Below, piece after piece: positions 1 through 64,000 of a DNA stretch of 64,000 bases; position 1 is the first letter of the stretch, and every line of letters starts with the position of its first letter. The stretch lies in contig NC_015672.1 of NCBI RefSeq assembly GCF_000218625.1, positions 1,959,451 to 2,023,450 on the forward strand, given 5' to 3'. Source of the stretch: Flexistipes sinusarabici DSM 4947. GTDB lineage: Bacteria > Chrysiogenota > Deferribacteres > Deferribacterales > Flexistipitaceae. The translations under genes and the position numbers were made by a program. The notes under the pieces are model-generated. The model did no database searches, had not been told where the DNA came from, and saw only the letters and a program-made list of their open reading frames with translations.

Positions 1-755
1 ATAAACATATTAAAAACATTTGATCCGAACAGATTACCGATTGCCATATTTGTAGCGCCTACTTTCACTGCACCATAACAGGAAGCCAGTTCGGGCAGAC
101 TTGTCACCAGTGCAAGCAGTAGAGCGCCCACCACAGATTGTCCGAGACCTGTTATAATTGCAACCTGATCTGCACTTTTGCTCAGAAGAAGGCCGGCAAA
201 AACAATAATCGTAGCATTCAACAAAAACATATATAGCGCTTTATTAAGAGGAATCTCGGAAACACTCCCTTCTTCAAGAAGAAGTTCTATTGCCGAAGAT
301 TTATAGGCATTGTAAAGGGAAATAAAGAAAACAAATACTGTCAAAATACTTAACAGGCTAATCCAGCCGATTACGGGGAAACCTATAACAAATCCAGTAA
401 ACGTAACGACCATGATAAGCAGTCCGTAAACCCCTGAAATGGTATTGGACATACTTACATCTTTAAAAAATGATCCCCTTCTGAAAACAAAGTCCAAAAT
501 AAAAATTACAAAAATATTGAAAACGTTGGAGCCATATACATTACCGAATGCCAGATCCGGAGCATCCACAACCGTTACTGCACCAATTGAAGAAATAAGT
601 TCAGGAAGGCTGGTGAAAAGAGCAAGCATTGTAATACCGACAAAACTATGCCCCAGCTTGGTTTTCAAAGCAATTACATCGCCGTATTCCGACAGTTTTA
701 TTCCTGAAACAATAACCAGAACTGCCGAAATAAAAAACAGCAGGAAATATACCAT
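1..755 (-). CDS. Na+/Ca2+ exchanger family membrane protein, C-terminus cut by window edge
   Basis: Translating the minus strand from the ATG at 755 gives a hydrophobic protein with the two alpha-repeats of the calcium/cation antiporter (CaCA) family. The first repeat contains TSLPELISSIGAV followed by FGNVYGSNVFNIF, and the second contains TSLPELASCYGAV followed by IGNLFGSNVFNMF. The conserved acidic residue (PEL) and the GS/TS motifs that form the cation site are present in both copies. Family knowledge: such inner-membrane proteins exchange Na+ or H+ for Ca2+. The frame stays open to base 1, so the end is missing. It starts 6 bp after the rpsA stop and is probably co-transcribed with it. 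Confidence 0.85.
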   Translation of the reverse strand, partial: MVYFLLFFISAVLVIVSGIKLSEYGDVIALKTKLGHSFVGITMLALFTSLPELISSIGAVTVVDAPDLAFGNVYGSNVFNIFVIFILDFVFRRGSFFKDVSMSNTISGVYGLLIMVVTFTGFVIGFPVIGWISLLSILTVFVFFISLYNAYKSSAIELLLEEGSVSEIPLNKALYMFLLNATIIVFAGLLLSKSADQVAIITGLGQSVVGALLLALVTSLPELASCYGAVKVGATNMAIGNLFGSNVFNMF

Positions 756-761
756 TTTAAA

Positions 762-2483
762 TCAATTGTCTATATCTTTTATCTGATCTTTTATAAGATT
801 ACCAAGGTTAAATGATGAATCCTCCGCGTCAAACTGCTTCATATACTCTTTCACTTCTCTCTTTTCCGAATCCATTTTGTATTTTTTTACTGACAGCAGA
901 ACATTTCTCTTTCTTTTGTCAATTTTAAGCACAACCGCTTTGATTGTCTCCCCCGCTTTAAATTTATCCTCAGGATTGACTTTCTCCACATCCAGCTCTT
1001 TTACAGGAATAAAACCTTTCAGTTCTCTTGGCAGCTTAACTTCCACACCGTCTTTATTAACATCAGAAATTTCGGCTTCAACTACTTTACCGGATGGTAA
1101 TATTTTATCTGCTTCTCTCCATGGATCCTTCTCCAGCTGCTTAACACCGAGACTGATTCTTTCCCGTTTCGGGTCAATTTTAAGAATTTTAGCTTCTATT
1201 TCATCACCCACACTGTAGAGGCTGTTCAAATCATCGATTTCCTTAGTCCATGAGATATCACTTTTTCTCACAAGCCCGTCAATCATAGCACCAAAATCCA
1301 CGAAAACTCCAAAATCTGTAATATTAACCACTTTTCCTTTTACTACAGAACCTTCGGGATGTTTGTCTTTGAGTGTATTCCAGGGGTTGTCTGTGAGAAG
1401 TTTCAGGGATATTTTTATTTTTTTACGCTCATCATCATATCCCAGCACCTTACCTTCGACTCTGTCGCCGCTGTTTAGCTGAACCTTTTCCGATTTAACC
1501 CATGAAAGCTCTTCATCGGGGATAATAGCATCCACACCTGGCTCCACTTCAATCACATAGCCTTTACGCTTCCTTGTCACAACATTTCCGGAAACAACAC
1601 TCTCTTCCGGATATTTTTCCCTGACGCTGTTCCAGGGATCGTCTGAAAGCTGTTTTATGCCCACTTCAATCTTGTTATTTTCATGATCTACATTCAACAC
1701 CTTAACTTCCACAGGATCGTCCACTTCCAGAAGTTTGCCGGGATGTTTTACCACGCCCCAGCTTATATTATTTTTATGAAGGAAGCCGTCAACAGGTCCT
1801 AAATTAACAAATGCTCCGTAATTTTTGATGGTTTTAACAGTACCTTTCAGTTTGTCCCCTTCCTGCACATCTTTAAAAAACTTCTCCTTTTCCTCCTGGT
1901 GGGATTCAATAAGGTACAGCTTTCTGGATGCAAGGGCAGTTTTATTACGTCTGTCGATTTTCAATATTTTGCAGTTAAACACTTTATTCATATAAAAGTC
2001 AGATTTTTTCACCCTGTTTCTCGTATCTATATGATTATTCAAAATGAAAACATTTACTTCGCCAAATTTCCCCTGAAAACCCTTATCGTTAAAATTGACA
2101 ATTTTAACAGCAACAGGCTTCTCCTTTTCGTAGGCTACAAGAAGGTTCTGCCAGTCTTCCTGGAATTGCAGCATCTTTTTTGACAGTCTGACATGACCGC
2201 CGCCGCCCGATTCCGCCACGATCATGGCTTCAACTTCATCGCCGACATTTATGTTTGCTTCGCCGTCCTGCTTAAATTCTGACAAATCAATAATTCCTTC
2301 GGTTTTGAAACCGATATTGACCAGAACATCATCGCCGTTTATCTGAACAATATTCCCCCTTACAATGTTCCCTTTGGCAGGGGTGGTAAGAGATTCTTCA
2401 AGCATAGACTCAAAATTGCTCATGTCCATTTCGGAATTTTCGATGATGTCATTGTTTTCGTTGTTAAGATTGTTCTCCTGCAT
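762..2483 (-). CDS. rpsA: 30S ribosomal protein S1
   Basis: The protein has six S1 (OB-fold) RNA-binding repeats, opening at GNIVRGNIVQ, KPVAVKIVNF, GDKLKGTVKT, ESVVSGNVVT, GSVVKGKVVN and GKVVEAEISD. This is the classic six-domain S1 layout, with an acidic Asn/Glu-rich N-terminus. It binds mRNA and helps load it on the 30S subunit. I chose the ATG at 2483 because GAGG lies about 6 nt upstream. An ATG at 2495 is possible but would overlap ispH more deeply and has poorer spacing. The start lies inside the end of ispH, which implies translational coupling. The link to cmk is common in bacteria. Confidence 0.96.
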   Translation of the reverse strand: MQENNLNNENNDIIENSEMDMSNFESMLEESLTTPAKGNIVRGNIVQINGDDVLVNIGFKTEGIIDLSEFKQDGEANINVGDEVEAMIVAESGGGGHVRLSKKMLQFQEDWQNLLVAYEKEKPVAVKIVNFNDKGFQGKFGEVNVFILNNHIDTRNRVKKSDFYMNKVFNCKILKIDRRNKTALASRKLYLIESHQEEKEKFFKDVQEGDKLKGTVKTIKNYGAFVNLGPVDGFLHKNNISWGVVKHPGKLLEVDDPVEVKVLNVDHENNKIEVGIKQLSDDPWNSVREKYPEESVVSGNVVTRKRKGYVIEVEPGVDAIIPDEELSWVKSEKVQLNSGDRVEGKVLGYDDERKKIKISLKLLTDNPWNTLKDKHPEGSVVKGKVVNITDFGVFVDFGAMIDGLVRKSDISWTKEIDDLNSLYSVGDEIEAKILKIDPKRERISLGVKQLEKDPWREADKILPSGKVVEAEISDVNKDGVEVKLPRELKGFIPVKELDVEKVNPEDKFKAGETIKAVVLKIDKRKRNVLLSVKKYKMDSEKREVKEYMKQFDAEDSSFNLGNLIKDQIKDIDN

Positions 2484-3318
2484 CATTAACCTCATTTATA
2501 TATTCTAAGACCTCTTCTATCAAAAAATCGGGAGTACTGGCTCCGGCTGTTATACCTATATTTTCAACATTGTCAAACATATCTTTTGTCAATTCACCTG
2601 CCGTTTCAATGTGATAAGTGTTTGCACAGAGTTCCCGGCAAATTTTGAATAACCGGGTTGTATTTCCACTGTTTTTGCCACCAATAACTAACATTAAGTC
2701 AACTGACTTTGCAAGCTTTTTTGCAGCATGCTGTCTGAGATTTGTGGCATTGCAAATTGTATTTACCACTTTAAGCTCTTTAGCACGGGTCTCCAGAAGC
2801 TTTCTCACCCGGTTAAAAACCTCTCTGTCCTGAGTAGTCTGAGCAATGAGCCCGACTTTTGAATCAAGGTCAACATTTTCTATATCCTTCTCATCGGAAA
2901 TAATATGGTACTTTCCTTTTATGTAACTGACAATCCCCTTTACTTCCGGATGGTCAGCCTCTCCCAGCACTACTACATCATAACCGTCTCCGGAAAGTTT
3001 TGCAGCCTCTTCGTGAGCTTTGTTCACAAAAGGGCATGTAGCATCAATTATATCGACATTATTTTTTTTAAGTTTTTCATATGTGCTTTTTGTAATCCCG
3101 TGGGATCTCAGAACCACAGAGTGGGAGCTGTCCAGTTTCCCTGCATCTCTTTCCACCAGAACGCCGTTGTCTTCAAACTGTTTGACAACCTGGGGATTAT
3201 GAATAATAGGTCCCAATGTCCTGACATTATCTTTTATATGTGACTGCTCTTTTACGATATTTATAGCCCTTTCCACACCGAAACAAAATCCGGCATAATC
3301 GGCCAGATAAATTTTCAT
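2464..3318 (-). CDS. ispH: 4-hydroxy-3-methylbut-2-enyl diphosphate reductase (LytB/IspH)
   Basis: This 284-residue protein has the family N-terminus with GFCFGVERAI. Its three conserved iron-sulfur cysteines are at residues 12, 95 (DATCPFV) and 189 (TICNATNLRQ). It is the last enzyme of the non-mevalonate (MEP) isoprenoid pathway and makes IPP and DMAPP with a [4Fe-4S] cluster in the cytoplasm. It overlaps cmk by 4 bp and rpsA by about 20 bp. IspH next to S1 is a known arrangement, including IspH-S1 fusions in some Clostridia; here they are separate overlapping genes. No sign of damage. Confidence 0.96.
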   Translation of the reverse strand: MKIYLADYAGFCFGVERAINIVKEQSHIKDNVRTLGPIIHNPQVVKQFEDNGVLVERDAGKLDSSHSVVLRSHGITKSTYEKLKKNNVDIIDATCPFVNKAHEEAAKLSGDGYDVVVLGEADHPEVKGIVSYIKGKYHIISDEKDIENVDLDSKVGLIAQTTQDREVFNRVRKLLETRAKELKVVNTICNATNLRQHAAKKLAKSVDLMLVIGGKNSGNTTRLFKICRELCANTYHIETAGELTKDMFDNVENIGITAGASTPDFLIEEVLEYINEVNDAGEQS

Positions 3319-4001
3319 TGAATGCTCTCCCCGGCCTCTCTTTTTTTATTTACGATTTTCATTATTTCCTGCACAACTTCATCCACAGTTAAACCGGTGG
3401 TATCGACTTCAACAGCATCCTCGGCCTTAAGAAGGGGTGCAGTCTGTCTTTTGGTGTCGGTTTCGTCCCTTTTCACAAGATCATCTTTTACTTCATCAAA
3501 GCTTATCTCCGGGTATTTTTCCTTAAGCTCAGCATAGCGTCTGCGGGATCGTTCATCAACGGAGGCATTAAGAAAAATTTTCACCTCCGCATCAGGTATA
3601 ACTTCGGTACCAATATCTCTGCCGTCCATAATAACATTCTTTCTGGAAGCAAGTTTTTTCTGCTTTTTTGTCAGAATCTCCCTTATTTTTTTGTCCGCAG
3701 CTACTTCGCTGACTTTTGCAGAAACCTCAGGTGTTCTCACAGCTTCGGTTACATCATATTCAGATTTCTTAAGCAGCAGGATTACTCTCTGTGTATCATC
3801 ATTCTGCAAGAAGTCAATCTCCGTATTTCTGACAAGTTCTTCCAATGCATCTCCATGCACATGGAATTTCAGAGATATATATGCACAGGCTCTGTACATT
3901 GCTCCAGTGTCAATATATATCAGCCCTAATTTTTTAGCCAGTATTTTCGAGATTGTGCTTTTGCCGCTGCCGCCGGGGCCGTCAATGGCAATTCTCAACA
4001 A
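3315..4001 (-). CDS. cmk: Cytidylate kinase
   Basis: The protein has 228 residues, usual for the family. It carries the P-loop GPGGSGKST at residues 8-16, the following YIDTGAMYRA substrate motif, and the MDGRDIGTEV motif of bacterial CMP kinases. It phosphorylates CMP and dCMP in nucleotide salvage. It overlaps aroA by 7 bp and ispH by 4 bp. The aroA-cmk-(ispH)-rpsA order is conserved in many bacteria, which supports the calls of its neighbours. Confidence 0.96.
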   Translation of the reverse strand: MLRIAIDGPGGSGKSTISKILAKKLGLIYIDTGAMYRACAYISLKFHVHGDALEELVRNTEIDFLQNDDTQRVILLLKKSEYDVTEAVRTPEVSAKVSEVAADKKIREILTKKQKKLASRKNVIMDGRDIGTEVIPDAEVKIFLNASVDERSRRRYAELKEKYPEISFDEVKDDLVKRDETDTKRQTAPLLKAEDAVEVDTTGLTVDEVVQEIMKIVNKKREAGESIQ

Positions 4002-5284
4002 GAAGTAACCTCTAATTTTTCAATATTTTGGAGAAATTCAGGAAAAGATACATCAACACAAGCTATATCGTCAATAGGGAGGTTACCGAAACGCTTGGAC
4101 AAAAGGATATTAACCATTGCTATCCTGTGATCATCAAAAGATTTAAGTTCGGCTTTCATGTTGACAGATTCTAAAGGAGATATCTTCAAACCGTCATCAA
4201 ACTCTTGTACCTCAGCGCCAAGGGATCTAAGGTTACAGACCAACGCACTTATTCTGTCGGACTCTTTAACCCTCAACTCACCGGCATCCCTTATCTCCAC
4301 CGGTTTGTCCGCAAACAGCCCCAAAGCTGCAATAGCCGGAATTTCATCAATAACATTTGCTATAATATCTCCGGAAATTTTACCGCCTTGCACATTTTGG
4401 GATTTGATACTTATATCGCCAAAAGGCTCCCCGTCTTCGCTATTTTTTAAATCCACATCAAATTTCACACCGAAACTTTTCAGCACATCCAGCAGACCTG
4501 TGCGTGTTGCATTCAAGCCGACATTTCTAATAAGAATCTCACTGTTTTCAAACATCAACGCAGCCGCGAGAAAAAAAGCCGAAGAAGAAAAGTCTCCGGG
4601 CACCCGTACCTTGGAAGGTGAAAGTTTCCCCCCGCCGTGTACCGTTATAATATTATTTTTTACGGTCAAATCACACCCGAATTGACGCAGCATAATTTCA
4701 GAATGATTGCGTGTAGGCGTTGTTTCTGTATATGAGCTTTTCCCATCAATCTGAGAAGCGGCAAGCAGCACTGCGCTTTTAACCTGAGCACTTTTAACGG
4801 CGGCTTTTATATCAGCCGAAAACATTCTCGCAGGGGTAACCGCTAAAGGGAGCAGCCTGTTGTCTTCTCTGCCGTAAATTTTTGCACCCATCCAGCTTAA
4901 TGGATCAACAACCCTGTCCATAGGCCTTTTTTTGAGTGAATCGTCACCGGTTAAAACAAAAAATTTACCCTGAGGAGCAAGCACTCCTGTAATCAGGCGG
5001 GCTGTTGTACCCGAGTTGCCGCAATCTATAATATCAGAAGGTTCTTTAAAACACCTAAATCCGGGTGATTTTATTTTAAAGCAGTCTGCATTTTTCGTCA
5101 CTTCCCCGCCCAGCATTTCCACAGCAGACAGTGTACTCAGCGTATCTCTGGATAAGAGGGGATTTGATACATAACTCACACCTTCAGCCATAAGGGATAA
5201 AAGAAACCCCCTGTGCGTTACGGATTTATCAGGGGGAACGGTTATTTCTCCTCTCAGTGAACGAATTTTTTCAAATCTTTTCAT
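3995..5284 (-). CDS. aroA: 3-phosphoshikimate 1-carboxyvinyltransferase (EPSP synthase)
   Basis: The 429-residue protein has the EPSP synthase motifs in order: PPDKSVTHR at 17-25 (phosphoenolpyruvate-binding Lys), DCGNSGTTARL, PGDFSSSAFF, VKESDRISAL and DDHRIAM near the C-terminus. It joins shikimate-3-phosphate and phosphoenolpyruvate in the step before chorismate. It overlaps the end of tyrA by 14 bp. Its place between tyrA and cmk shows that the operon couples chorismate synthesis to Phe/Tyr branches. All core residues that I can check are present. Confidence 0.96.
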   Translation of the reverse strand: MKRFEKIRSLRGEITVPPDKSVTHRGFLLSLMAEGVSYVSNPLLSRDTLSTLSAVEMLGGEVTKNADCFKIKSPGFRCFKEPSDIIDCGNSGTTARLITGVLAPQGKFFVLTGDDSLKKRPMDRVVDPLSWMGAKIYGREDNRLLPLAVTPARMFSADIKAAVKSAQVKSAVLLAASQIDGKSSYTETTPTRNHSEIMLRQFGCDLTVKNNIITVHGGGKLSPSKVRVPGDFSSSAFFLAAALMFENSEILIRNVGLNATRTGLLDVLKSFGVKFDVDLKNSEDGEPFGDISIKSQNVQGGKISGDIIANVIDEIPAIAALGLFADKPVEIRDAGELRVKESDRISALVCNLRSLGAEVQEFDDGLKISPLESVNMKAELKSFDDHRIAMVNILLSKRFGNLPIDDIACVDVSFPEFLQNIEKLEVTSC

Positions 5285-6101
5285 ATAAACACTGCCTTGC
5301 CGAACTTACATGGCGGATTTTCTTCATCAAAACCGGTTTCTCTTTTTTATTAATCTGCTGTTTCCAGTCATTAAGAATATCTATGTATTCATCGATAACA
5401 TTACTTATATGCTCACTGTTATCTGTGAAAATATCGCTCCACATTACAGGGTCACTGGCGGCAATACGGGTAAAATCCTTAAACCCTCCGCCTGTATATT
5501 CAAGGAGATTTTTATCTTTTTTAAGAATAAGTTCCATAAGAGCAAAAGATATGAGATGGGGAAAATGGCTGACTACACCGAATATTTCGTCATGATATTC
5601 TGCTTTCATCACCTTCACTTTCATCCCGATTTTCTCATGCAATTTTTTAAGAATTTCCACACTCGCCTCATCACCATCTGTTAAGATATGAAGTGCACCT
5701 TTCAAAAGTTCAGCTTCAGAATTGGCAAATCCGGAAACCTCCTTTCCCGCAATCGGATGCCCTCCGCAGAAATTGAGACCAAGTTTCCCGGCCTCATAAC
5801 AGATAGTGGCTTTTGTGCTGCAGGCGTCGGTTATTAACGTCCTAACATTTTTATGACCAAGCTCCTGTAAAACTTCTATCCCGGCATTAACCGGCACAGC
5901 GATGTAAATGAGGTCGGGATTAAAGTCCAGAAACTCATCCATATCATCGGTAAGTACTTCAAAAATACCACATTCAACTGCCGAAGAGATTGAATCAATG
6001 GATTTATCGTAGCCGCAAACTTTTATACCTGCCTTATTAAAAGCTTTCGCCAGAGAGCCGCCTATCAGGCCGAGACCAATTATTCCTATCTTTTCAGGCA
6101 T
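5271..6101 (-). CDS. tyrA: Prephenate/arogenate dehydrogenase
   Basis: The 276-residue protein starts with a Rossmann NAD(P)-binding motif, GLGLIGGSLAKAF at residues 9-21. It has GGHPIAGKEVSG, which holds the conserved catalytic/substrate histidine region, and the all-helical dehydrogenase C-terminal domain. It oxidatively decarboxylates prephenate or arogenate toward tyrosine. There is no fused chorismate mutase or ACT domain, so it is the short monofunctional form. It starts at the base where aroF ends (ATG/TAA junction) and overlaps aroA, so translation is probably coupled. Confidence 0.93.
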   Translation of the reverse strand: MPEKIGIIGLGLIGGSLAKAFNKAGIKVCGYDKSIDSISSAVECGIFEVLTDDMDEFLDFNPDLIYIAVPVNAGIEVLQELGHKNVRTLITDACSTKATICYEAGKLGLNFCGGHPIAGKEVSGFANSEAELLKGALHILTDGDEASVEILKKLHEKIGMKVKVMKAEYHDEIFGVVSHFPHLISFALMELILKKDKNLLEYTGGGFKDFTRIAASDPVMWSDIFTDNSEHISNVIDEYIDILNDWKQQINKKEKPVLMKKIRHVSSARQCLYEKI

Positions 6102-7120
6102 TATTCTTCCAGATGCCTCTCTAAAGTGGCAGAAATTATCTTAATCCTTTTCATCAGTGTAGCAAACTCATCCGGAGTAATCGACTGATCACCGTCACTC
6201 ATTGCTTCAGCCGGATTGGGATGTACCTCGATAATAAGACCGTCGGCTCCCGCCGCAATTGCAGCCTGTGCCATAGGCAGGATACAGTCTCTCCTCCCGG
6301 TGCCGTGGCTGGGGTCTACGACAACAGGCAGATGTGATGCATTTTTTATTACCGGAATAGCTGAAAGATCCAGCGTATTTCTCGTTTCTGTTTCAAATGT
6401 TCTTATACCTCTCTCACACAGAATTATATCCAGATTGCCTTCAGATGCAATATATTCAGCAGCCATAAGAAACTCTTTTATTGTAGCCGACATCCCTCTT
6501 TTAAGAAGTACCGGATGACCTGATTTGCCGACTTCTTTCAAAAGTCTGAAATTCTGCATGTTTCGCGCACCAATCTGAATGATATCTGCATATTTACAGA
6601 TCAAATCTATATCCCGGGGATCCATCAGTTCCGTAACAACCAACATGCCTTTTGAGTCCGCAGCTTCTCTCAGATATTTCAGTCCTTCCTCACCAAGCCC
6701 CTGGAAAGAGTAAGGAGAAGTTCTCGGTTTAAAAGCACCGCCTCTGAGGACTCTTGCTCCGGCATCATAAATTTTATCCACTATTTCAAACAGCATCTCC
6801 CTGTTTTCTACGGAACAAGGGCCTGCCATAACTGTAGTGTGTTTACCCCCAATCTTAATACCGTTAATCGATATTTCAGAATTGGTTTTCTTAAAATCCT
6901 TGCTTACAAGTTTATAAGGTTTAAGGATAGGTACAACCTTCTCCACGCCGGGAAGTGATGACAGCGGTCTGTCTCTCAGCTGCCTTTCATCACCTATCGC
7001 TCCTATAATCGTTCTCTCTTCACCTTCGGAAATATGTGTCTGAAATCCCAGAGATTTAAGTCTGTCTACAACAAAATCCCTGTTTTCAGCAGTGGCTTCA
7101 GGTTTTAATACAATAATCAT
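6101..7120 (-). CDS. aroF: 3-deoxy-7-phosphoheptulonate synthase (DAHP synthase, type I beta)
   Basis: The 339-residue protein has an N-terminal ferredoxin-like regulatory domain (about 1-75, MIIVLKPEAT onward) and a KDPG/TIM-barrel catalytic domain. Catalytic motifs are MAGPCSVEN, RGGAFKPRTSPYSFQG, CERGIRTFE and VDPSHGTGRRD. This is the Thermotoga-type DAHP synthase; in that family the N-terminal domain carries Phe/Tyr feedback inhibition. It catalyses the first committed step of aromatic synthesis. It sits 3 bp after hisC and abuts tyrA. Confidence 0.94.
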   Translation of the reverse strand: MIIVLKPEATAENRDFVVDRLKSLGFQTHISEGEERTIIGAIGDERQLRDRPLSSLPGVEKVVPILKPYKLVSKDFKKTNSEISINGIKIGGKHTTVMAGPCSVENREMLFEIVDKIYDAGARVLRGGAFKPRTSPYSFQGLGEEGLKYLREAADSKGMLVVTELMDPRDIDLICKYADIIQIGARNMQNFRLLKEVGKSGHPVLLKRGMSATIKEFLMAAEYIASEGNLDIILCERGIRTFETETRNTLDLSAIPVIKNASHLPVVVDPSHGTGRRDCILPMAQAAIAAGADGLIIEVHPNPAEAMSDGDQSITPDEFATLMKRIKIISATLERHLEE

Positions 7121-7122
7121 AA

Positions 7123-8220
7123 TTATCCCTCCAGGACCTTACTCAGTTTATCTATAAAGATTTTATTCTGTTCCGGTGTTCCTATGGTGACCCGGACATA
7201 TTCCTTTAGAGCCTGTCCGAGAAAACGCACAATAACACCTTCGGTAAGCAGTTTATTAAAAACCTCTTCACCATCACCGACATTAACCAGAATAAAATTG
7301 GACTGTGTTTCAACATACTTAAGACCCAGCCGCTCAAATTCTTTATACAAATATCTTTTACCTTCACGGTTATTTTTTATAGAGCTTCTGAGGAAATCTT
7401 TATCATCCAGCGCAGCTTCTGCAGCGATTTGGGCCACCATATTGACATTGAACGGCTGTCTCACCCTGTTGAGCATATCAATGCATTTTTCGTGACCGAT
7501 TGCATAACCTATTCTAAATCCCGCCAGTCCATAAGCTTTGGAAAATGTACGCATCGAAATCAGATTGGGATATTTTTCAAGCAGTTTAAATGTATTGGGA
7601 AAATCCGGCGCATCTACGTATTCCACGTAAGCCTCGTCAAGAGCTATGAGTGTATTCTCGTCCACATATTCGATAAAATCCTCCAGCTGCTCAGCTGAAA
7701 TATAAGTACCTGTCGGGTTATTAGGATTGGCCAGAAAAACAATTCTCACAGATTCATCCATGGCTTCCTTGATTTTATCAAAATCCACATAAAAATCGTC
7801 TTTTACCGGCACCCACTTGCATTCTATACCGGCAGCTTTGGCAATAATTCCATACACAGAAAAACTGGGAAAATAGGACAAAACCGATTCTCCCTCTTTG
7901 GCAAAAGTCCTGATAAGCAGCTCAATAATTTCATTGGAGCCTGTGCCGAAAATAAGACGATCCGGCGAAACATTCAGCATTCGTGCCAGTTTTTTCTTAA
8001 GATAGAAGGCATCACCAAGAGGATAAAAATTCATTTCATCAAGGTGCTCTTTCACAGCTTGCTTAGCCTTCTCAGGCACGCCCATCATGTTTTCATTTGA
8101 AGCAAGTTTTATGGCTTCTGAAATTCCGAGCTCCCTCTCAAGCTCTTTAAGCGGTTTGCCCGGTTTATAAGGAATCAGGCTTGATATGTTTTCACCCGCT
8201 AATTTCTCAAAGTCCGTCAT
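7123..8220 (-). CDS. hisC: Histidinol-phosphate aminotransferase-family enzyme, probable aromatic aminotransferase
   Basis: The 365-residue PLP fold-type I enzyme has ANPNNPTG, ALDEAYVEY and the Schiff-base lysine K228 in RTFSKAYGLAGFRIGY. Sequence alone gives HisC. Its position between pheA and aroF, away from other his genes, suggests that it transaminates phenylpyruvate and hydroxyphenylpyruvate (or prephenate) in vivo, perhaps besides histidinol phosphate. It overlaps pheA by 4 bp. A second hisC elsewhere in the genome would favour the aromatic role. Confidence 0.88.
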   Translation of the reverse strand: MTDFEKLAGENISSLIPYKPGKPLKELERELGISEAIKLASNENMMGVPEKAKQAVKEHLDEMNFYPLGDAFYLKKKLARMLNVSPDRLIFGTGSNEIIELLIRTFAKEGESVLSYFPSFSVYGIIAKAAGIECKWVPVKDDFYVDFDKIKEAMDESVRIVFLANPNNPTGTYISAEQLEDFIEYVDENTLIALDEAYVEYVDAPDFPNTFKLLEKYPNLISMRTFSKAYGLAGFRIGYAIGHEKCIDMLNRVRQPFNVNMVAQIAAEAALDDKDFLRSSIKNNREGKRYLYKEFERLGLKYVETQSNFILVNVGDGEEVFNKLLTEGVIVRFLGQALKEYVRVTIGTPEQNKIFIDKLSKVLEG

Positions 8221-9287
8221 TTTTCCCCCTTCGGATAAGATCCCAGAATTTTAAAAAAAGATACATTCCCGGTAAAACTGTCAATCGCCTTCTTTATCAT
8301 CGGATCACTTATATGTCCATCTATATCCACATAAAAAACATATTCCCATGTTTTAAGTTTTGAAGGTCTGGATTCGATTTTCGTCATATTGATATCAGAG
8401 TCGGCAAAGGCCTTCAGAGCCGAATAGAGTGAGCCCGCTTCATGTGTAACGGAAAAGACAAGGGAAGTTTTGTCATTGCCGGTTTTTTCGGGCTTGACAT
8501 CGCCGATAATCAGAAAGCGGGTAAAATTGTTGGCAAAATCCTCTATACCTCTGTGAACAACCTTTAGAGAATAGACAATCTCAGCCATTTCAGAACCGAT
8601 TGCAGCTGCGGAAGAGTCTTTTGAAGCCATCTCCGCCGCCTTTGCGGTAGATTCCACCTCAAAAATCTGAATATTGGGGACATTATTGTTAAGCCAGTTC
8701 CGACATTGGGCAATAGCGTGGGGGTGGGAATAAATACGCTTAATATCTTCGAAAACCCCGGATTTATTCATAAGATTGTGATTAACCTCTATAAAGATTT
8801 CTCCGCATATATTCAAATCTGAATCCATGAACATATCAAGGGTATGATTCACGACACCTTCCAGTGAATTTTCAATGGGTATAACCCCGTAATCCGCTCT
8901 TTTTTTCTCAACATCCTCAAAAACCTCCGGGATGCTTCTTGCCGAAATCATTTTGGAGGAAAGTCCGAAATGTTTAATCCCCGCCAGGTGGGTAAATGTG
9001 CCTTCAGGGCCCAGATAGGAAATTTTCTGAACCTCTTCCAGCGAAAGGGAAGCCGAGATGATTTCCCTGAAAACGCTTCTCAAAGCGTTTGGGGGAAACG
9101 GCCCCGGGTTTTTTTTAACAAGTCTGTCATATATTGCCTTTTCACGGGAGGGGACATAAAGCGGCCTGTTGGACTTCTGTTTTATTTTACCCACTTCTAT
9201 CACATATTCCGCACGTTTGTTCAGCAGATGCAGTATTTCATCATCTATTGCATCAATATTTTTTCTTAGCTCATCCAGTCTTTTCAT
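8217..9287 (-). CDS. pheA: Bifunctional chorismate mutase/prephenate dehydratase (P-protein)
   Basis: Three domains are visible in 356 residues. An AroQ-type chorismate mutase lies at about 1-85 (RKNIDAIDDEILHLLNKR). A prephenate dehydratase follows from about 89 (ISYLGPEGTFTH, with the NNFTRF motif that holds the catalytic Thr). An ACT domain at about 275-356 contains ESRPSK, the phenylalanine-binding motif of P-proteins. It converts chorismate to phenylpyruvate with likely Phe feedback. It is the first gene of the minus-strand operon running to the window start. Confidence 0.95.
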   Translation of the reverse strand: MKRLDELRKNIDAIDDEILHLLNKRAEYVIEVGKIKQKSNRPLYVPSREKAIYDRLVKKNPGPFPPNALRSVFREIISASLSLEEVQKISYLGPEGTFTHLAGIKHFGLSSKMISARSIPEVFEDVEKKRADYGVIPIENSLEGVVNHTLDMFMDSDLNICGEIFIEVNHNLMNKSGVFEDIKRIYSHPHAIAQCRNWLNNNVPNIQIFEVESTAKAAEMASKDSSAAAIGSEMAEIVYSLKVVHRGIEDFANNFTRFLIIGDVKPEKTGNDKTSLVFSVTHEAGSLYSALKAFADSDINMTKIESRPSKLKTWEYVFYVDIDGHISDPMIKKAIDSFTGNVSFFKILGSYPKGEK

Positions 9288-9460
9288 AGGTGCACCTAAT
9301 ACCAGAAAGTTAAAAAATATTCAACTTCTTTTATCCTTTATGATTTTACATATTTTTATCTTAAAAATTACTGCAAACATTTTAATGCCGATGAATTTAG
9401 CAGATTAAAACCGTCATATAAATACTTTTTTTTACAGACAATTTGTGCTATTTTCATAAT

Positions 9461-9961
9461 ATGAGCAGGTTTGGAAAAATTACAATTATTATCTCTCTTA
9501 CAGCACTTGTTTTTCTATCGTTAACCTATTTTTATATAAGCGGACTGGAAAAGGTATACTTTATCGACGATGACACTTTTAATCCGGCTCCAAAATCTCT
9601 TTTTATAAATCCCGTAAGCAGTGAAGAAAACCGGATTATCAAGGCGCTGAACCTCCTGAAGTCCCCGCAGTCATTCAAGGGATATTCTTCGGAAGTCCCG
9701 TCATCTGTGGTATTCAATTCTGTAAATTTCGATAATAATATCTGCTATATAGATATTACTTTTGATAAAAAGCCAGGAGAAAGCAGCAGCTACCACGAGG
9801 ATAGAATGCTTTTAAGTATTTTTAAAACAATAAAACATTTCAGGCCGGAAACCGAAAAATTTAAACTTAACGTCAAAGGCGGCACAAACAGCTTTAAACA
9901 TATTAGTACGAAATATTATATGAAACTAAAGGATAACAATATCTCAATTACAAACAGATAA
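9461..9961 (+). CDS. GerMN-domain-like membrane-anchored protein
   Basis: I start this at the ATG at 9461 (MSRFGKITIIISL), 166 residues. An upstream in-frame ATG at 9443 has no better ribosome site. One N-terminal membrane segment or uncleaved signal (residues 5-25) precedes a domain resembling GerMN: NRIIKALNLLKSPQ, then GYSSEVPSSVVFNSVNFDNNICYIDITF, matching the family pattern of a leader helix, P-x-x-xxV and a strand ending in a D-hydrophobic step. GerMN domains occur in spore and cell-wall-associated proteins, but this organism need not sporulate. Function is unknown; it stands alone, divergent from pheA and convergent with wrbA. Confidence 0.7.
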   Translation: MSRFGKITIIISLTALVFLSLTYFYISGLEKVYFIDDDTFNPAPKSLFINPVSSEENRIIKALNLLKSPQSFKGYSSEVPSSVVFNSVNFDNNICYIDITFDKKPGESSSYHEDRMLLSIFKTIKHFRPETEKFKLNVKGGTNSFKHISTKYYMKLKDNNISITNR

Positions 9962-9985
9962 GCGGAACCCATTTCCGGATTCCGC
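9962..9985. terminator. Possible bidirectional terminator hairpin
   Basis: GCGGAA at 9962-9967 pairs with TTCCGC at 9980-9985, with further CC/GG pairing inside. It lies exactly between the convergent stops of the GerMN-like gene (9961) and wrbA (10000). The following A/T stretch is not a clean T-run, so termination strength is uncertain. Confidence 0.4.
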
Positions 9986-9999
9986 AATTATTAAAAAAT

Positions 10000-10614
10000 T
10001 TAAGAATGAAGCTTTTTAGTGATACCCGCCACATGTTTACCCTGAAAACGGGCAATGGCAAGCTCATTTTCCGTAGGCTGTCTTGAACCGTCAGTATTTG
10101 CAAGGGTTGTGGCCCCGTAGGGTGCACCGCCTGTGATTTCGTCCATATTCATCAGCTCACCGCAAGAGTACGGAACACCCGCAACTATCATGCCATGGTG
10201 AAATAAAACGGTGTGAAAGCTGGTCAACGTTGTCTCCTGACCTCCATGCTGGGTAGCAGTCGATGCAAAAACACTTCCCACCTTTCCAACAAGTGCACCG
10301 TTCATCCAAAGGCTGCCGGTTTGGTCAAGAAAATTTTTCATTTGAGAAGCCATATTCCCATATCTGGTGGGTGTACCGAAAATTATACCGTCAGCTTCAG
10401 CAAGCATATCCGGCTCAATAACAGGAACATGAGCAAAAGATTCTTTAGCTTCTTTTGCACCAGCTGCCTCAATCTGCTCATTGCTCATCAGTTCCGGAAC
10501 CTGGAAAAGTTTTACCTCGACATTTTCCACTTCTTTTACACCTTTTACAACTTCTTCTGCCATCCTGTAAACATGTCCGTATAAACTGTAAAAAACAACA
10601 TAAACAGTAGTCAT
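10000..10614 (-). CDS. wrbA: NAD(P)H:quinone oxidoreductase, WrbA type
   Basis: The 204-residue flavodoxin-like protein has the FMN phosphate loop [10 protein letters not shown] near the N-terminus. It also has the WrbA signatures [21 protein letters not shown] and [12 protein letters not shown]. WrbA reduces quinones by two electrons with FMN, avoiding semiquinone radicals; it is part of oxidative defence. It is divergent from rubrerythrin across a 153-bp region that carries a PerR/Fur-like box, so both may answer to the same peroxide or iron signal. Confidence 0.94.
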
Positions 10615-10684
10615 ATGAACCTCCGCTTAAATATTAGATACATTTAATTTAATACTTTATCCTATTAAAGCAATAGGTTTTAAA

Positions 10685-10699
10685 TTTGAATCATTCTAA
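10685..10699. promoter_or_regulatory. PerR/Fur-like 7-1-7 inverted repeat between wrbA and rbr
   Basis: TTTGAAT-C-ATTCTAA is a 7-1-7 inverted repeat with one mismatch. It resembles the B. subtilis PerR box (TTATAATNATTATAA) in length, spacing and end bases. It lies 9 bp upstream of the rubrerythrin -35. Since rubrerythrin and WrbA are oxidative-stress proteins, a peroxide-sensing Fur-family repressor is a reasonable guess, but no regulator gene lies nearby. Confidence 0.45.
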
Positions 10700-10708
10700 A
10701 AAAGATTG

Positions 10709-10737
10709 TTGATTGTATACAATATGTATGGTATGAT
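10709..10737 (+). promoter_or_regulatory. Sigma70-type promoter of rubrerythrin
   Basis: The -35 TTGATT (10709-10714) is separated by 17 bp from the -10 TATGAT (10732-10737). This predicts a transcript start near 10744 and a short leader. The leader carries AGGAGG at 10757-10762, 5 nt before the ATG. An additional perfect inverted repeat, CCTATT-N5-AATAGG, lies upstream at 10661-10677. Confidence 0.6.
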
Positions 10738-10767
10738 TTAACATAAATAATTTTACAGGAGGAAGTA

Positions 10768-11364
10768 ATGGCTAAGAGTCTTAAAGGCACAAAAACTCTG
10801 GAAAACTTGATGAAAGCTTTCGCAGGAGAATCTCAGGCAAGGAACCGTTACACTTACTTTGCAGATATTGCAAAGAAAGAAGGTTACAGACAGATTGAGG
10901 CAATCTTCCTGGAAACAGCGGAGAATGAAAGGGAACATGCAAAAAGATTTTACAAGCATGTTACGGACAATCTTGGCTTGGAAGAGCCCATCCCTGTTGA
11001 GATAACTGCAGATTATCCTGCCTCACTGGGTAACACATACCAAAACCTGAAAGCTGCTGCTGCAGGTGAAAATGAAGAACATTCTGATCTTTATCCGACA
11101 TTTGCCAAAGTGGCAGATGAGGAAGGATTTCCTGAAATTGCCCATCAGTTCAGAAAAATTGCAGAAGTTGAAGTTGCTCATGAAAAAAGATATCTGAAAC
11201 TGGCTGAGAATGTAGACAACGGAAAGGTATTCAAAAAAGAAAAGAAAACGCTATGGAAATGCAGAAACTGCGGTTATATTCATGAGGGAGATGAGGCTCC
11301 TGAAACTTGCCCCGCCTGTGCCCATCCTATAGAACACTTTGAACTGCTTGCTGAAAACTATTAA
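10768..11364 (+). CDS. rbr: Rubrerythrin
   Basis: The 198-residue protein has a ferritin-like diiron domain (about 1-145; [48 protein letters not shown] give the Glu/His ligands). A C-terminal rubredoxin domain follows, [12 protein letters not shown]...CPACAHP, with two CxxC iron-binding pairs. It reduces hydrogen peroxide to water in anaerobes. The ribosome site AGGAGG is strong, and a good intrinsic terminator follows, so it is a single-gene transcript. Divergent wrbA shares the control region. Confidence 0.97.
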
Positions 11365-11373
11365 AATAAAAAA

Positions 11374-11398
11374 GCCCTCCGTTCGGAGGGCTTTTTTT
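11374..11398 (+). terminator. Intrinsic terminator of rubrerythrin
   Basis: GCCCTCCG at 11374-11381 pairs perfectly with CGGAGGGC at 11384-11391, followed by seven T at 11392-11398. AAA before the stem can extend it. It starts 10 bp after the rbr stop codon. Confidence 0.92.
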
Positions 11399-11421
11399 GT
11401 ATCATTAAACTTTTAACATTT

Positions 11422-11484
11422 TACGCATTACGCATAACGGTATCACGCATAACGGTATCACGCATAACGCATCACGCATCACGG
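11422..11484. repeat. Degenerate short tandem repeats (ACGCATAACGGTATC type)
   Basis: The words ACGCATTACGCATAACGGT, ATCACGCATAACGGT and ATCACGCATAACGCATCACG follow each other with a basic 8-to-15-base period. They lie between the rbr terminator and the end of the PpiC gene. The same CACGCATCACG flavour returns near 60890-60940. No coding potential. Confidence 0.7.
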
Positions 11485-11496
11485 CTTTTTTATGGC

Positions 11497-12456
11497 TTAT
11501 AAGTTTATTTTCACATCATACTTGCTTCTTAGCTCTTTGAGTTTTGCATTTAATTTTTCTTTCATTTTTTGGTTCTTCAGCACTTCTTTAATGTTGCTCT
11601 TCACTTCCTCAAAAGTTTTTTGTCCGGCTTCCTGCTTATCCGTTACCTTAAGAATGTGATAGCCGAACTTGGTTTTAAACGGCTCGCTGATATTCCCCAA
11701 TTTCGTATCAAAAGCCACTTTCTCAAATGAGGGAACAGTTCTGCCTTTCTGTATATATCCCAAGTTCCCCCCTTTCATAGCGCTGCCGTCTTCCGAATAT
11801 TTTTTGGCCATTTCCTCAAAAGATTTGCCGTTTTTAATTTTTTCATAAATTTCGTTTATCTTTTTTTCAGGGTTTTCGTATTTTGCTTTTTCGCCTGTTC
11901 TCAAAATAATATGTGATACTTTAACCTTTTCCGGCTGTTTAAACTTATCTTTATTGTTTTCATAATACTTTTGGGCTTCTTTATCGCTTATTTTTATCCC
12001 GGATTCAATATTCTTAACATACGAATCCAGAAGAACATTCTTTCTAAGTTGTTCTTTCAGTTGAGCCGCATCCATCTGGTTTTTTTCCAACGCATTTTCA
12101 AAGTCTTTATCATTTTTAAAGCGGGATTTAACACGTTTATATTCCTCTTCAACCTTTTTCTCCAGATCCTCAGGTTTGTTTTTCAGAGAAGCCAGCATCA
12201 GCAATTCTCTGTTAACCAGATTTTCAACAATAGATTTTTTAACCTGCTGCATCTTGGGTGAATTCATATCAATTTGAGACGACTTCATCCCCTGTCTTGC
12301 AATAACACTTTCCAGAACATTGTTGACTTCGCTCATATAGATCTTTTTGCCTTCCACAACCGCCGCCACTTTTTCATCTTTCACATCTTTTGCAAAAGCA
12401 GTTAACGCAAAAGCGGCTATCAGCATAACTATTCCTGATAATTTAAAAAATTTCAT
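11497..12456 (-). CDS. Periplasmic peptidyl-prolyl cis-trans isomerase (SurA/PpiC parvulin type)
   Basis: I use the ATG at 12456 (MKFFKLSGIVML), 9 nt after GGAG; a GTG at 12462 is also in frame but too close to that site. The protein has 319 residues: a cleavable signal peptide (to about AFA), a helical SurA-like N-domain with charged coiled segments, and one parvulin domain at about 170-265 (KVSHIILRTGEKA, FEEMAKKYSEDGSAMKGGNLGY, FKTKFGYHILKV). It likely folds or chaperones outer-membrane and periplasmic proteins. It stands alone. Confidence 0.9.
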   Translation of the reverse strand: MKFFKLSGIVMLIAAFALTAFAKDVKDEKVAAVVEGKKIYMSEVNNVLESVIARQGMKSSQIDMNSPKMQQVKKSIVENLVNRELLMLASLKNKPEDLEKKVEEEYKRVKSRFKNDKDFENALEKNQMDAAQLKEQLRKNVLLDSYVKNIESGIKISDKEAQKYYENNKDKFKQPEKVKVSHIILRTGEKAKYENPEKKINEIYEKIKNGKSFEEMAKKYSEDGSAMKGGNLGYIQKGRTVPSFEKVAFDTKLGNISEPFKTKFGYHILKVTDKQEAGQKTFEEVKSNIKEVLKNQKMKEKLNAKLKELRSKYDVKINL

Positions 12457-12518
12457 ACTCACCTTCTCCTTTATTAATTTTCAAACTATGATACACATAT
12501 CGCTGATGAGTTCAATAG

Positions 12519-12528
12519 AGAAACAATT
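12519..12528. repeat. Left target-site duplication of the IS4-family element
   Basis: AGAAACAATT at 12519-12528 is repeated exactly at 14002-14011 on the other side of the element. A 10-bp duplication is in the usual range for IS4-family transposition. Confidence 0.85.
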
Positions 12529-12554
12529 CTAGCGTCACCCCATTTTTCGCAGAC

Positions 12555-13874
12555 TTATGCCACGAGTAAACTTTTTTTCCTTCTGACAACAGGAATACCA
12601 TCTATAATTTCTCTTTCCCTATGTTTTTCTAAATAATACGGTATCTTCATATAATACACTATATCTGATTTATATTTTTTATCTCTAAATCTAAAAAGCC
12701 TCTTATTATAAGACAATAACATATTCCTGATACCGTCTGATATCCTGTAATGCATAAATGTGCACACTGTCCTATTCTTTGTGTTATATTTCTCACGTCT
12801 CGACATTCTCTCAAGTTCCACCGCTAACAATCTGTCTGATTCTATCCGGGATAATAAATTCCAGCAAAAAGAAGCTATACCAAGCATTGTCTTTATAGAA
12901 TCAAATTTCCTCACAAGACATCTCTCTATGCCCAACTGCTGCTTCATAAATCTGAAACTCTCTTCTACCTTCCATCTTTTGAAATAACTCTTCACCCGGA
13001 AAAAGGCTTCCTTGCTCTTTCTTATATGACCCTCGCAAAGAAGATAGACATAATTATCCTTTTCTGCCCCCTTAGCACTTATTACCGTCATAGGACGCCC
13101 CTTATAATAACATTTCGCATAACCATAAGAAAAACTATTCTTTTTGTAACGTTTGTTTATGACAGATTTGCACAACTTGGAAACCAGTACGTTCTTGCCT
13201 CTGTGAGTTACATGACGGTTACCAACGCTTCTTATTATAAAACTCAGACCCTTTTTATAAAGATATTCCAGTATAACTCCAGCATCATAGCCCCTGTCCA
13301 TTACAAAAATACCCTTATCTTTGAATTTTTTCTCTATTGTATCCAATAATTTTATTGTCTCATTGTTGGCACTCTTGAAATCAGGGGAAATGCTACTGTG
13401 AATATCAAGATAAAGCGGTAACACTCTTTTGCTGGAAAGACTGTAACAAACTGCATGATTCAGAAAATAACCATTATTTATCCGTTTCTTTTTGCTGCTG
13501 CCGTCACGAACCTTCGATATGAGTTCAAATGACTTGCCATAATCATGAACCAGATCTCCCTCATCCACTGATATTAGTACTCTCTCATCTTTTATCGTTT
13601 CTTCATAACTGCTGTGAATATTATATAAATTTGAAATTTTAAGCAGGGACGAATAGTTCTCTGTATTCCTTTGCAGCCTTTTTAGCGTATGTTTTACTTT
13701 GGTCTTTTCACTCAGATAGCCCGATATGGATGTAAGATTTAAGCTGCCTGTTGAAAAACATCCCGGAATCATTTCCAGTAAATATTTTTGCTGAGGCTTT
13801 GAAATATGTTCGTTGAGATCGTGCACAATTTTTCTAATTTTTCCCTTCACATTTTCCACGGTTTCACTTATCAT
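12555..13874 (-). CDS. IS4-family transposase
   Basis: I start this at the ATG at 13874 (MISETVENVKGK), 440 residues, because GGAGG sits 7 nt upstream; the frame is open back to 13970 but without a good site. The DDE residues are visible in ISVDEGDLVHDYG, VMDRGYDAG and the C-terminal IS4 signature Y(2)R(3)E(6)K (YFKRWKVEESFRFMK). It cuts and pastes its own element using the CTRGCGTCACCCC ends. The ribosome site can be masked in read-through transcripts by a long hairpin (see 13880-13941). Confidence 0.93.
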   Translation of the reverse strand: MISETVENVKGKIRKIVHDLNEHISKPQQKYLLEMIPGCFSTGSLNLTSISGYLSEKTKVKHTLKRLQRNTENYSSLLKISNLYNIHSSYEETIKDERVLISVDEGDLVHDYGKSFELISKVRDGSSKKKRINNGYFLNHAVCYSLSSKRVLPLYLDIHSSISPDFKSANNETIKLLDTIEKKFKDKGIFVMDRGYDAGVILEYLYKKGLSFIIRSVGNRHVTHRGKNVLVSKLCKSVINKRYKKNSFSYGYAKCYYKGRPMTVISAKGAEKDNYVYLLCEGHIRKSKEAFFRVKSYFKRWKVEESFRFMKQQLGIERCLVRKFDSIKTMLGIASFCWNLLSRIESDRLLAVELERMSRREKYNTKNRTVCTFMHYRISDGIRNMLLSYNKRLFRFRDKKYKSDIVYYMKIPYYLEKHREREIIDGIPVVRRKKSLLVA

Positions 13875-13879
13875 AAAAT

Positions 13880-13941
13880 TCCTCCAGGTCGTTGTATTTG
13901 TTGCTTTTTTCTCGAAAATAACTATACACGATCCTGGAGGA
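13880..13941 (-). promoter_or_regulatory. Hairpin that can hide the transposase ribosome-binding site
   Basis: On the minus-strand transcript, the segment from 13941 to 13924 can pair with 13897 to 13880, which contains the GGAGGA ribosome site. The arms TCCTCCAGGATCGTGTAT and TCCTCCAGGTCGTTGTAT match over 18 bases apart from one single-base offset. Such fold-back inhibition of read-through transcripts is known for IS10 and IS50; here it is inferred from sequence only. Confidence 0.6.
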
Positions 13942-14034
13942 CTTCTCAACTCTAAATACATGTCATACAATATCTTTTATAATAAAATGGGGTGACGCCA
14001 GAGAAACAATTTTTTCATATTTCACATAATAAAT

Positions 14035-14173
14035 CAAGTTTCGCACTTCGTTTTGTCATTGCGAAACCCTGTGGAAACAGGGTTGTGGCAATCTCGAAAC
14101 AAGAAAATAAAGAGATTGCTTCGTCGTTCTCACTCCTCGCAAAGACGTGAAAACAGTGTAAGTGCGAAACTTG
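14035..14173. repeat. Small inverted-repeat element of the TCATTGCGA type
   Basis: A perfect 14-bp terminal inverted repeat, CAAGTTTCGCACTT (14035-14048) and its complement (14160-14173), frames about 110 bp with nested hairpins. One is AACCCTGT-GGAA-ACAGGGTT; another pairs GGCAATCTC with GAGATTGC. The core TCATTGCGA...GCAATC matches a widely dispersed bacterial intergenic repeat type, and a second copy occurs at 62113-62188. It has no convincing gene and lies next to the right end of the IS4 element. Confidence 0.7.
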
Positions 14174-14214
14174 AAATAATAAATATGCTGTAATAACATT
14201 GTTTTTATATTTTG

Positions 14215-14249
14215 CTGACATTTATTTGACATTTTTTTAACAATAATAC
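14215..14249 (+). promoter_or_regulatory. Pho box and -10 element of the phoU-phoB-phoR operon
   Basis: CTGACAT-TTAT-TTGACAT at 14215-14232 is a 7-4-7 direct repeat close to the E. coli PhoB box (CTGTCAT-N4-CTGTCAT). The -10 element TAATAC at 14244-14249 is 11 bp downstream, the spacing usual for PhoB-activated promoters where the box replaces the -35. This predicts phosphate-starvation autoregulation of the operon. Confidence 0.7.
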
Positions 14250-14337
14250 CTTAAAAGCATTATAAGGCTACTATTGTGCATTGTGAATTGAACACTTAGC
14301 TGATATAATAATAAACATAAGAATTCAGAGGTGTTTT

Positions 14338-15033
14338 ATGAGAAAGATAGATATGGAATACTTGGAACTTAAAAAGATGCTTGCAAAAATGAGTCAGCTC
14401 TCCACATCAATGATAGAGGACTCAATTTCATCCCTCGTTGAAAGAAACTCCGAGCTGGCTGAAGATATTATCAAAAGAGACGATGACGTGGACGCTTATG
14501 ATACGGAAATTGACGAGTTCTGTCTTAAAGCTCTGGCTTTGTATGAGCCAAAAGCTGTCGACCTTCGCTTTATCACAACCGCCCTCAGAATAATTGTCGA
14601 TTTGGAAAGGATAGGCGATCACTGTGTGGAAATTTCAAAAGAAGTAATTCGTCTTAATAAAATTCCACCTGTAAAGCCCTACATCGATCTTCCAAAAATG
14701 GCAGAATCTGCATCCTCAATGGTGAAAAATTCTGTAACAGCTTACTTTGAGAAGGATATCAAACTTGCCATTAACGTTATCAAAAAAGATGACTATATAG
14801 ACGATCTTCACGGACAGATATTAAGGGAGTTGATAACATATATTGCCGAAGATATAAGAAAAACCAAGGGAGCCATCTCACTGATGTTCATCACCAGAAG
14901 TCTCGAAAGGATTGCTGACCATGCAACAAACATTGCAGAAATGGTTTACTTCATGGTTACCGGAAAAATTATAAAACACACTATCTTTGACGATAAGGAT
15001 ATTGAGAAACTTTTAGAGGAGGAAAATGAGTAA
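14338..15033 (+). CDS. phoU: Phosphate signalling protein PhoU
   Basis: The 231-residue all-helical protein has the two PhoU repeats, each ending in the metal-binding E/D-xxx-D motif (ALRIIVDLERIGDHCVEISKE and MFITRSLERIADHATNIAEM). PhoU links the Pst phosphate transporter to the PhoR kinase and damps Pho signalling when phosphate is ample. It is first in phoU-phoB-phoR; its stop overlaps the phoB start by 8 bp. The pst genes are not in this window. Confidence 0.95.
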   Translation: MRKIDMEYLELKKMLAKMSQLSTSMIEDSISSLVERNSELAEDIIKRDDDVDAYDTEIDEFCLKALALYEPKAVDLRFITTALRIIVDLERIGDHCVEISKEVIRLNKIPPVKPYIDLPKMAESASSMVKNSVTAYFEKDIKLAINVIKKDDYIDDLHGQILRELITYIAEDIRKTKGAISLMFITRSLERIADHATNIAEMVYFMVTGKIIKHTIFDDKDIEKLLEEENE

Positions 15034-15697
15034 CATACTGCTCATAGAGGACGAACATTCTCTAAGAGAAATAATTACCTTTAATCTTAAAAACGCCGGT
15101 CATGAAGTTGTTGATACAGATAACGCCAATGACGCATTGATTATTATAGAAGATTTTATCCCCGAAATAATCCTGCTGGATATAATGTTGCCCGGTCTTA
15201 AAGGTGGTCAGTTTCTCAATTTGATACGTTCAAATCCTAAATATCACGATATTCCAGTAATTATAATTTCAGCCAAAAGCAGTGAAGACGATATTGTGCG
15301 TCTGCTGGAGGCCGGGGCAGACGATTATCTGACAAAGCCGTTCAGTATAAAAGTACTACTTGCAAAAATAAGGGTAATGCTGAAACGCTCACCGGCAATG
15401 ACAGATAAAAAAGTTATTGAATATAATAATATTTTGGTCGACCAAAACAATTACAGGGTCTACTGTAACAATTCCGAAATCACATTGACACATAAGGAGT
15501 TTGAACTGTTAACACTTTTCCTTAAACATCCCCGAAGGGTTTTTACAAGAAACCAGCTGCTAAGCACGGTGTGGGGCTACGAATCGGATGTTTTTACAAG
15601 AACAGTGGACTCCCATATTTCTTCATTGAGGAAAAAACTCGGGGAGAAAGGAAATATAATCAAATCTATCCCCAAAATCGGGTATAAGGTAGAATAA
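15026..15697 (+). CDS. phoB: Phosphate regulon response regulator PhoB
   Basis: The 223-residue protein has a receiver domain (1-115; acidic pocket EDEH, phospho-acceptor Asp in ILLDIMLPGL, Lys in LTKPFS) and an OmpR/PhoB winged-helix DNA-binding domain (ITLTHKEFELLTLFLKHPRRVFTRNQLL...VDSHISSLRKKL). It binds Pho boxes when phosphorylated. It has GAGGAGG just before its ATG, overlaps phoU, and is followed 3 bp later by the kinase. It likely binds the box at 14215. Confidence 0.94.
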   Translation: MSNILLIEDEHSLREIITFNLKNAGHEVVDTDNANDALIIIEDFIPEIILLDIMLPGLKGGQFLNLIRSNPKYHDIPVIIISAKSSEDDIVRLLEAGADDYLTKPFSIKVLLAKIRVMLKRSPAMTDKKVIEYNNILVDQNNYRVYCNNSEITLTHKEFELLTLFLKHPRRVFTRNQLLSTVWGYESDVFTRTVDSHISSLRKKLGEKGNIIKSIPKIGYKVE

Positions 15698-15700
15698 CAA

Positions 15701-17422
15701 ATGAAAACATATATAAAATTTTTTCTGCTAATAAGCATACCGATATTTATTGCTGTTGTAGTTGGATTTACCATAATCCAAAAGAATGTTATCAGCGAAA
15801 CAAAGCAGCAGCTTGTCAAGGAAATAAAACAAAAATGGCTTATTGTAAAAGATGATTTTGCTTCGGTTTCCGGGAAAAATTATTTAATCTACAGCAAATA
15901 CGCGGAAATCAGCGATAAGACAAACCTTAGATTCACACTTATAGACAAAAACGGTAAAGTTATTTTAGAGTCAACGGTCGCATATGAAAAAATAGACCAG
16001 CTTGATAACCATGCTGACAGACCGGAAATAAAAGAAGCATTAAAAACAGGAACCGGAACCGTAATTCGATACAGCAAAACGCTTAATGAAAAACTCTTTT
16101 ATTACGCCGGGAAGCTACCTAACGGCAATGTTTTACGGATTGCCTACCCTCTCTCTTACATCAAAAATCTTGAAGAAAGCATTACTATGCAGATGACTGC
16201 CATTTTTACTGCACTGTTGCTCACGATTGTCATTATTGTGGCACTTCTCGCACAGAAATTATCCCTTCCCATACAGAAACTGAATTATATTGCAGAAAAT
16301 GTTGAAAAAGGGAAAACAAACATCCACTTTCCGAAATTCAGAGATCCTCAAATGGCAAAAATTGCTACTCTTATATATAAAATATTTCATGCGATGCTTA
16401 ACAAACAAAACACACTCAAAGCGGAACAGGAAAAACTGGAACACATTTTCTCCATTATGGACGAAGGAATACTTCTGACAGACACCAACAATAGTGTAAG
16501 ACATATTAATGAAAGCTTTAAGACCCTTTTTGACACAGATGTGAAAAAGGGTGACAATCTGCTGGAATCTCTTAACGATGCCGAGTTAATAGACTTTTTT
16601 GATGAAATTCTTCAAAATGATACTGTAAATAGAGCTCAGTTCCCTTTCCGGGAGCGTATTTTTGAAGTTTATGTCAATACGATGAATGACCAGAAACTTA
16701 CCGTATTACATGATGTGACCGACCGAATCAAATATCAGCTTTTTAAAGCGGAGCTTACCGGAAACATTTCCCATGAGCTTAAAACCCCTATCTCAATGAT
16801 TATGAATTATGCAGAAACACTTATGATAAATGATGATCTTGATGATCAAACCAGAAAAAAATTCCTCCAAACAATTTACTCTTCCACCAACAGATTAAAT
16901 GAACTGATCAACGACATCGTGGAGCTCCACAAGCTTGAGTCCTTAGGGGAAAACTTTGAAATTTCAGAACCGGTGGATTTGTCCGAGCTTAAAGAAAACA
17001 TGCAGATGCTTTATGCAAATGTTGAAAACAAAGATATAGCTTTTCATTTTGATAGTACAAAGGTGAACTTCTTCAATGAGCACCTGCAAAGTGTAATCAC
17101 CAATCTCGTCGACAATGCAATTAAATACAGTGACGGTAAAAGAATCGGGGTAACTGTTCATAAAAAGAACGGTCAGCTGCATATAAGGGTTGACGACGAG
17201 GGACCGAAAATTGCTGAAGGAGATAAAAAACGGATTTTTGAAAGATTTTATACCTGTTCCAAATCCAGAAACAAAGAAAAATCAGGAACGGGGCTCGGGC
17301 TCTCGATAGTCAAACATATTGTTGAGCTGTATGAAGGTGTTATAAAGCTGAAAACAAACGAATGGGGCGGAAACTCATTTCATATAATAATGCAGGAAAA
17401 AAGTACCGAAAGCAAAAACTAG
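15701..17422 (+). CDS. phoR: Phosphate sensor histidine kinase PhoR
   Basis: The 573-residue protein has an N-terminal membrane helix (residues 5-25), an extracytoplasmic sensor segment of about 130 residues, a second helix (MTAIFTALLLTIVIIVALL), HAMP-like linker, a PAS domain (IFSIMDEGILLTDTNNSVRHINESF), HisKA with phospho-acceptor His in GNISHELKTPISM, and the HATPase N/G1/F/G2 boxes (NLVDNAIKYS, FERFY, GTGLGLSIVKHI). The long periplasmic part is like PhoR of Gram-positive and deltaproteobacterial types rather than the short E. coli one. It ends the operon. Confidence 0.9.
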   Translation: MKTYIKFFLLISIPIFIAVVVGFTIIQKNVISETKQQLVKEIKQKWLIVKDDFASVSGKNYLIYSKYAEISDKTNLRFTLIDKNGKVILESTVAYEKIDQLDNHADRPEIKEALKTGTGTVIRYSKTLNEKLFYYAGKLPNGNVLRIAYPLSYIKNLEESITMQMTAIFTALLLTIVIIVALLAQKLSLPIQKLNYIAENVEKGKTNIHFPKFRDPQMAKIATLIYKIFHAMLNKQNTLKAEQEKLEHIFSIMDEGILLTDTNNSVRHINESFKTLFDTDVKKGDNLLESLNDAELIDFFDEILQNDTVNRAQFPFRERIFEVYVNTMNDQKLTVLHDVTDRIKYQLFKAELTGNISHELKTPISMIMNYAETLMINDDLDDQTRKKFLQTIYSSTNRLNELINDIVELHKLESLGENFEISEPVDLSELKENMQMLYANVENKDIAFHFDSTKVNFFNEHLQSVITNLVDNAIKYSDGKRIGVTVHKKNGQLHIRVDDEGPKIAEGDKKRIFERFYTCSKSRNKEKSGTGLGLSIVKHIVELYEGVIKLKTNEWGGNSFHIIMQEKSTESKN

Positions 17423-17481
17423 AAGTTTGAATACTATGATTTCTATATTTCCGCATACGTAACTTATTGTTTTATGAAGTA

Positions 17482-17671
17482 GTGTAGCAGTCTATTGGTG
17501 TATTGGCTGAGTGGTATATTTGTGAATTGGTTAATTTGTGTATTAGTATTGGTGGAGCGGTTGGGACTTTGAATAACCATGAATAACAAAAAATAACTAT
17601 TTACTTCAGCTGGCTATAATACCCTTAATACCCCGCTTTACGTCTCACGTCTCACGTCTTACGTCTTACGC
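17482..17671. repeat. Low-complexity intergenic word repeats, partly inside the panE-nudix 3' end
   Basis: Three blocks follow phoR. 17490-17560 contains TATTGGTGTATTGGCTGAGTGG-like words. 17570-17600 contains GAATAACCATGAATAAC, which recurs at 52109-52140 with much of its surroundings. 17636-17671 is a CGTCTCACGTCTTACGTC run. The last block overlaps the stop codon and last seven codons of the gene on the minus strand. Confidence 0.7.
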
Positions 17672-18992
17672 TCAACTTGCCAAAATAGTCATCAAGTATC
17701 TTCCTATGATCAAAAGCTATATCTTCAGGGATATTATTTTTAACAAAAAACGAGGCTTCTTTAGCGTCATCAGCAGCTTCAGCTTCAGCATTTGCCTTCA
17801 CATAATATACGACGCTGGCAGTATGACCGCGGGGATCCCTTGAAGGATCGGAATAAACCCCAAGCAGATTAATATTGTTTACCGAAACTGATATACCCGT
17901 CTCCTCAGCAAGCTCCCTCACAGCAGCATCTTCCGTTTTTTCACCGTAATCCACAAATCCCCCCGGCAAAGCCCACCCGTGGGGAGGATTTTTCCTTTTT
18001 ATGAGCAATATTTCACCCGTTTCATTTTCAACTATCATATCCACTGTCAGTTTAGGTGTATAAATAAACTTTTTTCCGTATTTGAATTTCAAAGATTTGT
18101 AAATTGTTTCACAGTATGGAGCATTTTGTCCGTGATCCTTCAATGTTGTAATTACAGGGAGAATTATTCCGTCTATTTCGGGGTTTTTTCCCTTTTCTAT
18201 ATCCTGCAACATACTGGTTTTAAAATTTTCCAACCCTTTTATTCTATCCGGTACACTAACGGCATATGATTCAGGTACGTCAACACCCCTGTAACGGGCA
18301 GCCCTTACGCCCTCTTCAACAATTTTATGCATTAAGTCATTGATCTCTTCATCGTGTGAAAGTTTGCCGCAGGTGCTTTCCAGAAGTGCAGAAAGGGGGT
18401 TAAATGCCAGATTCCATAAAAGTTTTTTCCACTGTGCCTGAAGTATGTCCTCTTCCACCTTATACTCAAGCTCCGTTTCGGACAATATCCTCTCAAAAGC
18501 ATCAACATAAGATTTATCCGTTTTATCCGCCGCCCCGAAACCGAGAATACCCTCTGCGGAATGTTTGACAACACCCGGAGCTGTGACACTTAAACCGACA
18601 TAAATCCTTGATGGAATAATTTTTTCAATAGGCAAAAACTGCGAAATTGTTTTTGTATTATCAACACCGTTCTGCAGAGAAACAACAAAACCGTTTTTAC
18701 TCAGATGATTGCCGATATTTTCACACGCAGCAGCTGTATCTTCGGACTTAGTGGAAACTATAATGACATCGTAAACACCCTTAAGCTTACTGTCAGCTTT
18801 GACCTGCAGATCAAGATTCCCGTATCTATAGCTTTCAATTCTAAGACCTTTTGACTGCAGAGCTTCCAGATGTTTCCCGCGCGCAATAAGCGTAACATCG
18901 AAACCGCTTTTTGCAAGCATACCGCCGTAAAAACTTCCGACAGCACCGGCTCCCAGTACGGCTATCTTTTTATCTGAATGAAATTCTGCCAT
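17652..18992 (-). CDS. Fusion of ketopantoate reductase (PanE/ApbA) with a C-terminal Nudix hydrolase
   Basis: One uninterrupted 446-residue frame holds two enzymes. Residues 8-300 form a ketopantoate-reductase family protein: NAD(P) motif GAGAVGSF at 14-21, STKSED, VSLQNGVDN and the catalytic Lys region QWKKLLWNLAFNPLSAL. Residues 310-435 form a Nudix hydrolase with a perfect box from G345 to I367 (Gx5Ex7REUxEExGU). PanE makes pantoate for coenzyme A; the Nudix part resembles ADP-ribose or NAD-type pyrophosphatases. Whether it truly makes pantoate is unsure. It overlaps clpC by 23 bp. The last codons lie in a repeat. Confidence 0.85.
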   Translation of the reverse strand: MAEFHSDKKIAVLGAGAVGSFYGGMLAKSGFDVTLIARGKHLEALQSKGLRIESYRYGNLDLQVKADSKLKGVYDVIIVSTKSEDTAAACENIGNHLSKNGFVVSLQNGVDNTKTISQFLPIEKIIPSRIYVGLSVTAPGVVKHSAEGILGFGAADKTDKSYVDAFERILSETELEYKVEEDILQAQWKKLLWNLAFNPLSALLESTCGKLSHDEEINDLMHKIVEEGVRAARYRGVDVPESYAVSVPDRIKGLENFKTSMLQDIEKGKNPEIDGIILPVITTLKDHGQNAPYCETIYKSLKFKYGKKFIYTPKLTVDMIVENETGEILLIKRKNPPHGWALPGGFVDYGEKTEDAAVRELAEETGISVSVNNINLLGVYSDPSRDPRGHTASVVYYVKANAEAEAADDAKEASFFVKNNIPEDIAFDHRKILDDYFGKLSVRRKT

Positions 18993-21369
18993 TGTTAACT
19001 ATCACTTTGATTTTTTTTCTCTTTGCATACTTTCCTTCAAGAAGTACTTCACTCAATTTGTCTTCAATATGTTTTTGAATAAGCCTTTTTATAGGACGTG
19101 CACCAAAATGATAATCGTATTCATTGGAAAGAATATAATCTTTAACATCGTCATTTATTACGATCTGTTTTCCTAATTTAGCAATTCGTGCATTAACTTC
19201 CTCAACCTGCTGATCAATAATCTTGTAAAGAACGTCTTTTGAGAGCGGTTTAAAAACAACAAGCCCGTCCAGTCTGTTTATAAATTCAGGTGGGAATCTT
19301 TCCTTAAGCTCTCTGAGTGAATTATTCCTTAATGTCTTATAGTCAATATCCTGCGAAGCATTGTTGGTAAACCCCAGGCTCTTGTCCGTAAGCGTGGACT
19401 TGGTTCCGAGATTCGATGTCATTATAATAATCGTATTTTTAAAATTTACCATATGACCGAGATTATCATTGATAAAACCGTCATCCAGTATTTGCAAAAG
19501 AATATTCAATACATCAGGGTGTGCTTTTTCAATTTCATCAAACAGCACAACAGAATAAGGTTTACGTCTCACCGCTTCCGTAAGTTTACCCCCCTCATTG
19601 TAACCGATATATCCCGGAGGGGCACCGATAAGTCTGGAAACATTGAATTTTTCCATAAACTCACTCATATCTATTCTGATCATTGCGTTGGAACTGCCGA
19701 AAAGTGATTCAGCTATCCGTTTTGCCAACTCCGTTTTGCCGACGCCGGTGGGGCCTAAAAAAATAAAGGAACCGATCGGCTGCTCCGGATTATTTATTCC
19801 GGCAAAACTTCTTTTTATCGACCTGGAAACGGTATCAACAGCCTCATCCTGGCCTATCAGATAATTTTTCAGTTCCTTGTCGATGTTTGTAGCTTTGCGT
19901 GTATCCTCTTCTGTCAGTTTCTGGACAGGAATTCCCGTCATCATTGAGACCACTTCAGCCACATTATCAACAGTAAGGCTTGGCCAGTTGTCATCCACCG
20001 TCTGTTCCCATTCCTCAACTTTCATCTGATAAAGCTCTCCGTAACGTTCGATCTCGGATGAATACCTTTCTATCTGGTTGAAATTGTCAGTATCAATATA
20101 TTTTTTCCTCTTTTGCTTTAATGAATCAATCTGACTTTTCAGCTCCTGCAAATCATCCGGCATTAAGCTGTGCCTAAGTTTTACTCTTGAAGCCGTTTCG
20201 TCTATCACATCAATACTTTTATCCGGCTGAAATTTATCTGTCACGTATCTGTCAGTCAGATAAACAGTTTCCTTTAGGACATCGTCCGGTATAAAAACCT
20301 TATGAAAATCTTCGTATTGGCGCTTCAAACCTTTCAGAATTTCAAAAGTTTCCCCGCTGTCGGGCGGATCCACAATAATCGATTGGAAACGGCGCTCAAG
20401 AGCACCGTCTTTTTCCATATGTTTTCTGTATTCACTAAGTGTTGTTGCCCCTATGCATTGGAGCGTGCCCCTTGCCAATGCCGGCTTAAGCATATTGGAT
20501 GCATCAACAGAACCTTCTGCTGCACCCGCTCCGACTATTGTGTGAATCTCATCTATAAAAACAACTATATTTTCAGCACTCTCAATCTCTTTTAGAATAT
20601 TTTTCATCCGTTCTTCAAACTGTCCGCGGTATTTTGTGCCGGCAACTAATGTTCCCACATCCAGTGAAATAAGCCTTTTATCTTTTAAAATTTCAGGGAT
20701 AGACTCAGAAACCATACGCTGAGCCAGACCTTCAACAATCGCTGTTTTACCAACACCCGGTTCACCAAGCAAAACGGCATTGTTTTTTATCCTTCTGCAG
20801 AGAATTTGAATCAGTCTGTCAATTTCCTTATTTCTCCCTATTACTGGATCAAGCTGATATTGAGAAGCTAATACCGTCAAATCCTTGCCAAATTCATCAA
20901 GTGTTGGTGTGGCAACCTTCGTAGATGTATTTTCCTCTTTGGACAAATACCTTACCTCATCCCTCATGGAAATCAAATCAAAACCCAGTTTTTTCAATAC
21001 TACAGAAGCTTTGCCTTTTTTCAGTTTTAAAATACCCAGCAGGATATGTTCAGGATTTATATTTTTATGTTTGAGGATTCTGGCTTCCTCAATGGAATAT
21101 TCCAGAACCTTTTTGGCGTTTGGGCTGAACGGAAGACTGCCCTTTATCATAAGGTTTTTACCTTCTTCGGTCATATTTTTAATGTCAGAAATAAGAAGCA
21201 TCACATTGATGCCTCTTCTGTTAAAAATTTCAGCCGACACACCGGTACTTTCCTTAAGAATCCCGATAAGAAGATGTTCGGTATCTATATAAGGTTGAAG
21301 AAGCTTTTCAGCTTCCTCTCTTGAATACAAAATTACACGTCTTGCCTTGTCTGTAAAAAGTTCAAACAT
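18970..21369 (-). CDS. clpC: ATP-dependent Clp protease ATP-binding subunit ClpC
   Basis: The 799-residue AAA+ unfoldase has an N-domain with two Clp_N repeats (from [14 protein letters not shown] and [15 protein letters not shown]). Two ATPase modules follow: D1 with [13 protein letters not shown] and VVFIDEIHT, and D2 with [14 protein letters not shown] and [12 protein letters not shown]. The short middle segment ([15 protein letters not shown] to QMKVEEWEQ) is of ClpC size, not the long ClpB middle domain. It feeds proteins to ClpP. A strong promoter lies just upstream. The tail overlaps the PanE-Nudix gene, so they are co-transcribed. Confidence 0.92.
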
Positions 21370-21399
21370 TTTATATACCTTTTCTTTTGTTCATTTATG

Positions 21400-21430
21400 A
21401 TTATAATAAACTATAATATAGTGATGTCAA
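21400..21430 (-). promoter_or_regulatory. Promoter of clpC with an internal palindrome
   Basis: On the minus strand, -35 TTGACA (21430-21425) and -10 TATAAT (21405-21400) are both perfect but 19 bp apart. The spacer contains ACTATA-T-TATAGT (21410-21422), a 6-1-6 inverted repeat. Such a palindrome inside an over-long spacer would suit a repressor or a twisting activator. Confidence 0.55.
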
Positions 21431-21563
21431 GTACAGTAAAAATCAAATTAATCTTACTTACAGGCTGATTGGAAGCATAATTAATCATTGAATTTTGTAA
21501 CAGATGTGGTACTTAACCGTACCGCTTCATAATATTAGGATAAGCATAATGCGGGGTGTTAAA

Positions 21564-22106
21564 ATGACGGATAAAGAAAAAAAATACTTTGCTTTGACGT
21601 TTGTAAGCAAAGACAGATACGGCATAGTGGCAGATGTTTCCAAAGTACTGTTTGATAACGGGTTTAATCTTGAGGACTCCAGCTCAACACTGCTCAGAGG
21701 CTTCTTCTCAATGATTCTCATTGTAGCCACAAGGCAGGATTACACCGAAGAAGATATCAAGAGAATGTTTGACAGTCTTAAGGATATTTCAATCAGCGTG
21801 CGGAAAATGAACGGCTCTGATGCCACAATTGCAGAAGGTTTATCTTACGTAGTTTCCGTTTATGGATCCGACAAACCCGGGATCGTATACAAAGTAACAG
21901 ATTATTTGAGAAGTAAAAATATTAATGTAATAGATTTACAGACAAAGGTTGCGGGCAAAGAAAATAAGCCTATCTATATAATGGTACTTGAAATTCTTGT
22001 TCCTGAAAATTATCAGGAAGAGGAATGGACAGTGCCTTTAAAAGCATTGTCGGATCAGATGGGCACGGATATTCATATAAGACAAATTGAGACATACGAG
22101 TTTTAA
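21564..22106 (+). CDS. ACT-domain regulator, GcvR-like
   Basis: I start this at the ATG at 21564 (MTDKEKKYF), preceded by GGGGTG; the frame is open further upstream but without a site. The 180 residues hold two ACT domains: ALTFVSKDRYGIVADVSKVLFDNGFNLEDSSS and VSVYGSDKPGIVYKVTDYLRSKNINVIDLQTK. This is the architecture of GcvR, the glycine-cleavage repressor accessory protein, and of amino-acid-binding ACT-only proteins. The ligand is not known. It is followed 2 bp later by def. Confidence 0.8.
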   Translation: MTDKEKKYFALTFVSKDRYGIVADVSKVLFDNGFNLEDSSSTLLRGFFSMILIVATRQDYTEEDIKRMFDSLKDISISVRKMNGSDATIAEGLSYVVSVYGSDKPGIVYKVTDYLRSKNINVIDLQTKVAGKENKPIYIMVLEILVPENYQEEEWTVPLKALSDQMGTDIHIRQIETYEF

Positions 22107-22108
22107 CA

Positions 22109-22612
22109 ATGGCTGTAAAAGAGATTTTGGTCTATCCCGATGAAAGGTTAAAAGAATTCAGTGAAAAAGTCACCGAACTGACCGATGAAATCAGAAAGGT
22201 GATAAAGGATCTCACGGACACAATGGATGCCACATCCCACTCCGTAGGTATTGCAGCCCCTCAGATAGGTGCGCTCCACCGTATAATTGCAATTGATGCC
22301 TCCAAAAATAAAAAATGCAATTACAATCACGGAAAACTTGTTTTAATAAATCCGGAAGTGGTCAAATGGGAAGGGATAATGCAGTTCAGAGAAGGGTGCA
22401 TGAGCGTTCCCGACTATACGGGCAATGTCAACCGTGCACGAAAAGTTATGGTGCAGTATCAGAATGAAAATTTCGAAGACAGGGTTATCGAAACCGAAGA
22501 TTTCGAAGCTGTACTGCTGCAGCATGAGATTGACCATTTGGACGGAATACTTTTTGTGGACAGAATTATCTCCAAACGTACCGACCTTTTCAGAAGGAAA
22601 AAATACAGATGA
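22109..22612 (+). CDS. def: Peptide deformylase
   Basis: The 167-residue protein has the three deformylase motifs: SVGIAAPQIG (motif 1), EGCMSVPDY (motif 2, with the metal-ligand Cys) and QHEIDHLDG (motif 3, HExxH). It removes the formyl group from nascent N-terminal methionine. Motif 1 has IAAPQ where GLAAPQ is usual, and motif 2 has M in place of L; both are tolerated in type 2 and 3 enzymes. It sits between the ACT regulator and the dehydrogenase, with a 4-bp overlap with the latter. Confidence 0.95.
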   Translation: MAVKEILVYPDERLKEFSEKVTELTDEIRKVIKDLTDTMDATSHSVGIAAPQIGALHRIIAIDASKNKKCNYNHGKLVLINPEVVKWEGIMQFREGCMSVPDYTGNVNRARKVMVQYQNENFEDRVIETEDFEAVLLQHEIDHLDGILFVDRIISKRTDLFRRKKYR

Positions 22613-23583
22613 AAAAAATAATCGTTACGAAAAAACTCCCCTTCGACATAGAGGACTCTTTCAAAAACTATGACCTAATCTACAACAAATCCTCAGAACC
22701 TTTAAGCGAAGATGAATTGCAAAGGGAATTATACGATGCTGATGCAGTTATTTCCATGCTTTCGGACAAAATCAATGCCAAGATGCTTGAAAATGCAGGA
22801 AATCTAAAAGTTGTGGCGAACTACGCCGTTGGTTTTAACAATATTGACATAGATTACTGTTCGGAGAAAAATATCGTAGTATGCAATACACCCCATGTTT
22901 TAACAGAAGCCACTGCCGAGTTGGGGTTTGCCCTTTTGATTTCAGCTGCACGAAGAATTGTTGAAGCTGACAAATTTGTCCGACAGGGCAAATTTAAAGG
23001 GTGGGAGCCGACACTTTTTTTGGGACACGGTTTACAAAACAAAACACTTGGCATATACGGATTCGGCAAAATCGGCCAGACTTTGGGGAATTTTGCGCGA
23101 AATTTCAAAATGAATGTAATATACAACTCCAGAAGCAGAAAAAGACATGAAGAGAAGCTGATTGATGCTCAATATGTGACTTTTGAACATCTGCTGGATA
23201 AATCCGATTTCCTCGTTGTGACTGCTCCTCTGAATACATCCACAAAACACCGGTTCACGAAAAACGAATTCGAAAAAATGAGAAGCTCATCCGTCTTTAT
23301 CAATCTTGGAAGAGGTGAAATTGTAAGAGAATCAGACCTTGCCGAAGCACTGGAAAACGGCGAAATCACATACGCAGGTCTTGATGTGTATGAATTCGAA
23401 CCCTCGGTAAACAAAAAACTTCTTAACATGGACAATGTTATTTTACTGCCTCACATAGGTAGCGCAACAGTAACTGCACGTAAAGAAATGGCTAAATTGT
23501 GCATAAAATCCGTAAAAAAAGTTTTGGAAAAAAATAATGTGCCCTGGAATGCTGTTAATAAAAATTTTATTGTTGACAAATAA
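22609..23583 (+). CDS. D-isomer-specific 2-hydroxyacid dehydrogenase (glyoxylate/hydroxypyruvate reductase type)
   Basis: The 324-residue protein has the split catalytic domain and central NAD-binding Rossmann motif GIYGFGKIGQTLGNFAR. The catalytic Arg (NLGRGEIVRESDL), Glu (DVYEFEP) and His (LPHIGSATVTAR) are visible. The overall pattern is like glyoxylate reductase and 2-ketogluconate reductase; the exact substrate cannot be read from sequence. It starts inside def (ATGA overlap). The tRNA-fMet promoter -35 overlaps its last codons. Confidence 0.9.
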   Translation: MKKIIVTKKLPFDIEDSFKNYDLIYNKSSEPLSEDELQRELYDADAVISMLSDKINAKMLENAGNLKVVANYAVGFNNIDIDYCSEKNIVVCNTPHVLTEATAELGFALLISAARRIVEADKFVRQGKFKGWEPTLFLGHGLQNKTLGIYGFGKIGQTLGNFARNFKMNVIYNSRSRKRHEEKLIDAQYVTFEHLLDKSDFLVVTAPLNTSTKHRFTKNEFEKMRSSSVFINLGRGEIVRESDLAEALENGEITYAGLDVYEFEPSVNKKLLNMDNVILLPHIGSATVTARKEMAKLCIKSVKKVLEKNNVPWNAVNKNFIVDK

Positions 23584-23600
23584 ATTATTTTCGGTATATT
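23573..23600 (+). promoter_or_regulatory. tRNA promoter inside the end of the dehydrogenase gene
   Basis: -35 TTGACA (23573-23578) and -10 TATATT (23595-23600) are 16 bp apart and lie just before tRNA-fMet. The -35 hexamer is made of the last codons (Val-Asp-Lys) before the stop at 23583. Confidence 0.65.
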
Positions 23601-23613
23601 TAGCACTCGCTGA

Positions 23614-23690
<77 letters not shown>

Positions 23691-23700
23691 AGCCTATAAT

Positions 23701-23722
23701 CCGGCTGCAAGGCCGGTTTTTT
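23701..23722 (+). terminator. Terminator between the two CAU tRNAs
   Basis: CCGGC (23701-23705) pairs with GCCGG (23712-23716), followed by six T. It lies 10 bp after tRNA-fMet and 15 bp before the second tRNA. Confidence 0.7.
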
Positions 23723-23737
23723 AATATAGCAGAATAC

Positions 23738-23811
23738 GGCGGCATAGCTCAGTTGGTTAGAGCATACGGCTCATATCCGTAGCGTCCGGGGTTCAATTCC
23801 CTGTGCCGCCA
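23738..23811 (+). tRNA. tRNA with CAU anticodon (elongator Met, or Ile2)
   Basis: The cloverleaf has acceptor GGCGGCA/TGCCGCC, a normal D arm, anticodon loop CTCATAT (anticodon CAU), and T arm CCGGG-GTTCAAT-TCCCTG-like pairing with one weak pair. CCA is not encoded. Elongator Met is more likely than lysidine-modified Ile2 from the general pattern, but sequence reading alone does not settle it. Confidence 0.9.
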
Positions 23812-24037
23812 CTCTTTTTTCTCTTAAAATTCTCAAATATTTTGATTTCAAAAAAGTGGCGGCTTAGTGAGCTTTTTATATTTTAAAAAAGAGTGCTATA
23901 TGGTTAATAATTGTTTTTTCAAAATCGAGACTTTAAACGTTCGTTACATCAACTTCCTCAACCCTTACCTCTCCACTTCCCTACCTCACTATCTCACTAC
24001 TTCCCTATCTGCCATAGTTCTTAAATTGAAAAGGCAC
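23812..24037. other. Gene-free stretch with pyrimidine-rich word repeat
   Basis: The first 60 bases are A/T-rich with a T-run after the tRNA that may end its transcript. From 23950 to 24010 a run of CTTCCTCAACCCTTACC- and CACTATCTCACTACTTCCC-type words appears, as in 48780-48800 and 62300-62345. No gene is seen. Confidence 0.6.
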
Positions 24038-24048
24038 AAAATAATTCT

Positions 24049-24339
24049 CTGGCATCACCCCAAAAATCATATAAAAGTATTGTTTTACCTATACTTAGCT
24101 AACATGACACTGATTTCAATGTAATTTGCACAAATGAAGCAGCCGATGTCTGAGAAACGTACTGCCGGTTAGCGGTCACACCCTGTGTTGGAAGGTAAAG
24201 TGAATAAATATTTGCAAATAAAAACAATTATGAGAGGAGGGTGTAGACGGTTAGCGGCAGTAGTTTCGAGTTTCGGCTGCGAAATGCGTGCAAATTACAT
24301 TGAAAAATATTTGCACTGCGAAAAATGGGGTGACTTCAG
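24049..24339. mobile_element. 291-bp MITE derived from the IS4-family element
   Basis: The ends CTGGCATCACCCC and the complement CTGAAGTCACCCC match those of the IS4-family element at 12529-14001. The right end continues CCCCATTTTTCGCAG like the left end of that IS. The target AAAATAATTCT is duplicated exactly (24038-24048, 24340-24350; 11 bp). There is no transposase. The inside is a long imperfect inverted repeat: arms run from CAATGTAATTTGCAC (24118) to its perfect complement ending near 24302, with CAGCCGA, GAAAC, ACTGCC and ACACCCT also mirrored. It could fold into a hairpin of about 185 nt. Confidence 0.87.
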
Positions 24340-24387
24340 AAAATAATTCTCTGTTAACTTAATAATAATCTTGTGATATTATTTGTT

Positions 24388-24818
24388 ATGTCTGTTGATG
24401 AGAAGGAACTGTACAAACATTTTTGGGAACTTTTAAATCTGGAAAACTCAAAGACAATATCCAGCCCTTCCGAAGTAAAATTTCAACACCTGCTGCCTGA
24501 GGCGGAAAAAATAATTATGGAAAACAGAGAAAAGGCATTTCTTGAAAATATAGACTGCAAAAAAGGCTGCGGATACTGCTGTATACTCAACATACCTGTT
24601 TTGTCTCCTGAATCGGATAATATTTACCATTTCATAAAATCCAACTTCAGCGATCAGCAGTTAAATATTATTAAGCAAAAGATAGACAGCTACGGATTTC
24701 AGATAAAAAATCTCGATGATGAAGAGAGAATTGTATGCAGGAAACCATGTATTTTCCTGTCTGACGAAGAAAGCTGCAGTATTTATCCTGTAAGGCCGAT
24801 ACTATGCCGCTCAGTCAC
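24388..24818 (+). pseudogene. YkgJ-family cysteine-cluster protein, 5' part, split by an IS21 element
   Basis: From the ATG at 24388 (MSVDEKELYKHFW) the frame encodes a cysteine-rich protein with CKKGCGYCCILN, then CRKPCIFLSDEESCSIYPVRPILCRS. This is the Fe/Zn-chelating CxxxCxxC-type cluster of the YkgJ family (function poorly known). An IS21-family element enters at 24819 after GTCAC. Joining 24818 to 28958 restores a 212-residue protein in frame (CRSVT + STSASKCKQAL). The intact frame on both sides says the interruption is recent. The fragment now runs into the IS and ends at 24921. Confidence 0.88.
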
Positions 24819-24934
24819 TGCATATTCCGGCTTGATAGAGCCAGATGTCCGTTATGAACTGAGCCACCCTTCCGGAACTGAGAGCCAGTCAATTCCGGAA
24901 GGAGAGCCAGCATTAAATTAAAATTTCCAGGCTT

Positions 24935-25702
24935 TTAATTTTTACTGTTTTTAATACCATAAATTTCTCTCATCGATTTATCATTTTCTTTGTCCACATA
25001 GCTGATTTCGATGGTATACGAATCATGAATAATGCGGTCAAGTATAGCATCAGCCAGTGTTGCCTCCTCAATCTTTTTGAACCAACCTGCCGGAGAAAAT
25101 TGTGAGCAGAAGATTGTTGATGCTTTTTTATGACGTTTGTGAATAATTTCTAACAGATCTCTTGCTTCTGATTCTGTCAGTTTTATAAGCAGCCATTCAT
25201 CAACAATCAACAAACTGTATTTTGTATATTGCTTAATTACTTTTGGGAAATTACCTTCTCCTCTTGCTATGGCAAGATCTGCAAGAAGTTCCGGTAGTCT
25301 CACATATTTTACCGAATAATATTGTTTGCAGGCAGCCATTCCCAGGGCACATGCCATATATGACTTCCCAGAGCCAGTTGCACCAAGTATTAGAATATTG
25401 TGTTGCTGGCGAATATACTCACAGGTGGCAAGTCTGCTAATCAGATTTTTGTTTAACTTTCTTCCGGATTTGTAATTTATGTCACTTATGTCCGCCTGTG
25501 GCTGATCTAAGGAAGCATTTCTGATAAGTCTTTGAAGGCGATTATTCTTGCGGTTATCATACTCCATGTCCACAATTAAGCCGAAACGATCTTCAAATGG
25601 TACGCTATTCATTGATGGGTCATCCAGTTGACTGCGAAAAGTATCAGCCATAGTACTCATACGCATTTCAAGCAGTTTATTTATAGTAGCTTCATTTGTC
25701 AT
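24935..25702 (-). CDS. istB: IS21-family helper ATPase IstB
   Basis: I start this at the ATG at 25702 (MTNEATINKLLEMRM), with GGAGG 8 nt upstream; the ATG overlaps the end of istA. The 255-residue AAA+ protein has Walker A LGATGSGKSYMACALG and Walker B SLLIVDEWLL. IstB assists IstA and chooses target sites. The gene is intact, but its istA partner is broken, so the element cannot move by itself unless IstA comes from another copy. Confidence 0.94.
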   Translation of the reverse strand: MTNEATINKLLEMRMSTMADTFRSQLDDPSMNSVPFEDRFGLIVDMEYDNRKNNRLQRLIRNASLDQPQADISDINYKSGRKLNKNLISRLATCEYIRQQHNILILGATGSGKSYMACALGMAACKQYYSVKYVRLPELLADLAIARGEGNFPKVIKQYTKYSLLIVDEWLLIKLTESEARDLLEIIHKRHKKASTIFCSQFSPAGWFKKIEEATLADAILDRIIHDSYTIEISYVDKENDKSMREIYGIKNSKN

Positions 25703-25969
25703 GTTTTTTACCTCCGTAATAACCAGCACCTCTGGTATAACCGAAAGCCTCAGTGTCTTCTTCTGATTTTATAGCTTCTTCTACCGGAACTTTGTCCTGA
25801 CCCGTGGTAAGAATATTTTTTATACTCTTATAGCTTGGATGCGGCGTATAATATAAAGCCTTCTCGCAGGCAGCTTCCAGTCGTGAAACAGAATACTTGT
25901 CACCAAGTTTTAAAAGCCCCATACAAGCTTTATACCCTTGTTGTTCTACTTTATAAGAAGCTAAAATAG
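25692..25969 (-). pseudogene. istA 3' fragment (C-terminus of IS21 transposase)
   Basis: The frame reads SILASYKVEQQGYKACMGLLKLGDKYSVSRLEAACEKAL up to KKHDK and the stop. This matches the IstA C-terminal pattern (QGYRSCLG...RLEAAC.RAL). It continues exactly from the truncated N-terminal part at 27512-28793 when the nested IS5-like element and one copy of its duplication are removed; the join gives 516 residues in frame. It overlaps the start of istB. Confidence 0.9.
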
Positions 25970-27511
25970 TTAGCCCTGAGAAACTAGATAACTATTTGAT
26001 AATACTTGAGTTAACCAAGGAAATATGCTAAAGTAATCCCACAGAAAAGTAAAGGAATAAGCAAAAAACCCGGGGGATTATATGCGTCCTAAGAAGCAAG
26101 ATTCGACGACACAAGAGCTTTTAGAACCACTGCTTGTTAACATTCTAGATATGAAACATCCATTAATACAATTAGCAGATAAAATAGACTGGGAATATTT
26201 TGAGAAAGAATTTGGCAGTCTTTATCACCGTAACGATGGTCGCCCAGGAATTCCAATGCGTATGATGGTTGGGTTTCATTATTTGAAATACACGTACAAT
26301 TTGAGTGATGAAGACGTGGTGCATGGCTGGAAAGAAAACCCTTACTGGCAGTACTTCACTGGAGAAAAGGTATTCCAGACAAAGGTGCCGATAAATCCAA
26401 CCAGCATGACAAGATTTCGGAATCGTTTAAAAGAAGAAGATTTGTTGAAGTTTTTAGAGGAGACAATTAACACTGCTTTTCGTAGTGGTTATCTTAATAA
26501 GAATGACGTAAAGAAAGTAGCTGCAGATACGACGGTGCAGGAAAAGAACATAACGTTTCCAACGGACATAAAACTTTTTTATACAATGATCAAATATCTT
26601 GTGAAATTTTCAAAGAAGCATGAGATAAGGTTAAAGGAGACACATGAATATTCCGGCAAGAAGCTATTGATGAAATATAGTGGCTATGTTCATGCGAAAC
26701 AGTACAAGAGAGCGGGTAAGGCAGTAAAAAAGATGAAGACAAAGATGGGCAAATTATATCGTTCTATAGAAAGGGTTTTACCTGAGGAATTGAGGAATTC
26801 GGATGAGTTTCAACAGCTAAAGTTATTTTACGAGAGTTTGTGGAATCGGAGTAAAAAGAGCAAGAACAAACTTTACAGTCTTCACAGTCCAGAGGTTGAG
26901 TGCATTAGCAAGGGCAAGAGCCATAAGAGGTATGAGTTTGGTAACAAAGTAGGTTTTGTTGGTACATTGAAGAAGAATTTTATACTGAGTTGCAAATCAT
27001 TTCACGGCAATCCTTATGACGGTCATACATTAGAAGAGAATTTATGTGAAGCAAAAACCCTTTTGGGTAGTAACGGTACAATAGATACGATATTGGTAGA
27101 TTTGGGTTACAGGAAGCACAATTATAGAGGGGATGCAAAAGTCCATGTAGTTCCACGCAGTATGAAGAAATTCAAAGTTAATTTTAAGAGGTTATTGAAA
27201 AGACGAAGTTGTGTTGAGGCGACGATAGGTCATACTAAGCGAGATAACCGGATGGACAGAAATTATCTGAAAGGCAAAGAGGGAGATAAAGCTAATGCGA
27301 TTTTGGCAGCAAGTGGACATAATTTAAGGCTGATACTGGCCTTCCTTTTATTTTTTCTCAAAAAATTCAGGGATAATATTGCAAAAAAATTAGGAACTTT
27401 AGTAAACGAAGTGTTTTTGGATGAAAAATATGCCAAAAAATACGTATAGTTTACATTTAATAAACAAAAATATTGGCAAATTTTAAGAAAATATACCTTT
27501 TTCAGGGTTAA
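25970..27511 (+). mobile_element. IS5-like insertion nested in istA, 1542 bp
   Basis: Ends TTAGCCCTGAGAAA and the complement TTAACCCTGAAAAA form short imperfect inverted repeats. The 9-bp sequence CTAAAATAG is duplicated at 25961-25969 and 27512-27520. One full-length transposase lies inside. Removing the element and one duplication copy restores istA. Nine-bp duplications are known in the IS903 group of IS5; the family placement here rests mainly on the transposase type. Confidence 0.9.
26082..27449 (+). CDS. Transposase, IS5/IS1182-like (DUF772 + DDE)
   Basis: The 455-residue protein has the N-terminal DUF772-type domain (MRMMVGFHYLKYTYNLSDEDVVHGWKENP) and a DDE catalytic core: D in KVAADTTVQEKN, D in DTILVDLGYRKH, and E in RSCVEATIGHTKRDNRM. 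GGGGGA lies about 5 nt before the ATG. It is intact and possibly active. It reads opposite to the host istA/istB genes. Confidence 0.92.
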   Translation: MRPKKQDSTTQELLEPLLVNILDMKHPLIQLADKIDWEYFEKEFGSLYHRNDGRPGIPMRMMVGFHYLKYTYNLSDEDVVHGWKENPYWQYFTGEKVFQTKVPINPTSMTRFRNRLKEEDLLKFLEETINTAFRSGYLNKNDVKKVAADTTVQEKNITFPTDIKLFYTMIKYLVKFSKKHEIRLKETHEYSGKKLLMKYSGYVHAKQYKRAGKAVKKMKTKMGKLYRSIERVLPEELRNSDEFQQLKLFYESLWNRSKKSKNKLYSLHSPEVECISKGKSHKRYEFGNKVGFVGTLKKNFILSCKSFHGNPYDGHTLEENLCEAKTLLGSNGTIDTILVDLGYRKHNYRGDAKVHVVPRSMKKFKVNFKRLLKRRSCVEATIGHTKRDNRMDRNYLKGKEGDKANAILAASGHNLRLILAFLLFFLKKFRDNIAKKLGTLVNEVFLDEKYAKKYV

Positions 27512-28793
27512 CTAAAATAGATTTTACCGTTATGGTAGTACTGGGACCAATGTTTTTAGCCCACTCTATAAAGCTGGTACCGTCCCATTTAAGATACTTT
27601 TGATGATTCTCCGGCATATGAGCTTCCACAGTGCTATATTGCCCTTTATGACCGTATAAACGCTTGTGGGAGCAAATACGCATATTTTTGTAAAATACCT
27701 CAACAATGCTTTTTGTTAATCGCACTTCAACTTTTTGTTTTATATACTCACAAGGTACCGAATAATTCATTTTATCCACTGAGATGTGATAATTAAATTG
27801 CACTGTTGCCTGTTTCCAATATGCCAGTTCATATGGATTTGAAGGAAGTTTTTGCAGAAACGGTTTTTCTTCCAAATATACACTATATCTGCAGCCTTCT
27901 TTCTTCTGAAAAGGATTATAGTTAAAAGCTTTTAAGCGGCAGTCAATTTCTTTGTTCAACTCCTCAACTGTAAAGAATTTTTCATTACGTATCGCTGCTG
28001 TTATCCATTTGGAGACAACTCCTACAGTAGCTTCTACTGCCGGTTTATCTTTTGGTGAAGAAACTCGGGCAGGGATTACTGCTGTATTATAATGCTCCGA
28101 CATTTCGTGATAAGTCCTGTTTATTTGAGGTGTATACCAATCTGTACGTTCTACTCCTGTTTTCAAGTTATCAGGAATAAGCATTTTTGTTGATCCGCCA
28201 AAGTACTTGAACATATTTACATGAGCTGTTATCCAGCTTTCCATATTCATTGACAAAAATGCCTCAGCGTATGCATACAGACTGTAGTTTAAAACACCTA
28301 CAAATATGTAACAGGGGATAAGTTCTCCGGTATCCCGGTCTATTATATAAGCAGGTTTGCCAGCCCAATCAACTTCGATTTGTTCTCCGGGCTTGCGCGG
28401 AATATGCATCGTCCCACGTTTTTTCTCAGAATATTTCTGGTAATAATAGCAGAATTGAGAATACATCAGAGGGAGTTCTTTTCCCATCCGGCATTCTTCA
28501 CAGTATTCTGTCCAAAGCAGTTTTAGGGTTACTCCACTGCGCTTCATTTCCTGGTCAATGTAGTCATAGTCAGGATATTTGCGTTTTGGTGAGGATACTG
28601 TTTTTTCAGGAAAAAGTTTTTGTTGTAACTCTAAATCAGATTCCTTTGAGTCTGAAGACCAGCATATCCCTTTTTTCTTAGCTCTGGATATTACTTCCGA
28701 AACAGTATTACGGGAACATTGACAGCTGTTAGCAATGCTTCTTTGACTTATCCCGCATGCATAAAGACGCAGGATTTCTCGATAGTCGGTCAT
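27512..28793 (-). pseudogene. istA 5' part (IS21 transposase, truncated)
   Basis: The N-terminus has helix-turn-helix segments (YREILRLYACGISQRSIANSCQCSRNTVSEVI). The DDE core has D in EQIEVDWAGKPAYI, D in MLIPDNLKTGV and E in KPAVEATVGVVSKW. The last native residues are TVKSIL; the nested element then adds VNPEKGIFS before a stop at 27483. Its missing C-terminus lies at 25692-25969. The catalytic core is complete, so a partly working protein cannot be excluded, but a 90-residue tail is lost. Confidence 0.9.
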
Positions 28794-28952
28794 TTAAGAC
28801 CTCCCTATAAATGTATTTACACTAATGTGTATTATACATTTTAAGGGATTTTGTGAGAAAATGGCTCTCTTTACCGGAACGCTGGCTCTATTTTGCCGGA
28901 CTGGTGGCTCTCAATCTCCGGACAGGTGGCTCAATTTGACCCGGAATACTCA

Positions 28953-29165
28953 GTCACTTCAACCAGCGCTTCAAAATGCAAACAGGCTTTGGAAAGTGTG
29001 GTCATGGGAGATGAAAACACCGTACTAATGAACAGTTTCATTAAAGATTTATACAAAAATCTTTTTCTTGCTGTTTCAGATTTTCTTTCTTCCAGAAATC
29101 TTCCGGACAAAAGTGTCGAAATCACTCAGGCTGTCAAGAAATCACTGAATTCAGAACAAATCTGA
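28953..29165 (+). pseudogene. YkgJ-family protein, 3' part after the IS21 insertion
   Basis: After the duplicated GTCAC the frame encodes STSASKCKQALESVVMGDENTVLMNSFIKD and ends at 29165 (NSEQI). A conserved Cys (SKCKQAL) of the YkgJ cluster lies here. Together with 24388-24818 it makes one complete 212-residue protein. Alone it lacks a plausible ribosome site and start; a read from within the IS end is unlikely to be functional. Confidence 0.85.
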
Positions 29166-29175
29166 TACCTATTTG

Positions 29176-29330
29176 TGAGAGCTTTAAAAAATATCTCTTT
29201 TTACGCTTTTGGAAGTGGCGCTTTAGCGCCGCCATGCCCACAATAATGTTTTTTAAAACAACGTTGGCACGGTATACCCATTGCCGCACAAGCTGAAGCC
29301 GCGCTTCCTTACTTATGGAAGTCTCTTTAC
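29176..29330. repeat. Degenerate member of the hairpin-cassette element family
   Basis: AGAGCTTTAAAAAAT near the left resembles the arms AGAGCTTTAAATAAT at 41216. Inside are GGCGCTTTAGCGCC (palindrome) and GCTGAAGCCGCGCTTCC. A GGAAG/CTTCC pair frames the inside as in the 33012 and 41216 elements. The right arm is decayed. Confidence 0.55.
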
Positions 29331-29542
29331 TGAATTTTTTGATAAGCTTCCGTAATTAGTTTCAGTAAAGGCTCATAAGTATATTTCGTAAGTGTTATCC
29401 CCTTTTTGGTGGGTTTCCAGTCGTTACTCTCTTTGTCAAGATAGTAAATTCGTACATCAACAAAGTTCTTGCCCTTGTACTCCTTTGCCTCAACCACAAA
29501 CTTTTCCGTATTATTTTTCTGAACTTCACCAATTACAGACAT
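29327..29542 (-). CDS. Transcriptional coactivator p15/PC4 family protein
   Basis: The 71-residue protein (start at the second Met, 29542) matches the PC4-like ssDNA-binding fold seen in bacteria: NTEKFVVEAKEYKGKNFVDVRIYYLDKESNDWKPTKKGITL. Bacterial homologues bind single-stranded DNA and may act in repair or transcription, but their role is mostly untested. GGAGGAG precedes the start. It follows the membrane protein at 29559 on the same strand. Confidence 0.8.
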   Translation of the reverse strand: MSVIGEVQKNNTEKFVVEAKEYKGKNFVDVRIYYLDKESNDWKPTKKGITLTKYTYEPLLKLITEAYQKIQ

Positions 29543-29558
29543 CACTCCTCCTTATTAA

Positions 29559-29906
29559 TCACAAGTATTTTTCATTATCAGCATAAAAACACTCACTTAT
29601 CTTAAAACGTTTGTCATTATTGGTAATGATATATTTATCACCGCTGGACTTATTCATTTCAATTATATATTCGCCCAGTTCAAATCGGTATAAATTTTTA
29701 GTATCGGAATCAATACATATTATAGCAGATTTATTTTGAGGACGGATAATTTTGAGATCATCCTCTTTGTCAAACGGAGCAGTAAAGAAACCCACAACGG
29801 CAGTGATAACCATAACAATAGCTCCCCAAAAAAGACTGAAAGCCAGGAAAAGAAAAAACAATATTAAAATAACGATAAAAATCAGAAATATAAGAATCTC
29901 ATTCAT
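29559..29906 (-). CDS. Small membrane protein of unknown function
   Basis: The 115-residue protein begins with a very hydrophobic region (residues 4-43) long enough for two membrane spans, broken by LFWGAIV. A basic/polar cytoplasmic or periplasmic part follows (KIIRPQNKSAIICIDSDTKNLYRFELGEYIIEMN). I do not recognise a family. It overlaps the SprT-like gene by 8 bp and is 14 bp upstream of the PC4 gene, so the three form a minus-strand operon. Confidence 0.65.
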   Translation of the reverse strand: MNEILIFLIFIVILILFFLFLAFSLFWGAIVMVITAVVGFFTAPFDKEDDLKIIRPQNKSAIICIDSDTKNLYRFELGEYIIEMNKSSGDKYIITNNDKRFKISECFYADNEKYL

Positions 29907-30408
29907 TTTCAGTCCTCAAAGGTTCAACATATTTCAATCTTTTGCCGCAAATCCGGCAGCTGTAAAAAAAATTCCCTCGGCTTCTTTCACTTCTGTTATG
30001 CCTTATGGCACTAAGATGATGCTTGCTGCATCCACAGACATATAAAAAATATTTCATATTTCTAACATAAGTTTTTTTAATATCAAAGTCGTGAGTTCTC
30101 TTTGGTACTAAACCGAAGATGCTCATAACCTTTTTCCAGGTGGGACCATGCGGCTTATTTCTGACGCCACATTTTTTGTCAATTTCATAGGATAAAATAT
30201 GTGCATATTCATGAGGTAAAACTTCATTAACCATCTTCTCCGGGTAATGATGAAGAAAATCGCTGTTCAACCGGATAACTTTATTTTGAGCATCCGCTTT
30301 ACCCGCAGCTTGGCCTCTTAAATCCACTATCACCTTACAATCCGGATGAAAGCCAAAAAATTTGTCACTTATGTTTTCTAACTGATACAACTTTTTTCGT
30401 ATATCCAT
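29899..30408 (-). CDS. SprT-like zinc metalloprotease-family protein
   Basis: I start this at the ATG at 30408 (MDIRKKLYQLENI), 169 residues; a TTG at 30420 is in frame. It has the zinc-protease motif HEYAHIL (HExxH) after MVNEVLPHE, and HGPTWKKVM, the downstream SprT signature. A C-terminal Cys-rich zinc ribbon follows (YVCGCSKHH...YSCRICGKRL). Bacterial SprT proteins are related to eukaryotic Spartan, which cleaves DNA-protein crosslinks; the bacterial role is not well shown. It sits downstream of tRNA-Ser on the other strand. Confidence 0.85.
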   Translation of the reverse strand: MDIRKKLYQLENISDKFFGFHPDCKVIVDLRGQAAGKADAQNKVIRLNSDFLHHYPEKMVNEVLPHEYAHILSYEIDKKCGVRNKPHGPTWKKVMSIFGLVPKRTHDFDIKKTYVRNMKYFLYVCGCSKHHLSAIRHNRSERSRGNFFYSCRICGKRLKYVEPLRTENE

Positions 30409-30511
30409 ATCCGATACCAAAAATTAATTCTAAAAGCGAAAATTTAACACCGAAAATTAAAAAACACAATCCAATTCTGGAAAAGTTCCATTTGACTAAA
30501 TAGATAGAAGC

Positions 30512-30540
30512 TTGACAACGGAATGTAATAAATATAGGTT
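30512..30540 (+). promoter_or_regulatory. Likely promoter of tRNA-Ser
   Basis: TTGACA (30512-30517) is followed 17 bp later by TAGGTT (30535-30540), 15 bp before the tRNA. The -35 is perfect; the -10 is weak. Confidence 0.5.
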
Positions 30541-30555
30541 ATCGCATCACAAAAT

Positions 30556-30645
30556 GGAGAGGTGGCAGAGTCCGGCCGAATGCACCGCACTCGAAATGCG
30601 GCGCCCGACTTGCTCGGGCCGGGGGTTCGAATCCCTCCCTCTCCG
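30556..30645 (+). tRNA. tRNA-Ser (CGA)
   Basis: The 90-nt class II tRNA has acceptor GGAGAGG/CCTCTCC, discriminator G, a long variable arm (GCGCCCGACTTGCTCGGGCC) and anticodon loop CTCGAAA (anticodon CGA, codon UCG). No CCA is encoded. An integrase remnant just downstream suggests use as an attachment site. Confidence 0.96.
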
Positions 30646-31075
30646 TTCCTTTTATTCTGATTATCAGCAACTTAATTTTTTCCAAAAATCCACTGTGATA
30701 AAATTGTGATAAAACGGTTTTTATGCGTATATAAATTTGTCCAGTTCGTTCTTTTCACCATTAATCTGTTTGATTATCCTGCCGTATGTCTTGAATATCA
30801 TCTGATGACTGGAATGACCGAGCTGCCTTGCCACTAGCACCAGCCAAAGGGCTGGTAAATATGTGGAACACATTATAATTTGATGTCCGCTGTGTTTAAT
30901 AAAAGTGTTTGTCCGACATTATAAAAATTATTTATCTGAAATCACAGCCGCAAAAAAGGTGTTAAATCTACAAAATCTTATGGTTTCTCAAAGAGATTGT
31001 ATAAAAAATGTGCACAATATTGGAAAGCCTACTTAGTAAAAAATAATGATACTTTATTTTTTTAAATTTTCAATT
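30646..31075. other. Gene-poor stretch downstream of tRNA-Ser with integrase remnant and hairpin
   Basis: The stretch holds the integrase tail (30721-30834), one hairpin cassette (ACCAGCC-AAAG-GGCTGGT at 30840-30857, flanked by TAGC and AAATATGT), and about 200 bp of A/T-rich DNA with no gene that I can support. Confidence 0.6.
30721..30834 (-). pseudogene. Tyrosine recombinase (phage-type integrase), C-terminal remnant
   Basis: The minus strand reads VARQLGHSSHQMIFKTYGRIIKQING...KFIYA and a stop at 30721. This is the last part of a phage-type integrase: box II LGHSS with the catalytic His and the tyrosine nucleophile in KTYGR. Everything upstream is gone; the fragment stops where a TAGCACCAG hairpin cassette begins. 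It lies 75 bp after tRNA-Ser, as expected for an element that once integrated at the tRNA end. Confidence 0.8.
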
Positions 31076-31282
31076 TTAAGCAGTTTGCTTATCCATTTCT
31101 TCATATGAAAATTCCCAAAGAGCAGCATTTGATTTAGCATGCTCTATTGTCATGTTAACTATATTCCCTTCAGCATCAACATCAATGTATATATTTTCGC
31201 TAATTTCCCTTGTTTCAAAAACTTCACGGTCAGCAAATTCTATGAGAGCAGTATCCGTATCATTAAAATATTTTACTTTCAT
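31076..31282 (-). CDS. DUF2283-family small protein (possible antitoxin)
   Basis: The 68-residue protein has the DUF2283 pattern: MKVKYFNDTDTALIEF, then IYIDVDAEGNIVNMTIEHA. DUF2283 proteins are often encoded next to DUF4258-like small proteins, in toxin-antitoxin-like pairs. Here it follows such a gene with a 4-bp overlap. Function is inferred from that context only. Confidence 0.8.
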   Translation of the reverse strand: MKVKYFNDTDTALIEFADREVFETREISENIYIDVDAEGNIVNMTIEHAKSNAALWEFSYEEMDKQTA

Positions 31283-31521
31283 TTCTCATTCTCCTTATAG
31301 TTCCTGTCAAAAAAAGCATTATGTACTGTTTCACCATCTTCCAAAATGATAACTCTCAAATATTTATTCACCTCAGGTATTTTTGCCCATTTGCGGATTC
31401 TACCGTCAGATTGGATTTCAGATTTCTCCGGATTGGTAATAACATGTTCTATCCACTCAATCTTTATCTTTGATCTATCGGTTCTTTCCCTTGTATAATT
31501 AAAATATTTTGTAGTTTTCAT
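31279..31521 (-). CDS. DUF4258-like small protein (possible toxin partner)
   Basis: The 80-residue basic protein (RERTDRSKIKIEWIEHVITNPEKSEIQSDGRIRKWAKIPEVNKYLRVIILEDGETVHNAFFDRNYK) resembles DUF4258/RelE-sized domains with the pattern of early R..R and late VHNAFFDRNY. It overlaps the DUF2283 gene by 4 bp. Position in a mobile zone next to an integrase remnant fits a toxin-antitoxin-like pair, but toxicity is not shown. Confidence 0.65.
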   Translation of the reverse strand: MKTTKYFNYTRERTDRSKIKIEWIEHVITNPEKSEIQSDGRIRKWAKIPEVNKYLRVIILEDGETVHNAFFDRNYKENEK

Positions 31522-32106
31522 TTGTCAAATTCTATTTTAATTTTGTTTTTTTAGCAATATTCATCTTAACCGGGGCAGAGTGATCTAATCATCAAACAGC
31601 GACAATAGAGCTTTTAATAATTGAGCCAATATAATTACCCCCATCCTGCCCGAGCACTTAAATCTGTACGTGTTCGGAACTGGTCTCTCCCCCTGATTTA
31701 GGGGGAGATGCAGAGGGGGCACTTTTGACAACCGATGTCCGAGATTTTTCCTCATCAGCTATCACCACTTCGGTAACCAACATTCTTGTCACCTCGACCG
31801 AAGCGGAGAGGTCTCTCTTGCAAAATAACTTAGCTTTCTTACTGCATCCTAACCGATATCTCCCCCTGGTTTCTCTCTTCAACTATCCTGAGCACCTCCG
31901 GCCCGCCAAATTTAGTAATTTCAAGGCGTTTGTAGGACATTAATGAACTCCCTTCGCATGCTGTTGATTTTTGCCGGAATAATAAAATTTTGTATAGTTC
32001 AGCATATCTTTTTTACATTTGCCTTAGTCTGCCACATAATTCAGTGATAAACCAAATACTAAATTTTATATATTTTGTTTTACCCCATTTTTCTTTCAAA
32101 AGAATG
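31522..32106. other. Gene-free mosaic of dispersed repeats
   Basis: The stretch includes CTCTCCCCCTGATTTAGGGG (about 31684-31705; also near 50705 and 43540), a CCTCGACCGAAGCGGAGAGG block (31795-31814) of the CGACCGAAGCGGAGA type, and CTCCCCCTGG (31861). A minus-strand frame at 31658-31882 is built from these repeats and I do not count it as a gene. Confidence 0.55.
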
Positions 32107-32340
32107 TCATTTTAAATCTTTTTTCTTTTCCTCAAATTCCTGTTTGTCAATTTCACCCTTTGCATACCGCTCCTTAAGTATTTCAAGAGCCCTGTTTTCA
32201 TCTCTGCCTGAGGAATTGTTTTGACTGCCAAAGACTTTTACCAATAAAAAAATAAGCAAAATTATAACTATAATCCAGATTATCCATCCAAAACCCATTC
32301 CATATCCCATACCAAAACCGTATCCGTTATAACCGTGCAT
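32107..32340 (-). CDS. Small membrane protein with C-terminal SHOCT motif
   Basis: The 77-residue protein starts with a Gly/Tyr/Met-rich segment (MHGYNGYGFGMGYGMGFG), then one membrane helix (WIIWIIVIILLIFLLVKVF). It ends in a SHOCT motif (ENRALEILKERYAKGEIDKQEFEEKKKDL). SHOCT segments mediate oligomerisation and often sit on small membrane proteins. It has GGAGG before the ATG. It follows the Gly/Met-rich secreted protein at 32408 after a terminator. Function is unknown. Confidence 0.82.
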   Translation of the reverse strand: MHGYNGYGFGMGYGMGFGWIIWIIVIILLIFLLVKVFGSQNNSSGRDENRALEILKERYAKGEIDKQEFEEKKKDLK

Positions 32341-32382
32341 AATTTACCTCCTTGTTAATATAAAATATGTGATTCAACAAAA

Positions 32383-32409
32383 AAAGAAAGGCGATTAACG
32401 CCTTTCTTT
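32383..32409 (-). terminator. Intrinsic terminator of the Gly/Met-rich secreted protein gene
   Basis: AAAGAAAGGCG (32383-32393) pairs perfectly with CGCCTTTCTTT (32399-32409), an 11-bp stem with loop ATTAA. On the minus strand it is followed by a T-run. The stem starts inside the stop codon of the gene at 32408. Confidence 0.88.
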
Positions 32410-32821
32410 AATTCTGATTTCTGTAACCATCGGTAAAAGGTCCCATCACATTGCCCCACGGGTTTACGTGGAACTCCAATCTGTTATTATTTCCATCAAC
32501 TACTTCCACTTCATACATTGTTCCCATAGGCATGCGGAATTGCTCAACTTTTTCAACTTTAAACCCTTTGAAATTCGCTGCAACTACTTTTTGTACAACT
32601 TCCTTGGCACCGTCTTCACTCAGCTGTTCAACAGCACCCTGGAAACCATTACCCATACAGTACCCCGGGCCATACCCCTGACTATATCCTTGTCCCTGTC
32701 CGTAACCTTGGCTCATCATTCCGGGTCCCATCCCGTAACCTCTGCCATAACCATTGCCATGAGCCAAAGCCAGTGATGCTCCAAAAACTGTGATTGCTGC
32801 TAAAACAAGTAACTTTTTCAT
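32408..32821 (-). CDS. Secreted Gly/Met-rich small protein of unknown function
   Basis: I start this at the ATG at 32821 (MKKLLVLAAITVF), with AGGAGG 8 nt upstream; 137 residues. A signal peptide ends near ALA. A low-complexity part (HGNGYGRGYGMGPGMMSQGYGQGQGYSQGYGPGY) follows, rich in His, Met and Tyr as in copper-related proteins. A folded C-terminal half follows (FKGFKVEKVEQFRMPMGTMYEVEVVDGNNNRLEFHVNPWG) that resembles a PepSY-like strand pattern. Metal binding is a guess. A strong terminator ends it. Confidence 0.75.
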   Translation of the reverse strand: MKKLLVLAAITVFGASLALAHGNGYGRGYGMGPGMMSQGYGQGQGYSQGYGPGYCMGNGFQGAVEQLSEDGAKEVVQKVVAANFKGFKVEKVEQFRMPMGTMYEVEVVDGNNNRLEFHVNPWGNVMGPFTDGYRNQN

Positions 32822-32884
32822 AATATTTCCTCCTTTTGATTTGTAATACATATGTAAGAGCAGCAAATGTGCCAAAAAACACAA

Positions 32885-33011
32885 TCCAATAACTTACTTA
32901 TAAAACAGTATATTGTTGAAAATTAGGTAAAACCGGCATGTGAAAATATTGCCCGGATTGTGCAATTAATGCACATAGGCTTGCTATAGAAAGGTGGCTG
33001 CAAAAAAAGTA
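32885..33011. other. A/T-rich upstream region of the secreted protein gene
   Basis: No gene is seen. This stretch should hold the promoter of the gene at 32821, but I cannot pick hexamers with confidence. Confidence 0.4.
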
Positions 33012-33302
33012 TAAGACCTTTGAATAATTTGTTTTTCCATGTTTTAGGAAGTGGGTAGCACCAGCCGGAGGCTGGTAAATATATTGTGTATCACAAATTG
33101 ATTGACTTCGTCTAGCACCAGTCTTTTAGACTGGTAAATATGTTGTCAAACATTCAATTTAGCTATTTACATAGCTGCCAATCGGTCTTCGACCGATGCT
33201 AGTAGGATACATTACTTTAGTCCCGCAGGCCTGTGAATACTGAATTTCAAAAGAACGCTTGCCCGGCTAAAGCCGCGCTTCCTGAGTTATTCAAAGGTCT
33301 TA
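33012..33302. repeat. Inverted-repeat element with hairpin cassettes (291 bp)
   Basis: TAAGACCTTTGAATAA (33012-33027) and its perfect complement (33287-33302) form 16-bp ends. Inside are four hairpins: ACCAGCC-GGA-GGCTGGT (33060-33076), ACCAGTCT-TTT-AGACTGGT (33117-33135), ATCGGTC-TTC-GACCGAT (33181-33197) and CGGCT-AA-AGCCG (33264-33275). The first two share flanks TAGC and AAATATRTTG; the third lies in a reversed copy of the cassette. There is no gene inside. Confidence 0.8.
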
Positions 33303-33342
33303 GTATGTGAAATTAGTTGTGCAAGTTATTAAAATAGATGAG

Positions 33343-33374
33343 AAGACGCACCCCCTTTTTAGAGGGTGTGTCTT
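33343..33374. terminator. Terminator downstream of the haem-binding protein gene
   Basis: AAGACGCACCCCC (33343-33355) pairs with AGGGTGTGTCTT (33363-33374) with two G-T/C-A wobbles. On the minus strand it follows the stop of the gene at 33384 by 10 bp. Confidence 0.7.
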
Positions 33375-33383
33375 ATTTTGGAC

Positions 33384-34496
33384 TTATTTCAGAATAAGTT
33401 TATAGGCTGTTCCCAAGAGCCCGCCCGGTGTTGAATGGGCTATCGCTTCATTATCCATTATTGCTAATGAAAACAGGTAAGGTTTGCCAGTTTCGGTAAA
33501 CTGTACATCATGCTCTTCATCCCCTGTGTTTCTGGCTCTTACTATTTCAAGAGTCCACATTCCGTCTTCGAAGTTATGAGCTTCTCTAATGTCTGCACGA
33601 CTACCTTCACCCATTCTTACCGGGGCAAGACTCGGAATCACCCTTGGGCTGCCAAAATAGAAATCCCCTGTACTGAGAGTGTTCCCTGCTTCGTCCACAA
33701 GATTGCCGTATTTATCCATTTTGACTATTTTCTTTGCTGTCCCGTTTTCAATTTCAGACTTAAGAATACAGTGATAATCTTCTCTGCCTGGTATCCAATA
33801 TTTAGGTGCTTTCACAGTTTTGCCTTCATGCTCAAGTTCCTGAACATTGTAAGAATAGGTACTTTTGCCGGGATCGCCATGTCTGCCGTTTTCATCGTTA
33901 TTCAGCCATTTGTCATCAATAATGCCGACAGGTCCGCCCCTGTCTCTCTTCCAGTGCCATATATCGGCTGTTTCCCCGTCATTATTAGTTCTCATTTTTA
34001 CGCCGTGGCAAAGTGTTGAGCAGCCATTTGACTCAAAATTTTCAATGGAAATATTCCAGAACATTGTAAACTTATCTTCGTATGCAGGCGGCAAGCCGTT
34101 AGCATCCGGAACATATTTGGGCTTCTGCATCCATTTACTTTCTTTTTTGTTGTAATACCAGGACTGTCTGTCGCGGCTGTCTTCCTGGTCATTCCACTGG
34201 AACAGGAAGTAGATTTTATCGTCAGTATAAACTGAACGAAGCTTTACTGTTTTTTCTTCTCCTTCATATGCATCCCACCATTTGTCCTTGTAGTGGTCAT
34301 TGCCTGCATCATAGTCAGCCACCACGGTTTTAACAATCAAAGGTTGTACTTCCATCCACATATTATCCACCTGACCGTCTAACACCGGCGGCGAATCAAC
34401 CTTCTCTGCCACCATCGTATCGGCAGCAAAACTTACTGAAAAAACACCAAACATCATTGCGAATACAGCAATGAACGAAAATAAAAATTTTCTCAT
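33384..34496 (-). CDS. Ethylbenzene-dehydrogenase-related haem-binding periplasmic protein
   Basis: The 370-residue protein has a signal peptide (to about SFAAD). The mature part matches the EB_dh/haem-binding gamma-subunit-like fold: SPPVLDGQVDNMWMEVQPL, VKLRSVYTDDKIYFLFQWND, ADIWHWKRDRGGPVG, and WTLEIVRARNTGDEEHDVQF. It contains C159-x3-C163-H164, a spaced variant of the CxxCH haem c motif, in SNGCSTLCHGVKMR. Family members bind haem in the periplasm and serve DMSO-reductase-type enzymes or cytochrome chains. No catalytic partner is adjacent; upstream is a two-component pair that may control it. Confidence 0.83.
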   Translation of the reverse strand: MRKFLFSFIAVFAMMFGVFSVSFAADTMVAEKVDSPPVLDGQVDNMWMEVQPLIVKTVVADYDAGNDHYKDKWWDAYEGEEKTVKLRSVYTDDKIYFLFQWNDQEDSRDRQSWYYNKKESKWMQKPKYVPDANGLPPAYEDKFTMFWNISIENFESNGCSTLCHGVKMRTNNDGETADIWHWKRDRGGPVGIIDDKWLNNDENGRHGDPGKSTYSYNVQELEHEGKTVKAPKYWIPGREDYHCILKSEIENGTAKKIVKMDKYGNLVDEAGNTLSTGDFYFGSPRVIPSLAPVRMGEGSRADIREAHNFEDGMWTLEIVRARNTGDEEHDVQFTETGKPYLFSLAIMDNEAIAHSTPGGLLGTAYKLILK

Positions 34497-34588
34497 ACTT
34501 TCCTCCTGTTATTTTTAGATGCTGTATTGGAAGAATATTATCTAAGAAGAATCACATCCAGATAAATGTTGTACACAGGATTGTTAAA

Positions 34589-34612
34589 GTATGTGAATTA
34601 AACTTCACATAC
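34589..34612. terminator. Perfect 9-bp hairpin after the response regulator gene
   Basis: GTATGTGAA (34589-34597) and TTCACATAC (34604-34612) are perfect complements with loop TTAAAC, 3 bp from the stop at 34615. It may be a weak terminator or an operator for the gene starting at 34496. Confidence 0.5.
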
Positions 34613-34614
34613 AA

Positions 34615-35253
34615 TCATTTGGAAAACGATTCAATACAGTTTAAAAAACGTTTACCTTTGGCGGTTAAAAAATAATTTTTTTCAGCTGATTGTTCTATAA
34701 AGTTCGTTTTTCTTAGTTGTTTTAAATGAAAGTTTGTTTTTGTATGATCTTCAATGCCCAGTTTTTTATTAATATCCATAAATTTCATGCTGCCGGCCTC
34801 TTTAAGAATAAACATAATCTTTCTTCTTATAGAATTTGAAAGAACACCGAAGACTTCATCCATCTCAGAATTATCAAAACATTTGGAAAATTCCAGTTTT
34901 TCAAGATTAATTTTAAGAATATTAATCAACTCATTTATTTTAAAAGGCTTGGAAATATAGTCATCCGCACCTTTTTTCATCGCTTTGACAGCATTATCCA
35001 CTGTGGCAAAAGCTGTCATTAAAATAATTTTTATACCGGGTGATTTTTCTCTGATTTTTGAGCACAGGTCTATACCGTCCATATCAGGCATCATGTAGTC
35101 AAGCAAAACAAGGTCATATCTTGAACTATGAATCAGATCCAGAGCTTTATAAGGAGAATTGGTGCATGAAACACCTATATCCTCAAGCTCAACAGCTTCT
35201 TTCAAATATTCCAAAAGCTCTTCATCATCATCAACGATAAGTATCTTTTTCAA
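34615..35253 (-). CDS. Response regulator with ArsR-like winged helix output
   Basis: The 212-residue protein has a receiver domain (1-120; acidic VDDDEEL, phospho-acceptor in DLVLLDYMMPDMDG, Lys in ISKPFK). The C-terminal part (from about 138) is a winged helix: VLSNSIRRKIMFILKEAGSMKFMDINKKLGIEDHTKTNFHLKQLRKTNFIEQ. This looks like an ArsR/HTH_20 type domain, uncommon on receiver proteins, where OmpR or Fis/NtrC-type domains are usual. It lies 2 bp after its kinase. Confidence 0.83.
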   Translation of the reverse strand: MKKILIVDDDEELLEYLKEAVELEDIGVSCTNSPYKALDLIHSSRYDLVLLDYMMPDMDGIDLCSKIREKSPGIKIILMTAFATVDNAVKAMKKGADDYISKPFKINELINILKINLEKLEFSKCFDNSEMDEVFGVLSNSIRRKIMFILKEAGSMKFMDINKKLGIEDHTKTNFHLKQLRKTNFIEQSAEKNYFLTAKGKRFLNCIESFSK

Positions 35254-35255
35254 TA

Positions 35256-36665
35256 TTAATTCTCCGGAAATACTAAAACAATTATATTTTTATCCATCCT
35301 TTTTTCAACTTTTATTTCTCCATTGTGCTTCTGCATAATATCATAACATATGTAAAGACCTAACCCCGTTCCCTTGCCCGGCTTTTTGGTGGTAAAAAAA
35401 GGCTCGAATAATTTCCCGGCAATTTCATCCGATATTCCCTCTCCGCTGTCTTCAAAAAATACTTTCGTTTCTCCATGAACCTTTTGAGCGGTAATTTTTA
35501 TCCATCCTTTATATTCGATAGCTTCAAGTGAATTCATTATATTGTTTACGAACACCTCTTCGATTTTCCAGGGGATGCAATCAATATATAAATCTGCTCT
35601 TATTGAAATTTTCACTTCCACCTTTGACATGTTCGATTGTAAAAGGCTTAAAGCATTTTCAACAACTTCCTTCATGGGAACTCTTTGAAATTCTTCATCC
35701 TGGGTTCTTGAAAAGTACAAAAGTTCTTTGGCAATCCTTGAAGCTTTGTCGATATTTTTTTCTATATTATCTATTCTTCTGTAAAGCGTATGATCTTTGT
35801 AATTGTCTTTCTCAAGATTATTTTTCATCAGCTCAATATTAAGGGAGGCTTTTGTCAGAGGAGTATTAACTTCATGGGCAATACCCGCTGCAAGTTTACC
35901 CAGTGATGCCATTTTTTCTGCTTCAGCTATCGAGCTTATCTGTTTTTCAATAATATTGTACTGCTCAATATCGAATGTTCTGAGTGCTTTAATAAGAAAA
36001 AACAACAGACCGAAAGCTGTTAATGCTCGAACTATGATAATATTTACTGAGAAAAAAGTTACATGCATGTCGGTAGGAATAAGTCCAGTGGAAACTGCAT
36101 ATAGAATAAGCCATAAGCCTGAGAAATAAAAATTTTTACTTCCTTTTGAACTAATGCTATTTAAACTTGCAGCATAGACTATAATGGCAAAGCCTGCAAT
36201 AAGACCGCTGGGAAAACCTAAAAAATTTCTCACAACATAATCCAGTATTTCATAAAAAGAGGATGGAAAATTTTTATTAATATATACAACTATTAAAATT
36301 ATAACAAATACTGGAACAGCTACAGCAACGACGTTAACAATTTTTTTTATTTTTGGATAAAGATGTTTTAATAAAAAGATTCCAAAAAATAGGATTAATA
36401 AATAGGAAAGAGACAAATTTGAAATTTGGAATAATTTCAAGAGTTTACTGATTCCCGCAGGATCTCCTGCGATTTTAAGATAAAGTTCCAGCCATTCATG
36501 CACAGCATGGCTTAATCCAAATAATCCCATCAGCCACAATATCTTGGCAAGATAAAGCTTACTTATCTTAAGATTTTTTGAAAAGATTGAAACCGCAAGT
36601 GTAAAAAAAGCTAACCCGTAAAACAGGTAAGTGATGTAAAACAATAAATTTTCAGAATTGTTCAT
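35256..36665 (-). CDS. Membrane sensor histidine kinase
   Basis: The 469-residue protein has seven or so membrane helices in residues 8-235 and no large periplasmic domain, so it may sense a membrane or redox signal. The kinase core has phospho-acceptor His in [16 protein letters not shown], and the HATPase boxes ([35 protein letters not shown]). It is of the NtrB/ZraS-like core type. It is just upstream of its regulator. The signal is unknown; the flanking haem protein and iron-uptake genes suggest metal or redox. Confidence 0.88.
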
Positions 36666-36726
36666 AAGTCGTTAATATACTATTTTCCTCTAAAATAAAA
36701 TATATAAAAAATAGCTGCAAACCAAT

Positions 36727-37410
36727 TTATCCGGTTTTGCACACCATTTCACACTCCATTTCGCCCAATATTTTGCCATGCTGCATGTTTATCTCCCTTT
36801 CAGCCCTCTTGCACACATTTAAATCATGGGTTACTACAACAATCGTATGACCCTGCTTGTGAAGAGAACTTAGCAAATCCATCACCATATTTTCATTTTC
36901 CTCATCGAGATTGCCGGTGGGCTCATCAGCTAAAATCAGTTTTGGGTAATTTATAAGAGCTCTCGCTATACATACCCTCTGCTGCTCTCCGCCGGAAAGC
37001 TGCGACGGAAAGTGTTCGGTTCTGTCCTGCAGACCCACTTTTGCCAGCGCCTGCAAAGCTTCATCTTCATCAGAAATACTATGGTAATATTGGGCAAGCA
37101 TTACATTTTCAACGGCTGTAAGATAAGGGACAAGATGAAACTGCTGGAAAATCAGTCCGATCTTGTCCCTTCGGATTGCCGTCAAATCTTTTTTGTTAAG
37201 ATTTGTAATATCGATTCCGTCTATTTGAACCACCCCTTTCGTCGGCGTATCCATACATCCGACAATATTTAACATAGTACTTTTGCCGGAGCCCGAAGGA
37301 CCCATAATAGACACCCAGTCGCCCTTCATTATCTCCAGACTGACATTATCCAGGGCTTTCACCCTGTCGTTATAAATTTTCGATACATTCTCCAGTTTTA
37401 TAAGACCCAT
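36727..37410 (-). CDS. ABC transporter ATP-binding protein (MacB/LolD type) of the iron cluster
   Basis: The 227-residue ATPase has Walker A GPSGSGKSTMLNIVG, signature LSGGEQQRVCIARAL, Walker B LILADEPTGNLD and switch HD in VVVTHDLNVC. This belongs to the MacB/LolD subgroup that works with FtsX-fold permeases, which lie directly upstream. It matches the last ABC gene (Cj1663 type) of the Campylobacter P19 iron system. It is the last gene of the operon on this strand. Confidence 0.92.
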   Translation of the reverse strand: MGLIKLENVSKIYNDRVKALDNVSLEIMKGDWVSIMGPSGSGKSTMLNIVGCMDTPTKGVVQIDGIDITNLNKKDLTAIRRDKIGLIFQQFHLVPYLTAVENVMLAQYYHSISDEDEALQALAKVGLQDRTEHFPSQLSGGEQQRVCIARALINYPKLILADEPTGNLDEENENMVMDLLSSLHKQGHTIVVVTHDLNVCKRAEREINMQHGKILGEMECEMVCKTG

Positions 37411-37431
37411 TTTAAACCTCTCTTAATTATA

Positions 37432-38580
37432 TTATTCTCCTTTCAAAACAACGGACGGGTCAACGTTTATAACCCTTTTAAGCGGGAACATTGCTGACGC
37501 ACCTGCCACCACCGCTGATAACATAACGGTCGCAAAAACAACCACTATCCTGAATGATATATAGGAGTCAAAAACACTCTGACCGATTAACTGGGCACAG
37601 AGATATCCAAATATATACCCTGCTATACCACCGGTGAGCCCTAAAACAAGGGCTTCCGTCAAAAATTCACTGATAACGATCATATTCGATGCCCCTAGTG
37701 CTTTTTTAAGCGCTATCTCCTTCTTCCTCTCTGCAATAATAGTCATCATAGTTGTGGAAACACACAGTACCGTGGATGCAAGTATGACAAGTACAACAAG
37801 ATACATAACAGATTTTATTTTACTCAGAATTTTCCCCTCAGAGCTGGCTATCCGTTTAATGGAACCGGCTTCAATTCCCGAAACATTTTTGTTAACGGAA
37901 GCCATAAGAGACTCCGGATTCTTTTTGGCAGTAATAACACTCAGTCTTGCCGTATTAACATAGCCTTTGTTTCCGAAAATTTTCCATGCTTCTTCAATAT
38001 CCAGAAATATCCTGTTATCAGGGTCCCCTCCCGTTTTTATAACTGCACCAACGATAAACTCTTTTGACAGCTTGCCGGAAGTTAATTTTATTTTATCCCC
38101 GATTCCGTAATTCAGCTTCTCAGCCACAGTTTCTCCCAAAACAGCCTCACCCGTGCCTTCTTCAACAGGTATTGAGCCATTGACCTCCCAGTAAGGGTTT
38201 ACTTCATCTATAAGACCAAACCATGTCCCCACCACAACCACGGGCATCTTACTTTTAAGAACGGAGTTGTTGGATTTTACATCTGCTACGCCGTATAAAT
38301 CAGGTCTTACACCGACGACAGATTCCTCTCCGAGGATTTTTTTGATATTGTCAATTTTTCCAATACTGAATTTGTCCCCCTCTGCCGCTTTAACAGATAT
38401 GTTTGCGCCGTAAGCCCTAAGCTCTTTTGCCATTTTGGTGTTTATGTCATAATAAACACTGGACAAGGCCGATATTATTCCGATACCTACAGAAATGGCG
38501 GAGAAAATTATTAAAGTCCTCGATTTCCTTTCTCTGATAGCGTGTATAATCAATCGTAAAAACATTCGGACATTCTTCAT
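37432..38580 (-). CDS. FtsX/MacB-fold ABC permease of the iron cluster (second copy)
   Basis: The 382-residue protein has an N-terminal helix, a large periplasmic MacB_PCD-like domain (about 45-250) and three C-terminal helices with the FtsX pattern (AERKKEIALKKALGASNMIVISEFLTEALVLGLTGG). It is paralogous to the neighbour at 38592. Two permeases plus one ATPase equals the Cj1661/1662/1663 set. These transporters are thought to do mechanotransmission or periplasmic transfer rather than classical import. Confidence 0.88.
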   Translation of the reverse strand: MKNVRMFLRLIIHAIRERKSRTLIIFSAISVGIGIISALSSVYYDINTKMAKELRAYGANISVKAAEGDKFSIGKIDNIKKILGEESVVGVRPDLYGVADVKSNNSVLKSKMPVVVVGTWFGLIDEVNPYWEVNGSIPVEEGTGEAVLGETVAEKLNYGIGDKIKLTSGKLSKEFIVGAVIKTGGDPDNRIFLDIEEAWKIFGNKGYVNTARLSVITAKKNPESLMASVNKNVSGIEAGSIKRIASSEGKILSKIKSVMYLVVLVILASTVLCVSTTMMTIIAERKKEIALKKALGASNMIVISEFLTEALVLGLTGGIAGYIFGYLCAQLIGQSVFDSYISFRIVVVFATVMLSAVVAGASAMFPLKRVINVDPSVVLKGE

Positions 38581-38591
38581 AACTTATACTC

Positions 38592-39884
38592 CTATCCGTG
38601 CAAAACTTCAGCCGGATCCAGCTTTAAAACTATTTTCAATGGGGATATACTTCCCACCAGAGCGACAATAACAGCCAGTATGATAACAAATGGCGCCATT
38701 AACAGTTTTATAGCAACAGGGATACCGAAAACTTTTATCCCTATAATATTGGCAAACGCACTTCCCAAAAAGAATCCAAAGAACCCACCTGCGAAGGCAA
38801 AAATGACTATCTCAGCCAGAAAGAACATCACAATATTCGTATCCTCCGCACCTATTGCCTTCATCAGCCCTATTTCCTGCTTTCTCTCCAGAACTTTTGT
38901 CGTCATAATGCTGGAAATTCCGAGTGAAGAACTTATCAGGGCAGCAACTGTAACAAGAACCATGAGAAGATTTATTTTACCAAGTATTTTGCTTTCTGAC
39001 TCTGAAATCTGCCGCACCTGTTCTGCCACCGCACCCGGAATAACTTCCTCTACCTGATAAGCTATAGAATTAGCATATGCCGTGCAGTACCACGTTTCAA
39101 ACTCCTCTGCTGTCAAGCTCTCAGGATTATTGCCCGCTTTTCGGGCTAAGTCGTTAACCGGCGAAGTCAGAGCACTCACTTCAATCTTTTCAATTTTATT
39201 CCCCATATTCAGAGCAGTTTGCAGAAATTTTAAGGGGACAAAGATTTGATATTCCGCTTCATCACCGCTGCTGATAATACCCTTGACTTTCACTTTTTTT
39301 ACTATGTCTTTACCGTCTTTTTTAAATTTAAGTTGTATCAAATCTCCTTTAACGATATTGTTTTCAGATGCAAATTCCTCTCCCACCATAGCGAGATTCT
39401 TATTCTTACCGCTTTGTATCCATTCACCCTTTATTTCCCACCACGACTTTAAATCTTTAATCCCCAGCTTGTATTTTTCCCCTGTAGGAATCCTTTTTTC
39501 ATCGTCAAACCAGGTGCCATTAACAGCAGTTTTCTCCCCTTTAACCTCAGCCTGCACTTTGAGATAAGGGGCCAAATCCACAATGTTGTGACGCCAGAAA
39601 ATCATTTTTATTTTCAAAGCGTCCTCTTCTGTTAAAAATTTTCTGCTGCCTTTTTTCCCTCCTATTTCCACACCGTTAATTTCAGCAGGAATGTATGCCG
39701 ATTCAGGTTTTACAATGATATTTGAGCCGTATGACTTTAACTCCCTGTTCATTTTGTCACCGATATCCATCGATATACCCAGCATTGCTGTAGCCATGGA
39801 AGTGCCGAGCATAATGGCGGCAACTGCAAATATCTTTGATTTAAAACCTTTTGTAAAAGTACGTTTAATAAGTCTCAGAAACAT
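38592..39884 (-). CDS. FtsX/MacB-fold ABC permease of the iron cluster (first copy)
   Basis: The 430-residue protein has the same layout as the next gene: N-terminal helix (SKIFAVAAIMLGTSMATAML), a periplasmic domain, and three C-terminal helices with TTKVLERKQEIGLMKAIGAEDTNIVMFFLAE. It follows the DUF2318 gene after 11 bp, and the second permease follows after 11 bp. Products likely form a heterodimer with the ATPase at 36727. Confidence 0.88.
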   Translation of the reverse strand: MFLRLIKRTFTKGFKSKIFAVAAIMLGTSMATAMLGISMDIGDKMNRELKSYGSNIIVKPESAYIPAEINGVEIGGKKGSRKFLTEEDALKIKMIFWRHNIVDLAPYLKVQAEVKGEKTAVNGTWFDDEKRIPTGEKYKLGIKDLKSWWEIKGEWIQSGKNKNLAMVGEEFASENNIVKGDLIQLKFKKDGKDIVKKVKVKGIISSGDEAEYQIFVPLKFLQTALNMGNKIEKIEVSALTSPVNDLARKAGNNPESLTAEEFETWYCTAYANSIAYQVEEVIPGAVAEQVRQISESESKILGKINLLMVLVTVAALISSSLGISSIMTTKVLERKQEIGLMKAIGAEDTNIVMFFLAEIVIFAFAGGFFGFFLGSAFANIIGIKVFGIPVAIKLLMAPFVIILAVIVALVGSISPLKIVLKLDPAEVLHG

Positions 39885-39895
39885 CCGGTTCTCTC

Positions 39896-41164
39896 CTACC
39901 TCTTGAAAATATCTTCTTTTTTAAGCAGTTCTTCTTTCGTTATATAAATTTTGCCGTTTTTTATGCTAAAATTAATAGGTATAGGATTACAGCCGCCGGG
40001 AAAGCCTATTGTTGCTTTGTTCATAAGCACATCACAACGTCTGCAGATTACATTGTTTCCCTGCTGATAATAACCTGCAGCACCGCATATATCACAGGCA
40101 TCATAAACTACCCCGTATGCATCTTCAGTTTTTCTTATTATAAAAAATTTAATGATAACATCTTCCTTCGTTTCATAGGAAAATCTATGCAGTTTTCCGT
40201 CATTAACTTTTTCTTTAGCTATTTCAAATACGCCATCCACAGGCTTTAAAGGTACTGCCGGGACTAAGCTGACAGTGCGGTTCATGGAAATGTAATTCGC
40301 AGAAAGTATTAAAATAAAAACACCTGCCAGAGTTGCCGGAAATTTTATCCAGAAAACTCTCTTCTTTTTCCGTGCCTTGATTTTACGGATTTCAGCTCTG
40401 TTCAGGCCTTCATAACCAATATGATCACCTGTTTTTATAAACAAATTCAAAATTAAAATCGCTCCCGTGGCAAATAGAAAAAAGTATGAAAACAGACCAA
40501 TATTATTGTAAAAAGGAGCAACTCCACTGATAAGAGAAGAGGTTGAAGGGAGAATCCCAACAAAAATCAAACCGTATACAGCCATTATGAAAAGCTTGCC
40601 AAGATATATAAAATTTACAGTAAGCAATAAGCGCCTGCTCAGATCATTTGGTGATCTCCGAAGAAAATTGATAAGTGCAAACAAAAACAATATTAGCAGC
40701 AGAATGCCCGTGATCACTCCGCAGTATATAAGAAACTGTTTGGTATCAAATCCGGCTGTCTGCATTGTATCTAAAGAAATTTTTGAAGGAACTCTGAATA
40801 TGTGGGTTTCGTATAACACCCCAAGATAAAGGCAGTAAGCAAATATTAAAACTTTCTGAATAAAATTATCATTTGTTTGCCCATTTTCACTTACACCGTA
40901 TTTCTGATAAACAGCCCATAATATTATTATTACCGTCAACAGAAATCCGGTAAAAGTAAAAAAGACTTCTGTCTCTTTTTCAATACTTAAATGCTTTAAT
41001 GTATAAACGAGAGAAAAACTGAACAGTAAACCAGCTGTTAGAGCGTAGAAAACTGCTTTCCCGGCATTTTTTATTTTAGTATGTTTTAAATAACCAACCA
41101 AAAATCCGATAAGAATTACTGCATCCAGCCCGGATAAAATAGTCAGTGCCATTCCTTTAATCAT
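39896..41164 (-). CDS. DUF2318 Fe-S-type membrane protein of the iron cluster
   Basis: The 422-residue protein has about nine membrane helices in residues 5-300. A soluble C-terminal DUF2318 domain follows: YDACDICGAAGYYQQGNNVICRRCDVLMNKATIGFPGGCNPIP, with two CxxC pairs and a late Cys. It corresponds to Cj1660 in the Campylobacter P19 locus. The cysteines likely bind a metal or Fe-S/haem centre for electron transfer to imported iron. It starts 270 bp after the P19 gene, across a terminator and a repeat element, so it may be transcribed less. Confidence 0.88.
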   Translation of the reverse strand: MIKGMALTILSGLDAVILIGFLVGYLKHTKIKNAGKAVFYALTAGLLFSFSLVYTLKHLSIEKETEVFFTFTGFLLTVIIILWAVYQKYGVSENGQTNDNFIQKVLIFAYCLYLGVLYETHIFRVPSKISLDTMQTAGFDTKQFLIYCGVITGILLLILFLFALINFLRRSPNDLSRRLLLTVNFIYLGKLFIMAVYGLIFVGILPSTSSLISGVAPFYNNIGLFSYFFLFATGAILILNLFIKTGDHIGYEGLNRAEIRKIKARKKKRVFWIKFPATLAGVFILILSANYISMNRTVSLVPAVPLKPVDGVFEIAKEKVNDGKLHRFSYETKEDVIIKFFIIRKTEDAYGVVYDACDICGAAGYYQQGNNVICRRCDVLMNKATIGFPGGCNPIPINFSIKNGKIYITKEELLKKEDIFKR

Positions 41165-41215
41165 CTACAACCTTCCTGTAACAAACGATATTTTCCTTGG
41201 TCTCATCTATAAAAA

Positions 41216-41383
41216 AGAGCTTTAAATAATGTCTTTTTCTCCGTTTCAGGAAGTGGGTAGCACCAGCCGGAGGCTGGTAAATATGTAGGATACATTACTT
41301 TAGTCCCGCATGTTTGATAATACTGGGTCTCGGAATAAACTTTGCACGGCTGAAGCCGCGCTTCCTGAATTATTTAAAGCTCT
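41216..41383. repeat. Inverted-repeat element with hairpin cassette (168 bp)
   Basis: AGAGCTTTAAATAAT (41216-41230) and its perfect 15-bp complement (41369-41383) frame a cassette ACCAGCC-GGA-GGCTGGT with flanks TAGC and AAATATGT. The inside shares AGGAAGTGGGTAGCACCAGC, ACATTACTTTAGTCCCGCA and GCTGAAGCCGCGCTTCCTGA with the element at 33012-33302. It sits inside the iron-uptake operon. Confidence 0.85.
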
Positions 41384-41398
41384 CTAAAAGCTATTAAA

Positions 41399-41426
41399 TC
41401 AGGCAGGGGGGAGCCCCCCTGCCTGA
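41399..41426. terminator. Strong hairpin between P19 and DUF2318 genes
   Basis: TCAGGCAGGGGGG (41399-41411) pairs perfectly with CCCCCCTGCCTGA (41414-41426), one of the longest GC-rich stems in the window. It lies 8 bp after the P19 stop. The T-run on the minus strand is short, so partial termination or 3'-end protection is likely. Confidence 0.75.
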
Positions 41427-41433
41427 AAAAATT

Positions 41434-41979
41434 TTAGAACTTACCTGTGTAAGTAAAATCCCACTCAAGAACAATCGGCTTTTTCCAAAAGCGTGTCTTA
41501 TCCACCCCTGTGGTTTTATCTGCATGCAACACAAGCCCCTGCTTTTCAGGTGAATATATGAAATAAGTCAGCTTATAATTGCCTAAGCCCATCATCTTGA
41601 CATTGGCTCCGTAATGAGGGCCGTCACTTGCTACCATCGGCATAAATGTACCTTCCTGTGTTTTTCCATTGTCCAGATTTTCCAATTTATACTCAATTTT
41701 CAGATAAGGGACAAAGGAACCGAAAGGAAAACCGTATGGATTTTTCATCAGTGCGGTGACATCTGCTTCAAGGTGGATATCCGCCTCTGCCGCTGATAAT
41801 CCTGATTTACCCGCCGGTTCCATCTCAGCCGCCTGAAAATATACAGCGGCAACTTCCATTTTGTTTACCTCTTTAGGCTCACCAGCCGGGTATTCCTTGA
41901 AAGCATATGAGTTTGAGTAACTCACCATTACAGCAAATGCTGCAACAGCTAATGTTAAAAATGTTTTTTTGATGCTCAT
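41434..41979 (-). CDS. Periplasmic iron-binding protein P19/Tp34 family
   Basis: The 181-residue protein has a signal peptide (to about SYA) and the P19/FetP/Tp34 pattern: EVAAVYFQAAEMEPAGKSGLSAAEADIHLEADVTAL, FPFGSFVPYLKIEYKLENL, PMVASDGPHYGANVKMMGLGNYKL. Conserved metal ligands are M58-type Met-Glu in AEMEPAG, His in DIHLEAD and His in DGPHYG. Family members bind Cu2+ and Fe/Mn in the periplasm and give iron to FTR1. It follows the FTR1 gene after 37 bp. Confidence 0.92.
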   Translation of the reverse strand: MSIKKTFLTLAVAAFAVMVSYSNSYAFKEYPAGEPKEVNKMEVAAVYFQAAEMEPAGKSGLSAAEADIHLEADVTALMKNPYGFPFGSFVPYLKIEYKLENLDNGKTQEGTFMPMVASDGPHYGANVKMMGLGNYKLTYFIYSPEKQGLVLHADKTTGVDKTRFWKKPIVLEWDFTYTGKF

Positions 41980-42016
41980 GCTAAACCTCCGTTAATTTTT
42001 TATTGAACAAGCCTTT

Positions 42017-43219
42017 TCAGGCCTTTGCTCTTTTTGGTATAAAGTTGTAGACGACAGCAAATATGCCTGCCGCAATTATTATCGACTGCAAAATTACAGT
42101 CTGATAGGTGGGATAAACACCCAGCCAGCCTATTGTCGGAAAACCGTTTAACGCTGTTGCCCCTATAACTCCAGATTCCTGAAGCTCACGAACACCCTGA
42201 CCGGCAAAGACAAACGCCAGATAATAGAGAAGAGCGCTCGTACCCAGAAAAAATGGTTTAAGAGGCAGTTTCAAACTGGTTCTTTCAATCACAAGAAACA
42301 TAACAACTAACCCTGCACAGCCAATCAGGAAGCCAAGTGCAATCATTCCGTAAGCAGACGGATCGGTATCTGCTATCAAAGCCTGATAAAACAGCACTGT
42401 TTCTGCTCCCTCTCTGTATACGGCCAAAAACACAGCAAACCAAAGAGCCCACAGGTTGCCGGTTTTAAGAGAGTTCTCAACTTTACCCTCTATATATTTC
42501 TGCCACTTTTTTGCTTCCACTTTGCTTATAAGCCAGTAACTTACGAAGAACAGAACTGCAGTTGCCAGCAGCATCGTTATACCTTCCAGAAGTTCCTGCC
42601 CCAAGCCGCTGATATCCAGCACATATTCAAACAAAAAGGCCGTTACTATACTGGCACCTATAGCAACGGCTGTGCTGTTGTAGACAATTTTGGTTTTCTC
42701 CTTATTTCCGGATTTTATTAGATAGGCAAGAATTGCACTTATAATCAGAATTGCTTCAAAACCCTCCCTGAGAATTATAAGGAGAGAATACAGCAGCTTT
42801 TGGAACGGACTCTGCTCTTTTCTGGGAGCAAGCTCATTAAGCTGAGCTGAATAGGTGTTTAAGTCCTTTATCAACAATCCGGCCATTTCCGCTACTTCCT
42901 GCTGAGATGCACCTTTGTCCATAAGTTTTTTAATTTCACCGAACATATACTCGACTTTAAAAGCGGTCTGCCCACCGATATTTGCCTGAATAGCCTGCTC
43001 CATCTCCTCTTCCTCAAAAACCCTGAAATATGCATCAGTAATATTTTGCTTTGCTGCCTTAACATTACCCCTATTGTATTCTTTCAAACCATTATCCACA
43101 TATTCCTTGATTTCAGATGTCACATCATTCCATGACCCGGCTGCTTCTGCAGTAGAAAATGAGGCAACGAAAAATAATGCTGTTAACACCGCTAAAAATA
43201 TTTTGCTTTTTACAATCAT
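42017..43219 (-). CDS. FTR1-family iron permease
   Basis: I start this at the ATG at 43219 (MIVKSKIFLAVL), with AGGAGG 6 nt upstream; 400 residues. A signal peptide and a helical periplasmic region of about 115 residues precede seven membrane helices with the two iron motifs REGFEAIL and REGAETVLF (RExxE). Family knowledge: FTR1/EfeU permeases import iron; here with P19. It is the first gene of the FTR1-P19-DUF2318-permease-permease-ATPase cluster, the order seen in Campylobacter. A perfect 16-bp palindrome lies 47 bp upstream. Confidence 0.93.
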   Translation of the reverse strand: MIVKSKIFLAVLTALFFVASFSTAEAAGSWNDVTSEIKEYVDNGLKEYNRGNVKAAKQNITDAYFRVFEEEEMEQAIQANIGGQTAFKVEYMFGEIKKLMDKGASQQEVAEMAGLLIKDLNTYSAQLNELAPRKEQSPFQKLLYSLLIILREGFEAILIISAILAYLIKSGNKEKTKIVYNSTAVAIGASIVTAFLFEYVLDISGLGQELLEGITMLLATAVLFFVSYWLISKVEAKKWQKYIEGKVENSLKTGNLWALWFAVFLAVYREGAETVLFYQALIADTDPSAYGMIALGFLIGCAGLVVMFLVIERTSLKLPLKPFFLGTSALLYYLAFVFAGQGVRELQESGVIGATALNGFPTIGWLGVYPTYQTVILQSIIIAAGIFAVVYNFIPKRAKA

Positions 43220-43265
43220 ACTAACCTCCTGCAATTGAATCCCTATGTAACTTGTATGCATTTAA

Positions 43266-43281
43266 GTTAGAAGCTTCTAAC
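43266..43281. promoter_or_regulatory. Perfect 16-bp palindrome upstream of the iron cluster
   Basis: GTTAGAAGCTTCTAAC is a complete palindrome, 47 bp before the FTR1 start. Its TTAGAA half-site recalls the TTTGAAT/TTAGAAT halves of the rubrerythrin box, but the spacing differs. It could be a metal-repressor operator (Fur, DtxR or similar). Confidence 0.45.
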
Positions 43282-43761
43282 ATCTAAACCCAAGGGTGTC
43301 AAGAAAAAAATTAGATTTCTCTGACTTTTTATTTTAATCTTATTTATCATATAGATATATCATTGGAAAGTGATATGACTTTAAGTTTTTCGGAAGGATA
43401 TTGCCGGCTGATAAATAAAGAGGCCAAGCATCGCTTGCCCTCTTTTGAGAAATAAAACCCTTTAAATAATGTATTCTTATAAATTTTACCACCCCTTAAT
43501 CCCCTCCTAACTCTTTGACAGGGGGGGAGATAAAGCTCCTCCCCTAATTTAGGGGAGGTTGGGTGGGGTACTTATCAAAGATCCCGTTTATGAATTTTGA
43601 GCATGAATTGTTTTTTCACATCCGTTTTCTAACGCCTTAAAGTTATTATATAAGCGTAAGGGGTAAATGTCAGCTTTATATGCATCTTCTTAATAAGGCA
43701 AATATAATCTGCGCAAGATCATTTGTGGGCTAAAATAAATTATTTCCGAGTAATTTTGAAT
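43282..43761. other. Gene-free stretch with terminator and REP-like repeats
   Basis: 43282-43416 is A/T-rich. A strong hairpin AAAGAGGcCAAGC/GCTTGcCCTCTTT lies at 43417-43445. 43458-43590 is a decayed inverted-repeat element: CCCTTTAAATAAT at left, a block CCTCCCCTAATTTAGGGGAG near 43536-43556, then GGGTGGGGTACTTATCAAAG. No gene is seen. Confidence 0.65.
43417..43445. terminator. Bidirectional hairpin terminator
   Basis: AAAGAGG-c-CAAGC (43417-43429) and GCTTG-c-CCTCTTT (43433-43445) form a 12-bp stem with one mismatch and loop ATC. It is followed by T on the plus strand and TTTAT on the minus strand. It may end the transcript of the gene at 43762. Confidence 0.65.
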
Positions 43762-44232
43762 TTAACCGCTGACAATCTTATTTTTTTGTGCCTGGATATT
43801 TTTTAAATAATCATTGATATCAATTTTCAGTTTATCAAGTACCGCTTTTTGTTTATCATTATAAGGGATAAAATATTCATAAACACGACGTTCCAATATA
43901 GAATTTTCAAGGTCATGGCAAAGTGAAAGGGCTTTAATTTCATTTAATTCATTATTCCGCAGCTGATCTTTAATATCCTGAATGCTCTCCATAAACGTAT
44001 ACAAAGTGTACGTTTTGGTCTTTTTTTCATCAAATCCCATTTTTTCCTGCTTAACCTGGTCACACAACTCTTCAATCTGTTGGAGCCTGTACAGCTTTTC
44101 CTCTGACAAATTACTCCAGAATTCCTCATTTTGATAAAATTTTTCCGAAATCTCCTTGTAAAGTTCCGAAAGTGCAAGCTCTTTGTCTTTCAGCAAATCC
44201 AGAATCTTTTGCTGGTAATCTTTTAATGGCAT
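43762..44232 (-). CDS. Helical protein of unknown function
   Basis: The 156-residue protein is almost all charged and helical (KDKELALSELYKEISEKFYQNEEFWSNLSEEKLYRLQQIEEL). There are no membrane segments, signal peptide or motif that I know. The pattern of E-E-F-W, then H-DLEN-I-ER--YEYF, loosely recalls ferritin-like or rubrerythrin-like four-helix proteins, but metal ligands are not clear. It stands alone between the iron cluster and the MFS gene. Confidence 0.65.
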   Translation of the reverse strand: MPLKDYQQKILDLLKDKELALSELYKEISEKFYQNEEFWSNLSEEKLYRLQQIEELCDQVKQEKMGFDEKKTKTYTLYTFMESIQDIKDQLRNNELNEIKALSLCHDLENSILERRVYEYFIPYNDKQKAVLDKLKIDINDYLKNIQAQKNKIVSG

Positions 44233-44465
44233 AAAGATACCCTCTCAAACAGTTTAAAACTCATTTTTATATAATTATACCACAAAAAAATTAACAATAT
44301 GCTTTTATGAAAAAATATATTCAGTTTATTTAAAATTTTCTCATTTCCTTTACTCAATACTCCAAGACACCTCTTGCAAAATGCATAGACAGATTGTCAT
44401 CTGTGATTTAACATAAAGAGACATATCCCGTAATCAAAATTTTACAGTAAACAGGAATTTACGGA

Positions 44466-45716
44466 ATGAAAGATGAGAAAAAGGCAATCTGGGGATGGGC
44501 TTTTTACGACTGGGCAAACAGTGCATTCGCCACTACCGTTATGGCGGGGTTTTTCCCGTTATTTTTCAAAAAGTTTTGGGCTGTTAATCTCAGTTTCCAG
44601 AAAAGTACATTCTACCTTGGTACAGCCAACTCCCTTTCTGCAGTCATAATAGCTGTACTTGCGCCTTTCTTGGGAGCCGCTGGAGATAAAGGGAGTATGA
44701 AAAAGAAGATGCTCATCTGTTTCGCATTTCTGGGAATAGTAAACACCTTCTCTCTTTTCGCTGTATCCGAAGGAGAGTGGCTGCCGGCTCTCCTTTTTTA
44801 TTTCACAGCATACGTTGGATTCGCCGGAGGCAACCTGTTTTATGATTCCCTTATTACCGATGTTGCTACAATTAAAAAAAGGGATGTCGTTTCATCACTT
44901 GGTTTTGCCCTCGGTTACATTGGTGGAGGAATTTTATTTCTTACAAATGTCTTAATGTATTTAAAGCCGTCAGTTTTTGGAATTCCTGACAGTACAACCG
45001 CTGTTCGGATTGCATTTATATCCGTTGCCTGCTGGTGGGCTGTTTTTAGTATTCCTTTAATTCTTTTTGTTAAGGAACCAAAAAGTAAAATTCATATATC
45101 TCTCATCGGCTCATTTCATTCGGGGTGGAGACAGCTTAAAGATACGTTTAAACATATAAAGCAGTACAAGCAGGCAGTACTTTTCCTTATAGCATACTGG
45201 TTCTATATAGACGGCGTTTACACAATCATAAAAATGGCAGTGGATTACGGTGCAAGTATGAATTTTCCTTCTGAATCCCTCATTAAAGCTTTGCTGCTGG
45301 TGCAGTTTGTGGCATTCCCAGCAGCGCTCATTTACGGTTGGATCGGGGTCAGAATAGGTGTAAAAAAAGCCCTCCTCGTAGGAATTATTGCATACTGTTT
45401 TATCACAGTTTTCGGTTTTGTTATGCAGGAAATATGGCAATTTTATACAATAGCAGTATTAGTCGGACTTTTTCAGGGTGGACTACAGGCATTAAGCAGG
45501 AGCTTTTTTGCCCGGCTGATTCCGAATGATAAATCAGGGGAATTTTTCGGTTTCTATAATATGCTGGGAAAATTTGCCGCCGTATTGGGGCCATTTATGA
45601 TGGGATTGGTTGCTCTATTCAGCGGCAGTAACCGTTACAGTATTCTTTCTTTAATCATCCTGTTCGCAGCAGGAGCACTTATTCTTACCCGAGTCGACAG
45701 CGACCGGACTACTTAA
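44466..45716 (+). CDS. MFS transporter, UMF1 (Atg22-like) family
   Basis: The 416-residue protein has about 12 membrane helices. The N-terminus KAIWGWAFYDWANSAFATTVMAGFFPLFF is the hallmark of the UMF1/Atg22 family (YDWANSAF), and the loop LGAAGDKGSMKKK replaces the usual MFS A-motif. A second half has LQALSRSFFARLIPNDKSGEFFGFYNMLGK. Yeast Atg22 exports amino acids from the vacuole; bacterial substrates are unknown. It is monocistronic. Confidence 0.9.
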   Translation: MKDEKKAIWGWAFYDWANSAFATTVMAGFFPLFFKKFWAVNLSFQKSTFYLGTANSLSAVIIAVLAPFLGAAGDKGSMKKKMLICFAFLGIVNTFSLFAVSEGEWLPALLFYFTAYVGFAGGNLFYDSLITDVATIKKRDVVSSLGFALGYIGGGILFLTNVLMYLKPSVFGIPDSTTAVRIAFISVACWWAVFSIPLILFVKEPKSKIHISLIGSFHSGWRQLKDTFKHIKQYKQAVLFLIAYWFYIDGVYTIIKMAVDYGASMNFPSESLIKALLLVQFVAFPAALIYGWIGVRIGVKKALLVGIIAYCFITVFGFVMQEIWQFYTIAVLVGLFQGGLQALSRSFFARLIPNDKSGEFFGFYNMLGKFAAVLGPFMMGLVALFSGSNRYSILSLIILFAAGALILTRVDSDRTT

Positions 45717-46090
45717 TACATATTCTTATTTTATTCTGCTACTCTCCCATTTCTTAGAGTTATGATAATAGCGCAACGTTATCGTTGAGATGGTGAAGGG
45801 TGAAATTGGGAGATAGAAAAATGGTAAAATAGCATCAACCACCAAGCATCATGGGGTAATAAGACTCAGACGCATTATATAATAAACCTCTTTAGTCATA
45901 ATATATGAGGTTGGCAACTCAACTACCTTAACTACCTCAAATACATCTAACGACCTCTCCTTCAAGCACTACAACTAACATATTATCTAATTTTATAAAT
46001 GTGAAAATTTTGGTGATTGCCAATTAAGTTATGTAAGTGTAAAATAGAAAATCAAAATATCATATATAACAAAGTCCGATGGAGACCCAA
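45717..46090. other. Gene-free stretch with repeat words
   Basis: GAGATGGTGAAGGGTGAAATTGGGAG-type words occur near 45788, and CAACTCAACTACCTTAACTA with CCTCAAATAC near 45914-45943, the reverse of the GTAGTTGAGGT block found at 47225 and 60640. The last 60 bp should hold the promoter of the GNAT gene. I see no gene. Confidence 0.5.
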
Positions 46091-46582
46091 ATGTCTGAAA
46101 TAGAAATAGCAAACGGCTATATCCCTGGATCTATAGGCAGAGTTGTAGAGATGCACGGAAGTTACTATTACCAAAACTGGGATTTCGGCGTTTTCTTCGA
46201 GTCAAAAATAGCCCGTGAGCTTGCCGAGTTTATAGACCGCTATGATGAAAACAGAGACGGATTCTGGAGTGCTATCTTAAACAACCGCATCGAAGGTTCA
46301 ATAACAATAGATGGAATTGACGCTGAAAGCAATGGGGCACATCTCCGTTGGTTTATTATGTCAGATGTTCTGAGAGGTAAAGGAACAGGCGGCAAGCTAA
46401 TGGAAAAAGCTGTTACATTCTGCCAACAAAAACGTTATCCCAAAATTTATTTATGGACGTTCAGAGGCTTAAATGCTGCCCGGCATCTTTATGAAAAATT
46501 CGGTTTCACCCTTATTAGTGAACATGAAGATGAAGGATGGGGTACTAAAGTTTATGCCCAGAAATTTGAGCTGCTGCTCTGA
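46091..46582 (+). CDS. GNAT-family N-acetyltransferase
   Basis: I start this at the ATG at 46091 (MSEIEIANGY), with GGAG 9 nt upstream; 163 residues. The GNAT fold is shown by LRWFIMSDVLRGKGTGGKLMEKAVTFCQQKRY (acetyl-CoA loop RGKGTGGKL) and IYLWTFRGLNAARHLYEKFGFTLISEHEDEGWG. The N-terminus (PGSIGRVVEMHGSYYYQNWDFGVFFESKIARELAEF) resembles the GNAT part of MarR-GNAT fusion proteins. The substrate is unknown. Confidence 0.9.
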   Translation: MSEIEIANGYIPGSIGRVVEMHGSYYYQNWDFGVFFESKIARELAEFIDRYDENRDGFWSAILNNRIEGSITIDGIDAESNGAHLRWFIMSDVLRGKGTGGKLMEKAVTFCQQKRYPKIYLWTFRGLNAARHLYEKFGFTLISEHEDEGWGTKVYAQKFELLL

Positions 46583-46773
46583 TAATATATTGTACTAATC
46601 CCATATACTCTGTCCGATTAAATAATCAACTTATCCGCCACTTACATCTTTCAGCCATATTTTATTTATAGCATTGTAAATTCATTGAAAATGATATGGC
46701 AAATGAAAAGAGAATATATTATAATATAAGTGTGGAGCAGTTCTTTAACAGTTAATTGTCAAAAGGAGGTACT

Positions 46774-47214
46774 ATGTCCGAAATAATTATTGTAACGGAC
46801 GCAGGATACTTCGAAGCTTATGAGGTAATTGAGGAAATCATGGAATCTCCGAGACTGGAAATGATTAAAAAATTTGCAAACGTTGATGCAAGGACTAAAT
46901 TCAGCGAAAAAGTTTCAGATCAAGCCGGACGTTTCGGAAGAGATCAGGGCGGAGGGAATGTGGTGAAAAGCTACGGAGAACCACATAACCTTGAACAGGA
47001 AATCGAAAAAAATGTTATCAAAACAATTGTCGAGGAAATCAACAAAATAATCAACAAACATAAACCGAAAAAATGGTACCTGGCTGCTGAAAAAACCATA
47101 AACAAACGTATTGTGGAGCAGCTGGATGACAATGTCAGAGGTTCTCTGGCAAAAAACGTAAAAGCAGATCTTACAAAAAAAGGAAAAAAGGAGCTTCTAT
47201 CTTATTTTAAATAA
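46774..47214 (+). CDS. Host-attachment/baeRF-like protein
   Basis: I start this at the ATG at 46774 (MSEIIIVTDAGYFEAY), 6 nt after AGGAGG; 146 residues. It resembles the Host_attach family (originally a Rhizobium attachment-related protein), with a D-A-G start, SDQAGRFGRDQ, then a helix and KKWYLAAEKTINKRIVEQLDDNVRGSLAKNVKADLTKKGKKEL, matching the A-P-x-x-L...L...V...DL pattern. It is also related to bacterial release-factor-like (baeRF) proteins that may act on stalled ribosomes. Function is open. Confidence 0.75.
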   Translation: MSEIIIVTDAGYFEAYEVIEEIMESPRLEMIKKFANVDARTKFSEKVSDQAGRFGRDQGGGNVVKSYGEPHNLEQEIEKNVIKTIVEEINKIINKHKPKKWYLAAEKTINKRIVEQLDDNVRGSLAKNVKADLTKKGKKELLSYFK

Positions 47215-47551
47215 ATAGAGGTATTTTAGGTAGTTGAGGTAATTAAAGGTATTTGAAGTTTACCCTTTTAAATACTTTCAAAGGCAGCCCATCACAAATG
47301 GGTTTAGCAGGGTAGTTGAGGTGCCAACCGCGCACACAAAATTTTACCTTGGTTATTTTATGTAAAACACTATAAAAATTATGGTACTAAAGATTGTATT
47401 AGATTGAAGATTTGTGTGCGTGGTATTTGAAGTAATAAGGGGATTAGTGGATAAGTGCTGTGTTCTGTGAAATAACCAAAGTAGATGAATGTATTCAAAA
47501 CTTAAAACTTAACACTATCTCACTAATAAAGCTACATTGCCAAGCAAGTAC
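47215..47551. repeat. Gene-free stretch with a repeat block shared with 60620-60750
   Basis: It begins TATTTTAGGTAGTTGAGGTA, then ACCCTTTTAAATACTTTCAA and AGGGTAGTTGAGGTGCCAAC. The stretch at 60626-60738 has the same order: GTTGAGGTAGTTGAAG, ACACCCTCTTAAAGAC, AGGGTAGTTAAGGTGCCAAC. After 47350 the DNA is A/T-rich and word-like. No gene is seen. Confidence 0.65.
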
Positions 47552-48535
47552 TTAAATATTAAGGTCAAATAAAATCCTTCTGATCCCTCCAGCCAGCGTT
47601 TGTTTATAAGCTTTGGTAAATTCCTCAGAAGTGATTCTTCTTCCTATTAGATTATCTCCCGCAGCTTCTCCACAGGGGAAGTACTGATCCATAAGATTAA
47701 CATATGTACCTGAGGAAACTTCCTCAGCCAAAAATTTCATAATATTTCTGTCCCCGCTGTCCCTTGCGGCATCACAAGATGTCTTACCAAAAGTCCTTTT
47801 ACAGCAATATTTTTTTCATTAAGGTGCAGATCACCCTCCTGTCTGTGCTTTTGGATTACCACTTTTGTGGCATGCTCCCTGTAATTACTTGCATTGCGAG
47901 AGCTTTGAATAATTCTGATTCTCTTAAAAGCAAGATGAGCGATATCCGGTGAATCAATATCCAGTACCGACAATTTCAATATCTCCTCTCTGCTGTAGCC
48001 CAGGCGCTCACAGGCAACATCGTTCACTTCCAGCATATTGCCTTTTAAATCTATAATGAAAATAGCAACCCCCTGAATTATTGAAAATATCCCTGAACTT
48101 TTTTTCACTGTTGCGCAGCTCTTCCTCCGTAATCTTTCTTTCAAGATATGTTCCAAGCCTGTCAGCTACTGCATTAATGAGTTTTCGCTCTTCCTGTAAG
48201 AAGGGGCTTTCATAATCTTCTGATATATTTTGTACATAATATACGTCAATAACCCCCGCTTTCATGTCTTTCATAACGATATCGGCTGAAAGTCTCCATT
48301 CTGTTTTGCAAAAATTATCCGTTTTGAAATTCTTGTTATCAAAAATAATACTTGCACATGCGAATTCCGGATACTGCAATCCCTCCGGGATAATTTTCAC
48401 CACCGACTCCAGTGTATCATGTATGTCCAATTCACGTTTATCCATGATTTCAGAAATATGATAAAGGCAGTTAAGTTCTTTAACTCTTTCCTGAAGCTCT
48501 CTTTTTGTTTTTTCAATGCCTTCGTCACGATTCAT
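47552..48535 (-). pseudogene. Decayed chimera: GAF-PAS sensor 5' part joined to a radical SAM (PflX-like) 3' part
   Basis: From the ATG at 48535 (MNRDEGIEKTKREL) a GAF-type sensor domain is read. It shifts frame in a run of five G (48069-48073 on the minus strand); the other frame continues as a PAS domain (GVAIFIIDLKGNMLEVNDVACERLGYSREEIL). From about 47890 the sequence becomes a radical SAM enzyme tail of the PflX type (KHRQEGDLHLNEKNIAVKGLLVRHLVMP). It shifts again near 47740 and ends FLAEEVSSGTYVNLMDQYFPCG...GRRITSEEF. The radical SAM cluster motif is missing. A deletion joined two unrelated genes. Confidence 0.82.
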
Positions 48536-48553
48536 CGCTGCCCCTTTAGGCAA

Positions 48554-48853
48554 TTAATCTCTTATTTTAATTTTAACATATAGTACTGAATTCCAAAAGA
48601 TTTACTTGCATAAAAATCTAAACCAATCAACCACTACTCAACCCTCTCAACCTTATCAACTTTTTCAACCGCCTTTCTCCTTGCTCCCACGCTCACGTTC
48701 ACATCCACGCTTTACTTCTCTCCGTCTCACGTCTTACGTTCCCCGTTTCACGTCTTTTCCTTTACCTCTACCTCGCCACTTCACTACCTCACTATCTCTC
48801 TATTAAATCAGCATAGCTATTTAAAAAATGGAAGAGAAATAAAATATTTGTTA
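48554..48853. repeat. Gene-free stretch of pyrimidine-rich word repeats
   Basis: From 48618 to 48800 the plus strand is almost without G. It runs through AACCACTACTCAACCCTC-, GCTCACGTTCACATCCACGC-, CGTCTCACGTCTTACGTTCC- and TTCACTACCTCACTATCTC-like words. The same words occur at 17640, 23950, 60840 and 62300. No reliable gene is present. Confidence 0.65.
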
Positions 48854-48884
48854 TTGACAAATAAGCAGTGAAATAGGTTACAAT
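48854..48884 (+). promoter_or_regulatory. Possible promoter of the acuI-dddL operon
   Basis: -35 TTGACA (48854-48859) and -10 TACAAT (48879-48884) are 19 bp apart, as for the clpC promoter. It lies 58 bp before the acuI ATG, and AAGGAGG precedes the start. Confidence 0.45.
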
Positions 48885-48941
48885 AAAGTTACATTTTAAC
48901 ACTATAAAATACTTACTTGCGATAAAATAAGGAGGATGCAT

Positions 48942-49937
48942 ATGTCAGAAAAATTTAAAGCTATGGTGATCAGTAAACAGGGAGACAAATTTATTAGGGA
49001 AATTAAAGAGAAATCTGTTGAAGAGCTGCCTGAAGGGGACGTTCTCATCAAGGTTCACTATTCTTCGCTAAACTTCAAAGATGCTCTATCAGCAATAGGG
49101 AACAAAGGTGTCACAAGAAACTTTCCTCATACCCCCGGAATTGACGCTGCAGGTATCGTCCAGAACTCAAAAGATTCAACATTTAAAGAAGGGGATGAAG
49201 TTTTAGTAACGGGATTCGACCTTGGGATGGAAACAGACGGCGGTTTTGGACAATTTATCAGAGTGCCTGCTGAATGGGTTGTAAAACTCCCCGAAGGTTT
49301 ATCTCTGAGAGAAAGTATGATTTTCGGAACCGCGGGTTTTACCGCCGGTCTTTCTGTATTTGCCCTTGCTGAAAACAATACAACACCGGAAGATGGAGAA
49401 GTTTTGGTGACAGGCTCAACCGGCGGTGTCGGCTCAATGGCAATCGCAATACTGTCCCAGGCGGGCTATGATCTCGTAGCCGTGACGGGTAAAAAAGAAA
49501 AAGAAGATTTTCTTAAAGAACTCGGAGCTATAAGAGTAATCAGCAGAGAAGAAGCTGACGATCAAAGCGGAAAACCGATGCTTAAAGGCGTATGGGGCGG
49601 CGCTGTGGATACCGTGGGAGGTAATATCCTTGCCACAGCAATAAAAAGTACAAAATACTCAGGAACTGTTACCACGTGCGGTTTAACACAATCCACCGAA
49701 TTCACATCCAGTGTATTCCCGTTTATACTAAGAGGAGTGAAACTTATCGGTATAGATTCTGTGCAACTGCCAATGGACAGAAGACTGCCTGTTTGGGACA
49801 AATTGGCAAACGAGTGGAAGCCCGACTCCCTTGAAACCCTAACAAATGAAATCGGTCTGGAAGAGGTCAGCGACAACATAGATTTGATACTCAAAGGGAA
49901 GTTGACAGGAAGAACATTAATAAATCTCTGGAAATAA
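48942..49937 (+). CDS. acuI: Acrylyl-CoA reductase / YhdH-YhfP type quinone oxidoreductase
   Basis: I start this at the ATG at 48942 (MSEKFKAMVIS), 6 nt after AGGAGG; 331 residues. It is a zinc-free MDR-family reductase of the YhdH/YhfP/AcuI group: YSSLNFKDALSAIGNKG, PHTPGIDAAGIV, GFDLGMETDGGFGQF, NAD(P)H motif TGSTGGVGSMAIA, SSVFPFILRGVKLIGIDSVQ. AcuI reduces acryloyl-CoA to propionyl-CoA and protects cells from acrylate made by DMSP cleavage. The next gene is a DMSP-lyase-type cupin, which makes the AcuI role more likely than generic quinone reductase. Confidence 0.88.
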   Translation: MSEKFKAMVISKQGDKFIREIKEKSVEELPEGDVLIKVHYSSLNFKDALSAIGNKGVTRNFPHTPGIDAAGIVQNSKDSTFKEGDEVLVTGFDLGMETDGGFGQFIRVPAEWVVKLPEGLSLRESMIFGTAGFTAGLSVFALAENNTTPEDGEVLVTGSTGGVGSMAIAILSQAGYDLVAVTGKKEKEDFLKELGAIRVISREEADDQSGKPMLKGVWGGAVDTVGGNILATAIKSTKYSGTVTTCGLTQSTEFTSSVFPFILRGVKLIGIDSVQLPMDRRLPVWDKLANEWKPDSLETLTNEIGLEEVSDNIDLILKGKLTGRTLINLWK

Positions 49938-49938
49938 A

Positions 49939-50565
49939 ATGCAGGCTCAAGGGACACTTTTATTTCTTCACGCCCTTAAAAGATGGTACAAAATCAAATC
50001 ATCCGGCGGCACTGAAGAAATAAAAAGACATATGGTGGAAGTGGACAATTTACTGGCAAAAGAACTCCCTTTGGATACCGTTAATGTGGCGATAAACCCA
50101 TCAGTTAAACCGGTATGCAAATATCTTGAGATTGCAATCGATAATGGTATGAAGCATAAAACAAACTATGTTGTTACTCATTTGCAAAAATTTACTTCCA
50201 TATTACACTGGCAATATGGATACGGAAAACTACCGGAAGAGATGAAAGAAAATTATGCTTACAGCGAAATTTTAGGCCCCCGGGGGCTCATAAAATCCTC
50301 TGATATCGCAGTCGGGGTTGTTTTACTCGCTCCTGGGGCCCTTTATCATTATCACGAACATCCTGATCTGACAGAATCATACCTGAACTTGTCAGGATAT
50401 TTTTCACAGAATGACCAGGCTGTCTACCCTCCTGAATCAATTGTCCTTAATAAGCCGGGAAAACCCCATAAAATCACAAATGATTCTTCTCAACCTTTGT
50501 TGTTAGCCTACGTATGGACAGGCAGTAAAGAAGCCATATCGGAATCAAGAATGGTTTTTGACTAG
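49939..50565 (+). CDS. dddL: DMSP lyase-type cupin (DddL/DddQ-like)
   Basis: The 208-residue protein has an N-terminal helical part and a C-terminal cupin. Key features match the DMSP-lyase family as I know it: HWQYGYGKLP, YAYSEILGPRGLI, then metal motif 1 with H137, H139, H141, E146 and Y148 (HYHEHPDLTESYLNLSG), SQNDQAVYPPESIVLNKPG, and motif 2 H177 (PGKPHKITN), ending LLLAYVWTG. It would split DMSP to dimethyl sulfide and acrylate. It starts 1 bp after acuI, as in the Rhodobacter acuR-acuI-dddL operon. Another cupin function is possible. Confidence 0.78.
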   Translation: MQAQGTLLFLHALKRWYKIKSSGGTEEIKRHMVEVDNLLAKELPLDTVNVAINPSVKPVCKYLEIAIDNGMKHKTNYVVTHLQKFTSILHWQYGYGKLPEEMKENYAYSEILGPRGLIKSSDIAVGVVLLAPGALYHYHEHPDLTESYLNLSGYFSQNDQAVYPPESIVLNKPGKPHKITNDSSQPLLLAYVWTGSKEAISESRMVFD

Positions 50566-50568
50566 AAG

Positions 50569-50618
50569 TATTTAGAGGTATTTAGAGGTAGTTAGAGGTA
50601 GTTAGAGGTAATTGTAGG
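50569..50618 (+). repeat. 10-bp tandem repeat (TATTTAGAGG/TAGTTAGAGG)
   Basis: Five near-identical decamers follow one another right after dddL: TATTTAGAGG twice, TAGTTAGAGG twice, and TAATTGTAGG. This is the cleanest tandem form of the GTAGTTGAGGT word family found at 47225 and 60640. Confidence 0.85.
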
Positions 50619-50629
50619 TTGTAGAAGTA

Positions 50630-50792
50630 AGCTTTGAATAATTCTGGAAGCAGGGCTTTAGCCCTGCAGGTTTACGGAACTATGCTTAAAAACAAAATGT
50701 ACCCCCTCTGCATCTCCCCCTAATCCAGGGGGAGAAGAAAGTCCCTTCCCCTATCTTAGGGGAAGGATAGGATGGGGTACTTATTCAAAGCT
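50630..50792. repeat. Inverted-repeat element (163 bp) with REP-like inside
   Basis: AGCTTTGAATAA (50630-50641) and its perfect complement (50781-50792) frame the hairpin CAGGGCTTTAGCCCTG (near 50651) and a CTCCCCCTAATCCAGGGGGA block (near 50713). It belongs to the same family as 33012-33302 and 41216-41383. The rest up to 50864 has no gene. Confidence 0.8.
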
Positions 50793-50864
50793 CCCGAGGT
50801 TGTAGAGGTTGTAAAAGCCGTAGATTCTGCTAAGATTTTGAACAAATATTCTTTTTGCCTTCAG

Positions 50865-51758
50865 TTATCTATCCTCTGTCCTCTGCCTCCTTTGTATCGA
50901 CAGCACACACAAACCGGCAAAAATAAAAAATACACCCAGAAAACTTAAAAATGAAGGGGATTCATGCAGGACTAGAATACCGAGTAAAGTTGCAGTAAGC
51001 GGTTCAGCCAGTGACAGTGTCGCAGTTTCTGAAACTTTTATCAGTTTTAATCCTCTTGCAAAAAAGAAATATGACACACCGGTTGCAATTACACCCAAAT
51101 GTATAATGATAATAATTCCCTTTGGATTGAGAAGAGGAGCAACATCATAAATAAATAAAAACGGCGTTAGAAGCAAAGCTCCGCCCAGAAACAACACCGC
51201 CATAACCGCATTTACATCATTTGTTTCCAGAAGCTTTTTACTTACCATGGTATAGGAGGCGTAAAAAAAACCCGCTCCAATGCTAAGTATAATGCCGAAC
51301 ACATTATAATTAAGTCCGCTTCCCCTCGATCCATAAGTCGTCAATACCAGACCAAATATACCGATAAGTGTGGATATCATCCATTTTTTGCTGAGTTTTT
51401 CATTATAAAAGAGAAAAGCAAGGATACCCGCCGAGATGGGACCGCTGCCGATACCCACCATAGTCCCGATGGCAACTCCGGCATAACGCACACCGTAAAA
51501 AAAAGTAAGCTGGTAGGCAGCAACAGATAAAATACCGAATGATGTTATCAGAAAAGGCCATTTCTCAGTCTTAGAGAAACCTCCTTTGTAATATGCATAG
51601 AGAAAAAGAACAATTCCTCCCAGCAAAATCCTGAGTGCCCCGATAACAGACGAACTCACTTCAGCAGGTGCAAGCCCCTGAGAAGTACCTGTTGTACCCC
51701 AAAGCACAGCGGCAAGCATGACAAGAGCAAAACCTTTTGTTCTTTCAGCAGAGTTCAT
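50865..51758 (-). CDS. EamA/DMT-superfamily transporter
   Basis: The 297-residue protein has ten membrane helices in two EamA repeats (FALVMLAAVLWGTTGTSQGLAP and NYNVFGIILSIGAGFFYASYTMVSKKLL). The C-terminal repeat ends with the typical SLAEPLTATLLGILVLHESPSFLSFLGVFFIFAGL. It exports or imports small metabolites or drugs; the substrate cannot be read. It is convergent with acuI-dddL, and no co-regulation is evident. Confidence 0.9.
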   Translation of the reverse strand: MNSAERTKGFALVMLAAVLWGTTGTSQGLAPAEVSSSVIGALRILLGGIVLFLYAYYKGGFSKTEKWPFLITSFGILSVAAYQLTFFYGVRYAGVAIGTMVGIGSGPISAGILAFLFYNEKLSKKWMISTLIGIFGLVLTTYGSRGSGLNYNVFGIILSIGAGFFYASYTMVSKKLLETNDVNAVMAVLFLGGALLLTPFLFIYDVAPLLNPKGIIIIIHLGVIATGVSYFFFARGLKLIKVSETATLSLAEPLTATLLGILVLHESPSFLSFLGVFFIFAGLCVLSIQRRQRTEDR

Positions 51759-51840
51759 TAGGAATAATCACCGGGAAAAATCAGGTAAGTCACAAATACT
51801 CCTTAAAAAGCTTTCAGAAAGGAAAAAAATGAAATTTTAA

Positions 51841-51912
51841 TAGGCGCGGGCGGGATCGAACCGCCGACCCTTGCCACGTCAAGGCAATGCTCTCCCACTG
51901 AGCTACGCGCCT
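51841..51912 (-). tRNA. tRNA-Val (GAC)
   Basis: The minus strand folds with acceptor AGGCGCG/CGCGCCT, D arm GCTC..GAGC, anticodon stem GCCTT-GACGT-type loop TTGACGT (anticodon GAC, codon GUC), and T arm GGCGG-TTCGATC-CCGCC. No CCA is encoded. Confidence 0.95.
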
Positions 51913-52231
51913 TCTTAAATAACAGATATACAAAAAACTTTCCCTTTTTGCAATAAAAAACTTACCCTGGCATTATCAATAAATTTACACGTAAATAAAT
52001 ATTTGAGTAGTGTATTTGTTGAGTGGTGTATTGGGATATTGGTATTAAGCGTTAAGTTTTTAATACCATAATCAAATTTAGTTATTTCACCGGATAGGTT
52101 TTTCCCAATGAATAACCATGAATAACAAAAAATTACAACGAATAACTACTTACTTCCACCTGTAATAACGTTGAACGCCGAACATTGATCTCAACCATAA
52201 CTTATGGCATTTTACTCCGGTGGAAATCGAA
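51913..52231. other. Upstream region of tRNA-Val and repeat block
   Basis: The minus-strand promoter TTGCAA (51953-51948), 17 bp, TATATC (51930-51925) lies 13 bp before the tRNA. 52003-52060 has AGTGTATTTGTTGAGTGGTG- and TATTGGGATATTGGTATT-like words. 52109-52165 repeats GAATAACCATGAATAACAAA, shared with 17573-17600. No gene is seen. Confidence 0.6.
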
Positions 52232-52666
52232 TCAATCCAAATTCTTTTTGTAAATTTTAATGGCAGCGTATATAAAAAAGAACGTAATGATCCCTGCAAA
52301 GAGAGCCATAATATGTGTCCCCACAAAAAACGGCCAGAAAAACGCTTTCAGATTCACCCAAAAATCCATATATGATAAGTTATGCCAGTCGATTGAAAGA
52401 TCGGTTTCACTTTGGAGAAAAAATTTGCCTACCTTGTAACAAAATCCATAAATAATTACCAGTGTGAGCGGATTATTAATATATGCTCCTAAAATCAGCG
52501 GGTAAAGGGGAAGACGGAAAATATAAGACGCCCCCACAGCCATAACGGTGTGCAATCCTATATAGGGAGACACACCGATCATTACCCCTATTGCCGAAGA
52601 AAGGGAAATAACAAAAGGGGGCCTGTCTAAGCTTACAATCAGTAAAAGCTTATCTTTGAATTTTAT
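52232..52666 (-). CDS. DUF2062-family membrane protein, probably starting at an unusual codon
   Basis: The usual first ATG is at 52582, but the same frame extends upstream with family-like sequence KFKDKLLLIVSLDRPPFVISLSSAIGVMIGVSPYIGLHT. DUF2062 proteins normally have this region before the GVFIGFSP-like helix. The only reasonable ribosome site upstream, GGAG, is 7 nt from an ATA codon at 52666; no ATG, GTG or TTG is in frame there. With that start it has 144 residues and three or four membrane helices. Family function is unknown. It follows lon by 22 bp. Confidence 0.75.
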   Translation of the reverse strand: MKFKDKLLLIVSLDRPPFVISLSSAIGVMIGVSPYIGLHTVMAVGASYIFRLPLYPLILGAYINNPLTLVIIYGFCYKVGKFFLQSETDLSIDWHNLSYMDFWVNLKAFFWPFFVGTHIMALFAGIITFFFIYAAIKIYKKNLD

Positions 52667-52688
52667 AGAATTACTCCGTCAGTATCAC

Positions 52689-55043
52689 TTAAAAAGTATG
52701 TTGCAGAACTTCATCAAATTTTTCCACAGCAACTATTTCCAGGCTGTTTTTAACATTTGCCGGCACGTTCACAAGATCCTTTTTATTCTTTTTCGGGATA
52801 ATTACCTTAGCCACACCTATTCTTTTTGCAGCAAGAAGTTTCTCTTTCAGTCCGCCTATGGGGAGCACTTTGCCCGAAATAGTGATTTCACCGGTCATTG
52901 CAACATCTTTACGCACCTTTTTACCTGTAAATATGGAAAAAATTGCTGTAGCCATTGTTATTCCTGCAGAAGGACCGTCCTTCGGAATTGCCCCGGCAGG
53001 TACGTGGATGTGTATATCATAATCGGAAAACATTTTTTCATCAATTTCATATTTTTCAGCAAGAGATTTAACGGCTGTAAAAGCGGCTTTTGCCGATTCT
53101 TTCATAATATCTCCCAGCTGACCGGTAACAACCATATTCCCTTTGCCTTTGTACTTATTGCACTCAACAAATAAAACCTCTCCGCCGTACGGAGTCCATG
53201 CAAGACCTGTGACTATACCAACTTCATTTGTTTTAAGTTCTTCCTCATCCTCAAATTTTCTGGGACCCAAAAATTTTTCAACAGTCTTAGGAGTAATTCT
53301 GAATGTTTCTTTTCCGGCACCTTCGGCAACCTTTCTGGCAATCTTCCTGCAGATTTTTCCTATGGTCCTTTCCAGATTCCTGAGACCTGACTCTCTGGTG
53401 TAGCCGTCTATAATTTCAAATATTGCTTTCCTGCTAAACTGAACTTTCTTTTCACCCAGCCCGTTTTCTTTGATTTGTCGGGGAATAAGATAGTTTTCGG
53501 CTATTTTTATTTTTTCATCCTCCGTATAACCCGGTATCCTGATAACCTCCATTCTATCCTTTAATGCAGGCGGTATGGGATCAAGATAATTGGCTGTGGT
53601 AATAAAAAATACACGGGACAAATCAAAAGGCACTCCAAGATAGTGATCCACAAAAGAACTGTTCTGTTCCGGATCAAGCACTTCCAGCAGAGCGGAGGAA
53701 GGATCGCCTCTGAAATCCATTCCCAATTTATCGATTTCATCCAGCATAAAAACAGGATTATTCATACCGGTATTTTTTATCCCCTGGATTATTTTACCGG
53801 GCATGGCACCTATGTATGTCCTTCTATGTCCTCTTATTTCAGCTTCATCACGGGTGCCGCCGAGGGACATTCTGAAAAACTCCCTGTTCATAGCTCTGGC
53901 AATTGACTTTCCCAGAGATGTTTTACCGACTCCCGGAGGACCAACAAAACATAGAATGGGGCTTTTCATCTTTTTATTAAGTTTACGGACGGCAAGGAAA
54001 TCAAGTATTCTGTCTTTTACCTCATCAAGCCCGTAGTGATCTTCATCCAGGATTTTTTTGGCATGCTTTATATTGAGGTTATCTTTGCTGGATTTGGACC
54101 AGGGAAGTTCCACCAGCCACTCCAGATAACTCCGGACAACAGTCGCTTCGGCGGAATCTGGATGCATTCGGGAAAGTCTGCCCAGCTGTTTTTCAGCTTC
54201 TTCCCTGACTTTTTTGGGCATCCTGGCCTTTCTGATTTTTTCCTGAAGCTCCTCAACCTCTTTACTGATATCATCCTCTTCACCGAGCTCTTTCTTGATT
54301 GCCCTCATCTGTTCTTTCAGAAAATATTCCCTCTGACTTTTATCGATTTCACCCTTGGCATCATTCATTATCTGCTGCTGGACTTCGAGAATTGAAATTT
54401 CTCTGTTTAAAAATTCATTAACCTTCTCCAGTCTTTTTTCAGCTTCAATCTCTTCCAGAATCACCTGAGATTCCTCAGCTTTCAAACCAAGATTAGCCGC
54501 TATAATATCGGCCAATTTGCCCGGCTCATTGATTGTTTCAATCACAGCCAACAGGTCGGGCAGAAGCGGTTTCCCAAGATTAACAGCTTTGGACAACTGT
54601 TCCTTCACATGACGTACTAAAGCTTCAGATTTTAACCCTTCTTCCGGCTCACTCTCCTCTATCAGATTGAGTTTCACCTTGTAAAAAGGGTCTTCCTGCT
54701 CATATTTGTCAATTTCAGCACGTTTTAGCCCTTGAACAAGTATCTTTACTCTGCCGTCAGGCAGTTTCAGCATACGCAAAATGAGGGCTACTGTTCCTAT
54801 ATTGTATATATCCTGAACATCAGGCTCTTCAATTTCAGCGTTTTTCTGAGAAGAAAAAAATATCATTCTCTCTCCGCTCAGTGCTTCATCCACTGCTGCA
54901 ATACTGGCATCTCTGCCGACATAAAGAGGAAGCACCATATATGGAAATACCACCATGTCTCTGACAGGCAGTAACGGAAGTATCTCAGGAATTTCTAAAT
55001 TTTCATTAACATTTTCCACTTCTTTTTCCCTCCCTGATTTCAA
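52689..55043 (-). CDS. lon: ATP-dependent protease Lon (La)
   Basis: The 784-residue protein has the LON substrate-binding N-domain (LPLLPVRDMVVFPYMVLPLYVGR), a coiled central part, an AAA+ domain (Walker A FVGPPGVGKTSLGKSIA, Walker B VFMLDEIDKLG) and the C-terminal protease with the catalytic Ser in PKDGPSAGITMA and the distal Lys in GGLKEKLLAAKR. The first codon is TTG; a GTG eight codons later (55019) with GGGAGGG upstream is also credible. It degrades misfolded and regulatory proteins. Hsp20 and galU lie upstream. Confidence 0.96.
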   Translation of the reverse strand: MKSGREKEVENVNENLEIPEILPLLPVRDMVVFPYMVLPLYVGRDASIAAVDEALSGERMIFFSSQKNAEIEEPDVQDIYNIGTVALILRMLKLPDGRVKILVQGLKRAEIDKYEQEDPFYKVKLNLIEESEPEEGLKSEALVRHVKEQLSKAVNLGKPLLPDLLAVIETINEPGKLADIIAANLGLKAEESQVILEEIEAEKRLEKVNEFLNREISILEVQQQIMNDAKGEIDKSQREYFLKEQMRAIKKELGEEDDISKEVEELQEKIRKARMPKKVREEAEKQLGRLSRMHPDSAEATVVRSYLEWLVELPWSKSSKDNLNIKHAKKILDEDHYGLDEVKDRILDFLAVRKLNKKMKSPILCFVGPPGVGKTSLGKSIARAMNREFFRMSLGGTRDEAEIRGHRRTYIGAMPGKIIQGIKNTGMNNPVFMLDEIDKLGMDFRGDPSSALLEVLDPEQNSSFVDHYLGVPFDLSRVFFITTANYLDPIPPALKDRMEVIRIPGYTEDEKIKIAENYLIPRQIKENGLGEKKVQFSRKAIFEIIDGYTRESGLRNLERTIGKICRKIARKVAEGAGKETFRITPKTVEKFLGPRKFEDEEELKTNEVGIVTGLAWTPYGGEVLFVECNKYKGKGNMVVTGQLGDIMKESAKAAFTAVKSLAEKYEIDEKMFSDYDIHIHVPAGAIPKDGPSAGITMATAIFSIFTGKKVRKDVAMTGEITISGKVLPIGGLKEKLLAAKRIGVAKVIIPKKNKKDLVNVPANVKNSLEIVAVEKFDEVLQHTF

Positions 55044-55047
55044 TTTA

Positions 55048-55452
55048 TCATTTCCTTTTTATTTTTATTATCAGTACGCCGTCTTTCAGTTTTGCAGAAA
55101 TATCACTCTCATCCACTTCATGGGGAAGTCTGACTATCCTTCTGAAAGGGGTAAACGTTCTCTCCATCCTGAAAAATGTTACCTTGCAGTCAGGTTTGTC
55201 AGCAATTTTATTCCCTTCGATAATAAGATATTCTTCATACAGTAAAACATTAAAATCATCAAGCTTAACTCCGGGAAGTTCAGCAAAAATTTCGAGATTC
55301 TCTCCCGTATCAATAATATCCATAAGGGGAATGCTGGTTTCACTGATACTCCGCTTCATTTTTTCGGAATAGTCGATTAATTTACCTATTTTATCGCTGA
55401 TAATTCCGTGCACCAAAACAATTTTGTTTGCAGGATCAAAGTCTTCCATCAT
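55048..55452 (-). CDS. Small heat-shock protein (Hsp20 family)
   Basis: The 134-residue protein has an alpha-crystallin domain (about 45-134): DTGENLEIFAELPGVKLDDFNVLLYEEYLIIEG, RMERTFTPFRRIVRLPHEVDESDISAKLKDGVLIIKI. The conserved A/GxLxxGVL motif is present as AKLKDGVL. The C-terminal IxI tail seems to be the II-KIK end itself. It holds unfolded proteins. It overlaps galU by 17 bp and is 4 bp from lon; with Lon it makes a protein-quality unit. Confidence 0.9.
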   Translation of the reverse strand: MMEDFDPANKIVLVHGIISDKIGKLIDYSEKMKRSISETSIPLMDIIDTGENLEIFAELPGVKLDDFNVLLYEEYLIIEGNKIADKPDCKVTFFRMERTFTPFRRIVRLPHEVDESDISAKLKDGVLIIKIKRK

Positions 55453-56320
55453 TCACCTTAAAACCGGCTGCTTCAAGTATTTGTTTAAAATCTTCGGAAA
55501 TATCTTCCCTTTCCAGAGCAAAGTTTACAACAGCCTCCAGATAACCGGATTTATTACCGCAGTCAAACCTTCTGCCCTCATATTCGTAACCGTATACAGA
55601 ATTTTTTGACGCCACAGCATTTATGGCGTCCGTCAGCTGGATTTCTCCCAGGGCTCCGGATTTCGTATTGCCAATTTCATCCAGAATCTCTTTGGTAAGT
55701 ATATATCTTCCGATAATAGCCATATCCGAAGGCGGATTTGTTTTAGGTTTTTCAACCATTGTCTTCAGTTTATAAAAATTATCTTTTACTTTTTTGTCTA
55801 TTTCGATAATCCCGTATTTATGGGCATCTTTCTTTTCCACTTTGCAAAGTGCAACAACAGGAGCATGGGTTTCTTCAAAATTATCTATAAGCTGCTTTGT
55901 AACAGGCGTTTTGTATCTCATAATATCATCGGGCAAGATCACGGCAAAAGGCTCATCACCAACAACATCCCGGGCACAGTAAACGGCGTGCCCCAGCCCT
56001 TTCTGTTCCTTCTGCCTTACCGATACAAATTCGCACATACTGCTAATATTCCTGACCTCTTCAAGCAGCTCTTTTTTGCCTGAGTTTTCCAAAGCCAGCT
56101 CAAGATTCGGAGATTTATCAAAATAATTTTCTATTTCGCTTTTGCCTGCACTTGTAACAAAAATTATCTGCTCAATTCCTGATTCCACAGCCTCTAAAAC
56201 AGCATAATGAATTAACGGCTTGTCAATAAGTGTAATCATCTCTTTTGCCACAGATTTGGTAGCAGGAAGCATTCTGGTCCCAAATCCCGCAACAGGCAGC
56301 ACTGCTTTTCTAACTCCCAT
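55436..56320 (-). CDS. galU: UTP-glucose-1-phosphate uridylyltransferase
   Basis: The 294-residue protein has the nucleotidyltransferase motif VRKAVLPVAGFGTRMLPATKSVAKEMITLIDKP and QKEQKGLGHAVYCARDVVGDEPFAVILPDD, then VEKPKTNPPSDMAIIGRYIL. These are GalU hallmarks. It makes UDP-glucose for envelope polysaccharides. It is upstream of hsp20 and lon, overlapping the former. GGAGG precedes the start. Confidence 0.95.
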   Translation of the reverse strand: MGVRKAVLPVAGFGTRMLPATKSVAKEMITLIDKPLIHYAVLEAVESGIEQIIFVTSAGKSEIENYFDKSPNLELALENSGKKELLEEVRNISSMCEFVSVRQKEQKGLGHAVYCARDVVGDEPFAVILPDDIMRYKTPVTKQLIDNFEETHAPVVALCKVEKKDAHKYGIIEIDKKVKDNFYKLKTMVEKPKTNPPSDMAIIGRYILTKEILDEIGNTKSGALGEIQLTDAINAVASKNSVYGYEYEGRRFDCGNKSGYLEAVVNFALEREDISEDFKQILEAAGFKVNDGRL

Positions 56321-56333
56321 AATTCCTCCTTTT

Positions 56334-56430
56334 TTGGTTCAACGTTCAATGTTCAGTGTTTAAAGTTCAAAATCTCATCCACTCAACCACTTAACACTCA
56401 CTTACACTGTCACTGTCACTCTCACTTTCA
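56334..56430. repeat. Short-word repeats up to and into the Memo gene end
   Basis: GTTCAACGTTCAATGTTCAGTG at 56337 gives way to CACTGTCACTGTCACTCTCACTTTCACTT near 56405-56432, period about 6. The stop codon of the next gene is read from the last unit (TCA at 56428-56430 gives TGA). Confidence 0.7.
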
Positions 56431-57216
56431 CTTAATTATTATCCCTGCATAACCCACAACCTGCGACGCATCACCGCTTGTCTCAGCACTCGTCGTATGC
56501 TCCACAAGTGAAGCTTTCAGATTTTCTTTCTTCTCCAGCGATTCCAAAGCAACAACGGTGGGGATAATACCGCACATCGATATATTTTTGCTCAAAACAG
56601 TATCATAAAGTCCCTTGCTGTCCAAATCAAGTATGCGGTTGATTGCATCAAAATCTTTCTCATTCGTCGTTTCAATGTCCTCGAAATGGTTAAAATCCGA
56701 GCTTACAACTATCATTGAATCTGTTTCATCGACAAGATCTTTCAGAACTTTCCCCGCATTTCTGCAGTCATCAAAACCTAAACCTTTAAATGCAATGGGA
56801 ACAATATTTAAATCATCCCTGAAATATTTTAAGATCGGAAGCTGAACTTCCAGAGAATGCTCCTTCACATGGGCAGGCTGATCGGACTCAAAGCCTTTGT
56901 CGATGAGCTTTTCCACCATATTTTCATTCACAGGTACATCACCCAGCGGGCAGCTCCATTTACCCCCGGGATACACGGCAATTCTGCCTCCGGTCCCCGT
57001 ATGATTCGGTCCCAGTAAAATTATATTTTTGGGCAGTTTAATCCTTGAAATTGTTTTAACAGCCGTAGCACCGGAAAACACATATCCTGCATGAGGTACA
57101 ATAATCATCTTTGCTTCCTGAGCCGTCTCGATGGTTTTATTCGACTCAATAAAGGATATTATCTTATTTTTGTCCGAAGGATAAAAAAGCCCGCTTACAA
57201 CTGTATCCCTGTACAT
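56428..57216 (-). CDS. amrB: Memo-family protein (AmmeMemoRadiSam system protein B)
   Basis: The 262-residue protein has the MEMO1 pattern: PHAGYVFSGATAVKT, LLGPNHTG, KEHSLEVQLPIL, VVSSDFNHFED, MCGIIPTVVALE and VGYAGI. His and Cys residues equivalent to those in human MEMO (H49, H81, C244 region) are kept. Family members resemble ring-cleaving dioxygenases; in bacteria they occur beside AMMECR1 and radical SAM proteins, but the function is open. It starts 22 bp inside the unknown gene upstream, so it is coupled to it and to mqnE. Confidence 0.88.
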   Translation of the reverse strand: MYRDTVVSGLFYPSDKNKIISFIESNKTIETAQEAKMIIVPHAGYVFSGATAVKTISRIKLPKNIILLGPNHTGTGGRIAVYPGGKWSCPLGDVPVNENMVEKLIDKGFESDQPAHVKEHSLEVQLPILKYFRDDLNIVPIAFKGLGFDDCRNAGKVLKDLVDETDSMIVVSSDFNHFEDIETTNEKDFDAINRILDLDSKGLYDTVLSKNISMCGIIPTVVALESLEKKENLKASLVEHTTSAETSGDASQVVGYAGIIIK

Positions 57217-58040
57217 AAATACCTCCCTGCTTTATGATACCAGTCTTCCGGCATCTGAGCCGAAAGGCCGAAATAGCTGTAGTCGTTTATAATCAGAAGA
57301 TTGTCAGCAGTAACATTCATTGCCCACGGATAGCAGTTTCTTGATATTTCACTTCTGTAAATTTCCTCGAATTCAAATTTCTTTAAAAAAGGCAATTTTA
57401 ATTTCAATTCATCCAAAATATGTTTATGTAACTTACCGACAGTATACAAAATATCATCTTTTACAAAAATTTCCACCCTGTAGTAATCGGAAAAGAATAC
57501 CACGTAATCCCTGCCAAAACATTTTGTCGCATTAAAATCCGTCTTGAAAGCGCTGAGATAAAGTTTTTCCAGTTTATTTTTATAGGTAAAGTAAGGCAGC
57601 CAACCGGTTATATACAATTTTGAGGGATTCATATTTTTGGTAACTTCCCCAAAATCATGAAAAACGGGAGCTTTCAGATCCGGCATGTTTTCTTTTACAG
57701 TATGCCCCGCCATCATCTGCAGATCCACATAGTTCGCATTGGAAAAAAGACTCTTATTACAAAGATTGCTGATATGTCTTCTTATAACATTTCGTTTTAA
57801 AAAACCGCTTTTAAAGGAATACACATTTTTATCTCTGCTCTTCTGCTTAGCGCCGGGAAGATTGGTTCTAAAACATCTGTTTTTATCAAAATAAAACAGC
57901 TCATCCGCCCGGATTTCAGGCAATTCACCGGTAAACATATATTCGACATTACTGCCAAAATCAGCGGCTGCCCGGGACATTTTGTACATATTGACAGATG
58001 GGTTTACAAAAACAAGGGAATTAATATCTTTTGACTGCAT
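57195..58040 (-). CDS. Protein of unknown function between mqnE and Memo genes
   Basis: I start this at the ATG at 58040 (MQSKDINSLVFVNPS); an upstream GTG or TTG at 58079 is in frame within mqnE. The 281 residues show no signal peptide or long membrane helix. Residues of note are KNRCFRTNLPGAKQKSRDKN, NANYVDLQMMAGHTVKENM, KCFGRDYVVFFSDYYRVEIF and a C-terminus rich in Tyr/Trp. I do not recognise a family. Overlaps with mqnE (20 bp) and the Memo gene (22 bp) suggest one operon. Confidence 0.65.
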   Translation of the reverse strand: MQSKDINSLVFVNPSVNMYKMSRAAADFGSNVEYMFTGELPEIRADELFYFDKNRCFRTNLPGAKQKSRDKNVYSFKSGFLKRNVIRRHISNLCNKSLFSNANYVDLQMMAGHTVKENMPDLKAPVFHDFGEVTKNMNPSKLYITGWLPYFTYKNKLEKLYLSAFKTDFNATKCFGRDYVVFFSDYYRVEIFVKDDILYTVGKLHKHILDELKLKLPFLKKFEFEEIYRSEISRNCYPWAMNVTADNLLIINDYSYFGLSAQMPEDWYHKAGRYLCTGIQL

Positions 58041-59028
58041 TATAAAACGAATCCCTTTCCACAGGATTAAAACCTGCACTTTTAATCATCGAAGTAAGAT
58101 CATTCAAGGATAATGCCCTCTCACTTTTTTTGCCTGCAGCGTAGGTTATATTTTCTTTAATTACGGTTCCGTCCAGATCGTCCGCTCCGAAATACAGAGC
58201 TATCTGAGCAAGCTTCACGCCGAGCATCACCCAGTAAGCTTTAATATGAGGGACGTTTTCAAGCACAATCCTTGAAACGGCAATGGTTTTCAAATCATCA
58301 ACACCCGTGGGTGGTTGTTTATGGGAAAGAAACGTGTTTTCAGGGTGAAACTCAAGAGGGATAAAAGCAACAAATCCTCCTGTCTTTTCCTGCAAATCTC
58401 TGATTTTTTCCAGATGCTCAATTCTGTCCCCTTTGCTCTCCAGATGACCAAAAAGCATTGTGGCATTTGTTTTTATTCCGTTATTATGTGCCGTTTCCAT
58501 AATTTCAAGCCACCTGTCTCCGCTTATCTTTTCAGGGCAAATCTGCTTTCTTACATCCGGATTGAAAATTTCCGCACCACCACCCGGCATCATCTCCAAT
58601 CCGGCTTTTTTAAGTTTCAAGAGAACTTTTTCAACACTTACTGAGGCCAGTTTGGAAAAATAGTCAATTTCGACAGCACTAAAAGCCTTAATGGTCTTTT
58701 CAGGAAAATTTCTTTTAATTTCCGAGAGCATGTTAACATAAAAATCAAGAGGTTGTGAAGGGTGCAATCCACCCACAACATGAATTTCACTGACTGATTT
58801 GCCTTTGCTGCCGATGTAATCTATTATCCCGGGGATATCCATTTCATATGAATCATCATCCCATTCACCTTTGGCAAAAGCGCAAAACCTGCAATGACTT
58901 ACACATATATCCGTATAATTTACATGCAGATTATCCACAAAAAAAACATCATCGCCCCAGAGCCGGCGTTTTATAAGCATTGCTTCATCAGCAAGCTCAA
59001 ACAGCTCTTTATCAAAAAGTGTACTCAT
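58021..59028 (-). CDS. mqnE: Aminofutalosine synthase MqnE (radical SAM)
   Basis: The 335-residue radical SAM enzyme has the cluster C42-x3-C46-x2-C49 (CVSHCRFC). MqnE-like motifs follow: VVGGLHPSQPLDFY, KAFSAVEIDYF, GLEMMPGGGAEIF, NATMLFGHLESKGDRIEHL, GGFVAFIPLEFHPENTFL. It joins chorismate-derived carboxyvinyl-oxybenzoate to SAM in futalosine menaquinone synthesis. The GGLHP and GGGAEIF motifs favour MqnE over MqnC. It overlaps the HD-GYP regulator by 4 bp. Confidence 0.93.
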   Translation of the reverse strand: MSTLFDKELFELADEAMLIKRRLWGDDVFFVDNLHVNYTDICVSHCRFCAFAKGEWDDDSYEMDIPGIIDYIGSKGKSVSEIHVVGGLHPSQPLDFYVNMLSEIKRNFPEKTIKAFSAVEIDYFSKLASVSVEKVLLKLKKAGLEMMPGGGAEIFNPDVRKQICPEKISGDRWLEIMETAHNNGIKTNATMLFGHLESKGDRIEHLEKIRDLQEKTGGFVAFIPLEFHPENTFLSHKQPPTGVDDLKTIAVSRIVLENVPHIKAYWVMLGVKLAQIALYFGADDLDGTVIKENITYAAGKKSERALSLNDLTSMIKSAGFNPVERDSFYNAVKRY

Positions 59029-60431
59029 ATAATACCGTCTCCTTTCAAAGCGCTTTTGAATGCTTTAACAATTTCCGGGTCAAACTGTGTTCCCGTACAA
59101 TCATCAAGCTCCTGAACCGCTTCTGTTATTTTCATTCTCGGACGGTAACTTCTGTCAGTTGTCATCGCATCAAAAGAGTCAGAGACCTGAAGTATTCTGG
59201 CTCCCAGCGGTATTTCATCTTTCACCAATCCGTAGGGATATCCCGTACCGTTTATTTTTTCATGATGGTACAACACATACTGAGGAACATCTCCGAGAAA
59301 TTCAATAGGTTCCAGAATTTCCTTGCCGAAGATAGAATGTTTTTTCATTTCCCCATACTCATAATCTGTCAGCTTGCCAGGCTTTATTATAATATCTATT
59401 GGGACACCGATTTTCCCAATATCATGCAGAAGCCCTGCATAAAACATAAGATTGCGGAATTCTTCATTAAATTTCATTTCATCCACAATCATCAGCGAAT
59501 AATTTTTCACATTCTCTGAGTGCCCCCGCGTATAGTGATCCTTGGCATCAACCGCTTTGGACAACGATGTAATAGTCTCCGCATATCCTTTTGATAAATC
59601 TTCGTAAGACAGAGAATTCTGCAAAGCCATGGAGCATTGACTGACATAGATATTAAGAACATTAACGTCAATATCCCTGAAGGTGTGAGCCCCTTTATTG
59701 TATGCTGCAAAGATCCCCCATAAGCCTTTGGTTCCAAACATTGGCAGAATTATATAGTTGATATCCTGATCGTTTTTTTTGTAATGTCCTATTTTTGATT
59801 CATTTTCAGAAAAAGTTATCAGAGAGCGTTTGTAGCTGAACTTGTCATTCAGAAAATTTTTAAAGTCTTCATCAAAATTGTGAGCCTTTTCAATCTGACG
59901 TGTAAAAAGTTTTATATAAAAACTGGAGATTTTCAGCTCATTCTTTATCACACTTTGAAGTTGACTGAGTATTTCATCGTGATTGAGTGTTTTCGAGAAA
60001 AAATTGCTGGAATCGTAGATTGAAACAATCTGCTTAAGCTCAAGAACCTGCCGTTTAAGTTTCTTACTGTCCAGAGCCTTCTGAATTTTATTAACAAAGT
60101 CATCCACTTTAAATGGTTTTGTTATATAATCAAAAGCACCTATCTTGACACTTTCCACAGCAGAGTCCAGACTGGGATAACCTGTAACGAGCAGAATCTC
60201 AACATCTTTAAATCTGTTTTTAACCTCTTTTAGAAGAGTAATGCCGTCCATTTCAGGCATCTGGATATCGGAGAGGACTATATCCACATAATGAGCGGAC
60301 AAAATATCCAAAGCTTCTTTTCCGTTATCTGTGCAAATAACATGAAAACCTTCCGTTTCGAGAATTATTTTTACACTGTCTCTGATATAATCCTCATCAT
60401 CCACAACAAGAACAGTAACATTTTCATTCAT
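59025..60431 (-). CDS. Response regulator with GAF-like and HD-GYP domains
   Basis: The 468-residue protein has a receiver domain (1-120; VVDDEDY, phospho-Asp in DIVLSDIQMPEMDG, Lys in ITKPFK). A GAF-like middle part follows (about 150-280), then an HD-GYP phosphodiesterase domain (about 285-460): AVDAKDHYTRGHSENV, YAGLLHDIGKIGVP, HHEKINGTGYPYGL and ILQVSDSFDAMTTDRSYR. It likely hydrolyses cyclic di-GMP on phosphorylation. It overlaps mqnE by 4 bp. No cognate kinase lies nearby. Confidence 0.92.
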   Translation of the reverse strand: MNENVTVLVVDDEDYIRDSVKIILETEGFHVICTDNGKEALDILSAHYVDIVLSDIQMPEMDGITLLKEVKNRFKDVEILLVTGYPSLDSAVESVKIGAFDYITKPFKVDDFVNKIQKALDSKKLKRQVLELKQIVSIYDSSNFFSKTLNHDEILSQLQSVIKNELKISSFYIKLFTRQIEKAHNFDEDFKNFLNDKFSYKRSLITFSENESKIGHYKKNDQDINYIILPMFGTKGLWGIFAAYNKGAHTFRDIDVNVLNIYVSQCSMALQNSLSYEDLSKGYAETITSLSKAVDAKDHYTRGHSENVKNYSLMIVDEMKFNEEFRNLMFYAGLLHDIGKIGVPIDIIIKPGKLTDYEYGEMKKHSIFGKEILEPIEFLGDVPQYVLYHHEKINGTGYPYGLVKDEIPLGARILQVSDSFDAMTTDRSYRPRMKITEAVQELDDCTGTQFDPEIVKAFKSALKGDGII

Positions 60432-61111
60432 ACGGCACCCTCAAATAATAAACACATTCATATCCACCCTTGTAAATGGAAATTATGAAATGATATCTGC
60501 ATATTATTAAAATTAACACAACAGCATACCTAATTCAACTACATTTGCTTTTCTGCAACGATTTATGCATTTATATGCGCAGTCCACCAGTAGGCGGACA
60601 AGTGCTTAAAGTGGGGGTTTTTAAAAGTATTTAAAGCAGTTGAGGTAGTTGAAGTTGTTGATGTACACCCTCTTAAAGACCATAGGCAATCAGCGGAACT
60701 AATATTTAACAGGGTAGTTAAGGTGCCAACAGCGTTCACCAATAACAAATATACCAATATACAAATACACTACTCAACCAATATATCACTTAAACATCTA
60801 AGTTGATCAACTTCCTTAACCTTAACCTTAACCTTTGCCTTTGCCTCTCCACTTCTCCATTTCCCCACTTCCCTGCCTCTCTACTCATCACCCATCACCC
60901 ATCACGCGTCACGCGTCACGGCATCAAACATCACGACATCTAAAATTATCTTTACTAAAATCATGGTTAATATTTACTTGTTAAATATTAGTTTTTATTG
61001 TTATAATTAAGCACCTTAATTTTTATATATTTAGTGAACCACATTCACAAACGTCGTCGGGGCAGGCATATAAACTTGACTTAATTATAAACTAAAATAA
61101 TATGGAATTAT
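60432..61111. other. Gene-free stretch with three repeat blocks
   Basis: 60432-60600 is A/T-rich and should hold the promoter of the HD-GYP gene. 60620-60750 repeats the GTAGTTGAAG...AGGGTAGTTAAGGTGCCAAC block of 47225-47330. 60830-60945 has CTTAACCTTAACCTTTGCC-, CTTCCCTGCCTCTCTACTC- and ATCACCCATCACGCGTCACG-like words. No gene is supported. Confidence 0.6.
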
Positions 61112-61771
61112 ATGGAGAATAGTAAACTTTCAATTTACTACAAAATTTTGGGAATTTCAGAAGGGGCACCTGCTTCGGAAATACGCAGCCACTACCTTGA
61201 GTTGTGTAAAAAATATCACCCTGACAAACTACAAAATGAAAGTGCGGAGAAGCAGAAAGAGGCTGAGGAACATTTCAGATTAATCAATGAAGCTTACGAA
61301 ATACTATCGAGTATCAACAAAGCGGGTTTCGACTATAAATCCAAACCCGATACATCCGATATGGAAGCCAGGGACATCGGCAGAGCCTATTTCATCAAGG
61401 GGATTCATTTTTATAAAGAAGGTGATATCAACAATGCTCTGGATGCATTTGTAAATGCATACCGAAAGGATAATTCCAAACCGGAGTATATTCGATATGT
61501 TATCAAATGTTTGCTTACAAAGGAACGAAGACTCCATGAAGCAAAAGAGTATTGCTTGAAATTGTTAAAAATTGAATTTTATAACGCTGAAAATTTTTAT
61601 TTAATGGGATTAATATACAAAAATGCCAATCTTATCGAAGCCGCTTCAGAATATTTCCATAAAGCCAAACGAATGGGCTTTAACAATAATTTAGTGGATA
61701 TTCAGCTCAACGAAATTGAACCAAAAAGTTTCAAAAAGAAAATCAAAAAGATATTCAAAAAATCTACATGA
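61112..61771 (+). CDS. J-domain protein with TPR repeats
   Basis: The 219-residue protein has an N-terminal J domain (about 8-65; YYKILGISEGAPASEIRSHYLELCKKYHPDKLQN, with HPD). Two or three TPR-like repeats follow (ARDIGRAYFIKGIHFYKEGDINNALDAFVNAYRKD, AENFYLMGLIYKNANLIEAASEYFHKAKRMG). There is no zinc-finger or C-terminal DnaJ domain, so it is a class C J-protein that would bring DnaK to a specific client. It is monocistronic; no good ribosome site is seen (ATATGGAG precedes the ATG). Confidence 0.9.
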   Translation: MENSKLSIYYKILGISEGAPASEIRSHYLELCKKYHPDKLQNESAEKQKEAEEHFRLINEAYEILSSINKAGFDYKSKPDTSDMEARDIGRAYFIKGIHFYKEGDINNALDAFVNAYRKDNSKPEYIRYVIKCLLTKERRLHEAKEYCLKLLKIEFYNAENFYLMGLIYKNANLIEAASEYFHKAKRMGFNNNLVDIQLNEIEPKSFKKKIKKIFKKST

Positions 61772-62321
61772 TTTGATTAGTGAGATGGAGAATGGTGAGG
61801 GAGGGAGTGAGGGAGTGAGATAGTGAGGTGGTGATACCAAGTTGCGTTTGTTTGAGTAATATCTGAGGATTTGCAACAAAGTAGGAAGCACGTCTTCAGG
61901 CGTACCAAAGTAGTTTTGCAAAACTGCCATTGTGGTCATGGCGGGGCTGAAGCCGCGCCACAGAATAACGTCAGTTTTCAAACAGAATCCCGTACATTTG
62001 CAGGACTAAAGTCCTGCCTCCGAAACTTAACACTAATTCACCCAACACCCATCACCTGCCTCCCACCCTCACTCACTCACTCTCTCACTATTTCACTACC
62101 TCACTTCAATTTCGTCATTGCGAGCATAGCGAAGCAATCTTTCTCACAAGACATGAGATCGCCGCGGGCTTTCGCCCTCGCGATGACGCTTGAGATTACC
62201 ACGTCGCCACCGGCTCCTCATAATGATTTCAAAGGGATAAACTTCTGCCTTTGCTTTAGCTTTTGTTTTTTGTTTTTACCTCTACCTTTGCCTTTGCCTA
62301 CCTCACCATCTCGCTATTTCA
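61772..62321. repeat. Gene-free stretch of mixed repeats
   Basis: 61785-61835 is a purine-rich run (GAGATGGAGAATGGTGAGGG, then GAGTGAGGGAGTGAGATAGT), the mirror of the CACTATCTCACT words. 61890-62025 holds REP-like hairpins: GGGGCTGAAGCCGCGCC and GCAGGACTAAAGTCCTGC. 62036-62110 is CACCCTCACTCACTCACTCTC-like. 62113-62188 is a second copy of the TCATTGCGAG...CTCGCGATGA inverted repeat. A long plus-strand frame at 61871-62446 is made of these repeats and is not counted. Confidence 0.65.
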
Positions 62322-62510
62322 CTATTTCACTACTTCCCTATCTCCCTCATCACGCGTCACGGTATCGCAGCATTTCCCGTCTGCACAGGCGGTCTCAGGT
62401 TTTTCAGCAGCGCATGTGCAGGTGTGTTTTTTATTCCGGCTTTTAAAAATCACAAGCTGAAAAATTCCAATAACAAAAACAGCAATTACAGAAAAGATAA
62501 CAATCTTCAT
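62322..62510 (-). CDS. Small cysteine-rich membrane protein after nqrF (NqrM-like position)
   Basis: From the ATG at 62510 ([17 protein letters not shown]), 62 residues: one N-terminal membrane helix, a basic stop (KSRNKKH), then five or six Cys in CTCAAEKPETACADGKCCD. It overlaps the nqrF stop. In other bacteria nqrM, a small Cys-rich membrane protein needed for iron insertion into Na+-NQR, lies after the nqr genes; size, topology and position agree, though the Cys pattern is not clearly the same. The C-terminal codons run into repeat DNA. Confidence 0.65.
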   Translation of the reverse strand: MKIVIFSVIAVFVIGIFQLVIFKSRNKKHTCTCAAEKPETACADGKCCDTVTRDEGDREVVK

Positions 62511-63730
62511 CATCCACCAAAATCATCAAATCTAATATTTTCTTCTTCAACCCCGAGATCATCAAGCATTTTCAAGGCCGATTTCAGCATCATAGGAGGA
62601 CCGCACAGATAATACTCCACATCTTCAGGAGCCGGGTGATCTTTCAGATAGTTTTCATAAACCACAGTATGAATAAAACCGGTATAGCCTTCCCAGTTAT
62701 CCTCATCCAAAGGATCTGAAAGGGCTATCTTCCAGGAAAAATTGTCATACTCTTCCTCAAGCTTATCGAAATCCTCTTCATAAAAAATTTCTCTTTTACT
62801 CCTGGCTCCGTACCAAAAGCTGATTTTTCTGTCCGTCTTGACACGTAAAAGCTGATCAAAAATGATTGATCTTAAAGGAGCCATACCGGCACCGCCGCCT
62901 ATAAAAATCATTTCGGCATCGGTATTCGAAGCCATAAAATCACCGAACGGCCCCAAAACTGTGACCTTGTCACCCGGTTTTAAGCCAAAAATATAAGAGG
63001 AAGCTTTCCCAGGCGGGATATTTTTTTCATTCAAAGGCGGGGTTGCAATTCTGACATTAAGTTTAAGGACACCTTCCTCAAGGGGATAGCTAGCCATAGA
63101 ATAAGCCCGCATAATTTCCTCGTCCACTTTAGACTCAATATCCCACAAACCGGCACTTGTCCAGTCTTCATGAAATTTTTCATCAATATCGAATTCGGAA
63201 AATTTCACATGATATGGAGGTACTTTCATCTGTGTGTATCCTCCTGCTTCAAAATCCATTTCTTCCGGCAGTTTTAAAATAAGCTCTTTAATAAAAGTCG
63301 CCACATTTTTGTTGGAAATTACTTCGCAGTGCCACTCTTTGGCTTTAAAAATCTCCGGGGGCAGCTCTAATTTTAGATCATTTTTTACAGAAAGTTGACA
63401 CGAAAGCCGATACCCCTCTTTCGCCTCACGTATATTAATATGGGATTTTTCCGTAGGCAAAATCTCTCCGCCGCCTTCCATCACCTTTACCTTGCACTGA
63501 CCACACGTTCCGCCCCCGCCGCAGGCTGAAGGAACATAAATATCGTTGTCAGCCAGAGCAAACAACAGCTTTTCATTGGCGGAAACCTTCAGAGGCTCAT
63601 CATCTTCGTCGTTAATAACGACATCAAAAACACCCGAAGGAACAAGGCGTCTTTTTGCCTGTATAATCATACCCACAAGAAGCAGAATAATCGCAACAAA
63701 AAAAACAATTCCAAGTATAATTTCAGTCAA
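62510..63730 (-). CDS. nqrF: Na+-translocating NADH:quinone reductase subunit F
   Basis: The 406-residue protein has an N-terminal membrane helix ([20 protein letters not shown]). A [2Fe-2S] ferredoxin domain follows with [10 protein letters not shown] and a further Cys in RLSCQL, then a flavodoxin-reductase-like FAD/NADH module (RAYSMASYP for [20 protein letters not shown] for [16 protein letters not shown]). It is the NADH-oxidising subunit that feeds electrons into Na+-NQR. It follows nqrE by 12 bp. Confidence 0.96.
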
Positions 63731-63742
63731 CCCGAAACCCCT

Positions 63743-64000
63743 TTACAGTTTGATACCGGAAAAAAGCATAAATGCAATGGACATTATTCCGGCTACTATA
63801 AATGTTATGCCAATACCTTCAAGACCTTTGGGCACATCACTGTATTTCATCTTTTCCCTTATCCCTGCCAAAGCGATAATTGCCAGAGCCCAGCCGGTTC
63901 CTGAGCCGAAGCCGAATACCACGCTTTCTGCGAAATTATAATCCCTTTGAACCATAAAAAGTGAGCCTCCCAGAATAGCACAGTTCACCGTTATAAGCGG
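63743..64000 (-). CDS. nqrE: Na+-translocating NADH:quinone reductase subunit E, C-terminal part (gene cut by window edge)
   Basis: The frame is open to the window end and reads [71 protein letters not shown]. This is the C-terminal part of NqrE, an integral membrane subunit with one of the Fe-binding cysteines (VNCAILG). The rest of the nqr operon lies beyond 64000. Together with nqrF it shows sodium-based respiration. Confidence 0.95.

Follow-up and report, generated by a model that had tools for sequence, protein, structure and literature searches.

The gene cluster acuR-acuI-dddL was described for Rhodobacter sphaeroides (PMC3017554), and linkage of acuI to dddL was at that time known in this species only (PMC3338564). 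Most DddL described so far come from Rhodobacterales and Rhizobiales; a single case is gammaproteobacterial (PMC3338564). Recruitment of acuI to ddd genes has occurred several times, and acuI is linked to dddY in many bacteria (PMC3338564). Members of the YhdH/AcuI reductase family shield E. coli and Ruegeria from acryloyl-CoA (PMC3338564). DddL homologues of the tested alphaproteobacteria are ~65% identical to one another (PMC3017554). In DddQ, Y120, H123, H125, E129, Y131 and H163 are essential (PMC4437653), and two tyrosines distinguish cupin DMSP lyases from other cupins (PMC5395565). The DMSP lyase-like cupin family also contains proteins of unknown function, according to the title of Lei et al. 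2018 (cited in PMC8163506).

Here we compare with these systems a reductase–cupin gene pair of Flexistipes sinusarabici. The species is a strict anaerobe, moderately thermophilic and salt-requiring, that came from the brine interface at the Red Sea's Atlantis II Deep; strain MAS10T has a genome of 2,526,590 bp and belongs to the phylum Deferribacteres, now Deferribacterota (PMC3236037). In the original description, as relayed there, complex substrates alone support growth (PMC3236037).

The reductase–cupin locus

The pair lies on the + strand of the window (the whole stretch of 64,000 nucleotides that was analysed). A reading made from the letters alone, which we call the sequence-only reading, had placed an AcuI/YhdH-type reductase 1 bp ahead of a 208-residue cupin, and the open reading frames are as it described. 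A predicted YhdH/AcuI-family NADPH-dependent acryloyl-CoA reductase of the MDR family (331 residues; 48942–49937, + strand) ends with its stop codon at 49937, and the ATG of dddL, encoding the predicted cupin DMSP lyase (208 residues; 49939–50565, + strand), follows at 49939. The reductase start at 48942 is also upheld: it is preferred over the mechanical ORF start at 48936 because a Shine-Dalgarno sequence, AGGAGG (48930–48935, + strand), gives a spacing of 6 bases to this ATG. No site immediately ahead of the reductase gene satisfied the rules of the promoter scan. By eye, TTGACA is seen near 48855, followed 19 bases on by TACAAT.

Among the ORFs of the window no acuR-like TetR gene adjoins the pair, in agreement with the sequence-only reading, and no DMSP-specific regulator or transporter was found adjacent to it. 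PAS-type sensor fragments lie 5' of the pair on the opposite strand; two overlapping ORFs in different frames (47737–48553, − strand), of which one encodes a PAS domain, resemble a single sensor gene broken by a frameshift. The dddL stop codon is immediately followed by an imperfect tandem array (50563–50622) in which the 10-bp unit TTAGAGGTAG occurs four to five times. Behind dddL, between it and the next gene, is a 163-bp MITE-like repeat (50630–50792, no strand assigned) whose 12-bp terminal inverted repeats, AGCTTTGAATAA, are perfect. Genome-wide, 41 complete or partial matches to this repeat occur, and it is used as a landmark only. Further inverted pairs of near-identical ends occur in the window, for example at 33016/33298 and 41218/41381. 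A convergent gene for an EamA/DMT transporter (50865–51758, − strand; PF00892, 148 bits) serves as the right-hand syntenic landmark, and no functional link to it is claimed.

Family and active site of the cupin

The cupin matches a single Pfam family, PF16867 (DMSP_lyase), at 114.6 bits (E=4.9e-33, cut-off 27). Its best match among 72,556 plasmids searched with tblastn is the DddL of Rhodobacteraceae SC52 (E=3e-37 over 96% of its length), and the next kinds of match, annotated lyase-like, begin at ~1e-7. Scanning the genomes of 84,980 species with two short patterns only, a non-exhaustive search, gave nine alphaproteobacterial DddL relatives with 34–40% identity to the cupin, a range from a comparison that excludes the assayed R. 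sphaeroides and Sulfitobacter DddL sequences. When DddQ pieces and lyase-like cupins are included in a tree, the Flexistipes cupin groups within DddL (support 96/97), apart from DddQ and from the rhizobial lyase-like cupins; its branch is long, at 2.2 changes per column. As judged from its sequence, the cupin adds a divergent member to the known DddL family, in a new phylum. The proposal of a DddL-type lyase in a non-proteobacterial setting is supported by the profile match, by best matches that are DddL rather than another cupin clade, and by the presence of the catalytic Tyr and His positions. Neither an earlier report of a DddL-type lyase in Deferribacterota nor a paper naming Flexistipes and dddL together was found in the literature searched, the coverage of which ends short of subscription papers.

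Further DddL were found neither in 385 relatives across the domain nor in 386 genomes of one other phylum, a largely identical sample searched without a positive control. Two-cupin proteins of ~396–400 residues in another Deferribacterota family (f7; L003, L007) were considered as DddL and rejected; their PF16867 scores exceed the cut-off only weakly (29–44 bits) and their start resembles a signal peptide. On a Gemmobacter fulvus plasmid (locus L014, 2863–3546), a lyase-like cupin lies amid CoA-transferase, enoyl-CoA hydratase, AMP-binding and ABC transporter genes, a differing setting that suggests another substrate.

Residues H139, H141, E146, Y148 and H177 match the cupin motifs GX5HXHX4EX6G and PXGX2HX3N. 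The sequence-only reading had named these five as DMSP-lyase-like together with H137, and it is the last that fails: position 137 is mostly proline in relatives, and conservation falls on Y136 instead. Some 50 alignment columns are invariant over the DddL set, including Y136, H139, H141, E146, Y148 and H177, and these six align with Y120, H123, H125, E129, Y131 and H163 of DddQ, respectively. All ligand positions (three histidines and one glutamate) and both active-site tyrosines are present in the Flexistipes cupin.

Structure prediction gave an AlphaFold2 model with a pLDDT of 87.8. DMSP lyases head the list of its PDB relatives, with DddQ at Z 20.9–21.9, DddY at 16.7–17.0 and DddK at 11.3–11.6; other cupins score 11.4 or lower. 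The predicted fold supports the family and leaves the substrate unfixed, since DddK and unrelated cupins score alike (Z ~11) and the fold alone is therefore no proof of substrate. A solved DddL structure was not found in the sequence searches.

Origin of the reductase and history of the pair

The reductase matches TIGR02823 (YhdH acrylyl-CoA reductase subfamily) at 456.8 bits (E=2.9e-137, cut-off 297) and stays below the AcuI equivalog NF051456 (365 bits vs cut-off 440), which SC52 AcuI passes at 523 bits. Its PDB relatives include AcuI 5gxe/5gxf. YhdH is found above the cut-off in 30 of the 51 Deferribacterota genomes. The reductase is 98% identical to that of the Flexistipes genome G016, 79% to that of G015, a congener without dddL, 47–61% to those of most other Deferribacterota and 43–44% to alphaproteobacterial AcuI. 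The tree places it with Flexistipes, clustering with other Deferribacterota, and a clade shared by Flexistipes and alphaproteobacterial AcuI is rejected under the model used (log-likelihood difference 127.6, p-AU 1.8e-5). Together, the identities, the tree placement and the rejected clade argue that the reductase is native to Deferribacterota and of the YhdH type. Of the parallel with Rhodobacter acuR-acuI-dddL drawn by the sequence-only reading, the adjacency of reductase and lyase holds; the pair is not that operon transferred whole, because its reductase does not reach the AcuI equivalog cut-off and is one of the YhdH proteins native to Deferribacterota.

The lyase occurs in 2 of 51 Deferribacterota genomes, both Flexistipes (the source genome and G016). 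G015, the third Flexistipes genome (88% complete), has yhdH and the EamA gene on one contig with no cupin gene between them; the interval holds one opposite-strand ORF, the DNA of which reads like a diguanylate cyclase. Because yhdH and the EamA gene share this contig, the absence is no assembly gap. In both carriers dddL is intact; between them dN is 0.014 and dS 0.137, as expected from sequence comparison for a gene under selection. The codon and base composition of dddL fits the host genome and this, with the long branch, argues against a very recent arrival. The simplest reading is that some Flexistipes gained the gene; dddL may alternatively have been lost in G015 alone. The presence of the lyase in two Flexistipes only, and its absence at the same place in the third, argue that dddL arrived from outside and settled behind the resident yhdH, so that the Rhodobacter-like arrangement had a separate origin here, as far as the sequences indicate. 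The repeated recruitment of acuI (PMC3338564) fits such a separate assembly of foreign lyase and resident reductase. The SC52 dddL lies in a TetR-oxidoreductase-dddL operon, as in Rhodobacter; this acuR-acuI-dddL set is carried on the mobilizable plasmid pSC52_2 (locus L013, 4265–6633), and a near-identical copy is found in Fluviibacterium aquatile (L020, 4244–6633). Plasmid pSC52_2 is a possible vehicle for the spread of dddL.

Other histories were weighed against this one. Transfer of the whole acuI-dddL pair from an alphaproteobacterium would be in keeping with the gene order seen in Rhodobacter, SC52 and Thioclava, but we give it next to no credence: the reductase is much closer to that of the congener without dddL than to alphaproteobacterial AcuI and scores below the AcuI equivalog, and for the reductase such a transfer is refuted by the tree test under the model used (p-AU 1.8e-5). 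It is also quite improbable that dddL was ancestral in Deferribacterota and survived in no more than two Flexistipes genomes. Absence of a gene does not tell when it was gained, and the long lyase branch and a base composition fitting the genome are compatible with an ancestral gene; however, the carriers all belong to one genus of the phylum, and the relatives found are alphaproteobacterial.

A different kind of doubt concerns function, namely that the cupin is a DMSP lyase-like protein that has drifted to another substrate, such as a beta-substituted carboxylate or a different betaine, next to a housekeeping reductase. The long branch would agree with such drift, as would the rhizobial lyase-like cupins, which are located in NADH:flavin oxidoreductase/ETF clusters and not with acu genes, and the fact that most Deferribacterota have YhdH without any lyase. 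We nevertheless see only a small chance of it, given that the six catalytic positions and ~50 invariant DddL columns are kept and that the gene lies 1 bp behind a reductase that would handle the lyase product, in the Rhodobacter order. The most likely activity of the cupin, as predicted, is cleavage of DMSP to DMS and acrylate.

Predicted pathway and comparison with known systems

We consider it likely that the locus encodes a DddL-type DMSP lyase, horizontally acquired behind native yhdH and feeding a route from acrylate to propionyl-CoA. Several points weigh against this reading: the long branch; an identity of 34–40% to alphaproteobacterial DddL, well under the ~65% shared by the tested homologues; the proteins of unknown function in the lyase-like cupin family; a locus lacking acuR and any DMSP-specific regulator or transporter; and the described growth on complex substrates alone. 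From family membership, residues, fold, gene order, distribution, reductase origin and the presence of the other genes we infer activity, substrate, metal, co-transcription and pathway flux. Horizontal transfer would have brought the lyase gene into part of Flexistipes, directly behind yhdH. DMSP would probably enter through BCCT or betaine-type ABC transporters of the genome, in which family searches turned up one intact carrier of the BCCT type along with five OpuAC-type binding proteins. A divalent metal on H139, H141, E146 and H177 would position DMSP for a beta-elimination in which one of the conserved tyrosines, Y148 or Y136, would serve as base, yielding dimethyl sulfide, acrylate and a proton. 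An acyl-CoA synthetase would then activate acrylate to acryloyl-CoA; genome family searches did not pin down an acrylate-CoA ligase, the best acetate-CoA-ligase-like protein scoring below the AcsA and PrpE cut-offs. The native YhdH/AcuI-family reductase, presumably co-transcribed with dddL, would convert acryloyl-CoA to propionyl-CoA, which could pass onward through methylmalonyl-CoA mutase. The sequence-only reading had seen no propionate genes; none is visible at the locus, but this mutase is encoded elsewhere in the genome (1,286 bits, cut-off 876). A second BCCT gene (genome 62299–63743; L087/L088), adjoining an OpuAC binding protein gene, consists of two overlapping frames with a stop and looks broken.

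That a strictly anaerobic, moderately thermophilic member of the Deferribacterota from brine cleaves DMSP by an independently assembled yhdH-dddL operon, and draws on the reduction of acrylate to dispose of electrons or to obtain carbon, is a tentative proposal that we regard as possible rather than probable; if true, it would constitute a DMS source in anoxic hypersaline water outside the proteobacteria. Found outside the known phylum, in a strict anaerobe that can be cultured, a divergent DddL would extend the DMS-making range to anoxic hot brine, and the Flexistipes protein is a candidate for a heat-tolerant DddL. The reductase–lyase arrangement would have arisen a second time, when a lyase gene from elsewhere landed behind a resident reductase gene; such a recurrence suggests that toxicity of the lyase product is what makes the pairing important.

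DddY of Desulfovibrio acrylicus and Alcaligenes, a periplasmic protein of ~400 residues, is the DMSP lyase known from an anaerobe. It shares the cupin fold (Z 17), whereas the Flexistipes cupin has 208 residues and, by eye, no apparent signal peptide. DddQ of Ruegeria and Roseovarius (PDB 4la2, 5jso, 4b29, 5cu1) has the same fold (Z ~22) and the six catalytic residues, but differs in its ~20% identity, in HXHX3E where Flexistipes has HXHX4E, and in its separate tree branch. The reductase belongs to TIGR02823 along with E. coli YhdH, AcuI 5gxe, Geobacillus 1xa0 and Bacillus YhfP; unlike AcuI, it is below the equivalog cut-off and clusters with Deferribacterota. The DddL proteins of Rhodobacterales (R. 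sphaeroides 2.4.1, Sulfitobacter EE-36, Thioclava and SC52) are alike in full-length homology, HXHX4EXY, invariant columns and the order of reductase then lyase, whereas Flexistipes stands apart by the 34–40% identity noted above, a shorter N terminus, another phylum and a strictly anaerobic life. Relative to acuR-acuI-dddL of R. sphaeroides, Flexistipes has no acuR and a reductase of independent origin, but the two loci agree in adjacency, strand and short gap.
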